Shown here: positions 1 to 64,000 of the stretch, in pieces | How the letters are laid out: each line of letters starts with the position of its first letter | How positions within the stretch are numbered: the first letter of the stretch is position 1 | Assembly: GCF_000327285.1 (NCBI RefSeq) | Contig: NZ_HE998567.1 | Location: 1,475,347 to 1,539,346 of the forward strand | DNA from: Holdemania massiliensis AP2 | GTDB lineage: Bacteria; Bacillota_I; Bacilli_A; Erysipelotrichales; Erysipelotrichaceae | Direction: 5' to 3' | Length of the DNA stretch: 64,000 nucleotides | Position numbers and translations under genes: made by a program | The notes under the pieces: model-generated | Databases searched by the model: none | The model's input: only the letters and a program-made list of their open reading frames with translations | What the model was told of the DNA's origin: nothing

Positions 1-52
1 AAATACTCTTATCACTGGGATTTTTATGCATAACCATAGGCATACAAAGCAT
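1..52 (-). CDS. tet(M) leader peptide (Orf12), truncated by window edge
   Basis: Read on the minus strand from 52, the codons give MLCMPMVMHKNPSDKSI, which I recognise as the start of the tet(M) leader peptide. A GGAG ribosome site lies 9 nt upstream. In the published model the leader is part of a transcriptional attenuator for tetracycline resistance. The frame runs off the window, so tet(M) is expected immediately beyond position 1. Confidence 0.85.
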   Translation of the reverse strand, partial: MLCMPMVMHKNPSDKSI

Positions 53-59
53 ACAGATA

Positions 60-257
60 TTCTCCGGATACTTTAGAATCACATGATAAAGGTATTCTTA
101 AACTGGGTACAAAAAACTAAGCCCTCCTAAAAAAGGACATCCAATTATTTGTTCCCACTATCAAATTGACAGTTTATTTAAGAATACCTTGCCGCATATT
201 TATTAACTCCTTTTAAATAGATACTTAAATAATAGCACGTAAGAGCATATTTGTAAA
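60..257 (-). promoter_or_regulatory. tet(M) promoter and attenuator region
   Basis: On the minus strand a promoter is visible: -35 TTTACA (252-257), 17-nt spacer, -10 TATTAT (229-234). Downstream, two complementary 14-nt arms (177-190 and 89-102, AAGGTATTCTTAAA) bracket a short CCT/AGG hairpin and a U-rich stretch near 111-119. This matches the described tet(M) attenuation region, where tetracycline-slowed ribosomes change RNA folding and let transcription enter tet(M). Confidence 0.8.
174..197 (-). CDS. seven-codon ORF inside the tet(M) leader
   Basis: ATG at 197 opens MRQGILK followed by TAA, with GGAG about 9 nt upstream. Its codons lie over the 5' arm (177-190) of the 14-nt inverted repeat, so translating it would block that arm from pairing. 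Whether the peptide is made is unknown. I infer a possible part in attenuation from position only. Confidence 0.35.
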   Translation of the reverse strand: MRQGILK

Positions 258-326
258 GGAATCTCCAATTTTTTATCAAAGAGAGTACGTGATTACAAAA
301 TAGCTGTAATAATGTACCAATATTTG

Positions 327-1241
327 TTATTCTATAATCTTCCAATTACTCCCGTTCTTTTCAAGTACCAAATCAAATTGAGATACCTGCGTTGCTTTGG
401 TCTGCTGGTCGATATACTCCACTGTCAGCGATACCGTGACTTGATTATCCTTACGATTGTAAATAGGATTTACCAGTTCTTGAAAGATGTACTCTTTTCC
501 GATTGGTTTTAATATCCCGTCATTCACATAGTAGGAAAGTTCACTGGCTGTCGCTGTAGGATAGAGCTTGAAGAACGTCGTTAAAAACTCATTGATTTCA
601 TTGGTTGTAATGGAATCAACCGTACCCTCACTTTCAATAGCTTTTGGTTTATAGTCTGATTTCTTTGGTATGCTAGTAATGGTCGGATTCTTAATGAGGA
701 CCATATTTCCAGTACTGTCTACATAGACACTCACTATATAAGCAGAGTGGACGGTCTTTGTATTTTCCCCCTCTGTAATGAGTTGGTCTACACTGTAGGT
801 TACATCAAATTGATTGTCGCCATCTGCTTCTACCGTCCATATCTGAAATCCTTTTACAGAAGACGATACAGGAATATCTTTACGAACTGTATCGACATTC
901 AGAGCTTGAAGTTCCTCTGTCAGATATGCTTTCAGGTTTTCTATGCGATTATCAATGGACTTGTCGTTTAGTTCCCATGAATAGTAGACTTTCGCAAAGT
1001 TCTCTACAAAATTTTCCACATGATGAGTATCGACATATTCCTTTTCTATGATGGTGGTTTCATGAATGGTATGGGTATCAATGGCTGTAAAGTGCTTGAA
1101 TATCGCAAAGCTGAAACTAAGTCCTAAAAGTACCCATAGGACAATCACAACCTTTTTACGAGGATTGACCTTATAGACACGAGGTTTCTTTTCCTTTGGT
1201 GTCTGTTTTTCTGTATTCTGATTTTTTCCGAATTTCATCAT
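327..1241 (-). CDS. orf13: Tn916 Orf13, VirB8/TcpC-like conjugation protein
   Basis: 304 residues. It has a basic N-terminal segment, one membrane helix at about residues 30-52 (VVIVLWVLLGLSFSFAIF), then a large outer domain. This is the TcpC/VirB8-like layout of a mating-channel component in Gram-positive conjugation systems. It starts at the first of two ATGs (MMKFGK) behind a GAAAGGA site and follows orf14 by 14 nt in one transcription unit. It is the last conjugation gene before tet(M). No damage is seen. Function comes from family knowledge and gene order. Confidence 0.88.
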   Translation of the reverse strand: MMKFGKNQNTEKQTPKEKKPRVYKVNPRKKVVIVLWVLLGLSFSFAIFKHFTAIDTHTIHETTIIEKEYVDTHHVENFVENFAKVYYSWELNDKSIDNRIENLKAYLTEELQALNVDTVRKDIPVSSSVKGFQIWTVEADGDNQFDVTYSVDQLITEGENTKTVHSAYIVSVYVDSTGNMVLIKNPTITSIPKKSDYKPKAIESEGTVDSITTNEINEFLTTFFKLYPTATASELSYYVNDGILKPIGKEYIFQELVNPIYNRKDNQVTVSLTVEYIDQQTKATQVSQFDLVLEKNGSNWKIIE

Positions 1242-1255
1242 TGAATCGTCCTTTC

Positions 1256-2257
1256 TTATTGTTTGATTCGTCCTGCTCCCACTAAATGCTGTTGCCAGTA
1301 AGAGCTTGTTAAGTCGGCATAACCGATAGGGTCGCCTGCATGAAACATACGGTTATCGCCTAAATAAATCCCGATATGAGTAATATAAGAGCCAGCGTTA
1401 TAGGTAGAATGAAAGAAAACCAAATCGCCGGCTTTTGCTTCCAATAATGGGATATGCCGGGTTACATCATATTGCTGTTGTGCTGTTCGTGGTAAGTTGA
1501 TTCCAGCTTTTCCATACGTCCATTGTGTCAGTCCGCTACAATCAAAAGAGGTAGTCGGGGAAGCTCCGCCATAGACATACTTCCAGCCTTCAAATTTCAG
1601 AGCTTCGTCCATGATGGCTTGTACTGTATCATCATTAAACTCTGTTGTGACAAGATACTGCGTTACCAGTTGCACATAAAACATATTCCCGTAATTGTAT
1701 CGCCAGCCCCCATTGATAGGTATGGCTATGGGATTGGGGTAAGACACTTTTTCGTCACCCGAATACTCTTTTGAGAAACTTTGAGCCAGTTCAAAGGTAT
1801 ATTTATTCCCACGATTAGCCACATATCCTAAGAAACCACCACCATAATTGTAGGACTGGATAACCGATTCTAAATCTACACCAAGCCTTTCGCTACTGGC
1901 TAATAACTCACTGAAATACTTCACACCTTGCTTAATGGATTCTTCTGTACTCAATGAATTAGGTGGAAGACCGAGGGATTCCGAGGACTGCATAACATCT
2001 TCTGCTGTACCACCCGATTCCACCTGTATAATCGCAAGAAGTATATTGACGTATTCTTCAATTCCATATTCTTTGGCAACTTTTTCTACCATAGGCTTAT
2101 GAGCCAGCACTTCTGCGGAAACATCCACACCGCCATAGTGAATGTTGGAAAAACCGCCATCTTGTTCATCTGAAAATAAAATGGCGACAAACAGAAGCAG
2201 TGAGAAGACCATCAAGAATAATCCCGAACCACCAATCACTAAAGTTTTCAGCTTCAT
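1256..2257 (-). CDS. orf14: Tn916 Orf14, cell-wall hydrolase (lysozyme-like plus NlpC/P60)
   Basis: 333 residues. An N-terminal membrane anchor (about 7-29) is followed by a lytic transglycosylase-like domain (about 55-190, with AIIQVESGG and the catalytic-type Glu in VESG). A C-terminal NlpC/P60 endopeptidase domain has the Cys motif SFDCSGLTQW, the His motif HIGIYLGDN and a later H (MFHAGDP). Such two-domain enzymes open peptidoglycan locally so the mating channel can cross the wall. The start codon overlaps the orf15 stop (ATGA), indicating translational coupling. Confidence 0.92.
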   Translation of the reverse strand: MKLKTLVIGGSGLFLMVFSLLLFVAILFSDEQDGGFSNIHYGGVDVSAEVLAHKPMVEKVAKEYGIEEYVNILLAIIQVESGGTAEDVMQSSESLGLPPNSLSTEESIKQGVKYFSELLASSERLGVDLESVIQSYNYGGGFLGYVANRGNKYTFELAQSFSKEYSGDEKVSYPNPIAIPINGGWRYNYGNMFYVQLVTQYLVTTEFNDDTVQAIMDEALKFEGWKYVYGGASPTTSFDCSGLTQWTYGKAGINLPRTAQQQYDVTRHIPLLEAKAGDLVFFHSTYNAGSYITHIGIYLGDNRMFHAGDPIGYADLTSSYWQQHLVGAGRIKQ

Positions 2258-4437
2258 GGTTTCTTACTGCCTTTCTTAATGGTGGCGGTTTTGATTGGTG
2301 GTCTACTTTTTGTATTTTGTAGTGGTACTCTTTGAACAGTAGACTGACGTTCTTTTGTGATTGAACGTTGTGAAGCTCTATCTGTTGGTGCAGTTGAAGT
2401 TACTGGCTTTTGAACCGTTCTTTCTTGAACTGTATTACTTTGACGTTCCGTTTTTAAACTTGAAGAATCGGACTTAACTGTTGGACGCTCTTGTTTGGCT
2501 TGTTGAGATTCCCTATAGGAAGCCTGTACAGTTGTTTGCCTTGAAGTCTGTCCATCATGAGATTGTTCTTGCTTAGTGGCTGGTCTTTCATGAACGGAAG
2601 AAGCTGGCTGTTTTTTCTGTTTGACCTGTTCCATTTCAGAGCGACGCTCCGCAATGGTTTTCCGTCTTTGTTCCTGCTGTTTCTTGCGTCCACTGGCTTT
2701 ATCCGCTTTGGTTTGAGAAATACTTCTGGTTAAATCATGGACATTATCCGTCACTTTAGATTTTCCTTGATATACTGCATATCTTGCATTGGTCGGCAAA
2801 TCCTTAACCTGTTCTTTCAAATTACCAGCAGTATCTACCATTCTGTCTTTGGTATCAGCTACTGTACCGATGGTTTGACCGATACGCTTTCCTAGTGTTG
2901 ATTTTTCCTGCCCGTTTGGTCGAGAGTGATCTGCTTGTGTACTCGCAGAACTTCCCGAACCCGACTGTCCTTTTTTACCCGTAGCACTGGCAATGGCAGA
3001 CCCAGCCCCTAAAGCAGTCACGGAGCGTCCAAGTTTCCGCTGTAGACGGTGCATGTGAGCGTGCATAAGCATACGAGGTTTTCTCATCATACGACTTCCC
3101 ACACTTTGAGAATCGTTACTCTGTAGAGAAAACATACTCATTAAATCGCCCAGCTTAAAGTAGATTCCTGCAAAGGTCACAATCTGTAGAAAAGCAATCA
3201 AAAAGAACGGATAACCAGCCGATAAGGTATAGAGCATGGTTGAAATACTAAATGCTGTCGTAATAATCAATGTGATTCCAGCTCGTGTCAAAATGGTATT
3301 AAAGAGCTTTGTTATGGCTCGTTTTGACATACCATCAAATGATGGAATCATGCTTAAAATAAAGCTCACAGGCAGAAACATAGCATAGATGATAAAAAGT
3401 ACCTGCGAGAAAATCATGATTCCTGTTAATAGGAATACAAATATGGAAATCCCAATATTGAAGACAAATAGGAAGAAGACTGTACCTAAACGGTTAATCG
3501 TCTTTGTAATCGTCATATTGGTATTGCTTCTATCTTCAATTTCTTCCGCAACAATTTTTTCTCTGTCTTCCCCATTGTTGGAATCTGGACTGGTTGAGAG
3601 CAGGCTTTCCACACGGTCAATACCAATACTTTCAATGTCTGAACTGTTATATTGAAGCAGTAGCCACGGTTGCTGAACCTGTATGGAAAATAGGCTGTCA
3701 CGTATCAAGTCCACACTGTCCTTGCCTTGACTATCTGAATGGGGCATGACAATTTTTGTACCCAGTGACAAACTAGCGTTGCTGATGTCTGATGAAAAGT
3801 CATTGATTTTCTTAATATAATCGGGAGCATAGGCAATAAAGGAAGCCGATAGGATAAAAACCAGCACAAAATTCATGAGGGCATGAATTGCCTTTGTGGT
3901 TTCTCTCTTTATCAGTCCTGTATAGGCAACATAAACCCCAAGAACCAAAATCAAGAGTAAAAGGAATCCAACATAGAAACCCTCTGTTGATAGTCCACTA
4001 GGCGTAACCCCTGCAAGGGTCTGCATATTCTTGCCAATGGAATCTGCTGTAGCGGAAATGAAGTCTAAGGAATAGGCTTCCTGTACTAAGTAACCCGTCG
4101 CATTGGAAACATAAAGACTGATTGTCCAAATAAAATTGGTAATGGCATATAGTCCATACATGACTTGTTTTCCAATTCCGTCCGACCAGTTCCACGGTAG
4201 CCAGCCCCAGCTATTATCCACATAAAAATCCAGTTGATAGTTTTCAAGTGGGTATCGGCTGTATTCATTTGCCACATTGACCGTATCATCTACCAAGCCC
4301 GCAGCTTGAACCACCGTTCCCAGCATGGCTAAAAGAAAAATGGCAATCACAAGTGTGAAAGCCACTGTCATTGCCACTTTACCTAGACGTTTCAGCGTCC
4401 AGTTTGATTTTATTCTGTTTAATATTGATGGTTTCAC
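2254..4437 (-). CDS. orf15: Tn916 Orf15, VirB6-like multispanning channel protein
   Basis: 727 residues, starting at GTG 4437 behind AGAGGTG. The N-terminal part (to about residue 480) has a signal-like helix and several membrane segments, including LLLLILVLGVYVAYTGL and VFLLTGIMIFSQVLFIIYAM. The last about 240 residues are a hydrophilic Gln/Lys/Ser/Thr-rich tail of low complexity. This is the VirB6/TcpH-type membrane component of the conjugation pore. It overlaps orf14 by 4 nt and lies 2 nt from orf16. Exact role is inferred from family and position. Confidence 0.87.
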   Translation of the reverse strand: MKPSILNRIKSNWTLKRLGKVAMTVAFTLVIAIFLLAMLGTVVQAAGLVDDTVNVANEYSRYPLENYQLDFYVDNSWGWLPWNWSDGIGKQVMYGLYAITNFIWTISLYVSNATGYLVQEAYSLDFISATADSIGKNMQTLAGVTPSGLSTEGFYVGFLLLLILVLGVYVAYTGLIKRETTKAIHALMNFVLVFILSASFIAYAPDYIKKINDFSSDISNASLSLGTKIVMPHSDSQGKDSVDLIRDSLFSIQVQQPWLLLQYNSSDIESIGIDRVESLLSTSPDSNNGEDREKIVAEEIEDRSNTNMTITKTINRLGTVFFLFVFNIGISIFVFLLTGIMIFSQVLFIIYAMFLPVSFILSMIPSFDGMSKRAITKLFNTILTRAGITLIITTAFSISTMLYTLSAGYPFFLIAFLQIVTFAGIYFKLGDLMSMFSLQSNDSQSVGSRMMRKPRMLMHAHMHRLQRKLGRSVTALGAGSAIASATGKKGQSGSGSSASTQADHSRPNGQEKSTLGKRIGQTIGTVADTKDRMVDTAGNLKEQVKDLPTNARYAVYQGKSKVTDNVHDLTRSISQTKADKASGRKKQQEQRRKTIAERRSEMEQVKQKKQPASSVHERPATKQEQSHDGQTSRQTTVQASYRESQQAKQERPTVKSDSSSLKTERQSNTVQERTVQKPVTSTAPTDRASQRSITKERQSTVQRVPLQNTKSRPPIKTATIKKGSKKP

Positions 4438-4439
4438 AT

Positions 4440-6887
4440 TTACACCTCTTTTCGCACAGGTGGTCTGGTATCAAAGGCATGGAGCAGTTCTTCAAATACA
4501 GGGTGGAACTGTATCACACCGACACGACCATATAAATCACTGATAAGGCATTGCCCGTTTTCCAAATCACGCAATCGCTTCTGATTGTTTTCGTCCTCTG
4601 GGTCTACACCAAAAAAGGCAAGGGTTTTTTTAATCTCGTTAAGGTCAGTGGAACGAAAGGCAAATTTTAAGCCGAGGTTATTTTTCAGTTTTTCATCTAA
4701 GAGGTCATCTGTATTTTGGGTCACGAAATATACCCCAGCGTTCATAGCACGACCAGCACGAACCAGCTTCATAGATAGTGTTTTCCCTTGTGCCACCTGT
4801 AAGAAGCTCCATGCTTCGTCTAAGTCTACAATCTTGAAAATACTTCGGTCTGTATGGATAAAGTCCAACGCAAAGGTACTAATGACAATCAGCATTGCTA
4901 CCGATAGTAACTCCATTGTGGTATATTCCTCAAAGGAAGTTTCCTTGTCAGGAAGTACCAAGTCGGCAACCTGTATAATGTTCAGTTGTTTTTCAAGGCT
5001 GATAGACTGCTCTACATAACCATCACTAAAAAGCAGATGGGCAAAGTCATAGTCTGTAAAACTTTCGATATGGTCGGCTATGCTGGTACTTAGTGGCGTA
5101 TTCTCAACCCGTAATTCTTCAATCACTTTCATCAACCCTCGCACTTCACTATTGGTTACTGCACGAATGGCTTTTCTAAGGATTGGGAAGCGTTCCCCAT
5201 CACGAGAGGAAATCCCCGTAAGGAATGTCAAAATATCAATAGCCAGTGATTCAGAATCTTTGGTATTTTTCATAATTACATAAGGGTCAAGTAAGCCTTT
5301 GTTTTTCTCATCAGAAGTCAGATTGACGATATTGATTTCATGGGAAATCTCTGGCAAGGTTTCTTTCCATCTGCCACGTTCTGCTTTTGGGTCTACAATC
5401 ACTGCTTGTGCCCCATAAAGCACTGCATAATAGACGATAAGGTTATTCGCAAAGGATTTACCACCACCCAGCGAACCGACAAAGGCAGACGCTAACGCAT
5501 TGGTTACTGAACCCTTAACCCCTTGACTGGCAAGAGCAGGTTTCAGATAGACATTGCGTCCAGTATCTAAGCTGTAGCCAACATAAATCCCCTCATTTTC
5601 ACCCAGCATTTGAGTAGCACCAAAACCTAAACCAGCGAGGAAATCAGAGGTCACGTATTGAATATAGTCATTCATATATCTTTTGCTGGCAGGTAAAAAT
5701 TCTTCATGTAAGCCCAGCATATCCCCAAAAGGTCGTACCAGTTTCACGCTCAAATCATCATAGAAATCTTTCACTTCATTACAACGACGTTTAAGTTCGT
5801 CAAGGTCATTTGCTGATACCCTTACAACATAGGACAGCTTATACATAGATTCCTTGCTTTGGTCTAAATTGGTTTCCAGCTCGTTCACACTTTCCAGAGC
5901 TTCCGCCACATTAGAGCTGGTTTCATTATCACTTTGCCATGCGTGGTTATCCAAGTCTTTCAGTTCTTTCTTTTTATTGCGGACAGTAGATAGGGCTTTA
6001 CGATTCGCTACAATTTCCACATTCATTGACGTATCAATCGGAAAGGTAAATTGCTGTTGCTGGTAGTAGAAGATTTCAGAGGACGGGAAGTCCAGTTCGC
6101 CGACAATACTGTTGATGGTAAAGTAAGCTACATAGGCGGTTTCGTCTTCCTGCTGGATTTTCAAATATCGCTGTTTTTCTTCCACCAGACAGCGAGTAGG
6201 CTTAATGAGGTCATAGGTTTTAATCAGTGTTTCATGTTCCAGCTTTTTCTTTGATAGAGGATACTCATACTCTTCATAGGCAGTGCCTGTCTGTCCGTAA
6301 AGGTGTTCAATCAGATAGCCGAAGTCATCCTTATCTAATCTTCGGATTTTGAAACGACGGGAGATTTTATTTTCTAAAAGCTTTTCCATCTTCTGAAAAC
6401 GCAGGATTTCATCATTACTCATACTAACAAAATCGCCCATCAGCTTATGGTTCACATCATAGACAAAATCAGTAAAAGCATTTTTTGCTTCAACGGTAAG
6501 ACTTTTCATAGAAAACTCCTGATCGTTGAGAAGCAACTTAAAACCGATAAAGAAACGGTAGTCCACTTGATTTTCGCCAATCATGGATATTAAAGCGTCT
6601 GTCTGTTGGTCGATTTTGTCATAGGCAACCGTTTTGAGCTTTCCAGTGACTTCATTTTTGGAACGTTCTTGTGCAGAAAGTATGCTGGATTCTGTACTGA
6701 TTTGTAAAGCATGAATCTTGCCATCACGATTTTGTGCGATAAGCTGTCTGAAAGAATCATGTACTTGTATTTTCTGTTCCGGACTTAGAAATGAGTAATT
6801 GTAGGGAACAAGCTCATAGTAAGCGTAACATTCCCCATCTTTATTCCAGACCAGATTGTTTTCAATATATTTAATTGGATATGCCAT
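4440..6887 (-). CDS. orf16: Tn916 Orf16, VirB4-like conjugation ATPase
   Basis: 815 residues from the ATG at 6887 (MAYPIKYIENN), chosen because AGGAG sits 8 nt upstream. A longer frame to 6938 lacks such a site. Walker A is in the GSLGGGKSFANN segment (about 450-460) and Walker B-like KIVDLDEAWSFL about 190 residues later, as in VirB4/TraE motors that energise the mating pore. It overlaps the end of orf17 by 17 nt. The length equals the Tn916 Orf16 length I recall. Confidence 0.93.
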   Translation of the reverse strand: MAYPIKYIENNLVWNKDGECYAYYELVPYNYSFLSPEQKIQVHDSFRQLIAQNRDGKIHALQISTESSILSAQERSKNEVTGKLKTVAYDKIDQQTDALISMIGENQVDYRFFIGFKLLLNDQEFSMKSLTVEAKNAFTDFVYDVNHKLMGDFVSMSNDEILRFQKMEKLLENKISRRFKIRRLDKDDFGYLIEHLYGQTGTAYEEYEYPLSKKKLEHETLIKTYDLIKPTRCLVEEKQRYLKIQQEDETAYVAYFTINSIVGELDFPSSEIFYYQQQQFTFPIDTSMNVEIVANRKALSTVRNKKKELKDLDNHAWQSDNETSSNVAEALESVNELETNLDQSKESMYKLSYVVRVSANDLDELKRRCNEVKDFYDDLSVKLVRPFGDMLGLHEEFLPASKRYMNDYIQYVTSDFLAGLGFGATQMLGENEGIYVGYSLDTGRNVYLKPALASQGVKGSVTNALASAFVGSLGGGKSFANNLIVYYAVLYGAQAVIVDPKAERGRWKETLPEISHEINIVNLTSDEKNKGLLDPYVIMKNTKDSESLAIDILTFLTGISSRDGERFPILRKAIRAVTNSEVRGLMKVIEELRVENTPLSTSIADHIESFTDYDFAHLLFSDGYVEQSISLEKQLNIIQVADLVLPDKETSFEEYTTMELLSVAMLIVISTFALDFIHTDRSIFKIVDLDEAWSFLQVAQGKTLSMKLVRAGRAMNAGVYFVTQNTDDLLDEKLKNNLGLKFAFRSTDLNEIKKTLAFFGVDPEDENNQKRLRDLENGQCLISDLYGRVGVIQFHPVFEELLHAFDTRPPVRKEV

Positions 6888-7263
6888 AAAATTCACTCCT
6901 AACTGCTGTAATGGCTTCTTGTGGCTGGTTTCTGCCAAGCGTTACTTTTTTTCCTGCATAGGTCAGCTTTCGTCGCAGTGCATAAGCAATGACAGACTTC
7001 AAAAATCCATAAGGCTTTTTACCATCAAAGGTTTTTGTAGACATAAACCATGTGAAAGCCACAGGAATCCCAAAGTATTTGAGAAATGCTCCCTCTATCA
7101 TAGAAAGAGGGGGCAAGTTGCCAAGTATCATAACTGCAAAGAGTGACACGACAAACCATGTCATTTGCGTAAAGGTTATGGGAAACGGAAGTCTAAAGTC
7201 ATTGATGGAGTACAACACTTTCTCAACAGACCAGATACTGGTATAGCTTCGTATTTTCTTCAT
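6871..7263 (-). CDS. orf17: Tn916 Orf17, TcpE-like membrane protein
   Basis: 130 residues with two adjacent membrane segments in the middle (FTQMTWFVVSLFAVMILGNL and the stretch around YFGIPVAFTWFM). The size and layout fit the TcpE family of small conjugation membrane proteins. AAAGGATTG stands upstream of ATG 7263. The gene end overlaps orf16. Its biochemical role is not known beyond a need in conjugation reported for relatives. Confidence 0.85.
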   Translation of the reverse strand: MKKIRSYTSIWSVEKVLYSINDFRLPFPITFTQMTWFVVSLFAVMILGNLPPLSMIEGAFLKYFGIPVAFTWFMSTKTFDGKKPYGFLKSVIAYALRRKLTYAGKKVTLGRNQPQEAITAVRSEFYGISN

Positions 7264-7349
7264 GTAATCAATCCTTTCATAAAAATGGGGATAGTCTTTT
7301 GACTACCCCGTAAACAAGAAAATCTGCCAGTAAGAATGTACCGACAGAT

Positions 7350-7847
7350 TTAATAGACGATTTCAAAAATCCCGTGATTGGTTGAGATAAACGTTCCCGA
7401 AAGGTCTAAATCCCGACCATAGGATTCATAATCAATATAGTTTTGAAGACTGGCTGGCACTTCGCCTAAAGCACCCGTTTCTTCAATGTAGTAGCGTGCC
7501 ACGTCAGACATATCATCACAATCGGAATGAATGATAATATCTTCTTGATGTTCGCTTAATTCTTCAATACTTGAAAAATGAGTGAGCAGAGCAGATAGCT
7601 CCGATTGTAGTTCTTCTGGCAACTCCGATACCATTTCCCATAGGCGATTGAGTTCGCTAATAGAAGTGTATTCGTCAACCGTAAAGGGTAACTCGTAATC
7701 ATGAATGGCGTATTCCTCATATTCATCATTCAAGCCGATTTTCTCTTTGACTTCCTCAAAATCAATGGGAAAGGTAAACCATGCACCAACTAATTCGCCC
7801 TCATTGTATTTGCCTAAATTGGCAATGTAGACTTGCATATCGTCCAT
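7350..7847 (-). CDS. ardA: ArdA antirestriction protein (Tn916 Orf18)
   Basis: 165 residues when started at MDDMQVYIANLGKYNEG (7847), the length known for the Tn916 protein. A longer frame to 7880 adds 11 residues without a better ribosome site. It is strongly acidic (many Asp/Glu), as expected of a DNA mimic that binds type I restriction-modification enzymes and protects incoming single-strand-derived DNA. The LNRLWEM anti-restriction region is present. It lies between channel genes and the relaxase, so it is expressed early in the recipient. Confidence 0.93.
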   Translation of the reverse strand: MDDMQVYIANLGKYNEGELVGAWFTFPIDFEEVKEKIGLNDEYEEYAIHDYELPFTVDEYTSISELNRLWEMVSELPEELQSELSALLTHFSSIEELSEHQEDIIIHSDCDDMSDVARYYIEETGALGEVPASLQNYIDYESYGRDLDLSGTFISTNHGIFEIVY

Positions 7848-7965
7848 GTATTCACACGTCCTTTCTTTATAGAGATTCAAAAATCCCTACCGCACTTCGT
7901 TTGGTGTACCATTCTTTTGCGGAACATAAGAAAACCACTTATATTCCACAAAATAACGGTTTAAT

Positions 7966-8187
7966 TTAAGCACCAATAATGCGATTGAATAGCTCTAGTA
8001 AAATGTCTTTTACTCCAGCAGCGTTGAAGACTAAGCCTACCGCAATAATCGCAATAATGAGAAAGCCAATGAGTTTACTGAACTCACGCTTGAAGCCAAG
8101 ATACAAGCCAATCACAACGATTGCTAAAAGTACCAGTGATTGAGCGTTTGATAGAAACCAGTTATAAAGGTTTTGTCCAAAATTCAT
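7966..8187 (-). CDS. orf19: Tn916 Orf19, small membrane protein
   Basis: 73 residues with two predicted membrane helices (LVLLAIVVIGLYLGF and LIGFLIIAIIAVGLVF). GAGGAG lies upstream of ATG 8187. It sits between the relaxase gene and ardA. It resembles the small pore-type subunits found in conjugation operons, but I know no defined activity. The 85 nt to ardA on the downstream side hold nothing I recognise. Confidence 0.82.
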   Translation of the reverse strand: MNFGQNLYNWFLSNAQSLVLLAIVVIGLYLGFKREFSKLIGFLIIAIIAVGLVFNAAGVKDILLELFNRIIGA

Positions 8188-8229
8188 AAAAATGTTCTCC
8201 TCTCTATATTCAATGAATTTGTGTTTAGG

Positions 8230-9435
8230 TTATTTCTTTGTCGTTATCACGTCCTTATCTTTTGCCGACTGTTGCTTCAAAATCTGCTCATGCCGGTCTG
8301 TCAGTTTCGCATGGTCGAGAATGTCTTTCACAACCTGCGTCTGGTTGATTTCATCAAGTTTAATCGCAACCTTTAAAGTGGGTGCGACTTGATGGGAAAG
8401 CCAGTTCAGCGTCCGCTGGAAAGAGTAAGGCTCTGGTTTTGTGGTTAGTTTTAATCGTTCACGGTTGTTCCCAATAAACCAAGCCCATTCTTCATTCAGC
8501 TTCCAATCAGAACGAGGTTTGGAATCGTCTTTATCTACAAAACGGATATACCGATTGATAATTTTAAAAGCAGTCTTTTCTGGATTGTCATAGACGAGTA
8601 AATCACGGACTGCATAATAGGCACGCTCATTTTTCAGCCGAATCTCAAAACGGTTTTTTACTTCTGCGTCTTCAATGGGAATATCATTTTTCTTGTACTG
8701 TTCATAGTCCTTTTCATAGATACAGAAATAAACTTCACTCTGTAATGAACCGATATAGAGGGTATTTCCCATACATTCCTTTTCATCTTTGCGTACCAGT
8801 TCGCCACTGCGATAGCTTTTGAAACTGCGGAAGACGGATATACATTCTTCCTGTCTGCATTTTTCAGTGAGTACAGGGATATTCAAAATCCCTGTCTTAT
8901 CGTTAATGGCAAGGTCAAGGCGTTTCATCACACCGCCAGCCACCAAAGCGTCCATAAAGAACTCATACCAGCTTCTTTGTTGAGCCAGAAGATAGCTTTC
9001 AAATTGCCGACACCCACGACCTTTCAATTCCACCAGAACTCCTTTGTCCAGTTCGTGGGAGCAGAGAACGAATATATCGCCTAAAGCATAATGCTCTGAA
9101 TAAGAATAGAAACCATAGTCCTCATGAAGAAAATAGGACAGTTTCAGTTGTAAGATGTTTTCGACCACATGCTGTACGTCCGTTGTGGGAAAGCGAATCC
9201 TTACATAATCAAAGAGCATTTCAAGGGGAGCGTCGGGATTGAAGCGTTCCAGAGCTTCAAAAAGAGATTGCTGTAAATCCTCTGATGGCTTGACTTTTCC
9301 TGTTTCAATATCGCTTAGATACTGCCTTGTAATACCAGTCGCAACCGCTAAACGATTTTGAGATAGTCCATAAGCCAAGCGTTTTTCTTTTAACTGCTGT
9401 AACCAAGTTTGTTCATTCAGTAAAAATCCCTCCAA
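8230..9435 (-). CDS. orf20: MobT relaxase (Tn916 Orf20)
   Basis: 401 residues. An N-terminal XRE-type helix-turn-helix (about 15-70, GLSQNRLAVATGITRQYLSDIE) is followed by a Rep_trans/MobT nicking domain, the family of rolling-circle initiators that nick oriT and stay on the 5' end. oriT is directly upstream. The start is unusual: the frame opens at TTG 9435 with no clear site before it, while the GGAGGG is inside the frame, 8 nt before a CTG codon at 9420, so the real start may be that CTG. Relaxase role is established for Tn916. Confidence 0.92.
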   Translation of the reverse strand: MEGFLLNEQTWLQQLKEKRLAYGLSQNRLAVATGITRQYLSDIETGKVKPSEDLQQSLFEALERFNPDAPLEMLFDYVRIRFPTTDVQHVVENILQLKLSYFLHEDYGFYSYSEHYALGDIFVLCSHELDKGVLVELKGRGCRQFESYLLAQQRSWYEFFMDALVAGGVMKRLDLAINDKTGILNIPVLTEKCRQEECISVFRSFKSYRSGELVRKDEKECMGNTLYIGSLQSEVYFCIYEKDYEQYKKNDIPIEDAEVKNRFEIRLKNERAYYAVRDLLVYDNPEKTAFKIINRYIRFVDKDDSKPRSDWKLNEEWAWFIGNNRERLKLTTKPEPYSFQRTLNWLSHQVAPTLKVAIKLDEINQTQVVKDILDHAKLTDRHEQILKQQSAKDKDVITTKK

Positions 9436-9443
9436 TCAAAAAG

Positions 9444-9630
9444 GCGTATGTCAACTTTTAAAGCCCATTTTACATACGCTGAAATTTTGTAAATCCCTTG
9501 TAACCAAAGGATTTTCTAATGTTTTTTTGACTGTTTCCTGTCGATTTGTACCCCCCTGTTAGATACGGGGGGTTAATGGGCAGGGCAAGCCCTGCCCGAC
9601 AAAGCCAGAACTTACGGTTTAAGACCGTAA
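9444..9630 (-). other. oriT of the conjugative element
   Basis: Between the relaxase and coupling-protein genes lies a dense set of inverted repeats: GCGTATGT/ACATACGC (9444-9451, 9472-9479); a 7-bp arm ACCCCCC/GGGGGGT around TGTTAGATAC (9550-9573); a perfect 9-bp stem GGGCAGGGC/GCCCTGCCC with 2-nt loop (9578-9597); and TTACGGT/ACCGTAA (9612-9630). The C/G-run repeat matches the nick-region repeat known from ICEBs1 and Tn916, so the MobT nick should fall there. Confidence 0.88.
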
Positions 9631-10049
9631 AACCTGCCTTTGTCGTCTGTATCTGCCTTTGATTCTCCCTGTATGCCAGTGTAAATCACTACCAAATCAA
9701 CTTCTGGTCTTAAATATTCCTGTTCAATCACTTCTGATAGACCGTCCGTTTTGAATGAATTTCTATCAAAAAGCTGAAATTCATATAGAATATTTTTGCT
9801 GGTAATACTATGTCGCTTCTCTAACCTCATTCTGAATGTGAACGGTGGTTTCTTCACTTCACGGATAATTTCATCAATCAGCTTATCTATTCTGGAATAG
9901 AATCGTACTTTTGGATTGACGGTAAAATGCCTGTATCGGTCAATGATGTATTGTTCACAATCTACCGTGAATTGGTCTGTATTCAAGCAAAGACAAATGA
10001 CAGATTTTTCAGTCGGTGTATGATATATCTCCAATCTTTTAATATCCAT
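9612..10049 (-). CDS. small conserved-looking ORF between coupling protein and oriT
   Basis: 145 residues, no signal peptide or membrane helix, mixed charge, with a C-terminal stretch VDLVVIYTGIQGES. I do not recognise the family and it has no number in the classical Tn916 scheme as I remember it. The GGAG of its ribosome site lies in the last codons of orf21 (stop at 10055-10057), so it appears translationally coupled to the coupling ATPase. Its last codons form the TTACGGT/ACCGTAA hairpin that borders oriT. An accessory role in DNA processing is a guess from position. Confidence 0.7.
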   Translation of the reverse strand: MDIKRLEIYHTPTEKSVICLCLNTDQFTVDCEQYIIDRYRHFTVNPKVRFYSRIDKLIDEIIREVKKPPFTFRMRLEKRHSITSKNILYEFQLFDRNSFKTDGLSEVIEQEYLRPEVDLVVIYTGIQGESKADTDDKGRFYGLKP

Positions 10050-10054
10050 TACTT

Positions 10055-11449
10055 TTATTTCTCCATTTCTTGTTGTTCTGATGATGGCTTTTTTGTGTCC
10101 TGTCTGCTGTTGGATAACTTTTTAATTTCCTCTAAAAAGTCATGTCCTTTTGGTACAAGGGGAGTATAAAACTCTGATATGACACTTGTTCCTACATCAA
10201 CATAGCCACGACCTTTGATTCGCTTTAAGAAGAAATCCTTTTGTACGTCACTGCCAAACATCATGCCATAGCCCATTTCAGACATACGACCTAAAGCCAC
10301 TCTGAAATTAAACTGGTCACGGATTCCGTCGCCTAGATATTTTGCGTCTGGACGCTGACAAGCCAGTATTAGAAAGAAGCCAGCTTGACGACCTAACATG
10401 ACAATCTGTTTCAACTTATTTATAACTGCGGTGTTTTCTTTTGTTCCCAGCATTTCCATGAAAGCGACATATTCATCAAAGATTAAGAAGTGTGCTGGAA
10501 GTCCTAAGTAAGCATAATTTTCGCCAGTCTTATAATTTTCCATCTGCTTCATTTCCTCACTGCGTTTTATCATTTCTTCATAGAATGTATCAATGCAGGA
10601 AAGCAAGTCTTCTTTTCTGTAGTGGACATTTGCCATCACAGAGCCTAAATCGGCTAAGTCTGCATTTTTCGGGTCTAAGATATACAGCTTAGAATCTGTA
10701 TGAAGCAAGGCTTCAATCAGTGTCAGGATAAAGTAGGTCTTACCGCCACCTGTACCACCAGCTATGAGCATGTGAGGCAGATTGTCATATTCCCACCACA
10801 TATTTTTCATTAAGCAAAGTTTCCCATCATGAGCTTGTACTTCATCAATAGAAATACGACGGGCTATCATATCATAGAGCAAGGTATATTCCACGTAGGA
10901 ATCCTTTAACTCTTTATCCGTCAGCTCACAGTACAAGCCACTTTCTAATTTCTTTTCCAAGTGTAGGAGCTGGTCTTGATATTTCCCCAGAGTGATTTCC
11001 ACTTGTATCTGTATTAAGCCATTTTTAAGGCGATAATAGATTTTAGGGAAGTAGGTTATCTTTTCTTTGGTACGACTGGGGGAATCCTTGAAGAAGCCAT
11101 CTGTTTTGACCTGTTCTGATTCATACCACTTATTTTCAAGAACCATCTTCGCCAGCTTTTGACGGTGGTAGAGTTGTTTAATCGTATCATAGCGATACCG
11201 TTTGAATAGAAACGCCACCAGCAAGCAGACAAGAATTGCGACACTGAAACTGATACTTAAATACGGAATGTCAATCTTATCTGCTTGTGATAGGTTAAAG
11301 TCCTGCCAGTTGACCTGCTGGATTGTCTTCACATGAAACAGTCCGACAACAAGCAGTAAAATAGGCAGTAAGGACGCTACTGTAAAATGAAAGACTAAAT
11401 CTTTGTCACTCGGACGAATCCTTTTACCACGAAAGACACGCTGTTTCAT
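10055..11449 (-). CDS. orf21: TcpA/FtsK-like coupling ATPase (Tn916 Orf21)
   Basis: 464 residues. Two N-terminal membrane helices (about 24-43 and 66-84) lead to an FtsK/SpoIIIE-type motor. Walker A is AGGTGGGKTYF (about 231-241), Walker B HFLIFDEYVAF. This is the type IV coupling protein that brings the MobT-DNA complex to the channel and pumps DNA. It follows orf22 by 39 nt. ATG 11449 has AGGAG 10 nt upstream. Confidence 0.93.
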   Translation of the reverse strand: MKQRVFRGKRIRPSDKDLVFHFTVASLLPILLLVVGLFHVKTIQQVNWQDFNLSQADKIDIPYLSISFSVAILVCLLVAFLFKRYRYDTIKQLYHRQKLAKMVLENKWYESEQVKTDGFFKDSPSRTKEKITYFPKIYYRLKNGLIQIQVEITLGKYQDQLLHLEKKLESGLYCELTDKELKDSYVEYTLLYDMIARRISIDEVQAHDGKLCLMKNMWWEYDNLPHMLIAGGTGGGKTYFILTLIEALLHTDSKLYILDPKNADLADLGSVMANVHYRKEDLLSCIDTFYEEMIKRSEEMKQMENYKTGENYAYLGLPAHFLIFDEYVAFMEMLGTKENTAVINKLKQIVMLGRQAGFFLILACQRPDAKYLGDGIRDQFNFRVALGRMSEMGYGMMFGSDVQKDFFLKRIKGRGYVDVGTSVISEFYTPLVPKGHDFLEEIKKLSNSRQDTKKPSSEQQEMEK

Positions 11450-11488
11450 GTTTGATTTTCTCCTTTCTCTCTAATGGAAGATACGTGG

Positions 11489-11875
11489 CTATTTGTCCGT
11501 AGCAGGTTCTTTCTTAGGTGGCTGTTGATTTCTAAAGGAATTAGAATCCTTTGTCAGCACAATATCGTCTGCCTTGATGTACCAGTCAACATCTGCTCCT
11601 TGAAAGGTAGCAGTAGCGACAGTATCCGCAATGGGATTGATAAGTTCCACCCGTGCGTTATATTCAAACTCTTTCAAAGGCACGCTGGCAGGAATACTTA
11701 CTTGAATCATGCGTCCTTGCCCTTTGGATTTTAAGTCATAGGTACGTTCTTTGATTTCCTCTGAAACCGTACCGTCTTCATTTTGGATTCTCACTTCACG
11801 ACGTAGAGCAGAGAATTTTAATTCTCCAAAAGTCGTGTCTTTATCTAATACGATACCATTTGCTAATCTCATCAT
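11489..11875 (-). CDS. orf22: Tn916 Orf22, HelP-like helicase processivity factor
   Basis: 128 residues, soluble, rich in beta-type segments. It shares the DUF961-like style of orf23 (LxxxDxTFGxLxFxxxxxE), and both resemble HelP of ICEBs1, a single-strand DNA binding factor that helps the host helicase PcrA unwind the element. The tail EPATDK is hydrophilic. It lies 15 nt from orf23. Confidence 0.87.
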   Translation of the reverse strand: MMRLANGIVLDKDTTFGELKFSALRREVRIQNEDGTVSEEIKERTYDLKSKGQGRMIQVSIPASVPLKEFEYNARVELINPIADTVATATFQGADVDWYIKADDIVLTKDSNSFRNQQPPKKEPATDK

Positions 11876-11890
11876 TTTTCCTCTCTTTCT

Positions 11891-12205
11891 TTATTCTTTT
11901 ACCATGTCGTCAGCATGTAAAAGGTAATTTGTAAAACCACGAGTGCCGATTTTATAGCCCTCGGCGGTAATACGTGGATTGACTAACTTAACACGTTCCT
12001 CAAAGCCGAAATGTTTTTCGCCAGCTTCAGCAGGAAGTACGACCACAATATCATCTGCTCTTTGAACGTCTGAATAGAGATTATAGCTTCGAGATAAGAC
12101 GGTTAGATGTCCGTTGATTCTTCGCTGTACGACTTTATCCTCGCCAGCAAATTCTAAATTGCCGAATGTTTTTTCCATCTTGGGAATCACAAATTTAAGT
12201 TCCAT
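11891..12205 (-). CDS. orf23: Tn916 Orf23, HelP-like helicase processivity factor
   Basis: 104 residues, soluble, with the same LEFAGEDK...R core as orf22, so the two are paralogues. The length equals Tn916 Orf23. AAAGGATAGG precedes ATG 12205. It is the first clear gene of the leftward conjugation operon. By analogy with ICEBs1 HelP it should support rolling-circle replication of the excised circle. Confidence 0.87.
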   Translation of the reverse strand: MELKFVIPKMEKTFGNLEFAGEDKVVQRRINGHLTVLSRSYNLYSDVQRADDIVVVLPAEAGEKHFGFEERVKLVNPRITAEGYKIGTRGFTNYLLHADDMVKE

Positions 12206-12335
12206 ATTTTTACCTATCCTTTCTTTTTTATGGTTGAATGAATCTCGTTTGTTTGATGGTCTTTCACGGTGGGGAGCGACCTTTATTCTCTTGTTTTTCT
12301 ATTTTCGTAGTATCACGTCCTTTCAAATCGGGTAA

Positions 12336-12364
12336 AAAAATAGACACCTCATTTTTGAAGTGTC
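12336..12364 (-). terminator. inward-facing terminator at the element end
   Basis: An 8-bp stem with one mismatch is followed on the minus strand by TATTTTTTTA. It would stop transcription coming in from the flanking tRNA/maf operon before it reaches orf23. Confidence 0.6.
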
Positions 12365-12450
12365 CACCTTTTGCCTATTCAATTTTTATTGGAAGTATCT
12401 TTGTTTCTTCACTTTTCAAGGGTAAATCGTCGTATCAAAGCTCATTCATA

Positions 12451-12472
12451 AGTAGTAAATTAGTAGTAAATT
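12451..12472. repeat. tandem 11-bp repeat, probable integrase arm sites
   Basis: AGTAGTAAATT occurs twice in perfect tandem (12451-12461 and 12462-12472), about 70-80 bp inside the inferred element end. Tn916 integrase binds short direct repeats (DR2) in this position with its N-terminal domain. The assignment is by position and repeat form. Confidence 0.65.
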
Positions 12473-12540
12473 GATTGGTTTCGACCTTGATAAAGTGTGA
12501 TAAGTCCAGTGTTTATACGGATAACTAGATTTTCATACTA

Positions 12541-12556
12541 TTTTTGTTATAAAAAT
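12541..12556. other. inferred element-chromosome junction with coupling sequence
   Basis: TTTTT, then GTTATA, then AAAAT. Tn916 insertions carry a 6-nt coupling sequence between a T-rich and an A-rich flank, and GTTATA fits. The chromosomal tRNA terminator begins at 12621, so the end must lie left of that. Confidence 0.55.
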
Positions 12557-12620
12557 AGACTAATATCACAAAAAATCAAAAAGTGGTATGATTTAGGTGC
12601 GATTTGAAAACAAAGGCAAC

Positions 12621-12644
12621 AAAAAAGCCCTTAACTAAGGGCTT
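12621..12644 (-). terminator. terminator of tRNA-Thr(GGT)
   Basis: Stem AAGCCCTTA/TAAGGGCTT followed by a T-run on the minus strand, 10 nt after the tRNA CCA end. Confidence 0.85.
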
Positions 12645-12654
12645 CATCGTCAAC

Positions 12655-12728
12655 TGGTGCCGATACCCAGAATTGAACTGGGAACTGAGCATTACCATTG
12701 CTCCGTTTTACCATTGAACTATATCGGC
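12655..12728 (-). tRNA. tRNA-Thr (GGT)
   Basis: Cloverleaf on the minus strand: acceptor GCCGATA/TATCGGC, anticodon stem GAGCA/TGCTC with loop ATGGTAA, T-stem CCCAG/CTGGG, CCA encoded. Anticodon GGT reads ACC. A good promoter lies upstream. It is the first chromosomal feature beside the conjugative element. Confidence 0.93.
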
Positions 12729-12739
12729 AGGCATTTAAT

Positions 12740-12768
12740 ATAATATCAGGTACTTATAAAAAATGCAA
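12740..12768 (-). promoter_or_regulatory. promoter of tRNA-Thr(GGT)
   Basis: -35 TTGCAT (12763-12768), 17-nt spacer, -10 TATTAT (12740-12745), just after the maf stop codon. Confidence 0.7.
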
Positions 12769-12778
12769 CTATCTTTTT

Positions 12779-13342
12779 TCAGAATCCAAATTTTTTCAAT
12801 GCCCGAATTATGCGAGCAACGGGAAATCCCATAATTGAATAAAAATCACCATTAATTCTTCTTGCCAAAAAGAAGCCTTCGCCCTGAATGCCATACGCTC
12901 CTGCCTTATCCAGCGGTTCACCCGTTTTTACATAAGCTTCAATCTCCTCGGCCTCTAAAGAATAAAACTCCACATCGCTAATATCACAGAAAGAGATTCT
13001 TTGAGTTGATGACAACAAGCAAACCCCGGTCATTACCTGATGCGTTTTACCGGATAACTGAGCGAGCATCATTTTCGCTTCTTCTGAATTTCTAGGTTTA
13101 CCTAAAACCTGCCGCTCTAAAACAACGATGGTATCCGCACCGATTATGACTGCTTCCGGATGTCGATTTAGCACCGTTTGAGCTTTTCGCCAAGCTAATT
13201 CCTCCATCGCAGCTTCCAATGGCAAATTCCGATTTAACGTTTCATCAATGTCAGCAATCTCAATGTCAAACGGAATATGACACCGCTCTAAAAGCTCACG
13301 CCGCCGCGGTGATTGGCTGGCAAGAATTAGTTTCTTTTTCAT
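12779..13342 (-). CDS. maf: Maf-family nucleotide pyrophosphatase
   Basis: 187 residues, the usual Maf length. The N-terminal motif ASQSPRRRELL and the catalytic-region motif GADTIVVL are clear. Maf proteins hydrolyse non-canonical or modified nucleoside triphosphates (dTTP/UTP or m7GTP type), acting as house-cleaning enzymes linked to cell division. Its ATG overlaps the coaX stop by 4 nt, so it is the last gene of the CoA operon. Specificity subtype is not decided here. Confidence 0.95.
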   Translation of the reverse strand: MKKKLILASQSPRRRELLERCHIPFDIEIADIDETLNRNLPLEAAMEELAWRKAQTVLNRHPEAVIIGADTIVVLERQVLGKPRNSEEAKMMLAQLSGKTHQVMTGVCLLSSTQRISFCDISDVEFYSLEAEEIEAYVKTGEPLDKAGAYGIQGEGFFLARRINGDFYSIMGFPVARIIRALKKFGF

Positions 13343-14121
13343 TCCCGGCTTCCTTTCTGATTCTTATCATAAATAATCTTCATCCCTTTGAATGCTAGAT
13401 CCGGGTCATATTCATCAATACAATCCGTTTCTTTGACAAGAATTCGCCCCAAACCTCCAGTTGCGATTACCTTTAGCTGCGGCTGATTCAGCTCAGCTTT
13501 AATCTTTCGAACAAGATATTCCACCTGCCCGATGTATCCATAGACCAATCCTGACTGCATCCCCGTAACCGTATTTTTAGCCAGCACACGTTCTGGTTTA
13601 TTAATCTCAATTTCCGGCAGCTTTGCCGTCATCGACCATAATGCCTGAGCCGCAATTTCAATCCCCGGTGAAATCACCGTATATTCAAACACACCTTTAC
13701 TGGATATGTAATCGTAAGTTGTCGCTGTACCAAAGTCAATCACAAGACACGCCTCATGATACAGATGATAAGCTGCTGCCACATTTACAATTCGATCAGC
13801 CCCTACCTCTTTTGGATTTTCAGAATTTACAGAGATTCCCGTTTTCACGCCCGGTCCGATAATCAGCGGCGTACAATGAAAATATTTGATAACCGCACTC
13901 TCCAGAGAATGCATAATCTTGGGAACAACGCTGGAAATCACTACGTCATGAATCAAAGAACTGTCGATCAGACGTGTCGACAACATTGTCCACAAAACCA
14001 TGCCCAACTCATCCGAAGTTCGTGGTGTTTTGGTCGTTAAGCGAAACGTCGCTTTCAAATCATCGTGATCGAACACGCCTACCGTGATATTCGTGTTCCC
14101 CACATCCAAGGTCATCAACAT
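13339..14121 (-). CDS. coaX: type III pantothenate kinase
   Basis: 260 residues. The N-terminal ATP-binding DVGNTNITVG, the GADRIVN motif and the DFGTATTYD phosphate motif identify CoaX, which phosphorylates pantothenate in the first step of CoA synthesis. It needs a monovalent cation and lacks CoA feedback inhibition in characterised members. It follows coaBC by 3 nt. The start MLMTLDVGN has GGAG 9 nt upstream. Confidence 0.97.
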   Translation of the reverse strand: MLMTLDVGNTNITVGVFDHDDLKATFRLTTKTPRTSDELGMVLWTMLSTRLIDSSLIHDVVISSVVPKIMHSLESAVIKYFHCTPLIIGPGVKTGISVNSENPKEVGADRIVNVAAAYHLYHEACLVIDFGTATTYDYISSKGVFEYTVISPGIEIAAQALWSMTAKLPEIEINKPERVLAKNTVTGMQSGLVYGYIGQVEYLVRKIKAELNQPQLKVIATGGLGRILVKETDCIDEYDPDLAFKGMKIIYDKNQKGSRE

Positions 14122-14124
14122 AAT

Positions 14125-15327
14125 TTATTTCTCCCTTTTTTCTTTTAGGATTGTCAAACAGCGCTCTAACAGTGCATAAGCCAGTTCTTCCTTGCGCATG
14201 ATCGGCAATGCTTCCTCTCCTTGCGCTGTAAGTACGGTAACCCGATTCGTATCAATTCCAAATCCTGCCCCATGTTCCCTTAAATCATTAGCCACAATCA
14301 TATCCGCATGCTTCGACTCCAACTTTGCACGCGCATGCTCCAAAAGCTGCTCCGTTTCCATGGCAAAGCCACAGACTACCTGATCCTCACGTTTTCTTTC
14401 TCCAATTGTTTTTAGAATATCCTGTGTCCGTTTTAGAGTCAGCTGAAATTCCCCTTCTGACTTTTTTATTTTCTGCGCGGCCATTTCGATCGGTGTATAA
14501 TCAGCAACCGCCGCTGCTTTAATAATCAAATCTGAATCTTCAACATACATTAAGAGGGTTTCCGCCATGGATTGAGCGGAAGTCACCGGCATGTCTGCAA
14601 CATTACGCACAGGCGGTAAAGTGGTCGGCCCATGAACTAACGTTACCTTAGCCCCCCAGTTTCGCGCTGCTTTTGCAAGAGCATAACCCATTTTCCCACT
14701 GGAATGATTGGTTAAATAGCGAACTGGATCCAAAGCTTCCTGAGTAGGACCTGCACTCACTAACACCTTCAACCCGGATAACGGCTTTTCTGTAAACAAA
14801 GCCTGTTCAATTTCATCTTCAATCGCCGCTAAAGGAGCAAGGCGGCCTTTGCCTACATCGCCGCATGCCAGCAAACCGCTGTCCGCCTCCACAACCCGCA
14901 TGCCTCTGGTTTTTAACAGACGCAGGTTCTCCTGAGTCGCCGGATTTTCAAGCATTCCGGTATTCATAGCCGGACAAATAATCTTAGGACAGCTGCAGGC
15001 TAAAAAAGTTGTAGTCAGCATATCGTCAGCCAGTCCATGAGCGAACTTGGCGATCACATTGGCAGTCGCCGGGGCAACCACAAAAACATCCGCCTGCTTT
15101 GCCAGCGATACATGCTGAACATGATATTCAAAATTCCGATCAAAGGTATCCACACTGACACGATGACCGCTCAGTGTCTCAAAGGTCAATGGGCTGACAA
15201 ATTCAGTCGCATTTCGGGTCATGATCACATGGACGTCCAAATCTTTCTTTTTTAAGTCACTCGTCAGCTGTGCCGCTTTATAAGCAGCAATTCCACCAGT
15301 AACACCTAATACAACTGTTTTTTTCAC
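14125..15327 (-). CDS. coaBC: bifunctional CoaBC: phosphopantothenoylcysteine synthetase/decarboxylase
   Basis: 400 residues from GTG 15327 (VKKTVVLGVTGG), chosen because GGGAGG ends 5 nt upstream. A longer ATG frame to 15369 has no such site. The N-terminal FMN-dependent decarboxylase half has GVTGGIAAYK, the His in QHVSLAKQAD and the PAMNTGM motif. The C-terminal CTP-dependent synthetase half has NHSSGKMGYALA. It catalyses two successive steps from 4'-phosphopantothenate to 4'-phosphopantetheine. It is followed 3 nt later by coaX. Confidence 0.96.
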   Translation of the reverse strand: MKKTVVLGVTGGIAAYKAAQLTSDLKKKDLDVHVIMTRNATEFVSPLTFETLSGHRVSVDTFDRNFEYHVQHVSLAKQADVFVVAPATANVIAKFAHGLADDMLTTTFLACSCPKIICPAMNTGMLENPATQENLRLLKTRGMRVVEADSGLLACGDVGKGRLAPLAAIEDEIEQALFTEKPLSGLKVLVSAGPTQEALDPVRYLTNHSSGKMGYALAKAARNWGAKVTLVHGPTTLPPVRNVADMPVTSAQSMAETLLMYVEDSDLIIKAAAVADYTPIEMAAQKIKKSEGEFQLTLKRTQDILKTIGERKREDQVVCGFAMETEQLLEHARAKLESKHADMIVANDLREHGAGFGIDTNRVTVLTAQGEEALPIMRKEELAYALLERCLTILKEKREK

Positions 15328-15402
15328 AATATCCTCCCTGCCGACAATGTCGGCCATTTTAAGAATCATGTCTGACTCTAAAGCATCTTCTTAATCCAAT
15401 CG

Positions 15403-16044
15403 TTAATTTGCCGAAGAAGCTTTCCTATACCCTTTAGTCAGAGGCATCAGCGCTCGTCCGACGGCCAGAACAATCAGCGCTCCGATCACCATTTCCATTA
15501 TACCATTTGTCATAACAACGCCCAATAACAAAGCCGCCAACCCGGACAGCGCTACGCCTTTAACTGCAGCATAGGCAGAACCGAAGAAGAAATAGATTCC
15601 CAGCATCACCAGCGTCGTATGCAAAAAGGTGCTGATCAATGCTGAAAACAACAAACTGGCGTTCACTTTCTTCGTTGCCTTCATCATCAAGTTAAACATC
15701 ACGCCGGACAGCCAGCCTAATAAGATCCGGGGACCTAAAGCAATGACCAGACTCGCCAGACCTCCATGGAATTCACCGACTGAATAAAAGGGTGAAAAAA
15801 CAAAAGAAGTAATGGTAGGAGTCAAGGTATTCACGATAACACTGCTGATCCCAAAGATCAATCCCACTACACTCCCTGCTCCAGGCCCCATCAAAACCCC
15901 TGCCAGAATAACAGGGATATGCAGGGTGGTTGCGCGCACTGGACCGATCGGGATATACCCCAGCGGCGTCAGCATCAACACAATTTCGATGCAGCCGAAT
16001 AAAGCCAGCAGCACCATGTTTTTTGTCTTCTGTTTCGATTTCAT
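15403..16044 (-). CDS. ECF transporter S component, probably pantothenate (PanT-like)
   Basis: 213 residues from ATG 16044 (MKSKQKTKNMVLL). The longer frame opens at TTG without a site, whereas AGGAGG lies 12 nt before this ATG. About six membrane helices, with the conserved GCIEIVLMLTPLGYIPIG and TTLHIPVILAGVLMGP of S components that bind a vitamin and dock on a shared ECF module (not in this window). The gene leads coaBC-coaX-maf, so pantothenate is the likely substrate. Confidence 0.85.
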   Translation of the reverse strand: MKSKQKTKNMVLLALFGCIEIVLMLTPLGYIPIGPVRATTLHIPVILAGVLMGPGAGSVVGLIFGISSVIVNTLTPTITSFVFSPFYSVGEFHGGLASLVIALGPRILLGWLSGVMFNLMMKATKKVNASLLFSALISTFLHTTLVMLGIYFFFGSAYAAVKGVALSGLAALLLGVVMTNGIMEMVIGALIVLAVGRALMPLTKGYRKASSAN

Positions 16045-16136
16045 ATTTTTTGTTTTCCTCCTGTCGCTCCATTTCGGATGCAACGTACTGAAATACGAGA
16101 ATCTCTTTCAGCCTCACGATGTTTGATAGAAGTCAC
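16041..16136 (-). CDS. possible 31-codon leader ORF of the pantothenate operon
   Basis: GTG at 16136 has AAAGGAG 7 nt upstream and opens a 31-codon frame whose TGA overlaps the ATG of the S-component gene (ATGA). The peptide is basic and polar (begins VTSIKHREAERD) with no known family. The tight coupling suggests a leader peptide, but chance cannot be excluded for so short a frame. Confidence 0.35.
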   Translation of the reverse strand: MTSIKHREAERDSRISVRCIRNGATGGKQKI

Positions 16137-16186
16137 TTCGGATCTCCTTTAAACGCATGAAAACCAAACTTTGAGAATTCATTTTT

Positions 16187-16214
16187 ATTATACTCAGGAT
16201 CTCCTTTAATTCAA
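16187..16214 (-). promoter_or_regulatory. promoter of the pantothenate/CoA operon
   Basis: -35 TTGAAT (16209-16214), 16-nt spacer, -10 TATAAT (16187-16192). The 13-mer GGATCTCCTTTAA is repeated at 16140-16152 and 16197-16209, once in this promoter and once over the leader ribosome site. Confidence 0.7.
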
Positions 16215-16315
16215 TAGTTCCCTGTCCAACTCTGACAAAAGACTACCAAAAATAGACAAGCCTAAGTTTGTTAAACCTCAGCCATACTAACGATACAAGA
16301 AATGAAGGTGAATGA

Positions 16316-17167
16316 ATGAAGAAAATACCTTATGTATTATTAATCAGTCTGCTTCTGCTAAGTGGATGTCAAAATCGGCCGGAAGACAACGATCTCACGG
16401 CAAAGGTGGGTTCCATCACTGACGACATTCCGGAAATCGATATTCCTCAAACAGATATCGACTTCTCACAATTCAGTACATTAGATTCAAGGATGCAGGC
16501 ATGGGGACTTGGCAAAGACAAAGATGAAAATGGCCAGCCTCAGGATGCAGTGCTTGCCAACGAAAGGTATAAAGCTTATGATACCGTGTTCGTCGGACGT
16601 CCTGATCACAAAGTTTATTTAACCTTTGACAATGGTTATGAAAATGGCAATACGCCAAAAATTCTAGACACACTGAAAGAGAAGAACGTCAGTGCCGTCT
16701 TCTTTGTCACATCCCAATATGTCCTGGAAAATCCTGATTTGATTCGGCGAATGATTGATGAGGGACATATCATCGGCAATCACAGCTATCATCATCATTC
16801 TTTTCCAACGATCAGCATTGAAAAGGTTTATGATGAAATCATGCAGTTAGATGCCTTATTATTAGATCAATTCCAGTACAAGATGACATTAGTCCGCCCG
16901 CCAAAGGGAGAATTCAACGAACAGTCACTGGCCCTCAGCAATCTCTTAGGATATCAAACAGTGCTGTGGTCGTATGCTTACTATGATTACAATGTTGCCG
17001 ATCAGCCTGATCCGACCTCAGCTTTAAAGAAAAATCTGGACAACGCACATCCTGGTGCAATTTATCTTCTGCACTCCGTATCGGATACCAATACCCAGAT
17101 TTTATCAGATTTAATTGAAGGACTGCGAAACTTAAACTATGAAGTTTCCCGCTATGATTTAAAATAG
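16316..17167 (+). CDS. pdaA: PdaA-like polysaccharide deacetylase lipoprotein
   Basis: 283 residues. It has a lipoprotein signal with lipobox LLSGC (Cys about 18), a linker, and a NodB-type deacetylase domain: TFDNGYENG (motif 1 Asp), GNHSYHHHSFP (metal-binding HxxxH type) and RPPKGEFN (Arg motif). The TFDNGYE form is that of PdaA, the N-acetylmuramic acid deacetylase involved in making muramic delta-lactam. It acts outside the membrane on peptidoglycan. AAGGTG precedes the ATG. It stands alone, divergent from the CoA operon. Confidence 0.9.
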   Translation: MKKIPYVLLISLLLLSGCQNRPEDNDLTAKVGSITDDIPEIDIPQTDIDFSQFSTLDSRMQAWGLGKDKDENGQPQDAVLANERYKAYDTVFVGRPDHKVYLTFDNGYENGNTPKILDTLKEKNVSAVFFVTSQYVLENPDLIRRMIDEGHIIGNHSYHHHSFPTISIEKVYDEIMQLDALLLDQFQYKMTLVRPPKGEFNEQSLALSNLLGYQTVLWSYAYYDYNVADQPDPTSALKKNLDNAHPGAIYLLHSVSDTNTQILSDLIEGLRNLNYEVSRYDLK

Positions 17168-17298
17168 TGAAGCCAAAAACTGAAATTAAAATACAAGTTA
17201 ATTGGAATACCGTTACCTGAAAATTGAACATTCCAATTGGGGATAAAAAACAACCGCTGATTAAGGATCTAACCCCCTTGAGTCTGATTCTTCCGTAT

Positions 17299-17359
17299 AA
17301 AAACAAATTTCGTTTCCCTTGCTTATTTATTCCAAGCAGCGGATAAGGAATTTGTTTTT
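17299..17359. terminator. bidirectional terminator between pdaA and mntR-like gene
   Basis: AAAAACAAATT (17299-17309) and AATTTGTTTTT (17349-17359) form an 11-bp stem with A/T runs on both sides, between two convergent genes. Confidence 0.55.
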
Positions 17360-17418
17360 CTTTTTGGCGGATAAATCCCGGTCTGATGATAACAAATTGA
17401 TATTCCTTGCGATATCCG

Positions 17419-17898
17419 TTACTCCTTATTTTGTACTTCCGAGCGCAGCTGTTCCAAACGTGCCTCCGCCGCTGCATCCTGATCAAAATACTCAACAAGC
17501 AAATCCAGACATCGCAGCGTTTCCGGTGAACTCATATGTTCCAGCTTCTCCGTTTCTTCTAACAGCCGATCTCCTTCAATCCCTGCCAGCTGCAGAAAAC
17601 GGGCCACTCGCTGATGCCGCTCCAGCAGCGCTTTCCCTTGTGTTTTTCCCTTTTCTGTCAACTGCACATCCCCATAGTTTTCCACAATTAAAAAACCTTC
17701 CGCAGCCAGTTTCCGCAGCATCTTACTGACTGAACTGCGGCCAACCTGCAGAGCATCAGCAAGGACGGAAACACGAAGACTTTGATTCTTTTGCTGCATC
17801 CTGTATAACATTTCCAAATAATCTTCCATGGCCGCTGTCAGCTGATCCGCTTCATTACGTATGGATTCACGGAAAGGCCGAAAACCATTGCTTTTCAT
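17419..17898 (-). CDS. DtxR/MntR-family metal-dependent regulator
   Basis: 159 residues from ATG 17898 (MKSNGFRPF), whose AAAGGG site is 9 nt upstream. A winged helix (LADALQVGRSSVSKMLRKL) is followed by a metal-binding dimer domain. Positions matching MntR ligands are visible: D/E in MEDYLEMLY, His in ERHQRVARF, and Glu and His in EKLEHMSS. It probably senses Mn(II) and represses metal uptake genes, none of which are adjacent. It converges with pdaA. Confidence 0.85.
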   Translation of the reverse strand: MKSNGFRPFRESIRNEADQLTAAMEDYLEMLYRMQQKNQSLRVSVLADALQVGRSSVSKMLRKLAAEGFLIVENYGDVQLTEKGKTQGKALLERHQRVARFLQLAGIEGDRLLEETEKLEHMSSPETLRCLDLLVEYFDQDAAAEARLEQLRSEVQNKE

Positions 17899-18048
17899 TT
17901 TCTTCATCCCTTTCAGACAATCCTGTCCTATTCCATTCTATTCGCTGTGAAAAGCCTTGTGCGGGCGGATGCTGAAATCTGAAAGAGATCACTCTGCCCT
18001 ATAAAAAAAAGCCAGGATTCCACAGATTCCCGACCTTTCACTTTCTCT

Positions 18049-18738
18049 TTATTCAATCTCATTCAATTCTGTTTGATCCTCTGGCAATTTAAAGTAGCTG
18101 CTGAATTCTCCCTGAATTCGATCATGCAGACGCCGGACCCCCCCTTCCAAATGATAACGCATGACATCACTGCAGCGTTCGCGCTGACCTTTTTCCACAA
18201 TTTCCACAATTTTTTCATGCTCCTGAAGCAGCTCATTCATTGAGAAGTTCGCTTTTACATCCAGCATTCTAAACCGTGAATAATGGACTTTCATCTGATT
18301 GATGATCTGCCACATCGCCCGTTGTCCTGCAATTGCGAAAATATGCTCATGAAATTCGCTGTCTAAAGCATAAAATTCATCCGGTGTTCGCTGTTCGGCA
18401 ATGGCTTGACGCTGATCTTCCAAATCATGCTTCAACTGCTGAAGCTGAGCCGAAGATCTACGCTCAATCCCATCTTTAAGGATTTGAATCTCTACGATAG
18501 TCCGCATATTGATCGTCGCCATGACCAGTTCCATATCAATCAAGGACACCTTGGTTCCCCGCTGCGGCAAAACTTCCAGCAGACCATCATTACACAGTCG
18601 CAGAAACACGTCCCGTACAGGTGTCCTGGACACCTGAAAACGGCGAGAGATTTCATTCTCACTGATCAAAGCCCCCGGTTCAATTTTGAGGTCGATGATC
18701 TCTTCCTTCAACTGATTATAAATTTCCAATTTATCCAT
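18049..18738 (-). CDS. GntR-family (FCD) transcriptional regulator
   Basis: 229 residues. The N-terminal winged helix (EIYNQLKEEIID...ENEISRRFQVSRTPVRDV) is followed by an all-helical FCD ligand domain (HEHIFAIAG and HYSRFRMLD regions). FCD regulators usually sense small organic acids and metals. No obvious target gene is adjacent. An imperfect palindrome GTATACAAGGTGTAC at 18762-18776 lies just upstream of the start and may be an autoregulatory site. Confidence 0.9.
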   Translation of the reverse strand: MDKLEIYNQLKEEIIDLKIEPGALISENEISRRFQVSRTPVRDVFLRLCNDGLLEVLPQRGTKVSLIDMELVMATINMRTIVEIQILKDGIERRSSAQLQQLKHDLEDQRQAIAEQRTPDEFYALDSEFHEHIFAIAGQRAMWQIINQMKVHYSRFRMLDVKANFSMNELLQEHEKIVEIVEKGQRERCSDVMRYHLEGGVRRLHDRIQGEFSSYFKLPEDQTELNEIE

Positions 18739-18875
18739 CCCACATCCCCCTCATACAGTTAGTATACAAGGTGTACGCAGCGGATTCAAGTTTCATTTTT
18801 TACCCCCTTCTTCCAGAGAAGTTCTCACAGTTTCTTCTGATCATGATATAATGCTTGCGATAAGGAGGATAAATT

Positions 18876-19418
18876 ATGAAGTTTTTAGTCATTTCTGACA
18901 TTCACGGTTCTGCCGCATACATGAAAAAAGCACTTGAAGCCTATGCTTTGCATAAACCCGATCACATCCTGCTGCTGGGGGATATTCTCTATCATGGTCC
19001 TCGCAATCCGCTGCCGCCTGATTATAATCCCCAGGAAGTGGTTGCGATGCTGAATCCTCTGGCTGATAGAATCACAGCGGTTCGCGGCAACTGCGACGCT
19101 GAAGTTGATCAGATGCTCCTGAATTTTGATATTCTGCGCGACTGTGCAACAATTTTTTTAGGCGGACGGCGGATTACAGCAACGCATGGTCATCTATTTC
19201 CGCTTGATCCGCCGCCGTACAGCTTCCCCGGTGATATCTATTTATATGGTCATATCCATATTCCTGTGATCCGTCAGGAAAACGGAATTACGCTGCTTAA
19301 TCCCGGTTCGATCACACTGCCTAAGCAGAACAGTCCGCATACCTACGGCTTGCTGGATGAAAATGAATTTACCATTATGACCGAAGATCACGAAGTCTAT
19401 CAGTCCCTTGCTTTTTGA
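18876..19418 (+). CDS. yfcE: YfcE/MJ0936-type metallophosphodiesterase
   Basis: 180 residues. All metallophosphoesterase motifs are present: DIHG, GDILYHGPRN, GNCD, HGH and GHIHIP, with LNPGSITLPK near the end, the usual YfcE pattern. It is a Mn-dependent phosphodiesterase whose natural substrate is unknown. AAGGAGG sits 7 nt before the ATG. It is a single gene, convergent with the TnpB-like gene. Confidence 0.95.
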   Translation: MKFLVISDIHGSAAYMKKALEAYALHKPDHILLLGDILYHGPRNPLPPDYNPQEVVAMLNPLADRITAVRGNCDAEVDQMLLNFDILRDCATIFLGGRRITATHGHLFPLDPPPYSFPGDIYLYGHIHIPVIRQENGITLLNPGSITLPKQNSPHTYGLLDENEFTIMTEDHEVYQSLAF

Positions 19419-19463
19419 AGCATAAAATAAACCTTTGATTTTAACTCTCTGAATAATTCCTGA

Positions 19464-19967
19464 TTAATCCTGGATTTTCCTAGTCTCCTTCGGCTTGGGA
19501 AATCCTTTTTTATTCTCATCGATCAGCAGACAAAGAACTGCCGTCCATTGATTCTCAGTTTCCTTTAAGGTCATTTTTAAAATTGCCCCCTGATTCATCA
19601 AATGCCGTTGGGCAACGGGAGCAATATAGTAAATCGGCTGATTTATCGAGTTCAAAATCAGCTGGTTTTCACGAATCTCCATCTCACTCCTTTTCCATTG
19701 ACAACTGGGCAATGTGCGCCGAATACGATCCTGATCCTTATCGGATCCCGAACGCATTCGCTGCGCCTGTTTCCATACTTGCTGAAGCATTGCTGTGGGC
19801 AGCGACTGATAAATATCCGGCAGCGGCGCATCTTCAATCTGCTGCGGATGATGGATCATCACAGCAAATAATTCTTCGCGAAGCTGCGCGGCACTATGAC
19901 TTAATGCACAAAGTTGGCGGCGTTGGACCAATGTCGGGAAGCATGTAATTTTTACGTTCATAATCAT
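19464..19967 (-). CDS. TnpB-like N-terminal (WED/REC) protein lacking RuvC
   Basis: 167 residues. The start resembles the TnpB opening (VKITCFPTLVQRRQL, compare the usual K-hydrophobic-R-L-Y-P-T-x-x-Q), then LPTAMLQQVWKQAQRM matches the LPxxxxQxxLRxLxxA helix of TnpB. The C-terminal half has the beta-barrel pattern NQLILNSINQPIYYI...GAILKMTL...QWTAVLCLLID. In TnpB this barrel leads directly into RuvC motif I, but here the protein ends (KPKETRKIQD) and no RuvC follows in any frame before yfcE. AGGAGG precedes the ATG. It could be a decayed transposon gene or a retained RNA/DNA-binding derivative. Confidence 0.55.
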   Translation of the reverse strand: MIMNVKITCFPTLVQRRQLCALSHSAAQLREELFAVMIHHPQQIEDAPLPDIYQSLPTAMLQQVWKQAQRMRSGSDKDQDRIRRTLPSCQWKRSEMEIRENQLILNSINQPIYYIAPVAQRHLMNQGAILKMTLKETENQWTAVLCLLIDENKKGFPKPKETRKIQD

Positions 19968-20149
19968 GAGCTCAATTCCTCCTCACTATTACTATTGCGC
20001 TTTTTTTACAAATGTCCCGCTGATTTCATTTTTTTATCTCCCAGGCGAGTCCCAAATTGTTTCATTACTATCACTTAGGCACCATTTTGGGCGTCATGAT
20101 AATAAGTGCGCTTCATTACAAACCTGCTGCAGAATTGAACTCAAACAGA

Positions 20150-20186
20150 AAAAAACCTTCCGCATTCAAACTGCTTTCGGAAGGTT
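20150..20186 (-). terminator. terminator after alr
   Basis: Stem AACCTTCCG/CGGAAGGTT (20154-20162, 20178-20186) with a T-run on the minus strand, 8 nt beyond the alr stop. Confidence 0.85.
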
Positions 20187-20193
20187 CACTTTT

Positions 20194-21309
20194 TTATTTT
20201 TCCTGCATCAACCGATCCAGCCGCGGATTTGCGACTTCTCGGATTCGGCCATTTTCGATATAAACTTTTGCTAAACGGTCGCTCAATAAAGTCAAAACCT
20301 CATAGGGAATCGTACCTAATTCCTGTGCCACCTGTTCCAGCGGAATATGTGGGCCGATCAGCTCAACCTTTGTCCCTACAGGAAAAGCATGCGGAAGCCG
20401 GATCATCGCCTGATCCATACAAATCCGTCCTACAAATTCCCCGGTTTCTCCTTCAATCCAACAACTGCGTCCCTGATGCCGGCGAATCCAGCCATCGGCA
20501 TAACCTATCGGCAGTGTTCCGATCCATTCTTCCCCCTGCGTTGTATAGGTTGCTCCATATCCAATCGACTGTCCAGCCTTTAATTGTTTTACATAGATCA
20601 AGCGGCTGTATAAGTTGATACACGGCTTGAGTTCAGTTAAATAAGAAGTCACGCCAAACATGGCCAGTCCGCAGCGGACCGCATTACCTGGAGCTTTAGG
20701 ATAATGCACTGCTGCATCGGAGTTGCAGCTATGCACCCAGCGAAAAGGCGTCTTCAGCGCGTCAACAACTGCCTCAAATCGTGCTGCCTGATCCTCGGTC
20801 ATTTGATTATCCGGATTATCCGAACACGCAAAATGGGTAAATATCCCTTCTACGTCAGCACCGTTGGCTTTTAACAAGGACAACATTGCCTGCAGCTCCG
20901 CTACCTTCTCCGTACCAATCCGGTGCATGCCGGTATCCACTTTTAAATGCACTTTCAGTCCTTTTATCGGAACCTGAATCAATTCTTTAACCCACTCCAG
21001 CGACACCGCCGGTACAGTTAAATCATACTGCAGCAGCAATTCTGCCTGAGCCGGATCCACGACCCCCAAAATCAAAATCGGTGCGGTGATTTCCTGATAC
21101 CGCAAAGACAAGGCCTCGTCCAAACTCGAAACGGCCAACATGGTAGCCCCGCCAGCCAATGCAGCCCGCGCCACGGAAGCATCCCCTGCACCATAGCCGT
21201 TAGCTTTGATCACGGCAATAAATTGCCGATTTGTCTGTGACCGAAGCCACTGCACATTTTCTTTGATCTGATCCAGGTCAACCTGAACCCAGCTTTCCCG
21301 ATAAAACAT
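20194..21309 (-). CDS. alr: alanine racemase
   Basis: 371 residues, the family length. The PLP lysine motif AVIKANGYGAG (Lys about 35), the FTHFACSD region and the second-active-site region SIGYGATYT are present. It makes D-alanine for peptidoglycan. It follows a small membrane protein gene by 32 nt on the same strand and ends at a strong terminator. Confidence 0.97.
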   Translation of the reverse strand: MFYRESWVQVDLDQIKENVQWLRSQTNRQFIAVIKANGYGAGDASVARAALAGGATMLAVSSLDEALSLRYQEITAPILILGVVDPAQAELLLQYDLTVPAVSLEWVKELIQVPIKGLKVHLKVDTGMHRIGTEKVAELQAMLSLLKANGADVEGIFTHFACSDNPDNQMTEDQAARFEAVVDALKTPFRWVHSCNSDAAVHYPKAPGNAVRCGLAMFGVTSYLTELKPCINLYSRLIYVKQLKAGQSIGYGATYTTQGEEWIGTLPIGYADGWIRRHQGRSCWIEGETGEFVGRICMDQAMIRLPHAFPVGTKVELIGPHIPLEQVAQELGTIPYEVLTLLSDRLAKVYIENGRIREVANPRLDRLMQEK

Positions 21310-21341
21310 GACCTTCCTTCTTTCTACTTGACTTTCATCGC

Positions 21342-21773
21342 TTATACAAAGCGAGAAGTCGTATATGCCAGATAAATCCCGCCAATCCGGAACATCAGCG
21401 ATAACAAACCATTGATGCTTGTTCCGATCAAACTTTGCAGCGTAATTCTAAAGGCCATCATGAAAAATTGAAATCCCATCGTGAATACACCGAAACCAAA
21501 ATAGGCGATCATATCGCCAAATAAGAAGCAAAACACAGCCAGCACTGCTGCTAATACGGAAAACCGCACCTGTACCCCACGTCCATATTTACGAATTACG
21601 GTTCCGATTGCATAGCCAAATGCCAGATAGACCACCGAAAATTCAAACATTAAAAACTGCGAAATCAAGCCATACAGAATCGTCAATCCAATCGTTGCCC
21701 CTACTCCATATCCAACCGCCCGAATAAACCGCTCATTGCGGGTAAGGGCTTGTTTATTGTAAATTTTAAGCAT
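21342..21773 (-). CDS. small integral membrane protein of unknown function
   Basis: 143 residues from ATG 21773 (MLKIYNKQALTRNER), with AGGAGG 7 nt upstream. Four hydrophobic segments follow a basic N-terminus, including GATIGLTILYGLISQFLMF and VLAAVLAVFCFLFGDMIAYFGF. I do not recognise the family. It precedes alr and probably shares its transcript. A link to cell-envelope work is only suggested by that. Confidence 0.75.
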   Translation of the reverse strand: MLKIYNKQALTRNERFIRAVGYGVGATIGLTILYGLISQFLMFEFSVVYLAFGYAIGTVIRKYGRGVQVRFSVLAAVLAVFCFLFGDMIAYFGFGVFTMGFQFFMMAFRITLQSLIGTSINGLLSLMFRIGGIYLAYTTSRFV

Positions 21774-21908
21774 ACGTCCGCCTCCTGAATACTCCCAGTA
21801 TAGCACAATCGATATTAAAAGAGAACGGCCGATCCGCAGACAGAATCTTACAAATCATTAACATCAATATTCACTATCTGCCCGTAAAAAGTCAAGAAAC
21901 ACAGAATT

Positions 21909-21922
21909 TAGAAACCGTTTTC
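21909..21922. promoter_or_regulatory. LacI-type near-palindrome upstream of the amidohydrolase gene
   Basis: The stretch GAAACCGTTTTC is a near-perfect palindrome about 60 nt before the TTG start at 21981. It resembles operators of the LacI family or a weak cre. No regulator gene is adjacent. Confidence 0.3.
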
Positions 21923-21980
21923 TTTACTTTTTCTGCATCTCAGGGTATCATTTTTTTAAATGAGTAAAGGAGGTTTCACC

Positions 21981-23384
21981 TTGTTATCAAATACGCAGAA
22001 TCAAGCTTTATATGAATTGCAAAAAGAGCTTTGGGGTTATGCCGAACCCGGCTTTTTAGAACACCGCTCTGCCGCAGCAATGAGTAAGTTTTTACGTCAA
22101 GAAGGCTTCACGGTTACGGAAGGCATTTGCGGTATGGAAACCGCATTTGTTGGAGTATGGGGCAGCGGTCATCCGGTGATCTGTCTGTTGGCTGAGTTCG
22201 ATGCCCTCTACGGATTAAGTCAGGAAGCGGATGTTTCCGAATATAAACCGATTGAAGGCGTGGCTACCGGACACGGCTGCGGACATCACCTTTTGGGTAC
22301 AGGCTCGATCGCCGCCGCCATGATGGTTAAAGACTATTTAGAAAAAAACAAACTGTCAGGCACCATCAAGATGGTTGGCTGTCCCGCTGAGGAAAGTGGC
22401 AGCGGCAAAGCCTATCTTGCCCGCGACGGCTTCTTTGACGACGCAGATGCCGCCATTACGTGGCACCCATCTACACTGAATGTTGTTTCTTCGGGTTCCA
22501 ATCAATCCTGTATTCAATGCTATTTCCGTTTCCATGGCGTTTCCAGCCATGCCGCCGGCAATCCGGAAGCCGGGCGCAGTGCGCTGGACGCCGTGGAACT
22601 GATGAGTGTGGGTGTCAATTATCTGCGCGAACACATGGATTCCAAAGAACGCGTGCATTACGCTTATACGAATGCTGGAGGGATTTCTCCCAACGTTGTT
22701 CAGGCCGAAGCGGAAGTCAAATATCTCGTTCGTTCCACGACCAATCCTAAATGCCAAAAATTATACGAACGGGTGATCAACATCGCAAAAGGTGCTGCCA
22801 TGATGACCGGTACAACCTGTGATGTCATCTTTGATGAAGGACTTAGCAACGTCATCCCTAATTTCACACTTGAGCAAGTACTGGAAGACGCTTTCTTTAA
22901 AGTTGGAGTCCCGGCCTATACTGAAGCCGAACGGGCATATGCCAAACAGTTCCGTGATACCTATCCGCTGGAACCGGAGAGCGAAGTCACCGCGGTCATC
23001 GCGGAGCCTAAAACGCTGATCGCCAACATACAAAACAGTGATATCTGTGATATCATCCTACGCCATCGCTGCGTTGATGAATGCTCAATGGGATCGACCG
23101 ATGTCGGCGATGTCAGTTGGGTTGTCCCAACAGCTCAAATCAATACCGCTTGTTACAGTTATGGAGCCGGAGGTCATACATGGCAATGGGTCGCTCAAGG
23201 CAAATCCACGCTCGCCTACAAAGGCATGATGCTGGCTGCTGAAGTTATGGCTCAGGCTGTGGAAGCCTGCTTTGAACGTCCGGAAATTATCGAAAAGGCC
23301 AAGGCAGAATTTGAAGAACGTCTGGCAGGACAGACCTATGAATGCTTGATTCCGAAAGACGTTAAACCCCATATTATTCAATAA
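21981..23384 (+). CDS. M20-family amidohydrolase, AbgB-like
   Basis: 467 residues from TTG 21981, because the AAAGGAGG site lies inside the longer ATG frame and ends 7 nt before this TTG. Metal motifs of the M20 family are clear: GHGCGHHLLG, PAEESGSGK with catalytic-type EE, HPST and GVSSHAA. The insert and length fit the p-aminobenzoyl-glutamate hydrolase subunit B / aminoacylase group. Substrate is unsettled; it may act on N-acyl amino acids or dipeptides in the cytoplasm. It is a single gene followed by a terminator. Confidence 0.87.
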   Translation: MLSNTQNQALYELQKELWGYAEPGFLEHRSAAAMSKFLRQEGFTVTEGICGMETAFVGVWGSGHPVICLLAEFDALYGLSQEADVSEYKPIEGVATGHGCGHHLLGTGSIAAAMMVKDYLEKNKLSGTIKMVGCPAEESGSGKAYLARDGFFDDADAAITWHPSTLNVVSSGSNQSCIQCYFRFHGVSSHAAGNPEAGRSALDAVELMSVGVNYLREHMDSKERVHYAYTNAGGISPNVVQAEAEVKYLVRSTTNPKCQKLYERVINIAKGAAMMTGTTCDVIFDEGLSNVIPNFTLEQVLEDAFFKVGVPAYTEAERAYAKQFRDTYPLEPESEVTAVIAEPKTLIANIQNSDICDIILRHRCVDECSMGSTDVGDVSWVVPTAQINTACYSYGAGGHTWQWVAQGKSTLAYKGMMLAAEVMAQAVEACFERPEIIEKAKAEFEERLAGQTYECLIPKDVKPHIIQ

Positions 23385-23688
23385 TGTTAAATACGTAGGC
23401 TAGTGAGAAAATCGCATCCGCCTCTATTCCAGACAAACTAAATCTTCATATATATGAAAAAGAATGAACTGATCGTAAATCCGCAAATCACACTGTTCAT
23501 TCTTTTTTGTTTAGTGATGCAATTAAATCAAATAAATTCAGCTTATTTTAGAATGTCATTTCGCTTAAAAAAATTCTCAAGGGTCTGACTGGAAAAGAAT
23601 GCGACTCAAAATCTGAGATTCTGTCTCATCGCTTCTGTTACTAAGTTTCTTTAGGCATAAGAGGAGATCCTGACGCCTTAAACCTAAA
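23385..23688. other. intergenic region between convergent genes
   Basis: About 300 nt. It holds the terminator at 23459-23509 and otherwise A/T-rich sequence with no gene, RNA or repeat that I can support. Confidence 0.6.
23459..23509 (+). terminator. terminator after the amidohydrolase gene
   Basis: AAAGAATGAAC (23459-23469) pairs with GTTCATTCTTT (from 23495), followed by a T-run. Confidence 0.75.
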
Positions 23689-24876
23689 TCAGCACGCGCA
23701 AGCCTTTAAAAATTCAGGATTAAACAAATCGGTGTCTGTTTCTGCATCGTATACACAATGCCCTTCGCTGAACGTTTTCAACACTTGATAATCTTCGTCA
23801 ATAATAATAAAGTCAGCATCCATGCCCGCTGCCAGCCTACCCTTATGGGTTGCACCATAGACTAAAGCCGGATTCCGCGAACTCATTTTTACGATTTCCG
23901 TCAGCGGCAAATGCAAATTTTCAGCTAAATTACGAATTCCTCGAATAACCGGCAAAGTAGATCCACACAAACGTCCTGTATCCGATAAGCAATACCCTTG
24001 CTCATCGATATTGACGTCGAACATTCCGGACAGATGATAGCGTCCGATCGGCGCCCCTGCCATCGGTACATTATCAGAAACCATCATAAAACGATCATAC
24101 GGATTCTTTTTTACCCGCAGCATCAGCTCAATCATCTCATTGGCAACATGCAGCCCGTCGCAGATCAATTCATTATAAACCTCATCATTGAGCAGGCAGG
24201 CGCCTAAGCCTCCCATTCGACGATGATGAATACCTTCCATTACATTTGCGGTATGTGTAGTAACGGTGATCCCCCAATCAAAAGAAGTCAGCGCCTCCTG
24301 ATACAAGGCATTGCTGTGGGCAAAAGCACAACGAACCCCCTGCGAACTCAGCAATTCAATCGCAGCTTTCGCACCCGGCAGTTCCGGCGCAATGGCAACC
24401 AGCTTCAACATTCCCTGCGCCGTATCAATCATATCCTGAACATGCTGTAAATCGATATCTGGATGTCCGGTATCAATCCCCTTTTCTCCAACACGATTCA
24501 AATAAGGCCCTTCACTATGAATACCGATCGGCTTCGCACCATCAATCGGTCCTTGGGCCACCACCTTCACGATCGCTTCAAACAAGCTGAAATCCGCTGT
24601 CGGCAGACAGGCAGTGACACCTTGTGAGGCTAAACCTTTCAAGTAACCACGAACCACAGCTTCAGGATTTTCCTGTTCTCCCATTAAGCCATACCCCATT
24701 GTTCCATGATTGTGCGTGTCGATAATTCCCGGCAGAATCCGATGATCTTCAGCATCAATATCAATGGCTACTCTAGCCGTAGGCGGTAAAATTTCTATGA
24801 TCCGGCCTTCATCAATGTTTAAAATACCGCTGATCATTCCCTGATCTGTAATTATACGATTAGATTTTACAAACAT
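23689..24876 (-). CDS. nagA: N-acetylglucosamine-6-phosphate deacetylase
   Basis: 395 residues from the second ATG (24876), which has AGGAGG 7 nt upstream; the first ATG is too close to it. The metal site DTHNHG, GIHSEGPYLN, FAHSNA and the catalytic MVSDNVP motif are all present. It removes acetate from GlcNAc-6-P. The start overlaps the end of chbG, and it is the last gene of the PTS operon, which suggests the operon delivers an N-acetylated amino sugar. No nagB is nearby. Confidence 0.94.
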   Translation of the reverse strand: MFVKSNRIITDQGMISGILNIDEGRIIEILPPTARVAIDIDAEDHRILPGIIDTHNHGTMGYGLMGEQENPEAVVRGYLKGLASQGVTACLPTADFSLFEAIVKVVAQGPIDGAKPIGIHSEGPYLNRVGEKGIDTGHPDIDLQHVQDMIDTAQGMLKLVAIAPELPGAKAAIELLSSQGVRCAFAHSNALYQEALTSFDWGITVTTHTANVMEGIHHRRMGGLGACLLNDEVYNELICDGLHVANEMIELMLRVKKNPYDRFMMVSDNVPMAGAPIGRYHLSGMFDVNIDEQGYCLSDTGRLCGSTLPVIRGIRNLAENLHLPLTEIVKMSSRNPALVYGATHKGRLAAGMDADFIIIDEDYQVLKTFSEGHCVYDAETDTDLFNPEFLKACAC

Positions 24877-25685
24877 GAACATTCCTCCTTTAAATCACGA
24901 TAAGTAATTAATTCGATCTGATGCTCTTTCAGAAAAGCTTTTACTTTGGGACTGGTCGCCATGGCTAAATCTTTCATACGAATCATGGTGTAGGTCGTTT
25001 CTTTCATCAGATCTTCCTCCACAAATCCGCAATGACAGATAAAATAACCAATTTCATGCTGCAATGAAGCTTGCAAAGCTTGGAGAAAATGCTGCTCCAC
25101 ATCCGTTTTTAGCTGATCTTCGATCGGAAAAGGCTTCGGTGTCCATGTGCAGGGAATCATCGATATAGCGTTACTGTTCATGACATCCAGGGTCATCAGA
25201 ATATTATATTTTTCCGCAATGACTCGCGCTGCCTTTTGTGTATTCGGAGTTGCCATCGAATGGCCATGAAAATACTCTGGTTTACGGCCCATCAATTCAA
25301 TAAACCGTTTGACCTGATTTTCAGTTTCCAACAAGACCTCTTCATAATTATAGGGATCTTGCTCAAAACACAGACACATTCCCTGCCGTCCGATCACCTT
25401 GCCCTCGCGCATACGCTGAACTGAAGGCACAAAGTGTCCATCAGAATTGACCAATGACGGGACTTCTGCAGGATCGCTGATCGGCTTTCCTGCAACCAGA
25501 TTGATATCAATCCCTACGCAGACTTCGGCACAATCCCGAATTTTTTCAGCAGCCCGCGCAGAACTGGGCATGTTCACAAATAAACCTGTATTGCGAATAA
25601 TCCCCTGATGAATCCCTTTCAGAATCCCATCCGCCACAGCATCCGTTAAACCATAATCATCACTCTGAAATAATAATTTTTTCAT
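24867..25685 (-). CDS. chbG: ChbG/YdjC-type carbohydrate deacetylase
   Basis: 272 residues from ATG 25685 (MKKLLFQSDDYGLTDA). The metal/catalytic signature SDDYGL at the start, VGIDINLVAGKP and HGHSM, plus a late ICHCGFVEE, fit the YdjC family (ChbG), which deacetylates N-acetyl groups of short chitooligosaccharide-type sugars. Its ATG overlaps the stop of the upstream gene (ATGA). Paired with nagA it gives two deacetylases in one operon, so the imported sugar is probably a disaccharide or modified amino sugar. Confidence 0.9.
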   Translation of the reverse strand: MKKLLFQSDDYGLTDAVADGILKGIHQGIIRNTGLFVNMPSSARAAEKIRDCAEVCVGIDINLVAGKPISDPAEVPSLVNSDGHFVPSVQRMREGKVIGRQGMCLCFEQDPYNYEEVLLETENQVKRFIELMGRKPEYFHGHSMATPNTQKAARVIAEKYNILMTLDVMNSNAISMIPCTWTPKPFPIEDQLKTDVEQHFLQALQASLQHEIGYFICHCGFVEEDLMKETTYTMIRMKDLAMATSPKVKAFLKEHQIELITYRDLKEECSCL

Positions 25686-26578
25686 CTTCCATTTATCCTG
25701 CCTTTCAATATTTCTAAAATACGCTCCAGTCGTGGGATATCGATCTGACAATCTCGGTTGGAACGTGTATGCCGCACAACAAACTGATGCTTATCAATGG
25801 ATCCGGACGCTAAAAGCACACTGCGGTCAAAAAAGCGCAGACCATTATCAGGATTCTCATAAATCTTATCAATCCAATCTTCCGCTTTCCAGCCAGAAAC
25901 GTCAACCCCTTTTTTGTGCGCACAGACCATTTTCTCCCCATAAGCCAAACAATCGAGTAAAATAACTTCCGCCTGCGATGGACAATGCTCTTTTAAGAGC
26001 TTCAATCCTTCATAAGAACTGCAGCATTGATCTACCAACACAAATGCGGTTGTTGTGGAAGAGGAACACTCCTGAATCAATCGAAGTACTAATGCCACGG
26101 AAGCACTGTTGCGGTTAAAATTCATGCGGTTGCCGCGATTATAGAGCAGGCTGATACCGATACAAGCTGTCAAAATAGCAAGAATCACCATGACTATTTT
26201 CATCGCTAAGCTTAATGACTTCAAGGAATAAACAGCAAAGGCAGCTATGAAAAAACAAAGCGCTGCCAATCCCCATTCTAACGCTAAATTCCAGCCCTCT
26301 GCCTGCGTATTCTTGCGCGGATTCAGTGGATAATACCGAATCGGCAGATGCGCCTTAACCGGCGTGTCATAAGCGCAGGCAATAACCGTCTTCGCGTGAG
26401 CAAGATCGCCAATCACCAGATTGCAGACATGCAGTAGGCGGGAGTGCTGAGTCTGGAATTCCGTTTTCCAGCCTGCCTGCCGGCACTGCCGGCACATCTC
26501 CGCTAAAAAAACCTCTTTTTGTTTTTGCGTATAACGACGTGCCAACGTCACGCCGACCAACATCATTTCATCTTTCAT
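25682..26578 (-). CDS. degenerate M28-peptidase-like membrane protein
   Basis: 298 residues. A soluble N-terminal half is followed by two close membrane helices (about 100-145) and then a segment resembling M28 aminopeptidases: NRNSASVALVLRLIQE matches the family's DNASGVAALLE region, but the metal-binding Asp is replaced, and the EE pair is not seen. A late R-H-T-R-S-N-R is also not a usual ligand. I infer a non-catalytic relative. It is coupled to chbG by a 4-nt overlap and follows EIID by 68 nt. Its role in sugar use is unknown. Confidence 0.6.
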   Translation of the reverse strand: MKDEMMLVGVTLARRYTQKQKEVFLAEMCRQCRQAGWKTEFQTQHSRLLHVCNLVIGDLAHAKTVIACAYDTPVKAHLPIRYYPLNPRKNTQAEGWNLALEWGLAALCFFIAAFAVYSLKSLSLAMKIVMVILAILTACIGISLLYNRGNRMNFNRNSASVALVLRLIQECSSSTTTAFVLVDQCCSSYEGLKLLKEHCPSQAEVILLDCLAYGEKMVCAHKKGVDVSGWKAEDWIDKIYENPDNGLRFFDRSVLLASGSIDKHQFVVRHTRSNRDCQIDIPRLERILEILKGRINGR

Positions 26579-26600
26579 GCGTTACCTCCGAAGGGAAAAC

Positions 26601-26629
26601 AGGCTATGAAGCTCAGTCCTCCATAGCCT
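26601..26629 (-). terminator. hairpin between EIID and accessory genes (possible partial terminator)
   Basis: AGGCTATG (26601-26608) pairs with CATAGCCT (26622-26629), followed on the minus strand by GTTTTCC. The U-run is weak, so it may lower rather than stop transcription into the downstream three genes. Confidence 0.5.
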
Positions 26630-26646
26630 AAACTAAACTCTAATTT

Positions 26647-27465
26647 TTAGAAAATTCTGAAGAAAGCACCAACCAAAGCAAACACGAAGATGCCTAGAAT
26701 CAGCTGTGTCGGACGAGCTCCCTTTTTAATCAGACGGACTAAGGTAAATAACAAGACTACACCTAACAGCCCCGGGAAGATGGAATTCAGAACATCCCCA
26801 ATAACAACGGATGTCTGCCCCACATTCAACGTCCAATTTAATGGAACACTAACCATCTGAGCCGTCATGGCACCAACCATGATCAAGCCAAGAACGGAAG
26901 CCGCCTTGGTCAAGGCTCCCATCAGTCCAGAAGAGAAGACCATGTCGATGAAAGAGGTGCCATAAATATAACCCCAGTTCACAAAGAAATACTTAACAAT
27001 CGACTGCGTGACCCCATAAAGCAGGATGAAGATCAAAGTTCCTAATATCGAGCCTTCCGCACACAAGCCAATACCGATCCCGGCCGCAATGATTCGAAGG
27101 CAGTTGAAGAACAAGCTGTCAAACATTCCCGCTGTCGGACCCATCAGAGCAGCTTTGATACTTTCAATCGTTTGACCATCGATTGAGTTTTTCTCCTTAT
27201 GCTCTTTTTCCATGGCATAAGCTAAACCCGCAATAAAACTGAATGGAACCGCATGTGTATTGAAGAAATTCTGATGCCGCAGGTACGCTTCACGCTTTCC
27301 TTCCATATCATCCTTATAAATACTCTCAATCGCCGGGGCCATTGTGATCGTAAAACCATTCGCTTCCATTTTCACCATATTAAAGCTGGTGAACACCAAA
27401 TGGGACCGCAGGAACATGGATTTTAAAATTTTCTTTTCTTCTGGTGTTAATACTTTCTTGTCCAT
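26647..27465 (-). CDS. mannose-family PTS component IID
   Basis: 272 residues. The typical IID opening (LRSHLVFTSFNMVKMEANGFTITMAPAI region) and several C-terminal membrane helices are present. With IIC it forms the sugar channel. Its ATG overlaps the IIC stop (TAATG). ManZ/LevG-type proteins of this length are standard, and no defect is seen. Confidence 0.95.
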   Translation of the reverse strand: MDKKVLTPEEKKILKSMFLRSHLVFTSFNMVKMEANGFTITMAPAIESIYKDDMEGKREAYLRHQNFFNTHAVPFSFIAGLAYAMEKEHKEKNSIDGQTIESIKAALMGPTAGMFDSLFFNCLRIIAAGIGIGLCAEGSILGTLIFILLYGVTQSIVKYFFVNWGYIYGTSFIDMVFSSGLMGALTKAASVLGLIMVGAMTAQMVSVPLNWTLNVGQTSVVIGDVLNSIFPGLLGVVLLFTLVRLIKKGARPTQLILGIFVFALVGAFFRIF

Positions 27466-28256
27466 TAGAAGAAATCCTCCTCATCTGTCTTTGCTGCCGC
27501 ACTTGTCAATGAATTCTTTAAATCAATACTGCGCTTTTCTCCCATAAACATCGTGATTGCAATTGCCGCACCTAAGATAGCGATTGGCAAAGTAGCCATG
27601 CCTAAATAAGCAACCAGGACATAACCGACAAAGAAGAAGATGCCCACTTCGTTATTCCAGATCATTGAGGTTAAGATCGCGAAGCCAACGCCCAACATCA
27701 TGGAAGTTGCAGCACCCAGACCCGTCATAACCCACGTCGGCATGCCCGCCAAGAAAGCATTCAAGCCTTCAACACCATACGAAACAGCAAAGAACAGAAT
27801 GACGACGTTGATCAACGGTGTCAAGCATGAAAAACCAATCGTTTGGAATGCAAATTTACGCGGGTTGCACTCCGCCGCCAGTTTCTCCCAATAAGCGGCC
27901 AGAGAAGCCCAGATCGGTGTAAACATACCAGCAATAGAAGCCATGACCGTACCAATAGGTAAGGCAATAGCCAAGCCTGCTTCAATATCGGCACCCGTCA
28001 GAATGGTATAAGCAACGGCGATGATGCTGGATGTTGTAGCATCAGCGGGAATAGAACCCCCGATTGCTGAAATTCCCATGAAGATCGATTCCAAAGAAGC
28101 CCCCATAATGATACCTGTTTTGAAGTCCCCCAAAATCAGACCCGCCAGTGGAGCAACAACGATTGGGCGATTAAGACACTGCCAAGACATGATGTAGGGA
28201 TCTAAAATAGCAATGATATAATAGGCTAAACAAATTTGTAAAGCTGCGGATACCAT
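27465..28256 (-). CDS. mannose-family PTS component IIC
   Basis: 263 residues with many membrane helices and the IIC hallmark NRPIVVAPLAGLILGDF and GASLESIFMGISAIGGSIPAD. It forms the translocation part with IID. It lies 44 nt after IIB, with GAGGAGG before ATG 28256. Substrate is not readable from sequence; chbG and nagA point to N-acetylated amino sugars. Confidence 0.95.
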   Translation of the reverse strand: MVSAALQICLAYYIIAILDPYIMSWQCLNRPIVVAPLAGLILGDFKTGIIMGASLESIFMGISAIGGSIPADATTSSIIAVAYTILTGADIEAGLAIALPIGTVMASIAGMFTPIWASLAAYWEKLAAECNPRKFAFQTIGFSCLTPLINVVILFFAVSYGVEGLNAFLAGMPTWVMTGLGAATSMMLGVGFAILTSMIWNNEVGIFFFVGYVLVAYLGMATLPIAILGAAIAITMFMGEKRSIDLKNSLTSAAAKTDEEDFF

Positions 28257-28300
28257 ATTTCTCCTCCTCTTTTCCTAATAAACTACGGTAATATGTTGGT

Positions 28301-28795
28301 TTACAATCCCAGAATCTTACTTAATTTCTCCGGATTATCTTCCGGTGTGGTTTGATAAACCGTATCGATTCCAAAGCTCAGAACTTTCTTAAAATCTTCA
28401 ACTTCATCCTCGTAAGCATACAAATTGGAACCATACGTCCGTCTGGCAAGATCGCCTTGCTTTGGCGCAATGCGTCCATAGTTGCCAACATTGATCAACG
28501 GAATATCCTTCACTTCCTCCAAAATCTGAATTAAATCTTTTGGATTAGAAATGATAACCAGGATCTTATGCCCTGCCGCACGCGGATCTTTCAGTAATGT
28601 AATAGAATCGGCAACAGAACGAATGGTTACCTTAGCGGTAGCAGGAGCAGCCATCATTAAGCTTTGCTGAATGATTTTATTTGCAGCAGCCTCATCATTA
28701 GCTACTACAATTCGATCCACCCCCGTATGTCTGGACCATTTAATCGCGACCTGTCCATGGATTAATCGCTCATCTAAACGTACTAATTTAATCAT
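28301..28795 (-). CDS. mannose-family PTS component IIB
   Basis: 164 residues. The phosphorylated His lies in RLDERLIHGQVAIKW (about residue 14), the standard IIB site. It takes phosphate from IIA and passes it to the sugar. AGGAGG precedes ATG 28795. It is separate from IIA (20 nt upstream), whereas some relatives have IIAB fused. Confidence 0.95.
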   Translation of the reverse strand: MIKLVRLDERLIHGQVAIKWSRHTGVDRIVVANDEAAANKIIQQSLMMAAPATAKVTIRSVADSITLLKDPRAAGHKILVIISNPKDLIQILEEVKDIPLINVGNYGRIAPKQGDLARRTYGSNLYAYEDEVEDFKKVLSFGIDTVYQTTPEDNPEKLSKILGL

Positions 28796-28814
28796 TTTTT
28801 ACATCCTCCTTTCT

Positions 28815-29222
28815 TTAGAAAAAATCCTCTTGTTCCTCCGTTAAGTCCGGCAACTGCACAATACTTAGCATTGATCGGCTCTGCTCAACAATTTGTTCAA
28901 GTTCCTCAGCAGTCACTTCCGTCTTAGTTGAAAGCTCAAGAACACAGGCCAGATTTACGCCCCCAATCAACGTTGTATTTGGCTTCTGCAGATAAGTCAT
29001 CATGACCTGATTAACACTTCCGCCAATTAAATCTGACATTAATAAGACTTGATCTTCTTCAGAAACCTCTGCATAAAAAGCATCTAATTTTTCCTGAACT
29101 GATGATTGATCAATATACGCGTCAAATACAGTAACATTGTTGGAAGCCCCCATCAAAATATCCAGCGAACTTTTCATACCGCTGGCTAAATGACCATGGG
29201 ATGACAAAAAGATTTTCAGCAT
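28815..29222 (-). CDS. mannose-family PTS component IIA
   Basis: 135 residues from ATG 29222 (MLKIFLSSHGHLASGM), with AAAGGGG upstream. A longer frame to 29255 lacks a site. The acceptor His is His9 or His11 in SSHGHLASG (His at the first position is the usual one). It is the first gene of the PTS operon, behind a promoter region with a cre site. Confidence 0.95.
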   Translation of the reverse strand: MLKIFLSSHGHLASGMKSSLDILMGASNNVTVFDAYIDQSSVQEKLDAFYAEVSEEDQVLLMSDLIGGSVNQVMMTYLQKPNTTLIGGVNLACVLELSTKTEVTAEELEQIVEQSRSMLSIVQLPDLTEEQEDFF

Positions 29223-29277
29223 GCTATACCCCTTTCTTGTTGTATTTCTTATCAACGAGTTAACTATATCCCGTTAT

Positions 29278-29291
29278 TGTAAGCGTTACCA
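29278..29291 (-). promoter_or_regulatory. cre (CcpA) site at the PTS operon promoter
   Basis: On the minus strand TGGTAACGCTTACA matches the cre consensus TGNNARCGNWWWCA at every fixed position. A possible -10 TATAGT lies just downstream, so CcpA binding would overlap the -35 area and repress the operon when good sugars are present. Confidence 0.75.
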
Positions 29292-29336
29292 CGTCCATTT
29301 TTTCCGAAAAAAAAGGGAAAACTTTCTATATTTCCC

Positions 29337-31334
29337 TTACATAAGTGAAATTGGCAAAGCCTTCAAACTCTCGCGAACAATCTCCGTCAACCCGATAACA
29401 TGATGATTTTCAATCAGCATCCACAGATTTTCATTATCCCTGAAAAATGTCATTAACAGATCATTCACAAATCTTGCAGCCTCTAAACAATGATCAAAAT
29501 CTACACTGATTACAACAATATGCAAAATTGGCTGATCATCAAATATTTTTTCCTGATTTAGCTGATAGATTTCAAAAACACCTTGACTAACAAAACGCCT
29601 TTTAATAAATAAAATACACACTTTATTGGCAACACTGGTTTTTGCCGAAAAATGCAGATCCGCATTAATCTGTTCCACACTCTCAGCGTCTTTTCCCATC
29701 TTAAAACTTATTAACCGAATAAAAGAATCCATGTTCTCATACTCAAAATCCCGATAAACATTAAAAACAGACAAATGAAGATGATTAAGAACTGACTGCA
29801 GCTGAACACCTGACAAGATCACTTGATTGTAAATATCATTCATTTGTTTTTGCGTCGGAATGCTGTTAACCATTAAGCAAGGCCAGTCATACTTATAGGA
29901 ATAATATGGATAACTTAAAATCGCCCAATCATAATCTTCCACTGGCAATTTTCGCATTTCATAAAGTTCATAAACATCTAAACAAGCAAAATAGGAATCA
30001 AATCGCCTTTCGATCATCTGTTTTAAAATTCCTGACGAAATATAACCACCGCCATTCGATAAGACCGCTCGAATAGGTTTAAAGGGATAGGAAATCATAA
30101 GCAGCAATGTATTTAGATGACCAGCAAAAGTAAGTAAATTATACAGACCAAGTTTACAATGATACTGGGTCTCAAACATAGAAGATAAATTATAGGTCAA
30201 TTTTGCAGCCAAAGGGCAATCTTGAATTCGGGAATCTTCTGAATGCAAACTTTTTACACTATGGAATAACGCATTGAAATCTTTTTGTACCAAAAGCGGG
30301 ATCAATCCAGCGCACAAAATCTGATTCCAATCTGGAATTAATGTAAGATCAACATGGTAATCTTTTTTTATGGATTTACAAAAAGCTATGCTTAATTTGT
30401 CAGCCTCTTCTGCCAATTCAAAATATTTTTCAGAAAGATCACAATCAAATGGAATATCTGCCCAGAAAATCAGAAGCAGACCAAAAGCCAGAATTTCATC
30501 TTCACTGACATCAAAACCAGAAAAATGTCCGCAATTTTCAATAACCATTTTAGCTACATGATATTCCTGAAAACGATGGATATAATCACGCTGTTTTTGA
30601 GATAAAGTAATAGTATATCCTGCTTGATAACGAGAAACCATCAGTAATAGATAACGGGATAAACGCTGTGTGTTTCCATCTAAAATATGGCATTCTGATT
30701 CTCTTAATGTCTTTAAAAAAATGTGCCGAATTTCATAGCGCTCCTCATCCTCCCTTTCAAAGAAAGACAAATAATCTGTATTTTTATACAGATTCACTGC
30801 CTCGTGATAGTGATTTTCAAAAATACACAACATTAACATTCTTCGATCAAATTCACTGCCTTTTACCAGAGGACCCTCTTCATGCCTTTTTTTAAGACGC
30901 AAATTAAATTTGCTTAGAAGAAAATTTACTTCTTTCATTTCTTCTCGGATTGAACTCTTCGTGAGATAAAGCTCATCAGCAATGTCTTCTATTGTTAAAA
31001 ATTTTTCCTCTACAATGATACGTCGCAAAATATCATTCGTTCTGTCATTCTGTGCCCGAGGCGTTTCCCCAACCGCTGAAAAATGAATGGTTAACTGCTT
31101 TTTAACAGGAGCAAATCGTTCCTCGTCGAAAACCTTAAGAACATAGCCTTTTCCTTTTTTAGCTATCAAATCAGCGCCGCTCGCTCTAGCAAAAGCTTCT
31201 AATTCAGCAATATCATTTTTTATCGTCCGCTCAGTAACCCCTACTTTCTTGGCAAGTTCAAAAGACCGAATATACTCTTCCTGCTGAGCAAGAATATAGA
31301 ACAACTGTAGAATTCTCTTTTTTTCATTGGCCAT
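29337..31334 (-). CDS. PRD-containing transcriptional regulator (BglG/ManR/LicR type)
   Basis: 665 residues from ATG 31334 (MANEKKRIL), with GGAGGG 8 nt upstream. Two helix-turn-helix units stand first (FELAKKVGVTERTIKNDI about 25-45; EDIADELYLTKSSIREEM about 115-135), then PRD-like helices, an EIIB-like part and a C-terminal EIIA-like part. The usual EIIA phospho-His motif is not obvious, so that domain may be degenerate. It lies 115 nt upstream of the PTS operon on the same strand and is its likely activator, with activity set by PTS phosphorylation. Confidence 0.82.
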   Translation of the reverse strand: MANEKKRILQLFYILAQQEEYIRSFELAKKVGVTERTIKNDIAELEAFARASGADLIAKKGKGYVLKVFDEERFAPVKKQLTIHFSAVGETPRAQNDRTNDILRRIIVEEKFLTIEDIADELYLTKSSIREEMKEVNFLLSKFNLRLKKRHEEGPLVKGSEFDRRMLMLCIFENHYHEAVNLYKNTDYLSFFEREDEERYEIRHIFLKTLRESECHILDGNTQRLSRYLLLMVSRYQAGYTITLSQKQRDYIHRFQEYHVAKMVIENCGHFSGFDVSEDEILAFGLLLIFWADIPFDCDLSEKYFELAEEADKLSIAFCKSIKKDYHVDLTLIPDWNQILCAGLIPLLVQKDFNALFHSVKSLHSEDSRIQDCPLAAKLTYNLSSMFETQYHCKLGLYNLLTFAGHLNTLLLMISYPFKPIRAVLSNGGGYISSGILKQMIERRFDSYFACLDVYELYEMRKLPVEDYDWAILSYPYYSYKYDWPCLMVNSIPTQKQMNDIYNQVILSGVQLQSVLNHLHLSVFNVYRDFEYENMDSFIRLISFKMGKDAESVEQINADLHFSAKTSVANKVCILFIKRRFVSQGVFEIYQLNQEKIFDDQPILHIVVISVDFDHCLEAARFVNDLLMTFFRDNENLWMLIENHHVIGLTEIVRESLKALPISLM

Positions 31335-31366
31335 TCTAATCCCTCCATCTTTTGTAGTTGGTTCAT

Positions 31367-31462
31367 AAAGTAGACTTTTTGCACCAGGCAAATTCACGCT
31401 TAAAAAGTAGGGTTTTTCCAGTAATTCTTATTATATTTCAATCGTCAGGTAAAGTCTACTTT
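31367..31462 (-). promoter_or_regulatory. promoter of the PRD regulator with two operator-like sites
   Basis: -35 TAGACT (31453-31458), 17-nt spacer, -10 TATAAT (31430-31435). AAAGTAGACTTT at 31367-31378 and its inverted copy AAAGTCTACTTT at 31451-31462 are pseudo-palindromes; one covers the -35, the other is in the 5' untranslated region. Confidence 0.6.
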
Positions 31463-31577
31463 TTCATCCGAACTAGAATCTTGCTGCAAAAATGAATAAG
31501 GGTTAACCAAGCAATTAGAAATTTTAAATTTCTCTGAGATGTTAACAATTGAATAATAGATTTTCTTTGAAAATCAT

Positions 31578-31632
31578 CGAACTAACTAAGTAAAAAAGCC
31601 TCTGGCTACGAGGCTTTTACTTGGTTAGTTCG
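31578..31632. terminator. large hairpin, probably terminating the bgl operon
   Basis: CGAACTAAC...AAGCCTC (31578-31602) pairs with GAGGCTTTT...GTTAGTTCG (31610-31632) around a 7-nt loop, about 20 paired bases. The inner GCCTC stem is bordered by A/T runs on both sides, so it could stop transcription leftwards from licT. Confidence 0.5.
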
Positions 31633-32008
31633 AACTGCACAGGGTTTTATTTAATGAGTTCCCAAATCACTCGTCCTGATACAGAGCATATAGCTTACCA
31701 GGCTGCTCAAAAAATCATTTTTGAGCTCAGAGAAACTACTTTAATAATTGAACTAACCAAACAGACAATTTTGTTTCTCTATTTATAATATACGCAAAAA
31801 ATCAAAAAAACCCCCATAAAAAATCAATTTTCTTAAAACATTTACAATATCTCCTCAGTTTTTTACTGAAACACGTCATTATCAGAAAACAAAGGACCCT
31901 AAAAAGGATATGACGATGAATACACTACACAAGCTTAATTTTGATTTTTTCGCCTAGAAAACCAAGCTCTTTTTGACTTCTCCTTGCGGGCAACAACTGA
32001 TTCTCTAA

Positions 32009-32851
32009 TTATCGAAGCCGCAAAACTCGATTCAGATGAACTGTCAGATACAACATTTCTTCTTCGCTCAATTCCTGTCCATAACTGCTGGCAACATACT
32101 TTTTTATTTTTTCCGCACATTGATATTCCTGACTACATCGCTGACGAATCATCCCAAGCATACTCAGGTCAGAATTCTCCAGCAATTCTTTACGCAAAAC
32201 TCGTTTGGCAAAAAACTCCAGATGAATGATTAATCTGGAATAATCCAGGCTATTGAAATCAATTTCTCTATGAAAGTGATATTTGCAGATGTTTAAAATA
32301 TCTTTAATCATCTCAACGATCAAATAACTAGAAGATGGATCTTGTTCTTTATCGCGAGCATTGACAATATGAAAAGCAATGTTTCCCGCTTCATCAATTG
32401 GAAATTCCTGATTAAATGCAGCATTCATGAGCAATCTTCCCTGCTGCCCTACCGCAAACTCTTCCGGATAAATCCGCTGGACCTCAAATACCAGCTTATT
32501 TTGCAGGCGCACTCCTTTTTGCATGCGCTCCCAAGCAAATTGAAGATGATCGATCAAAGCTATCGAGAGATAAGGGCTTAGCTCGCAGGATAACTGTGCC
32601 TGTGCTAATTTCGTAATCTGTCCAGCAATCTCAATAATCCGGATGTCAGCCTTTTCCAACATTTCCGCATAGTCACTGATTTGAGTACAATTCTGTGGAA
32701 CAAAAACCCGTTCAATTTGCGAAGGATCGACAATATCACCTTTTTTATGATTGTAGCCTAACCCACGTCCAAATAAAATATATTCCTTATCCTGCTCCTG
32801 AGCCAGTACCACGCTTGAATTCAAGAGTTTCACGATCACCACGGAGTTCAC
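32009..32851 (-). CDS. licT: LicT/BglG-type antiterminator
   Basis: 280 residues. An RNA-binding CAT domain (about 1-58, FGRGLGYNHKKGD) is followed by PRD1 and PRD2, and all four regulatory His are visible (ALIDHLQF, IAFHIVN, LIIHLEFF, LTVHLNRVL). It binds the RAT RNA in front of bglP and prevents termination when beta-glucosides are transported. It is the last gene of bglP-bglA-licT, 3 nt after bglA. Confidence 0.95.
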   Translation of the reverse strand: MNSVVIVKLLNSSVVLAQEQDKEYILFGRGLGYNHKKGDIVDPSQIERVFVPQNCTQISDYAEMLEKADIRIIEIAGQITKLAQAQLSCELSPYLSIALIDHLQFAWERMQKGVRLQNKLVFEVQRIYPEEFAVGQQGRLLMNAAFNQEFPIDEAGNIAFHIVNARDKEQDPSSSYLIVEMIKDILNICKYHFHREIDFNSLDYSRLIIHLEFFAKRVLRKELLENSDLSMLGMIRQRCSQEYQCAEKIKKYVASSYGQELSEEEMLYLTVHLNRVLRLR

Positions 32852-32854
32852 CCC

Positions 32855-36096
<3,242 letters not shown>

Positions 36097-36120
36097 GTTG
36101 TTCCTCCTCACTAAGGCACT

Positions 36121-36230
36121 AAAAAAGACCCAACAAAAAACATACGTTTTTTATTAGGTCTTGCCTGAACGAAATCAGTAACATGCCTTAAAACTAGTTT
36201 CATAATAACACAAGAACTGAGCGTCTACAA
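36121..36230 (-). promoter_or_regulatory. RAT antiterminator, terminator and promoter of the bgl operon
   Basis: On the minus strand a promoter (-35 TTGTAG at 36225-36230, 17 nt, -10 TATTAT at 36202-36207) is followed by a RAT-like element (36156-36187: GGCATGTTACTG, then CAGGCAAGACCT) and a terminator (stem AAGACC/GGTCTT with a T-run, 36121-36162). The last bases of the RAT are the 5' arm of the terminator, so the two folds exclude each other, as in known LicT targets. Confidence 0.88.
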
Positions 36231-36340
36231 TAGGAGATGTAAACTTTTTAAATTTTTATTCTCTGTTTCTTTTTTCATAACTAACGTGCAGTTCTCAAAG
36301 TTAAATACCTTCTTAATCCATTTCGTAAGAACAAATAATA

Positions 36341-36359
36341 AAAAAACCCTAACAGGGTT
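36341..36359 (-). terminator. terminator of the tRNA array
   Basis: AACCCTAACAGGGTT hairpin with a T-run on the minus strand, 12 nt beyond tRNA-Gly. Confidence 0.85.
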
Positions 36360-36370
36360 ATAATGATTAA

Positions 36371-36444
36371 TGGAGCGAATGATGGGAATCGAACCCACGT
36401 AGTCAGCTTGGAAGGCTGAAGTTCTACCATTGAACTACATTCGC
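36371..36444 (-). tRNA. tRNA-Gly (TCC)
   Basis: Acceptor GCGAATG/CATTCGC, anticodon loop CTTCCAA, CCA encoded. Last tRNA of a six-gene leftward array. Confidence 0.96.
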
Positions 36445-36453
36445 ATAATTAAG

Positions 36454-36529
36454 TGGTGTCCCGGAAAGGAATCGAACCTTCGACCCACTGATTAAAAGTC
36501 AGTTGCTCTACCGCCTGAGCTACCGGGAC
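36454..36529 (-). tRNA. tRNA-Lys (TTT)
   Basis: Acceptor GTCCCGG/CCGGGAC, anticodon loop CTTTTAA, CCA encoded. Confidence 0.96.
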
Positions 36530-36550
36530 ATAGATAATCTAAATAAAAAA

Positions 36551-36626
36551 TGGCTGGGGCACCTGGGGTCGAACCAGGGAAATGACAGAGTCAAAGTCTG
36601 TTGCCTTACCGCTTGGCTATGCCCCA
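36551..36626 (-). tRNA. tRNA-Gln (TTG)
   Basis: Acceptor TGGGGCA/TGCCCCA, anticodon loop CTTTGAC, discriminator G, CCA encoded. Confidence 0.95.
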
Positions 36627-36642
36627 CTATCTTAAAAAAGAA

Positions 36643-36727
36643 TGGTGGAGAGGGGCAGATTCGAACTGCCGAACCCGTTGGGAACTGATTTACAGTCAGC
36701 CGCGTTTAGCCACTTCGCTACCTCTCC
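36643..36727 (-). tRNA. tRNA-Tyr (GTA)
   Basis: 85 nt with a long variable arm, acceptor GGAGAGG/CCTCTCC, anticodon loop CTGTAAA, CCA encoded. Confidence 0.96.
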
Positions 36728-36733
36728 AACTCC

Positions 36734-36809
36734 TGGTGCCGACTATAGGAATCGAACCTACAACCTACTGATTACAAATCAGTTGCTCTGCCAATTGAGC
36801 TAAGTCGGC
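36734..36809 (-). tRNA. tRNA-Thr (TGT)
   Basis: Acceptor GCCGACT/AGTCGGC, anticodon loop TTTGTAA, CCA encoded. With the GGT species at 12655 it is the second threonine tRNA in the window. Confidence 0.96.
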
Positions 36810-36819
36810 AATAAAAAAA

Positions 36820-36895
36820 TGGTGGAGGCTGAGGGGCTCGAACCCCCGACCCTCTGCTTGTAAGGCAGACGCTCTCCCAACTGAGCTAAGCCTCC
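36820..36895 (-). tRNA. tRNA-Val (TAC)
   Basis: Acceptor GGAGGCT/AGCCTCC, anticodon loop CTTACAA, CCA encoded. First tRNA of the array. Confidence 0.96.
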
Positions 36896-36927
36896 ATCTT
36901 TTTATTGCTGATTACCAGCGCTTTAAT

Positions 36928-36956
36928 AATATATCATAAGATAAGAATCTCGTCAA
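36928..36956 (-). promoter_or_regulatory. promoter of the tRNA array
   Basis: -35 TTGACG (36951-36956), 17-nt spacer, -10 TATATT (36928-36933). The insertion sequence begins 22-38 nt further upstream, so the core promoter is intact. Confidence 0.85.
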
Positions 36957-36978
36957 CATTAAATTTGATTTTTTTGTC

Positions 36979-36993
36979 CTACACTGAACTACA
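36979..36993 (+). repeat. 15-bp target duplication, left copy
   Basis: CTACACTGAACTACA abuts the left inverted repeat of the insertion sequence; the same 15 bases abut the right one at 38688-38702. Confidence 0.85.
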
Positions 36994-38687
36994 GTAACTT
37001 GCAAAAGTAAATGCAACTCAAGTATTAGAAAAGATTGCACTTACATTTGCAAAACCTTAACCTGCATTTACTCTTGCAAATCGGTTATCATTTTATTGTA
37101 TCTCCCTGCTTGTTTAGGAGGTTTGTCTTATGAGCCACTTTACTTTACAAGATCGTATCACGATTCAATCTGAACTTAGTCATCGTTCTCCGTTTCATTC
37201 TATTGCTCTTTTACTTTCCAAAAGTCCCTCCACGATCTCCCGCGAAATTAGAAACCATCTGCTTGTCCGTGATCGTTCCTCTTATCCTCAAGTCCGCATG
37301 ATGAATGACTGTGTGCATCGCTTTGAATGCCGGCTCCGATGCGTCTGTCAGCCTCATTGCCGTTTTCAAAACGGAAACTGTCGCTTTTGCGGCCACTGCT
37401 TCCGTTTTTGCCAGCGTTATGAGAAAGAAATCTGCCCTTCTCTTTCTCATCCCCCTTATGTCTGTAATGGTTGTCCTCATCGCAATCGCTGCACACTGGA
37501 ACAAAAAGATTATAAGGCGGATGTCGCTCATCAAGAATATCGCGATACCTTGGTTGAATCTCGTTCCGGTTTCAATTTATCCGAACTTGAACTCACTTTC
37601 ATTAATCGGGAACTGACTCCACTGATCAAAGACAAGAAGCAATCGGTTCATCATGCCTGTCTGGTCAAAGCCGACATTCTCCCTTGTGATGAGAAAACGA
37701 TTTATAATCTTATTGATGCCAACCTACTTCCGGATATCAAAAACCTAGATTTGCCTCGAAAGTGCCGTTTAAAGCCTAGAAAATCAGGGCGAAGACAACA
37801 CAAAGTCGATAAGAAATGTCGCCTTCATCGCACTTATGAAGATTTTCAGAATTTCATCCAAACGAATCCCGATGTCTCTATTGTTGAGATGGACACGGTC
37901 GAAGGTGTGAAAGGCGGAAAGTGTATTCTCACCTTCCTCTTCAGATCCTGCAACTTTCAATTATACTTTCTGACCGATCACCACACTTCCCAAGCTGTCA
38001 TTCATCAAATCGATCAACTCTATGAACAAGCCTTAGGTCCTGAGCTATTTAAAAAAATGTTTGAATTGATTTTAACGGACAATGGCTCTGAATTCTCTAA
38101 TCCAACTGCCATTGAAAACGATGCCTTGAATCAGCCTCGATCCCGCTTGTTCTATTGTGATCCTGCCGCTTCCTATCAAAAAGGGGCTTGCGAGAACAAT
38201 CACGAGATGCTTCGACGCTTCTTCCCGAAAGGCTTATCCTTTGATGATTTAACACAAGAACAGCTCAATCTCATTTCAAGCCATATCAATTCCTACAAAA
38301 GAAAAAGACTGAACAATCACTCACCTATTGAGTTATTCAGTCTTCTGTTTGGGAATGAAACGTTGGATAAATTAGGGGTTGTCCAAATCGCTCCTGAAAA
38401 CGTTTGTCTTTCCCTACATGGCCTGAAAAACAAGTAAATGTTACACACAGGGAGATACGTTAATCACAGTGTTCAAAACGAATTTAGACGATTGCATTTA
38501 CTCTACGAAATAAACTGCATTTCTCTAAATGTCTTTTCTTGTACCCTTTTCATCTCGTTTCTATCGTTATTTTAACACTTTTCTCCGATTTCTTCCCTTC
38601 TTTTTTTATTTTCTTTCTTCCTTTTTTCCCTTTTCTTATCCTGTCTTTTCCTTTTTCTCCGTACTTGCATTTACCTTTACAATTGAC
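36994..38687 (+). mobile_element. IS30-family-like insertion sequence, complete
   Basis: 1694 bp bounded by 23-bp imperfect inverted repeats (36994-37016 GTAACTTGC...GCAA; 38665-38687 TTGC...TTGAC; 19 of 23 pairs) and flanked by perfect 15-bp direct repeats. It carries one intact transposase gene. Extra copies of the TTGCA-rich repeat lie inside the left end (37035-37052, 37063-37080) and right end (38492-38510) and may be transposase binding sites. It sits just upstream of the tRNA array promoter. Confidence 0.92.
37130..38437 (+). CDS. IS30-family transposase
   Basis: 435 residues. An N-terminal helix-turn-helix (FHSIALLLSKSPSTISREIRN, split here: SPSTISREI is the key part), then a Cys/His-rich stretch of about 45 residues with repeated CxxC pairs (NCRFCGHC, CNGCPH) suggesting a zinc ribbon, then a DDE catalytic core: VEMDTVEG, ILTDNGSEF and the final E in KGACENNHEMLRRFFPKG. 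The last motif is typical of IS30. GGAGG precedes ATG 37130. The gene is intact. The zinc ribbon makes it longer than classical IS30 transposases. Confidence 0.93.
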   Translation: MSHFTLQDRITIQSELSHRSPFHSIALLLSKSPSTISREIRNHLLVRDRSSYPQVRMMNDCVHRFECRLRCVCQPHCRFQNGNCRFCGHCFRFCQRYEKEICPSLSHPPYVCNGCPHRNRCTLEQKDYKADVAHQEYRDTLVESRSGFNLSELELTFINRELTPLIKDKKQSVHHACLVKADILPCDEKTIYNLIDANLLPDIKNLDLPRKCRLKPRKSGRRQHKVDKKCRLHRTYEDFQNFIQTNPDVSIVEMDTVEGVKGGKCILTFLFRSCNFQLYFLTDHHTSQAVIHQIDQLYEQALGPELFKKMFELILTDNGSEFSNPTAIENDALNQPRSRLFYCDPAASYQKGACENNHEMLRRFFPKGLSFDDLTQEQLNLISSHINSYKRKRLNNHSPIELFSLLFGNETLDKLGVVQIAPENVCLSLHGLKNK

Positions 38688-38702
38688 CTACACTGAACTA
38701 CA
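38688..38702 (+). repeat. 15-bp target duplication, right copy
   Basis: Identical to 36979-36993 and directly abutting the right inverted repeat. Confidence 0.85.
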
Positions 38703-38768
38703 CTCTAATTTTTTTCTCTGAAAGTATCTCTGCTTTCTTATATATTTAATGATTTTATGCCGAGAAAA

Positions 38769-38885
38769 CTTATTGAAAACGAGTGCCCCTAAGATATACT
38801 TGTGCAGCCAAGACTCGTAAACATATTATTTTCGTCCTTGGGCAATGCTTTGGGTTCTTAGGGGCAGAGGCTCGTTGTCAATAAG
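38769..38885. ncRNA. 117-nt strongly structured element, candidate small RNA
   Basis: Nested pairing: CTTATTGA/TCAATAAG (38769-38776, 38878-38885), AACGAG/CTCGTT (38778-38783, 38871-38876), TGCCCCTAAGA/TCTTAGGGGCA (38784-38794, 38856-38866) with a GAGG bulge (38867-38870), then an open stretch and an inner stem CCAAG-AC/GTCCTTGG (38808-38814, 38834-38841). A long closing stem, internal bubble and upper stem recall 6S RNA, but it is shorter than usual 6S and I cannot assign a family or strand. No clear terminator T-run follows either end. Confidence 0.5.
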
Positions 38886-39033
38886 GAAATTGGAATAAAT
38901 CTGAAACATCTTTAATAAGTTAGAAGAACACAATAATACTGAGCTAGAATCAAAATATTTTTATCTATTGATTTCCATTTTCTAAGTTTTCCTCACAAGT
39001 TCACACTCAAAAGCAGGATTTCAAATTATCGAG

Positions 39034-40650
39034 TTATTCAGTTTTTTCTTCAACTGGCTGATATGGCAACATCCAAGATTCACTATTTTCAATCAAATTC
39101 AATAGGGCATCTTCTGGCGCAATTCTCTGTTTTATCACATCTTCGGCAATTTCGATCAACTGAATTTCAGCAAGCATATCCCAGCCTCTAACTGAGGGAT
39201 CTTTTTCAAAAGCAACCATAGATTCTTCTTGAGAGAAAGAGAAAGCATAGCTGATCTGCCTTTGATTTTCATTTTTAAACTCTAGATAATAAGGCTTAAT
39301 CCGATCAGAATCCACCTTATCTTCCATTTCCTCTTCAGATGATATAGGACGATTCTCAAGTTTATCCACATTTGTTACTGCCGGGATCGTATTAACTGTA
39401 CTTATATAGGCTTGAATACCCATTTCGCTGCGAATTAATCGCAGAACTTCGTTCGATGCTGAAGGATATTTTGTTCCTTCCGCAAGCAAGTAACCTTTTG
39501 TCTTCGCTAAAGGTGCGAGTGTAATACTTTCCCACGAAGGCATAGGAGAAAAGTAAAAATCCTGTTGTTCTATATCTTCCTGCTGGTTGTAATACATCCA
39601 AGTTCCTACTAAGGAAAAAGGCGATATTAGTTTTTCCAGATAGCTGTCATACAGCCATCCCTCTTCAAAAACTCGATCATTCTCTACACGATAAGGAAGA
39701 ATCTCTTCTTCAGTTTCAGAATTATCTTGGGCTTCTTGTTGCTCATCTGCATCTGACGGTAATTCCTCTTCTGTTTTCTCTATTTCTGGGTCAGTCTCTG
39801 CTGGATCTTCCTCCGTTTCATTCAAGTCAGCTGACTGTGCCTCATCGCTCTCATCCTCTTCATTTGCATTTAAATACCAAGGATGTTCTCCCATTGCTCT
39901 CATGAATTTTAAAGTCTCCAAGAAACTATCAGAACCTACACCCGGCGCAAGTGCTTCATGGGATGCAAAGAAGCGAAAATCATCAGCACTAAAAAATCCA
40001 AGAGAAGCCCACAGCTCAGATAATGAAAATGGGAAAACAGCCGTTATTTTCCGATTATGATAATCCCGTTCACGACCATTCCAGTCATCTGCCAGCGCCA
40101 TCAATTTTTCGAAACTATCAAAATTATCAACCAAACCATCCTCATTATCATCCGTTACATCATAGCCCAGTTCACCAAGCATTGTGACATTGGTGGAAAA
40201 TACCATTCCATAATAACTCATCGGCACATAACGTAAACCATCCAGATTTAAAAGTTCGCCAAATTGCAGTGGTACATGTTCCTGAATCTCATCTTTTAAT
40301 TCAGGTTGGACCGGCATAAAATGATTAATGATCTGCGCGGCATCATTGCTCCACAGCAAGGCGATGTCAGTTTTATACCCCAGCCATGTCGCGGCATCAA
40401 AATCCTGTACGACAATCGGTTCAATCACATTCATCTCTTCAGGGTGCTCTTGATTCCAAAGTTCAACTAACGCCTGACCATAAGCTTCGGTTTCTACCAT
40501 AACTCTGACTTTAGCGTCCTTTTCAACTTGATATTGCTGCAGTTCTTCATCATAACAGATTATTCCGTTTTCAGCGATACAAGGCTTTTCTTGGGTACAC
40601 CCTCCAAGCATGACCATGAATCCGATCCAAATAAATACTAGTCTTCGCAT
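39034..40650 (-). CDS. orphan extracellular solute-binding lipoprotein (maltose-binding-like)
   Basis: 538 residues from ATG 40650 (MRRLVFIW), with GAGGTG upstream. Lipobox MLGGC puts the lipid Cys at about 18. The rest resembles sugar-binding proteins of ABC importers. Two oddities: a calcium-loop-like DDNEDGLVD at about 165-175, and an acidic insert of about 55 residues (about 265-320) made almost only of E, D, S, Q and T. No ABC permease or ATPase is adjacent; it faces the GH13 gene across 176 nt. Substrate is unknown, possibly an alpha-glucan fragment. Confidence 0.75.
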   Translation of the reverse strand: MRRLVFIWIGFMVMLGGCTQEKPCIAENGIICYDEELQQYQVEKDAKVRVMVETEAYGQALVELWNQEHPEEMNVIEPIVVQDFDAATWLGYKTDIALLWSNDAAQIINHFMPVQPELKDEIQEHVPLQFGELLNLDGLRYVPMSYYGMVFSTNVTMLGELGYDVTDDNEDGLVDNFDSFEKLMALADDWNGRERDYHNRKITAVFPFSLSELWASLGFFSADDFRFFASHEALAPGVGSDSFLETLKFMRAMGEHPWYLNANEEDESDEAQSADLNETEEDPAETDPEIEKTEEELPSDADEQQEAQDNSETEEEILPYRVENDRVFEEGWLYDSYLEKLISPFSLVGTWMYYNQQEDIEQQDFYFSPMPSWESITLAPLAKTKGYLLAEGTKYPSASNEVLRLIRSEMGIQAYISTVNTIPAVTNVDKLENRPISSEEEMEDKVDSDRIKPYYLEFKNENQRQISYAFSFSQEESMVAFEKDPSVRGWDMLAEIQLIEIAEDVIKQRIAPEDALLNLIENSESWMLPYQPVEEKTE

Positions 40651-40678
40651 TTTCTTCACCTCAGTGTCCAATTAAACC

Positions 40679-40692
40679 GTTATCATGGTAAC
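40679..40692. promoter_or_regulatory. operator-like palindrome between the binding protein and GH13 genes
   Basis: GTTATCATGGTAAC matches its reverse complement at 12 of 14 bases and lies 29 nt before the lipoprotein start. It resembles a LacI-family operator and may control both divergent genes. No regulator gene is adjacent. Confidence 0.4.
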
Positions 40693-40826
40693 AGACTTCT
40701 AAAAGATTGACAAATTTATTTTTGTTTTCCCCTTGATCTATGAACATAAAAACTTAAATTCTGCCAATCCTAATGCTTTTCATGATAGAATAAACTTGAA
40801 AATATCAGTTGATAAAGGAGTATTTT

Positions 40827-42908
40827 ATGAGCTATTTATTAAAGTTGCAACAAGCCTTGAAGCGCCAAAAGATTTTGCATGATTATCCTTTTAATTATAC
40901 CCTTCCAGATCTTTTTGACAGCCTGGACTTGAAATGTTCTTCAAAATATCGCTTGCCCTCGGGTGAAATTCGTGTTGATCCTTATGAATTTTTCGACGAA
41001 TTGATCAATTCGCTGCGAAAAGGAAATTCCGAACCTGTCTGCCAGCCTTATTATATGGATCATCCAATTACACGTCCAGCTGCTCACGGAAATTGGATTC
41101 GCCAAAGCAGTGTTTATTCGTGCATGATTCGAACATCCAGCAGTTGGGATCATGACCGCAGCGGGAACCTGGAAAGTGAAAATCTCTATGGATTAAAGGA
41201 AACAGGTACCTTTGTCAAAACGTTGGCTCTGATTCCATTATTAAAGAAAATGGGTATCGATACTTTATATTTACTGCCGATCAGTCAATACTCAACAAAA
41301 AATAAAAAAGGAGATTTAGGTTCTCCTTATGGGGTCAGTAATTTTTTCAAATTGGATCCCAGCTTAAAGGACCCAATGACCGGCGGCGAATTAAGTGTTG
41401 AAGATGAATTTAAAGCGCTCGTAGAAGCTTGTCATTGTCAGGATATCAAAGTAATCATCGATATTATTCCGCGGACAAATTCTGTAAACTCAGATCTGAT
41501 TGCGGAACACCCAGATTGGTTTTATTGGATTGATGTTAACCAGTTATCCACATATGTGCCTCCATATGTTCCGGGTGTTGAACCTGGCAGTACGGCGGAT
41601 CCAAAATACTTAGAACTGATGTACGCCAGTGAAGAGGTTCTCAAGCACATTCGTAAATTCCAGCCAAATCCACAAAGTTTGGATTCAAAAAAGTGGAAAA
41701 CAGTTGTATCTCAATGGAAAAAGGGAAAAGGTGAAATATTAGATTTAGTCCAAGAAGCCTTTGGAATGACCGTAGCTCCTGCCTTCAGCGACTGTATTAA
41801 TGACCCGCAGCCGGCCTGGAACGATATAACATTTTTCCGGATGTATTTAGATCATCCGACTGCCTCCGTTCCTTTTTTACCAAAAGACGAAAACTTCAAT
41901 CCCTACATTCTTTATGATGTTGCGAAATCAAGCCTGAATCCTGGCAGTCTCATCAATCAGCCTTTATGGGATTTGTTAAGTCAGATTATTCCATATTATC
42001 AAACAGAGTTCGGAATTGATGGAGCGCGAATTGACATGGGACACGCACTGCCATTGGAACTAGTAAAGCAGATCATTGAAGCAGCCAGAAAAATTGATCC
42101 GCATTTCTGCTTTATTGCGGAGGAGTTGGATTCACAAAATGCCTCTGTATCCTTGGAAAAAGGGTATAACATGATTATCGGCGGAGGGTTTACAATGGAA
42201 ACGCGGCCAAAGGAAGATAAATTAAATGCCTTTGCCTACGGAGCTTCCGCCTTGCCTTGCCCAGTCTTTGCTGTTGGCGAAACTCACGACACCCCACGGT
42301 TAAGTGCCCGCGAAGGGGGTCAGCGCTTAAGCCGGATGTTAACCTTATTGAATTTATTCATTCCCAATTGTGTACCTTTCCTTAATTCCGGACAGGAAGT
42401 CTATGAGCTTCAACCGATGAATACCGGATTGGATTGTCGTCCAAACGAACAAGATCAGCTGCCCGAGTCTGATCCGTATTATCGGAAATTAGCCTTATTT
42501 GACCGTTATGCTTTCCATTACCTGCATCCGCAGCGATGGGAATTGCCAACACTTTTGGAAGAGGCTTCAAAAATTCGCTATCGTTATCGCTCTGCTATAA
42601 CCCGAAAGCAGGATCAATTTCCACTTATGTTTGAAGGACCTTGGATTCCTGCCTTAGGTTTTGGATATGCCCTTAAGCGTTCCATGATCTTAGTGATTGC
42701 CAACCATGACCTGGATCACCGCCATCGTCACTGGATCCGTACGGATAACCTTCCAGAAAATTTTCAAAAGGTTTTGAGTTCCGCAACAGTTATCTTTACT
42801 TCAGAAAGCCGAAATATCGAAATTGATTTGAGTCTGGAAATAGGTGATCGAGCTCTTTGCGCTGAATTTTTACCTGGAGAAGTCAAGATTATTGAAATTT
42901 CCTGCTGA
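40827..42908 (+). CDS. GH13 (alpha-amylase family) glucan-active enzyme
   Basis: 693 residues from ATG 40827 (MSYLLKLQQAL), with AAAGGAG 7 nt upstream; a longer frame lacks a site. No signal peptide, so cytoplasmic. GH13 motifs are visible: DIIPRTNS in place of the usual DxVxNH, GIDGARIDMGHALP with the nucleophile Asp, CFIAEEL with the acid/base Glu, and ETHDTPRLS for motif IV. These differ enough from simple amylases that transferase activity (GlgE or other maltosyl/glucosyl transfer) is possible. Followed by a terminator. Confidence 0.8.
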   Translation: MSYLLKLQQALKRQKILHDYPFNYTLPDLFDSLDLKCSSKYRLPSGEIRVDPYEFFDELINSLRKGNSEPVCQPYYMDHPITRPAAHGNWIRQSSVYSCMIRTSSSWDHDRSGNLESENLYGLKETGTFVKTLALIPLLKKMGIDTLYLLPISQYSTKNKKGDLGSPYGVSNFFKLDPSLKDPMTGGELSVEDEFKALVEACHCQDIKVIIDIIPRTNSVNSDLIAEHPDWFYWIDVNQLSTYVPPYVPGVEPGSTADPKYLELMYASEEVLKHIRKFQPNPQSLDSKKWKTVVSQWKKGKGEILDLVQEAFGMTVAPAFSDCINDPQPAWNDITFFRMYLDHPTASVPFLPKDENFNPYILYDVAKSSLNPGSLINQPLWDLLSQIIPYYQTEFGIDGARIDMGHALPLELVKQIIEAARKIDPHFCFIAEELDSQNASVSLEKGYNMIIGGGFTMETRPKEDKLNAFAYGASALPCPVFAVGETHDTPRLSAREGGQRLSRMLTLLNLFIPNCVPFLNSGQEVYELQPMNTGLDCRPNEQDQLPESDPYYRKLALFDRYAFHYLHPQRWELPTLLEEASKIRYRYRSAITRKQDQFPLMFEGPWIPALGFGYALKRSMILVIANHDLDHRHRHWIRTDNLPENFQKVLSSATVIFTSESRNIEIDLSLEIGDRALCAEFLPGEVKIIEISC

Positions 42909-42966
42909 GTCATTGTGAGCTTTCCTTACCAGATGCCCGTATAGAAGTGCATATCAATCAAACTTT

Positions 42967-43005
42967 ACTGAATCCGGATATCATTTTTCCTGGATTCAGT
43001 TTTTA
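42967..43005 (+). terminator. terminator after the GH13 gene
   Basis: ACTGAATCC/GGATTCAGT stem followed by TTTTATT. Confidence 0.8.
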
Positions 43006-43168
43006 TTATAAACAAACTTGAAGCCTTTAACTGTGGAGAATCCGTCTAGACAGCCTGAATCGTCATCAGCTTATTTATTCTGTCTTTCTTTGAAGTTCTG
43101 GCTTGTTATCTTTTTATTCCACGTTTCTGTGTCCATGCTATAATTAGAGAAAATAAGGAGGATCAGGC

Positions 43169-44101
43169 ATGCAGAAGTGTTTAGTTTTCGGTTCTTTAAA
43201 TCTTGATTATTTTTATACTGTCGATCATATCATAGCTCCAAAAGAAACGCAGTCCGCTCCGCAGATGCAGTGTTTTTGCGGAGGCAAAGGGTTAAATCAG
43301 GCTGTTGCTTTAAGTCAGGGCGGTGCTTCCGTAAACTTTGCCGGATGTTTAGGGCAGGCAAGTTCCCTTTTAACTGAGACTCTGACTCAATATCATATTA
43401 GCACAGAATTTTTACGGCAAGTGGATCAGCCAGCCGGACACGCTATTATTCAGGTTGATGGAAATGGCCAAAATGCAATTTTAGTTTATCCAGGAAGTAA
43501 TTTTGCTGTGACTTCCGAACAGATTGACGAAACCTTAGCGCATTTCCAGAAAGGAGATCTGCTGGTCATCCAAAACGAAATCAATCGGCTGAATGAATTG
43601 ATCTGTAAAGCACACCAGCGCGGCTTGATCATTGCGCTTAATCCTTCGCCTGTGCCTGTGGATCCAAAAGCTTTGCCCTTGGAGTTGGTTGATCTATTAT
43701 TTATTAATGAAGTTGAGGGTGCTTTCTTTTCAAGCGAAAATGATCCTCAAGCGATCCTTGACTACTTTGCAAAAACTTTGCCCGACACTCAGATCATCTT
43801 GACCTTAGGAGATCAGGGTAGTTGTCTGCAGACTGGCCGACTGCGAATCTCGATGCCTTGCTGTCCGGTCGAAGTCATCGATACAGTCGGTGCTGGTGAT
43901 ACCTTCACAGGTTTTTTCTTAGCTGCCAAATTAGCGGGTAAAAGTGCTCTCAATTGTCTGGCTATGGCCACTGCGGCCAGTGGTTGTGCTGTCAGTAAAA
44001 AAGGCGCCTCTGCTTCAATTCCGTCTTTGGCTGAAACAATGGCTTTGCTGAATAAACATCGTGATTATTTATGGAATCAGAAAATTGAATTCAATTTTTA
44101 A
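43169..44101 (+). CDS. ribokinase-like PfkB-family sugar kinase
   Basis: 310 residues. The substrate motif GGKGLNQAVALSQGG (about 32-46) and the catalytic motif DTVGAGDTFTGFF (Asp base) are the ribokinase signatures. It phosphorylates ribose or another sugar or nucleoside. AAGGAGG precedes the ATG. It stands alone, without ribose transport genes, so the substrate is not fixed. Confidence 0.9.
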   Translation: MQKCLVFGSLNLDYFYTVDHIIAPKETQSAPQMQCFCGGKGLNQAVALSQGGASVNFAGCLGQASSLLTETLTQYHISTEFLRQVDQPAGHAIIQVDGNGQNAILVYPGSNFAVTSEQIDETLAHFQKGDLLVIQNEINRLNELICKAHQRGLIIALNPSPVPVDPKALPLELVDLLFINEVEGAFFSSENDPQAILDYFAKTLPDTQIILTLGDQGSCLQTGRLRISMPCCPVEVIDTVGAGDTFTGFFLAAKLAGKSALNCLAMATAASGCAVSKKGASASIPSLAETMALLNKHRDYLWNQKIEFNF

Positions 44102-44429
44102 AACGGCTGGGCAAGATACCAGCTTTTTTTATATCTTAATGTCATTTCCTGGGAAATTTCTTACATTGTAATGTATGTATTTAATCCAGCTTTTTCCCAA
44201 GCAAAAGACATAGACTGCCACCTGCATATCTTTGTTTCAATCATTCCAGCAAATTCTGCGAAATCAATATGAAACAATGATAAAAAAAAGATCAGAGAGT
44301 GATGTACCCATCTCCTTTAACGAAGATTAGACATCAGTTCTGACCTTTTTATATAGTGTAACTACGGTTTCCCGAAGAATTCAATTCGATTCTCTTAATT
44401 CTCCTTCCGATCTATGGTCATCTGAAAAA
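44102..44429. other. intergenic region with two terminators
   Basis: It holds the ribokinase terminator (44106-44130) and, near 44283-44352, a longer imperfect stem GATCAGA/TCTGACC bordered by A and T runs that could end the leftward flavoprotein gene. Nothing else is recognised. Confidence 0.6.
44106..44130 (+). terminator. terminator after the ribokinase-like gene
   Basis: GCTGG/CCAGC stem with a T-run of seven. Confidence 0.8.
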
Positions 44430-46142
44430 TTACATATTCTCCTGTGCAGCCGCAATTCGGCCTGCACGACGGCCAAAGGTCACTGTTCGGCCGCAGGCAG
44501 CACCTGTGGACAGGTTCGGATAGGTTGCTGAGAAATAAGCTCCACTGTCATTGCCGACGACATACAGTCCTGCAATGGGATTCCCCTCCGTATCAATCGC
44601 ATTCATATTCAAATCGATTTGAATACCATCCATGGTGCATAAGATATACCCACAGTTCTTAGCGCCGTAAAACGGAGCTGTGCGCAGCGCGGACATCCGA
44701 TGAGCTTCTTTACCGAAGTCTTCATCTACACCTCGATCATACAGTTCATTATAGCGTTCAACAGTGGCCGCTAGTTTTTCTTTTGGCAGTCCTAATTTAT
44801 CCGCTAATTCCTCAATCGTATCAGCCTGCTGAACGAAACCGTCCGCAATCAGTCCTGGAAGCATACCTTCCGCAATTACCTGATAAGGGATATTGGGATC
44901 AGCATTATTGGGGAACGGAATTAGTCGTGAACAGCCGTGAGTTTTAAACTCCTGAACATACTCTGTCCAATCATTGTCAAACAAAGTGAAGTGGCAGTGA
45001 TCTTTTTGGAATTCATCAGTATGCAGAATTCCTTCATAAGTGCCTGATTCGTTAAAGAAGCGTTCGCCATCTTTGTTGACCTTTAAAAACGGCTGTGACC
45101 CCATCCAGAAAAACCCGCTTTCACCTTTTTTCAGCTGATCAATTCCCGGCTTCGCATCCAGTTTCAGTGCCGCTCGATCAAACATCATCATCGAATGGGT
45201 CTCATCAAATTTGCCCCCTGCCCAGATGCAGGCCTTAATCCCATCACCGGACGCCCCCGGAATTGAACCATTGCGGCCCACCATGGCGACATTTTCCGGC
45301 TGCAGTGCCTGAAGCATATCATAGTTCAGCGAATAACCGCCGGTGCAGACTATTACGCCTTTTGAAGCTTTCACCTGGATATAATTTTCTTCCGCATCCT
45401 TTGCGATAATTCCGGTAACCCGACCGTTTTCCTTCGTCAGCTTGATCATCGTTGTCTGATAACGGAATTCTACGCCATGCTGCAGAGCGTAATCCGTCAG
45501 CACAATGTTTCCGTTCAGCGAATTTCCCTCGCCGTCATCACTACCGGTCCAACGGGGAGAGTGACCGGTAGGAAAATGTTTGTAGCGGTCATCCGGATCA
45601 TCGCCGCCGGCTTCATGCCACAGTTCAACACCGCGTTCTGCCAGTCGATCCCCATACCAGTCAATGGTTTCTCCTGATTCCTCGCAGAAAAGTTTAACTA
45701 GCCGCTGATCTAGGTGACCATTGGCAATATGTGTCATTTCAGTAATGTAATCAAACTTGTCAATCTGTGTTCCCCATTCCTTCTGATAGCGGGAATTGAT
45801 CGCACCCAGATCATCACGAATACCGCCGCCTGTCGGATACTTTTCCACGACAAGCACCTTAGCTCCGTTCTCGGCTGCCGAACAGGCTGCAAACATCCCG
45901 CCGGTTCCTGCTCCAACAACCAAAACCTCAGTTTCCAGAGTTTCCTTGATCGCCTCTGCGTCAATCTGCGGTTCCTGACCTAGCCAGTCGTCAGCTGCCG
46001 ATTCCGCAGTTGGACACGGCTCATTGACCGTCGGTTCATTCTCCGCAGCACAGCCGCCTAACAAACCTAACGCAGCGACACCTAAAGCGCTGGCGGCTGT
46101 TCCCTTTAGAAATTCCCGTCTTGAAATTCCCTTTTTTCCCAT
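44430..46142 (-). CDS. Tat-exported FAD-dependent reductase lipoprotein (fumarate/urocanate reductase type)
   Basis: 570 residues. The twin-arginine signal SRREFLKG is followed by a hydrophobic stretch and lipobox LLGGC (Cys about 31). The FAD domain has VVGAGTGGMFAACSAAENG (about 75-93), EKYPTGGG, and the C-terminal SATYPNLSTGAACGRTVTFG. This is the flavoprotein subunit layout of soluble fumarate reductase and relatives that reduce small organic acceptors outside the cell. The FMN-binding domain often attached to such proteins is absent. It is divergent from the MerR-like gene. Confidence 0.88.
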   Translation of the reverse strand: MGKKGISRREFLKGTAASALGVAALGLLGGCAAENEPTVNEPCPTAESAADDWLGQEPQIDAEAIKETLETEVLVVGAGTGGMFAACSAAENGAKVLVVEKYPTGGGIRDDLGAINSRYQKEWGTQIDKFDYITEMTHIANGHLDQRLVKLFCEESGETIDWYGDRLAERGVELWHEAGGDDPDDRYKHFPTGHSPRWTGSDDGEGNSLNGNIVLTDYALQHGVEFRYQTTMIKLTKENGRVTGIIAKDAEENYIQVKASKGVIVCTGGYSLNYDMLQALQPENVAMVGRNGSIPGASGDGIKACIWAGGKFDETHSMMMFDRAALKLDAKPGIDQLKKGESGFFWMGSQPFLKVNKDGERFFNESGTYEGILHTDEFQKDHCHFTLFDNDWTEYVQEFKTHGCSRLIPFPNNADPNIPYQVIAEGMLPGLIADGFVQQADTIEELADKLGLPKEKLAATVERYNELYDRGVDEDFGKEAHRMSALRTAPFYGAKNCGYILCTMDGIQIDLNMNAIDTEGNPIAGLYVVGNDSGAYFSATYPNLSTGAACGRTVTFGRRAGRIAAAQENM

Positions 46143-46293
46143 TTGATTTTCCTCCTTTGTTCATGGTTTCTCAAATTATAAATCCATGTCTAAGCCGGGA
46201 GTCAACTGCTCGTGAACAAATTCGTAATTGTTTTTTTCAGCACTTTCTTGTATATTGAACCTGATAGCCAGACGTCAATAGGAGAAAAAGAGG

Positions 46294-47130
46294 ATGCGAA
46301 AATATAAAATCGGTGAATTTTCAAAGAAGGTCGGGGTTACCCAGGAGTTTTTGAAGCATTATCAGAATAATGGGATCCTGATCCCCAACGAGATCACAGA
46401 AGCAAAGTATCGTTATTATGACCAGCGTAATGCTTCCACTGTCCTGGAGATTATTAAAAATAAGAATTATGGTTTTTCTGTTAAAGAAATCGAACAAGTT
46501 TTCCGGCATCGTTCCACCGCTGAAGTTCTGAGCTTAATGGAGCCTAAAATTGAGCAGATGCAAAAGCAGCTTATTTTTATGGAAGGCGTGATTGAAGAAT
46601 ATCAAAAATTAAAACAATTTTGCGAAGAAACCCGGCAGGATCAGTGGTTTGTCAAATCTGTTGAAGCGTTTTATTTCCTACCGCACGTCGACATCCAGGG
46701 ATTTATTGATAATCCGCTGATCTATGAAATCCTTCCAGTCTGGACTCAATGGCTTCCCATCGTCAAATCATGTCAGAAATGTCCTGCCTGTCAGCCTGCT
46801 GATTATATTTGGGGATTATCTGTCCCGCAGCAGGCCGCAAAACAGATCGGGCTGCCGGTCAACAGCTGTGTGCAGGCTTGCAATGGAGGCCGCTTCTTTG
46901 AATATCACAGTATCTTTTTCTTAAAGGAAAAACAGGAAAATCCTATTCAAAAAGCCTTGCTTCAGATGGAAACCCTGGGATTAGAGCCGGTGGGTTCTGT
47001 TTTCCGCAATATATTGATGTATACGGAATATCAAACTGACAGTTCCATAGAACACAGCGTTCTCTATATTCCGTTTAAAGACAAAAATACTTCGTCCGAT
47101 GGATCAGGATTAAATGGTGAAATTCGCTGA
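46294..47130 (+). CDS. MerR-family regulator with C-terminal effector domain
   Basis: 278 residues. MerR winged helix at the N-terminus (YKIGEFSKKVGVTQEFLKHY, then KYRYYDQRN), a dimer helix (about 75-115), then a sensor-like domain of about 160 residues. A cluster KSCQKCPACQ (about 157-166) gives three closely spaced Cys that could hold metal or a redox centre. It faces the flavoprotein gene across 151 nt and is its likely regulator. GAAAAAGAGG precedes the ATG. Confidence 0.83.
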   Translation: MRKYKIGEFSKKVGVTQEFLKHYQNNGILIPNEITEAKYRYYDQRNASTVLEIIKNKNYGFSVKEIEQVFRHRSTAEVLSLMEPKIEQMQKQLIFMEGVIEEYQKLKQFCEETRQDQWFVKSVEAFYFLPHVDIQGFIDNPLIYEILPVWTQWLPIVKSCQKCPACQPADYIWGLSVPQQAAKQIGLPVNSCVQACNGGRFFEYHSIFFLKEKQENPIQKALLQMETLGLEPVGSVFRNILMYTEYQTDSSIEHSVLYIPFKDKNTSSDGSGLNGEIR

Positions 47131-47312
47131 TCAGAAATGAACTGGCTTCCTTTGATCATCATAAAGAGTTGAATGGCATCCATTCTAAGGTTCTTTTGTC
47201 CCTCAAGCAAAAGTGCGGCATAATTCGCATCGGATCCGATGTTTTTGAATGCTGCGTTTTTTATTCCTAAGAAAACTGCAAGTCTTTTATTGGAGATTAT
47301 TTACTAATCAAG

Positions 47313-48665
47313 TTATTGATTATCAAAGGCATGCATCCAATCAACCTTACGGTAATAATAGAAGAAAATAACTGAACTCATCAGCCAGGTCAGAGGATAG
47401 GCCCAGAAAACAACCTGAATCGAATTCACGAGTTTGACCACCAAAGTAATGAACGTCACCCGCGCTGCGCACCACGTCAGCAGCATAACCAGCATCGGCA
47501 CGGTTGATTTGCCGGCACCGCGCAGAATAGCAGCCATGCAATGGGAAAATGCCAGCAGGAAAAAGAATAAAGCTGAAGTTCGAGCCCGATCAGTCCCGTA
47601 AGCAATCACTTGCGGGTCGCGGTTGAAAGCCGCAATCAGCCACGGTGCTCCGACGTAAATCAAAATTCCGATGACTTCTGCAATCGCCATCGAACACAGA
47701 ATGCCAAACCGTGCTCCTTTCCGTGTTCGTTCAAACTCACGAGCTCCCAGATTCTGTCCGACAAAAGTGGTCAGCGCCATGGTAAACGAGGTTATCGGTA
47801 AAAAGCCAAAGCCTTCAATTTTCGAGAACGCTCCGCAGCCAGCCATAGCCATCTGACCAAAGGCGTTAATGTTGGCCTGAACAACAACATTGGCGAAACC
47901 GATAATGGAATTCTGCAAACCGGAAGGCAGACCATACTGTATAATCAACTTCAGCATTGGCTTGTTAAAACGGATTTTCTTAGGTTCAATTCGATAGACA
48001 TCCTGAACCTTCAACAGCCGTCTCCAACAGAGCGCGGCGCTGACCAACTGCGATACAATCGTTGCGAAGGCTGCCGATCCCACCCCTAAATGCAATCCTG
48101 CCACAAAAATCAAATCCAAGACGATATTGATTAGTGAAGAGATGACCAGATAAATCAAGGGATGCCGACTGTCTCCAGCCGCCTGCAGAATTCCAACAAA
48201 AATATTGTACATAATAAAGCCCAGCGATCCGGCAAAGTATATTCTGAAATACTCGGTTGATAAACCCAATACCTCCAAGGGCGTTCCCATCCAAATCAGA
48301 ATCTGCGGTGCGAGAAGTACGCCAATCGCCGTCAGCAGCACACTGGCCGCTAAACCGAAAGCCACCGTTGTATGCGCAGCCAGCTGAACTTGTTCGCTGT
48401 TGCAGGCGCCATAGTAGCGGGCGATAACAACCCCGGCGCCAACCGCAATCCCATTGAAAAAACCAACGAGCAGGAAGATTAAATTACCCGAGGAACTGAC
48501 AGCCGCCAAGGCTTCACTGCCCAAAAAGTTACCGACGATCAAAGAGTCGGCCGTGTTGTAAAGCTGCTGAAACAAATTGCCGAAAAAGATCGGCAGGGCA
48601 AAGAACAAAATCTTTTTCCAGATCACACCTTCGGTCATTAAATTCTTAGTATTCGCTTGCGTCAC
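47313..48665 (-). CDS. MATE-family multidrug/Na+ efflux protein
   Basis: 450 residues from GTG 48665 with GAGGGG upstream. About twelve membrane helices in two halves; the opening LMTEGVIWKKILFFALPIFFGNLFQQLYNTADSLIVGNFLG type is standard for MATE (the key part is LPIFFGNLFQQLYNTADS). It exports drugs or metabolites by Na+ or H+ antiport. It lies downstream of the ABC exporter pair on the same strand but behind their terminator. Confidence 0.93.
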   Translation of the reverse strand: MTQANTKNLMTEGVIWKKILFFALPIFFGNLFQQLYNTADSLIVGNFLGSEALAAVSSSGNLIFLLVGFFNGIAVGAGVVIARYYGACNSEQVQLAAHTTVAFGLAASVLLTAIGVLLAPQILIWMGTPLEVLGLSTEYFRIYFAGSLGFIMYNIFVGILQAAGDSRHPLIYLVISSLINIVLDLIFVAGLHLGVGSAAFATIVSQLVSAALCWRRLLKVQDVYRIEPKKIRFNKPMLKLIIQYGLPSGLQNSIIGFANVVVQANINAFGQMAMAGCGAFSKIEGFGFLPITSFTMALTTFVGQNLGAREFERTRKGARFGILCSMAIAEVIGILIYVGAPWLIAAFNRDPQVIAYGTDRARTSALFFFLLAFSHCMAAILRGAGKSTVPMLVMLLTWCAARVTFITLVVKLVNSIQVVFWAYPLTWLMSSVIFFYYYRKVDWMHAFDNQ

Positions 48666-48914
48666 TGTATTCCCCTCTCTCCATTTTTAAACGGATTCAC
48701 TTTCCCCTGACAGCTTAAAACGACTGTTTATTTATCATATCAGCTGGAGTGAACTTCAAGTCAATGTTTTTTAAACTCTTTTCATTTCACCGCCGCTATC
48801 CTTCAGGTAGAAAATCCGCATCGCAGTAAATCAATTCCGTATTCAGAACAAGTTTTCATGGACATTCTTCAGAACTTTAAGAATACTCAAAATGGTATTC
48901 CAGAACTTTCCAAA

Positions 48915-48944
48915 CAGGAAAAACAGACGGAATTCCCGTCTGTT
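48915..48944 (-). terminator. terminator of the ABC exporter operon
   Basis: AACAGACGG/CCGTCTGTT stem with 5-nt loop, then TTTCC on the minus strand, at the stop codon of the second ABC gene. Confidence 0.75.
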
Positions 48945-50836
48945 CAGTCATTTTCGATTAAGCCGGTATACAGCTGATAGTAGATTCCATGCTTTTCCAA
49001 TAGGCGTTCATGATTGCCGCGTTCAATAATTCGTCCGTGATCCATAACCATAATCGCATGCGAATTTTTAATGGTGCTTAGCCGGTGAGCTATGACAAAG
49101 GTCGTCCGGCCGCTCATCAGCTTATCCATGCCTTCCTGCACAAGTTTCTCTGTTCGAGAATCAATCGAGGAGGTGGCTTCATCCAGAATCAGGACCGGCG
49201 GATTGGCCAGCGCCGCCCGCGCAATCGAGATCAGCTGCCGCTGTCCCTGAGAAAGTGAAGAGCCGTCGCGAGTCAGCCAAGTATCATAGCCATTCTCCAA
49301 ATGTTTGATAAAATAATGAGCATTCGCCAGTTTCGCCGCGGCGACCACTTCCTCATGGGTAGCCTCGGGACGGGCATATTTAATATTCTCTTCGATGGTG
49401 CCCGTAAATAAATGCGTGTCTTGAAGAACAATTCCCAGCGACCGCCGCAGATCAGCTTTACGAATCAGCTTCACATCAATTCCATCATAGGTGATCGACC
49501 CTTTCTGCACATCATAGAAACGATTGATCAGATTGGTCATCGTTGTTTTTCCTGCACCGGTCGCCCCGACAAAGGCTAGCTTTTGCCCCGGCTCCGCAAA
49601 CAGATCAATATCATGAAGGACTGTTTTTCCTTCGACATAACTGAAGCTGACATCATGGAATCGAACATCCCCAGTCAGTTCAACATAATCAACACTGCCA
49701 TCCTCATGCAGATGCTTCCAGGCCCAATGCCCCGTCGTCGCTTCCGTTTCCTGCATTTGGCCAGTCTCATCCTGAACAACGTTGACCAGCGTAACCCGGC
49801 CATCGTCCACTTCATGAGCCTGATCCAGCAGGTTGAAAACACGTTCAGCACCGGCCATCGCCATAATGACGGAGTTCAGCTGCTGTGAAATTTGATTCAG
49901 CGGACCATTAAAGGATTTGTTTAAAGCCAAAAATGATGCCAGACCGCCTAGTGTCAGACCGCCGATTCCATTAAGCGCCAATGCGCCGCCGATAAACGCA
50001 CACAGAACATAGGAAATATTACCGAGGTTGCCGACAATCGGCATCAGAATATTCGCATATTTATTGGCGTTATACGATGCCTCGCATAGTTCGTCGTTGA
50101 TCTGATTGAATTCCTCAATGGCTTTCTGCTCGTGCGTAAATACCTTGATAACCTTCGCACCTTCCATCATTTCCTCAATATAGCCATTTTCTTTCCCTAA
50201 CTGCCGCTGCTGCACGCCGAAATACCGGCCAGACTTGCGCATGATTTTCTGCAGGGCAAACTGCATGATCCCGACCATAAACAACGTAACCAACGTCAGC
50301 GGAACACTCATGACGATCATCGAAAAGAATACGGAAACAATCGTGATCAACGAAGATATGCATTCAGGGATACTTTGGGAAATAACCTGACGCAGCGTAT
50401 CAATATCATTGGTATAGACACTCATGATATCTCCATGGGCATGGGTATCAAAATATTGAATCGGCAATTTTTCCATATTGCTGAAAAGATCGTTACGCAG
50501 ATCATTCAGCGTTCCCTGAGAAATAACAATCAGAATTTTCTGGGAAATCAGCTTGGTCAGCACACCCGCCATATAAAAGCAGGCCATCAGACTCAGAGCC
50601 CGAAACAGCGGGACAAAGTTCGGATTGGCACTCTGAAGTAGCGGTGTAATATAACCGTCGATCAAAGTCCTCATAAACACGGAAGACGAAACAGAAGCTA
50701 GGGCTGAAACAAGAATGCACAGAATCACCACCGCATAACGGACTTTATACCGCTTTAGAATGTAGTTCATTAAGCGGCCCAGCACCTGAGTATTCAGCTT
50801 TTCCCCATTTGTTCCCACATTTCTAGGCCTGCTCAT
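48944..50836 (-). CDS. ABC multidrug exporter half-transporter, catalytic-site subunit
   Basis: 630 residues from ATG 50836, 9 nt after AAGGAG and inside the end of the upstream gene. Six-helix exporter membrane domain (about 30-330), then an insert of about 50 residues, then a nucleotide-binding domain: Walker A GATGAGKTT, signature LSQGQ (third Gly replaced by Gln), Walker B LILDEATSS with catalytic Glu, and H-loop IAHRLST. It pairs with the preceding gene as a heterodimer of the BmrCD/TM287-288 type and supplies the catalytic Walker B. Confidence 0.93.
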   Translation of the reverse strand: MSRPRNVGTNGEKLNTQVLGRLMNYILKRYKVRYAVVILCILVSALASVSSSVFMRTLIDGYITPLLQSANPNFVPLFRALSLMACFYMAGVLTKLISQKILIVISQGTLNDLRNDLFSNMEKLPIQYFDTHAHGDIMSVYTNDIDTLRQVISQSIPECISSLITIVSVFFSMIVMSVPLTLVTLFMVGIMQFALQKIMRKSGRYFGVQQRQLGKENGYIEEMMEGAKVIKVFTHEQKAIEEFNQINDELCEASYNANKYANILMPIVGNLGNISYVLCAFIGGALALNGIGGLTLGGLASFLALNKSFNGPLNQISQQLNSVIMAMAGAERVFNLLDQAHEVDDGRVTLVNVVQDETGQMQETEATTGHWAWKHLHEDGSVDYVELTGDVRFHDVSFSYVEGKTVLHDIDLFAEPGQKLAFVGATGAGKTTMTNLINRFYDVQKGSITYDGIDVKLIRKADLRRSLGIVLQDTHLFTGTIEENIKYARPEATHEEVVAAAKLANAHYFIKHLENGYDTWLTRDGSSLSQGQRQLISIARAALANPPVLILDEATSSIDSRTEKLVQEGMDKLMSGRTTFVIAHRLSTIKNSHAIMVMDHGRIIERGNHERLLEKHGIYYQLYTGLIEND

Positions 50837-52562
50837 GCTCATCCTCTCCTTTCTTCTGTGTTTCATAGACTTCCTGATAAATAGCATTGCTGGCCAACAG
50901 CTCAGCATGCGTTCCAATCCCTTCGATCCGCCCTTCGTTCAGCACGATGATGCGGTCTGCATCTTCAATCGATGAAATCCGTTGGGAGATGATCAGCTTG
51001 GTGATATTCGGAATTTCTTCACGGAAGGCCTTGCGGATCTGACTGTCAGTGCGGGTATCCACCGCGCTGGTACTGTCATCAAGAATCAGTACTTTCGGCT
51101 TTTTCAATAAGGCTCTGGCAATACATAAGCGCTGCTTCTGACCGCCGGAAACATTGGTTCCGCCCTGTTCGATATACGTGTCGTAACGATCCGGAAACTG
51201 CTGGATAAATTCGTCAGCACAGGCTTGCCTGCAAGCCTGAATCATTTCACTTTCACTGGCTGATTCATTCCCCCAGCGCAGATTATCCTTAATCGTACCG
51301 GAAAACAAAACATTCTTCTGCAATACCATCGCAACGCTGTTGCGCAGCGTGTCCAAGTCGTAGCTGCGAACATCAATACCGCCGACCCGGACCGTACCTT
51401 CAGCCGTGTCATAAAGCCGCGGAATCAGACTCATCAGCGTCGATTTGCTGGATCCAGTCGGTCCCAGAATACCAATCGTTTCGCCGGATTTGATTTTGAG
51501 ATGAATATCCTCCAGCACATATTTATCTTTTCCAGGATAATAGCCGAAAGCAACATGATCGAACTCAATCGAACCGTCAGCCACAGTCATAACCGGATTT
51601 TCCGGATTGACAATACTTGGCTTTTCTTCCAATATTTCAGCAATTCTCTGAGCCGAGGCCATCGACATACTCAGCATAACGAAAATCATTGAAAGCATCA
51701 TCAAACTCATCAGAATGTTCATCGTGTACGTGAACAAGCTCATTAACTCCCCGGTCGTCAGGGAACTGCCGACGATCATCTGCGCTCCCATCCAGCTCAA
51801 TGCCAAGATACAGCAGTACATCGTCAGCTGCATGACCGGATTATTCCACACCAGGATATTTTCAGCCTTCATGAACATCTTTTTCAGATTGCTGACGGCT
51901 TCCTTAAACTTATCAATCTCGGCATTTTCCTTCACATAGGCTTTGACGACGCGAATGTTGGTGACGTTTTCCTGAACACTCGCATTCAGATCATCATATT
52001 TACGAAAGGTTTTACTGAACATCGGATAAGCTTTCAATGTAATAAAGCCCAGAACCGCCCCCAGAAAAATCATCGCATAGAAGAAAATCATCGCCAGTTT
52101 GGCATTGATCATAAAGGTCATCGACATCGCGACCACCAGCATTAACGGCGCCCGCACACACATCCGCAGAATCATCTGATATGCATTCTGCACGTTCGTC
52201 GCATCGGTCATCATTCGTGTGACAAGACCGGAGGTTGAGTATTTATCAATGTTGGCAAATGAAAATTTCTGGATATTCTCAAACATCGCCTTGCGCAGAT
52301 TCTTGACAAATCCCGCCGAAGCATACGCTGCATACTTCCCGCTCATCATCCCGCAGAACAGCGATAAAAATGCGCAGATCAGCATCAACGCTCCATACTT
52401 GAAGACCGCGCCCATATCCCCCTGGTTGACCCCGGAGTCAATGATGAAAGACATCAGAAATGGAAGCATCAGCTCCATTACGACTTCGCCAATCATTAAT
52501 ATTGGAGCTAACAGGGAAGCTTTTTTATATTCTTTAACTTCTTTTAGCAATCGTTGAATCAT
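50823..52562 (-). CDS. ABC multidrug exporter half-transporter, degenerate-site subunit
   Basis: 579 residues. Membrane domain about 15-310, nucleotide-binding domain after. Walker A GPTGSSKST, canonical signature VSGGQKQR, but Walker B is LILDDSTSA (catalytic Glu replaced by Asp) and the H-loop His is Gln (ISQRISS). This is the non-hydrolysing half typical of heterodimeric exporters. It overlaps its partner gene by 14 nt and follows marR by 24 nt. Confidence 0.93.
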   Translation of the reverse strand: MIQRLLKEVKEYKKASLLAPILMIGEVVMELMLPFLMSFIIDSGVNQGDMGAVFKYGALMLICAFLSLFCGMMSGKYAAYASAGFVKNLRKAMFENIQKFSFANIDKYSTSGLVTRMMTDATNVQNAYQMILRMCVRAPLMLVVAMSMTFMINAKLAMIFFYAMIFLGAVLGFITLKAYPMFSKTFRKYDDLNASVQENVTNIRVVKAYVKENAEIDKFKEAVSNLKKMFMKAENILVWNNPVMQLTMYCCILALSWMGAQMIVGSSLTTGELMSLFTYTMNILMSLMMLSMIFVMLSMSMASAQRIAEILEEKPSIVNPENPVMTVADGSIEFDHVAFGYYPGKDKYVLEDIHLKIKSGETIGILGPTGSSKSTLMSLIPRLYDTAEGTVRVGGIDVRSYDLDTLRNSVAMVLQKNVLFSGTIKDNLRWGNESASESEMIQACRQACADEFIQQFPDRYDTYIEQGGTNVSGGQKQRLCIARALLKKPKVLILDDSTSAVDTRTDSQIRKAFREEIPNITKLIISQRISSIEDADRIIVLNEGRIEGIGTHAELLASNAIYQEVYETQKKGEDEHEQA

Positions 52563-52586
52563 AACATTCTCCTTTCCTTTTTTACG

Positions 52587-53012
52587 TTATTCCAGATTCT
52601 TTTTGATTTGATCCAAAACAGAAAAAAAGTGTTCCTGATCTTGCTGAGAAATCGACTGGGAAAGCAAAGCTTCCATTCGATCAATATTCTCAGTCATTTT
52701 CTGGTTCAGCTGCAGCGCTTTTTCCGTCAGCACCAATTTTTTTAAACGGGCGTCCTGTTGGGCAGAAGCCCGATAAAGATAACCATCCCGCTCCAGAACA
52801 TTCAAAATCTCACTGGCCGTGGACCGCCGAATCCGCAGTTCCTTTTCAAGATCCCGCTGAAAAACATCGTGATCTTGATTGGCGATCAGATAACCAATCG
52901 TTCGAGTCTGAACAAACGTCAGTTCGCAGTCGTTTTCATGCCGGAATTGTTCCATTTTCTGATGGATCATCTGTTGAATTTCGCGAATTTCATATCCAAT
53001 TCTTCGCTGCAT
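52587..53012 (-). CDS. MarR-family repressor of the ABC exporter operon
   Basis: 141 residues. Winged helix with FQRDLEKELRIRRSTASEIL recognition region and the beta-wing RDGYLYRASAQQDAR. It is the first gene of marR-ABC-ABC. A palindrome TGTTAGGACACTAACA lies just upstream, touching the -10 element, so autorepression relieved by an exported drug is likely. Confidence 0.92.
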   Translation of the reverse strand: MQRRIGYEIREIQQMIHQKMEQFRHENDCELTFVQTRTIGYLIANQDHDVFQRDLEKELRIRRSTASEILNVLERDGYLYRASAQQDARLKKLVLTEKALQLNQKMTENIDRMEALLSQSISQQDQEHFFSVLDQIKKNLE

Positions 53013-53027
53013 TGCGTCACCCTCTTT

Positions 53028-53070
53028 TGTTAGGACACTAACATTTTACTCTAATTTAAGAACTTGTCAA
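53028..53070 (-). promoter_or_regulatory. promoter and operator of the marR-ABC operon
   Basis: -35 TTGACA (53065-53070), 16-nt spacer, -10 TAAAAT (53043-53048), with the palindrome TGTTAG-4-CTAACA at 53028-53043 directly after it, at the expected start of transcription. Confidence 0.8.
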
Positions 53071-53300
53071 TCGGATTTATTGTGAATTTTAAGTGAAATT
53101 TAACGAATCAAGAAATTCATACCGGTTACAGACTTGGGTCTGACGAGAGAAAAGCCAACTCCCTTTCTTATCTATTCTTTGTTTTTAACAAAGAATAAAA
53201 GAAAAATTATTTTCAGAGCTGAAGTCGCCAAAAAAATTCCTCGTGCCTAACTCCTTTTCTCACCAACAGCATAACTTAGGGAGAAAGGAGGGATTCAATT

Positions 53301-53780
53301 ATGGCTTATGCATTACGGTTAGGCAGCAACGGCATCGATGTAAAAAAGATGCAGTATTATATCAATCAGATCTTGGCGGCGCCGAATCTGACACCCATGG
53401 AGGAGGATGGCATCTATGGTCAGAAAACAGAGTTTGCAGTCGCTGTTTTCCAGTATGTTTATCATCTGAATGTGGATGGAATCCTTGGACAGACAACCTG
53501 GGATAAAATTGTGGAAGAGTTTAAAGATCTGTCCAGTCCGGCGGTGGAACGCAACAAAACTACACGGACACTGCGGGTTGGCGACATAGGCTTAGGCGTA
53601 CAGAAATTCCAGCAGTATTTGAATGAATTGATAGCGCCGAATCCACGGCTGGTCGTCGACGGCAATTTCGGACAGAATACCAAGCGCGCAGTGGAAACGT
53701 TCCAGGCACTCAACGGTTTGAATGTCGACGGCGTGATCGGCAACAATACCTGGGATCGCGTTATCAATCGCCTGCAATAA
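53301..53780 (+). CDS. double peptidoglycan-binding-domain protein without signal or catalytic domain
   Basis: 159 residues made of two PG_binding_1 repeats (about 3-75 and 90-158). Each has the LRxGxxGxxVxxxQxxLN pattern and the DGxxGxxTxxAVxxFQ pattern (DGIYGQKTEFAVAVFQ; DGNFGQNTKRAVETFQ). No signal peptide, membrane helix or enzyme domain is seen, so how it would reach the wall is unclear. AAAGGAGG stands before the ATG. Single gene with its own terminator. Confidence 0.87.
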   Translation: MAYALRLGSNGIDVKKMQYYINQILAAPNLTPMEEDGIYGQKTEFAVAVFQYVYHLNVDGILGQTTWDKIVEEFKDLSSPAVERNKTTRTLRVGDIGLGVQKFQQYLNELIAPNPRLVVDGNFGQNTKRAVETFQALNGLNVDGVIGNNTWDRVINRLQ

Positions 53781-53803
53781 CCGAAGAATATAAGTTTCAC
53801 AAG

Positions 53804-53829
53804 AAAAGGTCTGTTTTTCAGACCTTTTT
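53804..53829 (+). terminator. terminator after the peptidoglycan-binding gene
   Basis: AAAAGGTCTG/CAGACCTTTTT hairpin. Confidence 0.85.
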
Positions 53830-53843
53830 CGCAGTATTCAGAC

Positions 53844-53893
53844 TTGACGGCACGTCTGAAATTCGCTATGATATTAATAGTTCTATATAGAAC
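53844..53893 (+). promoter_or_regulatory. promoter and perfect palindromic operator of the second marR operon
   Basis: -35 TTGACG (53844-53849), 17-nt spacer, -10 TATGAT (53867-53872). The perfect 14-bp palindrome GTTCTATATAGAAC (53880-53893) sits at the expected transcription start, a good place for a MarR autorepressor. Confidence 0.82.
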
Positions 53894-53899
53894 ATTAGA

Positions 53900-54397
53900 A
53901 TGGAAATCCTCGAGGTGATTCCTATCGAAACACAGGGCGGCTTTTACATCACCCAAATCAAACAGCTTCAAGATCGAATTTTTGAACGCTTTTTAAGTGA
54001 GCAAGGATTGAAAATCAGCGGAGGTCAGGGACGAATTTTATTCGTCCTTTGGAAACAATCGCCCTGTACGATCAGCGAAATCAGTCAGCGGACTTCCCTG
54101 GCCAAAAACACGGTATCGATGATGATCGACACAATGGTCGCCCATGGAATCGTCACACGGCAGAGTAATCCGAACAACCGCCGGCAGACCTGGATCATGC
54201 TGACCGATTATGCCTTATCCCTCCAACAAAAATATGACGCTGTTTCTCAGCGTATGAACACCCTTTTTTACTCCGGTTTCAGCGAAGGGGAAAAAGATCA
54301 GTTTGAAGCTTACCTTCAGCGCATCCTAACGACTTTGCATCGGGTAGAAAAGAGTCAAGAAAGCCATGAGGAAATAAACTATGATGAGTCAAGATGA
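53900..54397 (+). CDS. MarR-family transcriptional regulator
   Basis: 165 residues as drawn. Winged helix with TISEISQRTSLAKNTVSMMI and wing VTRQSNPNNRRQTWIM. The start is uncertain: ATG 53900 is only about 20 nt from the expected transcript start and has no ribosome site, while GAGGTG lies inside the frame before codons ATT and ATC; a weak or non-AUG start is possible. It overlaps the next gene by 17 nt and probably controls it. Confidence 0.85.
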   Translation: MEILEVIPIETQGGFYITQIKQLQDRIFERFLSEQGLKISGGQGRILFVLWKQSPCTISEISQRTSLAKNTVSMMIDTMVAHGIVTRQSNPNNRRQTWIMLTDYALSLQQKYDAVSQRMNTLFYSGFSEGEKDQFEAYLQRILTTLHRVEKSQESHEEINYDESR

Positions 54398-54815
54398 AAT
54401 CATCCGCTTTATCCGCAGTCAGAAAGTCACCGTCGTTACAGGTGTAGATAAGGATGGTTTTCCAAGTCAGAAAGCCATGTTTGCGCCGCGGCGGATTGAT
54501 GGACGCACAGTTTTCTATTTTTCAACCAACACCTCTTCCCAGAAAGTTGAAATCTTCCGCGCCAATGCCAAAGCCGGAGTTTATTTTTATAAGCAAGGAA
54601 AAGACAAATACATTGGAATTCAATTAAGAGGAACTATGGAAGTGCTGACGGATCGGGAATCCAAAGCCTCGATCTGGCAGCCAACTGACACCCTGTATTA
54701 TCCGCTGGGTATCGATGATCCGGATTATTGCGTCCTGAAATTCACGGTCACTGGCGGACGGTTTTACAGCGAAGGTAAAACCGAAGATTTTCAGCTGACC
54801 GACGATGAAGCCTGA
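54381..54815 (+). CDS. PNPOx-like FMN-binding flavoprotein
   Basis: 144 residues. Split-barrel fold of the pyridoxamine 5'-phosphate oxidase-like group (VTVVTGVDKDGFPSQKAM, VFYFSTNTSSQKVEIF), close to general stress protein 26-type members. It probably binds FMN and reduces an unknown substrate. It overlaps the marR gene and should be under its control. GAGGAA precedes ATG ATG. Confidence 0.85.
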   Translation: MMSQDEIIRFIRSQKVTVVTGVDKDGFPSQKAMFAPRRIDGRTVFYFSTNTSSQKVEIFRANAKAGVYFYKQGKDKYIGIQLRGTMEVLTDRESKASIWQPTDTLYYPLGIDDPDYCVLKFTVTGGRFYSEGKTEDFQLTDDEA

Positions 54816-54880
54816 GCTTCATTACAGCAGAGCATCATTACTTTGCCTGCTGATCATTCCGATAGTCTGACATAGAACAA

Positions 54881-54925
54881 AAAATGCGCTCTCCCTGATT
54901 TTCAGTTCAGGACTAAGCGCATTTT
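54881..54925. terminator. bidirectional terminator
   Basis: AAAATGCGCT (54881-54890) pairs with AGCGCATTTT (54916-54925), with A and T runs on both sides, between convergent genes. Confidence 0.8.
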
Positions 54926-54944
54926 ATTATGCTTTTCAGACCGA

Positions 54945-56477
54945 TTACATTAAAGGAGCAAAAAGTTTGATGACATTGACAATCCAGCGTTTGAGCAGAG
55001 GCTGAAACTTCCGGCAGTCCGCCATCGTGATGTGCTGGGAAACAGCCTGCGTTTTTAAGAAATCGTCACGCAGCTGAGTTACTGCCTTCGTTTTCAGCAT
55101 CCAGGTTGCACATTCATAGTGATGAACCAATGACCGATAGTCCAGATTGATCGTGCCGACAACTCCCACCTGATCATCCGATACAAATGTTTTGGCATGA
55201 ATAAAACCTGGCGTATACTCATAAATCTTCACTCCGGCTTCAACCAGAGAAGGATAATAAGACTGCGTGATCAGATGCACATACCATTTATCCGGAATGT
55301 GCGGGGTGATCAGCCGAACATCCACGCCCCGCTTTGCCGCCATCATTAACGCTGTCAGCAGCTCATGATCAATGATCAGATAGGGTGAGGTTATCCATAC
55401 ATAATCTTGAGCCTGATTCAAAATATTCATATAAACACTTTCCCCTGTCATCTCATGATCCAGCGGAATGTCGCAGAAAGACTGAACATAGCCGCAGGCT
55501 TGCCGGTCCTTAGGCTGCGGCAGATAGCGGGAAAAATCAGGATCTTCATCCCGATAGAAATTCCAGGCTTCCAAAAACATCATCGTCAGATTGACGACGC
55601 CTTCTCCCTGAAGCATGACTGCCGAATCTTTCCAATGACCATGCTTGGCATAAGCGTTAATATACTCGTCAGCGAGATTGATTCCCCCATTAAATCCCAC
55701 ATTTCCATCAATCACTGTAATTTTGCGGTGATCGCGGTTGTTGTGGGAAACCGTCAGATGCGCCGTAAAACGGTTGAAAACAACCGTCTTAATCCCCATC
55801 GCTTCAAGCTTCTGATCATAATGATCCGGCAGCGTCATAATACAGCCTAAATCATCATACATCATCCGCACTTCAACTCCAGCTTTGACCTTTTCTCCCA
55901 GAATCTTCAGCAGGGTATTCCACATGGTTCCTTCTTCTACAATGAAATATTCCATAAAGATGTATTCCTGAGCCTTGTTCAGTTCTTCGCACAGACGTTT
56001 AAACATGACTTCGCCCAAAGGCAGATATTCACAATCTGTATGAGTATAGGGCTTGCGCTGATTTGCCCATTCGATGTAATGGGACTGACCGGCATACAAC
56101 GGAGCTTCCTGTTTGAGCAAATCCGATGCATCAGGCAGCTGTGACAGCGCAGACTGACTCCGTTTGACCAATTCGATCATGCAGTCTTTTTCTTTCTTGC
56201 GCACGGGCGTACGTCCGAAACAGACATAAGCAATTCCACCCAAAATTGGAAGCACAAGCATTAGAATAATCCAGGGGATTTTCAAACTCGGCGAGCCGTC
56301 GTTATTCACAAGATAAATAAGCAGAAAAAGACTAAGCAGAACACAGAAGGCATAAAAATAGATGAAATAATTGCTCATTTTCAAGATGATCACAAAGAAC
56401 AGAATAGCCTGCAATGCAATTAAAATCCCTGTGACGATCAATCGGCTGGTCAAGAAATGCAAAAGTTTTCGAATCAT
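54945..56477 (-). CDS. cls: cardiolipin synthase
   Basis: 510 residues. Two N-terminal membrane helices and a third region (KIPWIILMLVLPILGG) lead to two phospholipase D HKD motifs: HNNRDHRKITVIDG (about 225) and HAKTFVSDD (about 420). It condenses two phosphatidylglycerols to cardiolipin at the membrane. AAGGAG precedes ATG 56477. Single gene. Confidence 0.95.
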   Translation of the reverse strand: MIRKLLHFLTSRLIVTGILIALQAILFFVIILKMSNYFIYFYAFCVLLSLFLLIYLVNNDGSPSLKIPWIILMLVLPILGGIAYVCFGRTPVRKKEKDCMIELVKRSQSALSQLPDASDLLKQEAPLYAGQSHYIEWANQRKPYTHTDCEYLPLGEVMFKRLCEELNKAQEYIFMEYFIVEEGTMWNTLLKILGEKVKAGVEVRMMYDDLGCIMTLPDHYDQKLEAMGIKTVVFNRFTAHLTVSHNNRDHRKITVIDGNVGFNGGINLADEYINAYAKHGHWKDSAVMLQGEGVVNLTMMFLEAWNFYRDEDPDFSRYLPQPKDRQACGYVQSFCDIPLDHEMTGESVYMNILNQAQDYVWITSPYLIIDHELLTALMMAAKRGVDVRLITPHIPDKWYVHLITQSYYPSLVEAGVKIYEYTPGFIHAKTFVSDDQVGVVGTINLDYRSLVHHYECATWMLKTKAVTQLRDDFLKTQAVSQHITMADCRKFQPLLKRWIVNVIKLFAPLM

Positions 56478-56706
56478 TTCAAGCTCCTTCTTTCCGTTTA
56501 ATTCTCAGACATGATGACTTTCACTATCCCTAAAAGACTTCTAAAACCAAGGATAATCCTTACTCAGAACCTCTCAGTCCTCAACGCTCTTCTTCTGTAT
56601 CTTAATCATCAGGTATTTTTTCCCGCAATTTCACAGCAGCCATCACGCTCATGAAAAAATCCTAATTTGCTTTAGCCTTGCAGGATGGTGTAAAGCAAAG
56701 CTGTAT

Positions 56707-57192
56707 TCAGCGATTTTTCCGCAGTTCTTTCGCTTCTTTTCCACTCATCGCTTCAATTATAATTTCCACAATGCAGACAACGTCAAGCCGTTCATTAATT
56801 TCTTCATCGGCACCTTCGGGATGCGCTGGATTAAAGCGTATTGCCAGCTGTTTTAACGCAGCCTTTTTCTCATCGCTGTTCGTCAGAATACGGGCTTGTC
56901 CAAAAATAATTACGCTGCGGAAATACGTAGTATATTCTTCAGGCACCACCTGATCTTGGTCGATAACACAGAATGAAACTTTCGGGTTGCGGGCAATCGC
57001 CTCCAGTTTATAACCACTGGCAGCACAATGAAAATAAAGCTTGGAATTTGAGTAAACATAACTGAGCGGCACGGCATAAGGATAATCTCCCTCACCCGTA
57101 ACAGCCAGCACGCCCGAAGTCCCGCGCTGCAGCACCGCAATGCACTCTTCCTGGGTTAAAGCCTGATTTTTACGACGCATTGATGTCCTCAT
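56707..57192 (-). CDS. NimA-like / PNPOx-family flavoprotein
   Basis: 161 residues. MRRKNQALTQEECIAVLQRG, then GEGDYPYAVPLSYVY and LYFHCAASGYKLEAI are typical of the Nim-type branch of PNPOx-like proteins, some of which reduce 5-nitroimidazoles to inactive amines. Most relatives are simple redox flavoproteins, so resistance cannot be inferred. GGAG lies 7 nt before ATG 57192. Single gene between cls and the DUF349 gene. Confidence 0.85.
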   Translation of the reverse strand: MRTSMRRKNQALTQEECIAVLQRGTSGVLAVTGEGDYPYAVPLSYVYSNSKLYFHCAASGYKLEAIARNPKVSFCVIDQDQVVPEEYTTYFRSVIIFGQARILTNSDEKKAALKQLAIRFNPAHPEGADEEINERLDVVCIVEIIIEAMSGKEAKELRKNR

Positions 57193-57360
57193 TCTTGTTC
57201 TCCTTCGTTTGATCTTTTACTCAGCGAGCGAGTCTGTTTCTTTTACTGTAGCGAAGCTGCGGATATTCGTCAAGTTATTTTAATCCAACAGCGAGCGAGG
57301 TTGTAATAAACATTTTCGCATAAAGAAAAGAAGCTCCGCAAGCGAAGCCTCTGTATGATT

Positions 57361-58521
57361 TTACTTTTTAACGCCGACTCCCAGTTTTTCATTGATTTCA
57401 GCAAGGTCGTTTTCCAGTTCCTGAATAAATTCTTCTTTGTCCTTGATGTCTTCCGCCATTTCATCCGCCGCGGTCTGACTCAGCAAGGTCGGCAGTTCAT
57501 TTTTCATCCATTTCAGCTGCCGCTGCTGTGCCTGGATCAATTCCATTTTGCGGTTGCGCACCTCCTGCATCCGCTTGATCCAATCGTTATGCTTCTGTTC
57601 GTTAAACTGTTTCAATCCGGCAAAATAATCATCTGCCGCACAACGGAATTCTTTCCACAACGCATCTTCTTTTTCTTTGCCGCAGGATCCAATCTCTTTC
57701 CACACTCCGTTCAGTTTTTTCATCTGATCCGTGTTTTCACGATTGTATTCTTTCAAAGCGACAATCGCGGCTGCCTGAGCGATCAATTCCTTTTTCTTCT
57801 CAGCATTCTGCTGCTGGCGCTGATGAATCTCATCATAGGCAGCACTGCGGCGATCGTAGAATTTCTGCCGGGTTTCATTGAATTCATTCCACAGCTGATC
57901 ATCGATCTCTTTTCCGGCAAAGCCTGCGTTTTTCCAATCTTCCATTAATTTCCTGAGCTGATCACTGGTTTTCTGCCATTCCTCGGAATCCGCCAAGGCC
58001 GCTGCCTGCTTGATCAGTTCTTTTTTTACCTGCTGCGCATTGACAGATTTGGCCTTCCGTTCTTCCCAATTCTGACGTTTCCGATCAAAGAAAGCATTGC
58101 GGGCTTCGTTAAAGGCTTCCCACAGCTGATCATCGGTTTCTTTCCCTGCCGATCCCACGGCTTTCCACTGCCGCATCAGCTCGTTCATTTCATCCGTAGC
58201 CTGATTCCAGTTCTCTGATTTCGCCAAAACCTGAGCCCGGTCAATCAGTTCCTGTTTTGCTTTCTGAATGTTCTGAAATCCTTCTTTACGCTTCGCATAG
58301 AAAGCGTCGATCATGCGGTCGAATTCGTCAGCCAGTTCGTCTTCATAAGCTGATTCCCAATAATAAATCCGCTTCCATCTTTTCTTTAAACTCATGACCG
58401 CTGAAGCGACTTCATTCCATTCCTTGGAAAGATCCAGCTGCTTCGCTTCTTCAATCAGCGCTTTTCGGTCCTTGATATCTTCATCAAAATCCCTTACTTC
58501 ATTCATTTCATCCATTGCCAT
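57361..58521 (-). CDS. DUF349 repeat protein
   Basis: 386 residues, almost all helical. At least four repeats of about 75 residues share the pattern W(N)xxxxxMxxLxxxWKxxGxxxKExDDxLWxxFxxAxxxFxxxR (for example ETDDQLWEAFNEARNAFFDR). It is cytoplasmic, with many charged residues and coiled-coil tendency. Family function is poorly known; some DUF349 proteins are tied to nucleic acid or stress processes. GGAGG precedes the ATG. Confidence 0.9.
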   Translation of the reverse strand: MAMDEMNEVRDFDEDIKDRKALIEEAKQLDLSKEWNEVASAVMSLKKRWKRIYYWESAYEDELADEFDRMIDAFYAKRKEGFQNIQKAKQELIDRAQVLAKSENWNQATDEMNELMRQWKAVGSAGKETDDQLWEAFNEARNAFFDRKRQNWEERKAKSVNAQQVKKELIKQAAALADSEEWQKTSDQLRKLMEDWKNAGFAGKEIDDQLWNEFNETRQKFYDRRSAAYDEIHQRQQQNAEKKKELIAQAAAIVALKEYNRENTDQMKKLNGVWKEIGSCGKEKEDALWKEFRCAADDYFAGLKQFNEQKHNDWIKRMQEVRNRKMELIQAQQRQLKWMKNELPTLLSQTAADEMAEDIKDKEEFIQELENDLAEINEKLGVGVKK

Positions 58522-58759
58522 CGTTGTTCACCCTCCATTACAAGCACTATGACTTCAAAATTAGTTCATGGATTTATTATACCATTAAACAAGATAAAAA
58601 TGATATCGGTTATCGCGGAAGTTCCCATAATTCTGAATAAAATTTATTCTTGATTTTATCTTTTGTCCCTTCGCTGATTGCTTTCCGTAAGGATAGAATT
58701 TCTTTCTTCCCCTTAAAGCAGAATCTTCCTGACAGCAATTATGCCTCTTCTTCTGAGCT

Positions 58760-59077
58760 TTGTTTGCCTCTTTCATCATAATTTTTGGGCTGGTTTGGAA
58801 TGACTGGACGCCAGAATATTACAAAAACAGTATGCAGAATCCCAAAAGAAACGGAATGCCTCCGGCCATTGCACTGTTGGGTATGAATGGAATCCAGGGC
58901 ACTGTCAGCGCTATTGCAGATCCTTACTTTAATGATCTAGTTCAGATATTAGCGCAGTTCGCTGCTGGGTCGGAACAATTAATTCATTATGAGTTCCAGC
59001 GAACACGGAATACTCTATCTAGGCTTAATATTCCAGGTGCCGAAAATATTCTTTCCTCCCCAGCAAATCCAGCTTAG
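58760..59077 (+). CDS. possible small protein of unknown family
   Basis: 105 codons, with a hydrophobic start (FASFIIIFGLVW) and otherwise neutral sequence including MNGIQGTVSAIADPYFND. No good ribosome site is seen before the ATG, and I recognise no family. It may be a fragment of a lost gene from the mobile DNA here. Confidence 0.25.
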   Translation: MFASFIIIFGLVWNDWTPEYYKNSMQNPKRNGMPPAIALLGMNGIQGTVSAIADPYFNDLVQILAQFAAGSEQLIHYEFQRTRNTLSRLNIPGAENILSSPANPA

Positions 59078-59195
59078 TCAATTCACTTCGTTTATTCTCT
59101 TAATAACGGATGACAGCAGATATTAAGCTGGCTTTCGATCTTCTCATGTTCTATATTCATGGGTCATCTGAATTAATTCAATCAACATTTATAAC

Positions 59196-59269
59196 AAAAA
59201 AATCCTCGATGCTGGAATTTCTGAAAGGCAAATCACCTTCAGAGATCCCTGCAGTTACTGAGGATTTTT
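59196..59269. terminator. complex hairpin at the island edge
   Basis: Outer stem AAATCCTC/GAGGATTT with A and T runs (59196-59207, 59260-59269) encloses an inner stem TCTGAAAGG/CCTTCAGA (59220-59228, 59236-59243). It can act as a terminator in either direction. Confidence 0.55.
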
Positions 59270-59279
59270 CTTGGTCATT

Positions 59280-59290
59280 TATTCAAACTC
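59280..59290 (+). repeat. guaA 3'-end-like attachment repeat, distal copy
   Basis: TATTCAAACTC, identical to the end of guaA at 60819-60829 and in the same orientation. On the minus strand both copies encode the end of a frame as GAG TTT GAA TA(A/G). Many elements integrate at the guaA 3' end and leave such repeats. Confidence 0.6.
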
Positions 59291-59425
59291 GGCGTGTCCT
59301 TTGTTGTTCTTAACTATATTTGTTTAAGTTTTGTGCAGATACACGCCGCTTTTTACTTCAATTACATCAATTATTCTGGCTTGCTGATTTTCTGTTGCCA
59401 AAATGTTGCCACAAATAATAGCTAT

Positions 59426-60019
59426 TTATGCATTTATTTGATGTAGCCAATCAATTATGTTCATACCGACACGTGCAATATCTAGCTCATCTAACACCCC
59501 GCTATGCATTATTACATTACGAGACTTTTCTACAGCATCAAACGTAGTTTTTATCCACTCTTGTGCATTAGAGAATCCAAAATAAGGTTCAAAATGTTGC
59601 CAATTTCCTTGGGAACAAATAATTTTAGGCAAATCTCCAAATTCCAAATACGACATCATCATATCACCACGATTCACATGCCATTTTACTTTTGTCTCAG
59701 ATTCTCTACGAGATTGTGCTTTCTCTCGTATTCCATTTTGCACACCTTTGCTCCACCATTCATCTCCATATGCCCCCAATAATGTCGTATATACAAATTC
59801 TCTAGAGGCATTTTCAAAAGCAGTTATTGTCGCAAATACAGTAATCATGGTCTTTGACTGTTCAACATATTTTGCATCTATCTCATCAAAATGAAGTTTC
59901 TTCGCTAATTCTTCGGAGAAAAATGCTTCTTCAGCAATATATCTTTTATGCCCCGCTTTATCTAATGCTTCTTCCGCTAGTAGCCCCCTAAATGCAAATG
60001 AATACAAATCCGTTTTCAT
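59426..60019 (-). CDS. HEPN-domain protein (Swt1-like), putative RNase
   Basis: 197 residues from ATG 60019 (MKTDLYSFAF), with AAGGTG 6 nt upstream. The frame could extend to a GTG at 60028. It is helical, with the HEPN-type sequence SRNVIMHSGVL near residue 175, where R-x4-H is the RNase signature of active HEPN proteins. The region before it (ITAFENASREFVYTTL) fits the Swt1-type HEPN fold. It is 10 nt downstream of the DUF5343 gene and certainly in one operon. A toxin or defence effector is inferred; no activity is shown. Confidence 0.75.
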   Translation of the reverse strand: MKTDLYSFAFRGLLAEEALDKAGHKRYIAEEAFFSEELAKKLHFDEIDAKYVEQSKTMITVFATITAFENASREFVYTTLLGAYGDEWWSKGVQNGIREKAQSRRESETKVKWHVNRGDMMMSYLEFGDLPKIICSQGNWQHFEPYFGFSNAQEWIKTTFDAVEKSRNVIMHSGVLDELDIARVGMNIIDWLHQINA

Positions 60020-60029
60020 CAGTATCACC

Positions 60030-60671
60030 TTACTTAAGTGGAATATGCTTTGCTAAACTCGCAAATAATGCATCATAAACAGCTTGATCCCGAGTTGCTG
60101 GTAAGTGAATATGTATATCATAATTTAAATCAAACCCCCTTACCTGCTGATTATACTGTTTAGGTTCTTCAGTATCATCAACAAATGATTCCTGACTTAT
60201 ATTATTACTATTTTCATTTGATTTTTTCTCCAATACTTGAGCTTCAGACCAGTCAGCATATCCACAAAGATTAATAAATGTACTAGCCATATAACTAATT
60301 GTTGCGTTTTCTTTTGAGCCATTGGTCAATGTTTTAAATTTCCCCTCTACCTCGCTTTTTGTCATTTTATTAGCAGAAGTATTCAATGCAAACAAATCCG
60401 CATATGCCTCTTTAATCCCTTCTGCTACCATTTGTTTTGAAAAACTTTGGTCAAGAAACTTAAAATATCTTTCTGTAGGCGTTCCAGCATCATCCAAAAA
60501 ACCGATAGCCTTAAGAACATTCACAAATTGCCTGTCATTAGAACTCGTAAAACCTAAATCAGCCATAAATTTAGTCGTAAACTTATCCGGTGCCTTCGCA
60601 GTCAACATTGTGTCAAAATACTGTGGTATTTTCGAGAAACTCCCTGTCATATAACTTGTTGGTAATGACAT
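60030..60671 (-). CDS. DUF5343 protein, partner of the HEPN protein
   Basis: 213 residues. The N-terminal about 140 residues match the DUF5343 pattern: KIPQYFDTMLTAKAPDKF, FMADLGFTSSNDRQFVNVLK, IGFLDDAGTPTERY. The fold is probably winged-helix-like, and an Asn/Ser-rich linker leads to a C-terminal segment with FDLNYDIHIHLPATRDQAVYDALFASL, a pattern also seen in sensor or adaptor domains. GAGGAG precedes the ATG. It leads the two-gene operon and may sense a trigger or restrain the HEPN protein. Confidence 0.75.
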   Translation of the reverse strand: MSLPTSYMTGSFSKIPQYFDTMLTAKAPDKFTTKFMADLGFTSSNDRQFVNVLKAIGFLDDAGTPTERYFKFLDQSFSKQMVAEGIKEAYADLFALNTSANKMTKSEVEGKFKTLTNGSKENATISYMASTFINLCGYADWSEAQVLEKKSNENSNNISQESFVDDTEEPKQYNQQVRGFDLNYDIHIHLPATRDQAVYDALFASLAKHIPLK

Positions 60672-60736
60672 TTTTCTCCTCCTCTATCCATTATCTATGT
60701 AATCATCAATTTTATTGGCAACATAAAATTGCAAAT

Positions 60737-60764
60737 CTTATACAACTAAAACAATTCTAGTAAA
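60737..60764 (-). promoter_or_regulatory. promoter of the DUF5343-HEPN operon
   Basis: -35 TTTACT (60759-60764), 16-nt spacer, -10 TATAAG (60737-60742), 66 nt before the DUF5343 start, so the pair has its own promoter within the island. Confidence 0.55.
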
Positions 60765-60817
60765 TCAGGCAATCTTATAGACCACCTGCCATATAAAATA
60801 AATAATACACTCCCGTA

Positions 60818-62359
60818 CTATTCAAACTCAATTGTTCCCGGCGGCTTGGAAGTGATGTCCAGCAGCACTCGGTTCACGTGCGGAACCTCATTGACAATCC
60901 GGCTTGAGATCACGCTCAGAACCTCAAATGGAATATGCGCCCAGTCCGCTGTCATCCCGTCAATGGAAGTCACGGCTCGGATCGCTACAGCATAATCATA
61001 GGTTCTTTGATCCCCCATGACACCAACTGACTTCATATTGGTCAGTGCTGTAAAATACTGCCAGATGTCCCGCTCCAGACCTGCTTTTGCGATTTCTTCG
61101 CGCAGAATCGCGTCGGATTCGCGCACCATCATCAGTTTTTCCTCTGTGATTTCACCCAAAACACGAATCCCCAATCCTGGTCCTGGGAACGGCTGACGCC
61201 AGACCATTTCATCCGGCAAGCCCAGCTCTTTGCCCAGCTGCCGCACTTCATCCTTGAACAGCGTATTCAGCGGTTCGATCAGCTGAAACTGCATATCTTC
61301 CGGCAGACCGCCGACATTATGATGCGACTTGATCGTCTGCGCTGTTTGTGTTCCACTTTCAATGACATCGGTATATAACGTTCCCTGAGCCAACCAGTGA
61401 ATATTCTCCCCTTCTGCCAGCTTCTTGACCTCTTCATCAAAGGTATAAACGAACTCATTCCCGATGATTTTCCGCTTCTGTTCAGGATCGCTGACCCCTT
61501 TGAGCTTATCCAGAAATTTCTTCGAGGCGTCGATCTTCGTCAGATTCAGCTGCATATTTCGACCGAAAGTTTCCATGACGCTTTCGGCTTCCCCCTTACG
61601 CAGCAAGCCATGATCAATAAACATGCAGTACAGCTGCGGTCCAATCGCCTTGTGAAGCAAAGCGGCGACAACTGAGGAATCAACGCCGCCGGACAACGCT
61701 AACAGCACCTTGTCCGATCCCACCTGAGTCCTAATTTTTTCAATCTGCATTTCAATGTAATTATGCATCGACCAATTGTTCTGCGCCTGGCAAATTTCAA
61801 ACACAAAATTCTTCAGCATGGCATTGCCAAATTCACTGTGCCGGACTTCCGGATGGAATTGAACCGTATAGATTTTTTTCTCAGGATTGCTGGTGGAAGC
61901 AAACTCACAGGTAGAACTGGACGCATCCTTAACGAATCCCGGTGCCAGCTTGGACACTTGGTCGCCATGACTCATCCAGACAATCTGCTTCTTCGGCAAT
62001 CCCTTAAACAACAGCGAATCCGTTTCAATCGCAATCTCTGTCCGACCGTATTCCTTACTGTCGCAGCAGCGGACATCCCCACCGTTCATGTAATGCGTCA
62101 TCTGCATGCCGTAACAGATTCCAAGAATGGGCAGCCCGCTCTCAAAAATTGCCGGATCGCACTTAAAGGCCTGATCATCATAAACACTGTTAGGTCCTCC
62201 GCTGAAAATAATGCCTTTGACATCTTCCAGCGCCTGAATTTCCGCCAGGGTCATGGTATTGGGATGCAGCTCACTGTAAACGCCGAACTCCCGAATTCGC
62301 CGGGCGATCAGCTGATTGTACTGACTGCCGAAATCCAGAACGATAATTTTATCAGCCAT
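60818..62359 (-). CDS. guaA: GMP synthase (glutamine-hydrolysing)
   Basis: 513 residues. The N-terminal glutaminase has the catalytic Cys in GICYGMQM and the HPEV motif. The ATP pyrophosphatase domain has the P-loop [14 protein letters not shown]. The C-terminal dimer domain ends PGTIEFE. It converts XMP to GMP. The 3' end holds the 11-mer repeated at 59280, a known type of integration site. It follows the purine permease gene by 122 nt. Confidence 0.97.
60819..60829 (+). repeat. guaA 3'-end attachment repeat, proximal copy
   Basis: TATTCAAACTC in the last codons of guaA; a second identical copy in the same orientation is at 59280-59290. Confidence 0.6.
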
Positions 62360-62386
62360 CGTTTTGCCTCCTTAGTTATAGAATTG

Positions 62387-62425
62387 AAAAGTGAATTAAA
62401 ATAGCAGCTATTCTAATTCACTTTT
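62387..62425 (-). terminator. long-stem terminator between the permease gene and guaA
   Basis: AAAAGTGAATTA...ATAGC pairs with GCTAT...TAATTCACTTTT over about 19 bp, with one wobble pair and a T-run at the end. Confidence 0.8.
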
Positions 62426-62481
62426 TCCACGTTTATTTTACCATCGAAAGCTGCGGATTACCACAGAAAATGATGGATGGA

Positions 62482-63795
62482 TCAGAGGATGAAATAAAGC
62501 ATAAAGACGAGGTCGAGAATCCAAATAATCGGCTGTACTTCCTTCGCCTTGCCGCTGCCCAGCATCACCGCTCCATAAGTAATAAAACCTAATGCAATGC
62601 CGTCCGAAATGGAATAGCACAGAATCATCATGATGATCGCCATAAAGCCGGTCGAAGCATAAATGAAGTTATCCCAATCGATGCCGCCCAGCTGCTGCGC
62701 CATCAAAATACCGACAACGATCAAAGCCGGTGCCGTTACTGCGCTGGTCACAACAGACAGCAGCGGAAAGAAGACAATCGACAGCAAAAACAGGATTCCG
62801 GTAGTCACCGCCGTTAAGCCAGTCCGTCCGCCAACCTCAACACCAGAGGTCGATTCAACAAAAGAGGTCACGGTCGAAGTACCTAAAACCGCGCCCACAC
62901 AGGTTCCGACAGAGTCCGATAACAGGGCTCTTTCAATATTCTCCAATTCCCCTTTTTCATTAACCAAGCCTGCCCGGTTAGCGACAGCGACCAAAGTTCC
63001 TGCGGTATCAAAGAAATCGACAAACAGAAACGAAAAGATCACAACGATGAAATCTTTATGCGCAAACAGTTCGCCAAAGCCGCTCATAAAGGCACCCAAT
63101 GTCGGCATTTCAAAATTAAACTGCATGATCGAGCTTGGCAGCTGCGGCATATTCGCGATTCCACACAATCCGGCGAGGACGCCGACAACCGCAGTTCCAA
63201 TCAGTCCCCAGAAAACCGCTGCCGTGACTTTCTTGGCAATCAAAATTAAGGTAAGCGCCAAACCAAAGATGGCAAGCAGCACCACTGGATCGGTCAGATT
63301 CCCTAAAGCCACAAACGTCGACTCATTCGCAACAATGATCCCGGCGTTTTTCATACCGATAAAAGCAATGAAGAACCCAATGCCTGCCCCAATCGCCAGT
63401 TTCAGCTGCTGAGGGATCGCATTGATGATCATTTTGCGCAGTCCGGTAACGGAAATAATAATAAAGACAATACCGGAAACAAAGACGGCAGCCAAAGCTG
63501 CTTCCCAGCTGTAGCCAAACTGCATGCATACCGTATAAGTGAAGAAGGCATTGACTCCCATGCCCGGCGCTAACGATACCGGATAATTCGCCAGCACCCC
63601 CATTAAAATCGAAGCCACGCCGGACGCGATAGCCGTCGCTAGGAAAACAGATTGGACGGGCATTCCCGTCGCTGACAGCATGCCTGGGTTAACCGCCAGG
63701 ATATACGCCATCGCCAGGAAGGTTGTGAGGCCAGCCAAGATTTCTGTTTTGACCGTTGTTTTGTGAGAAGACAGCTTAAATAACTTTTCTAACAT
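62482..63795 (-). CDS. guanine/hypoxanthine permease, AzgA/PbuG family
   Basis: 437 residues, about 12-14 membrane segments. LAGLTTFLAMAYILAVNP, LAPGMGVNAFFTYTV and FLFVDFFDTAGTL are hallmarks of the AzgA branch of nucleobase transporters. It imports guanine or hypoxanthine by H+ symport. The leader carries a guanine-type riboswitch, and guaA follows, so both belong to purine supply. Confidence 0.95.
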   Translation of the reverse strand: MLEKLFKLSSHKTTVKTEILAGLTTFLAMAYILAVNPGMLSATGMPVQSVFLATAIASGVASILMGVLANYPVSLAPGMGVNAFFTYTVCMQFGYSWEAALAAVFVSGIVFIIISVTGLRKMIINAIPQQLKLAIGAGIGFFIAFIGMKNAGIIVANESTFVALGNLTDPVVLLAIFGLALTLILIAKKVTAAVFWGLIGTAVVGVLAGLCGIANMPQLPSSIMQFNFEMPTLGAFMSGFGELFAHKDFIVVIFSFLFVDFFDTAGTLVAVANRAGLVNEKGELENIERALLSDSVGTCVGAVLGTSTVTSFVESTSGVEVGGRTGLTAVTTGILFLLSIVFFPLLSVVTSAVTAPALIVVGILMAQQLGGIDWDNFIYASTGFMAIIMMILCYSISDGIALGFITYGAVMLGSGKAKEVQPIIWILDLVFMLYFIL

Positions 63796-63833
63796 AATTC
63801 CCCTTACTTTCTAAAAAAGCTTCGCCGCAAAGT

Positions 63834-63856
63834 AAAAAACTTCCTGAGACGGAAGC
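63834..63856 (-). terminator. riboswitch-controlled terminator
   Basis: CTTCC/GGAAG stem with a T-run of six on the minus strand, between the aptamer and the permease gene. Upstream GGAAGC can pair with the 5' arm as an alternative fold. Confidence 0.75.
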
Positions 63857-63870
63857 AAGAAGAAAAGCTT

Positions 63871-63939
63871 CCATCGTAGAATGGCGGTTACGGCCGCCAT
63901 GTAGAAACTCCTGCGCCTGATCCCCAGGAATATACGGTG
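63871..63939 (-). promoter_or_regulatory. purine riboswitch aptamer, guanine class
   Basis: On the minus strand: P1 flanks (CACCGTA / TACGATGG), P2 TCCTG/CAGGA, the core GAGTTTCTAC, P3 GGCGG/CCGCC with loop CCGTAA, and TTCTACG at the 3' side. The pyrimidine matching position 74 is C (TTCTAC), which specifies guanine or hypoxanthine rather than adenine. It lies upstream of the purine permease gene with a terminator after it. Confidence 0.88.
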
Positions 63940-63955
63940 AACTTTTACGTTTGTC

Positions 63956-63984
63956 ATTATAACAGAGGTTGCTGCAGGTGGCCA
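63956..63984 (-). promoter_or_regulatory. promoter of the riboswitch-permease unit
   Basis: -35 TGGCCA (63979-63984), 17-nt spacer, -10 TATAAT (63956-63961). Confidence 0.65.
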
Positions 63985-64000
63985 GTATTTTTCCACGTTT

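What the first reader, a model, noticed from the sequence alone, without database searches (positions are those of the whole stretch)
19464..19967. TnpB-like protein ending exactly before RuvC
The sequence follows TnpB through the N-terminal WED start, the LPxxxxQ helix and the beta-barrel (GAILKMTL...QWTAVLCLLID), then stops where RuvC motif I should begin. The gene has a good ribosome site and a clean frame between two housekeeping genes, not the look of a fresh wreck. It may be a retained RNA-guided DNA-binding derivative without nuclease, a smaller relative of the known nuclease-dead TnpB regulators.
Basis: partly seen in the sequence, partly recalled or inferred. Interest (0 to 1): 0.68.

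Follow-up and report, generated by a model that had tools for sequence, protein, structure and literature searches.

The report
Nuclease-less TnpB half plus orphan guide
A gut bacterium keeps a gene for only the guide-holding half of a TnpB-type genome-cutting protein, and a stand-alone gene for the matching kind of guide RNA lies 12 kb away, which suggests an RNA-guided cutter has been taken apart and kept for a non-cutting job.

Summary
It encodes the recognition (WED+REC) lobe of a TnpB and stops where RuvC should begin. Profile comparison with full-length TnpBs of the same bacterial family gives E 4.7e-6, collinear, and none of 200 column shuffles approached the real score. The predicted fold matches TnpB/Cas12 structures (Z 12.2). 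It is present, open and at the same alr/phosphodiesterase site in 4 of 4 genomes of the genus (Holdemania, per public record titles), is under purifying selection, and was not found intact elsewhere. It is therefore not a fresh wreck.

Not in the original finding: a covariance model of the omegaRNA that follows the full-length relatives finds a second copy inside this window (31627-31710, minus strand) with no tnpB beside it. This orphan is conserved in 3 of 4 genomes, shows compensatory changes, and lies downstream of the same tRNA operon that carries tnpB-omegaRNA in other genera.

Most likely an ancestral tRNA-linked TnpB-omegaRNA cassette lost its nuclease lobe and split into a protein gene and a separate guide-RNA gene. 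RNA binding, pairing of the two parts and any DNA target are inferred. In one genome the protein gene has no detectable orphan RNA, and no chromosomal target was found.

The parts
19464..19967 (-). REC-lobe-only TnpB derivative, 167 aa (P0001)
19932..19967 (-). residues 1-12: first WED strand
   Evidence: AF2 strand 2-10; matches ISDra2 WED 1-12
19704..19931 (-). residues 13-88: REC helices inserted in WED (helices 13-37, 58-73, 76-84), with the 'LPTAMLQQVWKQAQR' helix
   Evidence: invariant residues
19518..19703 (-). residues 89-150: rest of the WED beta-barrel, with the 'WKRSE', 'NQL', 'YYIAPVAQR' and 'WTAVLCL' motifs
19464..19517 (-). residues 151-167 and stop: short tail of low model confidence where the linker to RuvC would begin; no RuvC, no zinc ribbon
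19978..19983 (-). AGGAGG ribosome-binding site in a conserved leader
31627..31710 (-). orphan omegaRNA-like scaffold (no tnpB beside it)
   Evidence: R1: 55.6 bits, E 6.6e-12; no TnpB ORF between the flanking genes; covariation
31612..31627 (-). putative guide, first 16 nt after the conserved GAAC
   Evidence: position relative to the family scaffold; boundary inferred
31579..31631 (-). terminator-like hairpin whose 5' arm holds the putative guide
31711..31790 (-). leader of the orphan RNA: AT-rich -10-like element 31781-31790, conserved AGAGAAAC/GTTTCTCT arms and a covarying hairpin
36371..36895 (-). tRNA Val-Thr-Tyr-Gln-Lys-Gly operon, which carries full-length tnpB-omegaRNA in other genera

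Best explanation
The ORF is an exapted, REC-lobe-only derivative of a chromosomal, tRNA-linked TnpB. Shown here: TnpB ancestry, predicted WED+REC fold, loss of RuvC and the zinc ribbon, loss of a cis omegaRNA, fixation in the four genomes of the genus and purifying selection; also an orphan, structurally maintained omegaRNA-like gene in the same 17-kb neighbourhood. Inferred history: the ancestral order tRNA(Val..Gly)-tnpB-omegaRNA, still seen in other genera beside alr, was broken; the nuclease half was lost, the recognition half settled behind alr, and the omegaRNA stayed near the tRNAs and gained its own promoter. Inferred mechanism: the WED/REC lobe, which in TnpB holds the TAM duplex and part of the omegaRNA, binds this (or the other) omegaRNA in trans and occupies TAM-bearing DNA without cutting it, a minimal RNA-guided or RNA-dependent DNA-binding regulator.
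For: Homology and fold: with positive control. Conservation: 4 of 4 genus genomes, same locus, 166-167 aa, no stops. dN/dS 0.09 between the closest pair (dS 0.80) and 0.07 for own-L005 (dS 2.1, saturated); differences by codon position 12/11/58 for the closest pair. No separate RuvC half: PF01385 in own finds only the full TnpB, and the P0002 query finds one place in each of the 4 genus genomes. omegaRNA family: 12 sequences, 18 pairs, 91.9% of cells paired, covariation score 0.514 against 0.165 shuffled, 0 of 500. In 145 family genomes the model gives 26 places: 19 directly behind a TnpB match, 5 within 58 bp of a contig end, 2 orphans, both in this genus. Orphan RNA: 87% identical between own and G078 while its outer flanks are 48-53%; 7 pairs changed on both sides, 0 of 500 shuffles; also in G104. 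Its place 1.5 kb behind the tRNA operon in G078 and G104 matches tRNA-tnpB-omegaRNA in other genera. Structural precedent: TAM duplex bound by WED and REC, omegaRNA by WED and RuvC (PMC10097598 passages); 8ex9 has TnpB on reRNA and DNA with RuvC unresolved (title).
Against: Many scaffold contacts in ISDra2 TnpB are made by RuvC, so the lobe alone may bind RNA poorly. One of four genomes (G035) has the protein but no detectable orphan RNA. The putative guide differs between species and its 16 nt match nothing else in own at up to 2 mismatches (1 place, itself; 4 control places). Profile comparison could not tell which TnpB subgroup P0001 came from, and P0001 lies on the other side of alr from where other genera keep tnpB. 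Pairing of the protein with the orphan RNA rests on neighbourhood and shared ancestry only. In G078 a run of N lies between the tRNAs and the orphan RNA, so a tnpB there cannot be excluded from that sequence alone.
Confidence: 0.5

Rival explanations
1. P0001 is a modulator of the full-length TnpB kept elsewhere in the genome (P0002): it shares that enzyme's omegaRNA or pairs with it as a nuclease-less partner, restraining or retargeting cleavage.
For: All four genus genomes hold both proteins, and G035 has only the cis omegaRNA. Cas12f works as a dimer (PMC10097598 passage), and chains of the second Cas12f protomer are among the best structural matches (8dzj_B Z 11.3).
Against: TnpB itself is described as a monomer. 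P0001 has diverged much faster than P0002 (37% against 59% identity to G035), and no interface was tested.
Confidence: 0.2
2. P0001 no longer works with an omegaRNA: the OB-fold/REC unit serves as a plain nucleic-acid-binding protein, and the orphan RNA is a trans guide for P0002 or an RNA with its own role.
For: No scaffold beside the gene; the RuvC contacts to the scaffold are gone; orphan RNA absent in G035; P0002 keeps D-E-D and zinc-ribbon residues, so it could use a second guide.
Against: A second guide for an active nuclease would be expected to have a target, and none was seen in the chromosome (a foreign target is not excluded). The orphan scaffold is only 63% identical to P0002's own.
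Confidence: 0.2
3. Slowly decaying remnant of a TnpB gene with no function.
For: It evolves faster than its neighbours (37% against 59-77% identity to G035 for five other genes).
Against: Open in 4 of 4 genomes at 166-167 aa despite about 37% identity; dN/dS 0.07-0.09 among the three closer species; conserved ribosome site and leader.
Confidence: 0.06

Closest known systems
TnpB (IS200/IS605 and IS607 OMEGA nuclease)
   Same: WED+REC lobe, sequence profile, collinear order; the closest full-length relatives keep a cis omegaRNA
   Different: no RuvC, no zinc ribbon, no cis omegaRNA, fixed chromosomal site in the genus
TldR, TnpB-like nuclease-dead repressor (PMC13418256, passages; the founding 2024 paper was not held and is known only from its citation there)
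   Same: TnpB kept without nuclease activity under selection
   Different: TldRs lose activity through RuvC mutation and sit beside their guide RNA; here the whole nuclease lobe is gone and the candidate guide RNA is 12 kb away
Cas12f second protomer
   Same: WED/REC fold; the second chain need not cut (recalled)
   Different: full-length protein, CRISPR guide
Cas12k and Cas12m (nuclease-inactive Cas12)
   Same: RNA-guided binding without target cleavage
   Different: larger, RuvC fold retained, CRISPR-associated (in part recalled)

Membership tests
TnpB | WED/REC recognition lobe | tested here: met
   positive control 97, 105; profile homology 46, 49
TnpB | RuvC with D-E-D | tested here: not met
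   frame ends before it; 45 bp to the convergent gene
TnpB | zinc-ribbon TNB domain | tested here: not met
   absent from the frame
TnpB | cis omegaRNA at the 3' end | tested here: not met
   R1 and R2 find no scaffold at the gene in L005, L006, L007 or this part of the window
TnpB | location in a transposon with tnpA and ends | not tested
   conserved housekeeping neighbourhood seen; no tnpA or end search was made
TldR | RuvC domain present but catalytically mutated | tested here: not met
   RuvC absent
TldR | guide RNA adjacent to the gene | tested here: not met
   nearest scaffold 12 kb away
TldR | guide matches a host promoter beside a TAM | tested here: inconclusive
   no 16-nt match at up to 2 mismatches, but 6-nt guides suffice for one TldR
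TldR | RNA-guided repression | not testable with these tools
   needs RIP-seq/ChIP-seq
omegaRNA of this TnpB lineage (orphan RNA) | scaffold stem, second stem and pseudoknot with a GAAC end | tested here: met
   pseudoknot reduced to 3 GC pairs
omegaRNA of this TnpB lineage (orphan RNA) | encoded directly behind tnpB | tested here: not met
   G078 not resolvable because of a run of N

The most novel reading that the evidence does not exclude
A two-gene RNA-guided DNA-binding system in which the effector is only the recognition lobe of TnpB (167 aa) and the guide comes from a separate, self-promoted omegaRNA gene with its own terminator, produced by splitting a tRNA-linked TnpB-omegaRNA cassette. 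It would be a natural member of this superfamily working without any RuvC fold.
Probability: 0.38. Interest if true: 0.88.

Novelty: new variant of a known kind. Interest (0 to 1): 0.74.

Why it matters
Known non-cutting TnpB and Cas12 derivatives keep a RuvC fold (in part recalled). A lineage that keeps only the recognition lobe, plus an orphan guide-type RNA, would test whether RNA-guided DNA recognition needs RuvC at all, and would give a natural minimal scaffold. The orphan RNA makes the question directly testable by pull-down and deletion. The single-copy, tRNA-linked TnpBs of this family may be another domesticated case.

Tried and rejected
Single-sequence family scans (Pfam, NCBIfam, PADLOC) and a PDB sequence search with the A1 profile found nothing for P0001; only profile and fold comparison showed the kinship. 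Order-wide search: 8 of 315 genomes at E 0.01 or better; four are the genus, the other four are short fragments with in-frame stops, and a second place in G035 is its full-length TnpB. Class-wide search: 2 of 395, own and one fragment with stops. Viral contigs: 38 pattern stretches, none confirmed. Phages: 2 records at E 2, taken as chance. Rfam found no family around P0001. A conserved guide RNA beside P0001 was sought in its flanks: only a promoter/leader-like stretch is conserved. Assigning P0001 to one TnpB subgroup failed. The idea that a frameshifted or separate RuvC half complements it was rejected. The idea that the orphan RNA is just the 3' part of a tnpB still present beside it was rejected for own and G104, where the gap is fully read, and left open for G078.

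Paper searches on RuvC-less TnpB, orphan or stand-alone guides, tRNA-linked TnpB, and Holdemania with TnpB found no report of such a system in this library. I read only listings and passages. Most subscription papers are not held, including three looked for by DOI.

Full report
OBSERVATION. The ORF at 19464-19967 on the minus strand is a clean 167-aa frame with ATG and an AGGAGG site, between alr and a convergent calcineurin-like phosphodiesterase gene. Only 45 bp separate its stop from the end of the convergent gene, so there is no room for a RuvC remnant.

IS IT TNPB? Library scans of the single protein do not say so: no Pfam or NCBIfam family, and PHROG 'transposase' phrog_506 at E 0.036 over residues 54-162. 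The full-length TnpB of the same genome matches that PHROG at 5e-38. Four orthologues (A1) compared with ten full-length TnpBs of the same bacterial family (A2) align end to end, residues 2-152 with 7-165, E 4.7e-6, probability 86. A local rerun gives score 48.0; the best of 200 column-shuffled copies is 20.7 and the reversed profile 9.5. The AlphaFold2 model from four sequences has mean pLDDT 77.6 and pTM 0.61, with two of five models good and three poor. The first 32 Foldseek PDB rows are all TnpB or Cas12-type proteins, led by 8ex9, an ISDra2 TnpB structure in which RuvC is unresolved. VIA-align gives Z 12.2 (8exa) and 11.7 (8h1j), and 11.3 to a Cas12f chain, 8dzj_B. As a positive control, the same half of a true full-length relative gives Z 14.2, 14.0 and 16.4 to those chains. 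In ISDra2 TnpB the WED domain is residues 1-12 and 117-176, REC 13-116, and RuvC starts at 185 (PMC10097598, passages read). P0001 is therefore the recognition lobe, cut at the border to the nuclease lobe.

IS IT RETAINED? All four genomes of the genus hold it, at the same locus, 166-167 aa, without stops. Two of these genomes are named by record titles: Holdemania sp. Marseille-P2844 and H. filiformis DSM 12042. Between the two closest, dN/dS is 0.09 with dS 0.80. Own-L005 gives 0.07 with dS 2.1, which is saturated; comparisons with G035 are saturated too (0.27-0.40). Differences by codon position are 12/11/58 for the closest pair. P0001 evolves faster than its neighbours: 37% identity to G035 against 59-77% for five other genes. 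Outside the genus nothing intact was found in 145 family, 315 order or 395 class genomes, in viral contigs or in phages.

THE FULL-LENGTH RELATIVES. Each of the four genus genomes has one full-length TnpB of this lineage, with D-E-D and zinc-ribbon residues in the three aligned, beside mazF-like and dut-like genes in own (these two names are by eye, from no family search). Related TnpBs in other genera sit by tRNA operons. Of nine loci fetched (L048-L056), eight show a tRNA cluster on the upstream side of tnpB and one (L049) none; six carry Val, Thr, Tyr, Gln, Lys and Gly, and two (this genus) Ser-Asp-Gly. In own the Ser-Asp-Gly cluster runs on the opposite strand to tnpB. In three loci of two other genera the order is alr-membrane gene-tRNAs-tnpB, with the same alr and membrane gene that lie beside P0001. 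P0001 lies on the other side of alr, so synteny is suggestive, not exact.

THEIR GUIDE RNA. Directly behind these tnpB genes lies a conserved RNA ending in GAAC(C) followed by a variable stretch. On 12 sequences, a scaffold stem, a second stem and a pseudoknot (18 pairs) are formed in 91.9% of cells; the covariation score is 0.514 against 0.165 in shuffles (0 of 500 reach it), and slid versions give 0.05-0.13. The last two pseudoknot pairs fail in 5 of 9 sequences each. This is the position and architecture of an omegaRNA (PMC10097598, passages). A covariance model (R1) searched over 145 family genomes gives 26 places in 18 genomes: 19 lie directly behind a TnpB match, 5 within 58 bp of a contig end where this cannot be judged, and 2 have no TnpB match beside them.

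THE ORPHAN. Those two are in this window, 31627-31710 minus strand (55.6 bits, E 6.6e-12), and at the matching place in G078. BLAST, and a second model R2 that was built with all three orphans (so it finds them by construction), show a third in G104, more diverged and missed by R1. G035 has only its cis copy (next best E 0.1). In own the orphan lies between a BglG/PRD-type antiterminator gene and an Mga-like regulator gene, with no TnpB frame. In G104 the 1.6 kb between the tRNA operon and the orphan holds an ISL3 transposase gene. In G078 a run of N lies there. The scaffold is 87% identical between own and G078 while its outer flanks are 48-53%. In the three orphans 7 pairs changed on both sides (0 of 500 shuffles), mostly in a hairpin just upstream of the scaffold; the terminator-like hairpin holding the guide pairs in only 74% of cells. 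Own folds at z -4.6. A -10-like element and an AGAGAAAC/GTTTCTCT pair are conserved, but the simple promoter scan did not score that site and found no terminator. The orphan's 3' part, GTGCAGTTCGAAC, resembles the tRNA-linked RNAs of another genus (GTGCGGATCGAAC) more than this genome's cis copy (GTGAGGTTTGAAC), fitting descent from the tRNA-linked cassette.

GUIDE AND TARGET. The 16 nt after GAAC match only themselves in own at up to 2 mismatches, with 4 matches of the reversed control. The guide differs between species at seed positions. For one TldR, guides of 6 nt suffice (PMC13418256, passages), so a short target cannot be excluded or found this way. In own and G078 the leader contains an 11-12-nt complement of the scaffold/guide junction, which is not kept in G104; this is unexplained.

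MECHANISM. In TnpB the TAM duplex is held by WED and REC, the scaffold by WED and RuvC. P0001 can be expected to keep the TAM cleft and part of the RNA surface and to have lost the RuvC contacts. I therefore favour a non-cutting, RNA-dependent DNA binder with a guide in trans, at even odds; a modulator of the full-length TnpB and an RNA-independent binder are the main rivals. Shown: ancestry, fold prediction, conservation, the orphan RNA and its covariation. Inferred: split of one cassette, partnership, DNA binding.

NOVELTY. It is not a TnpB nuclease and not a TldR by tested features (RuvC absent, no adjacent guide). The paper searches showed no report of a RuvC-less, REC-lobe-only TnpB derivative or of an orphan omegaRNA gene of this kind, within an open-licence library only. 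[quoted passage not shown]

Noticed in passing
L048, L050-L056 (other genera and this genus): Full-length TnpBs with intact catalytic residues and a cis omegaRNA sit beside tRNA operons in several genera of this family, sometimes 50-110 nt behind tRNA-Gly: possibly a domesticated, tRNA-operon-linked TnpB.
   Followed up: partly
L019 and L020: The full-length TnpB gene differs little between two species (dS 0.035) while genes around P0001 show dS 0.3-0.8: recent exchange of that locus.
   Followed up: no
window 31579-31790: The orphan RNA's leader has an 11-12-nt complement of its own guide junction, covarying at one position in two species: possible RNA switch or self-targeting.
   Followed up: partly
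3' of tnpB in L018-L021, L048-L054: In most of these omegaRNAs the guide stretch lies in the 5' arm of a hairpin, often terminator-like (by eye).
   Followed up: no
window 37130-38437 (+) and L065:2254-3540 (+): A transposase-like gene with an HTH_38 domain beside the tRNA operon in own, and an ISL3 transposase between tRNAs and orphan RNA in G104.
   Followed up: partly
L054:8992-9368 (-): A tmRNA gene precedes the tRNA cluster that leads to tnpB in one genome.
   Followed up: no
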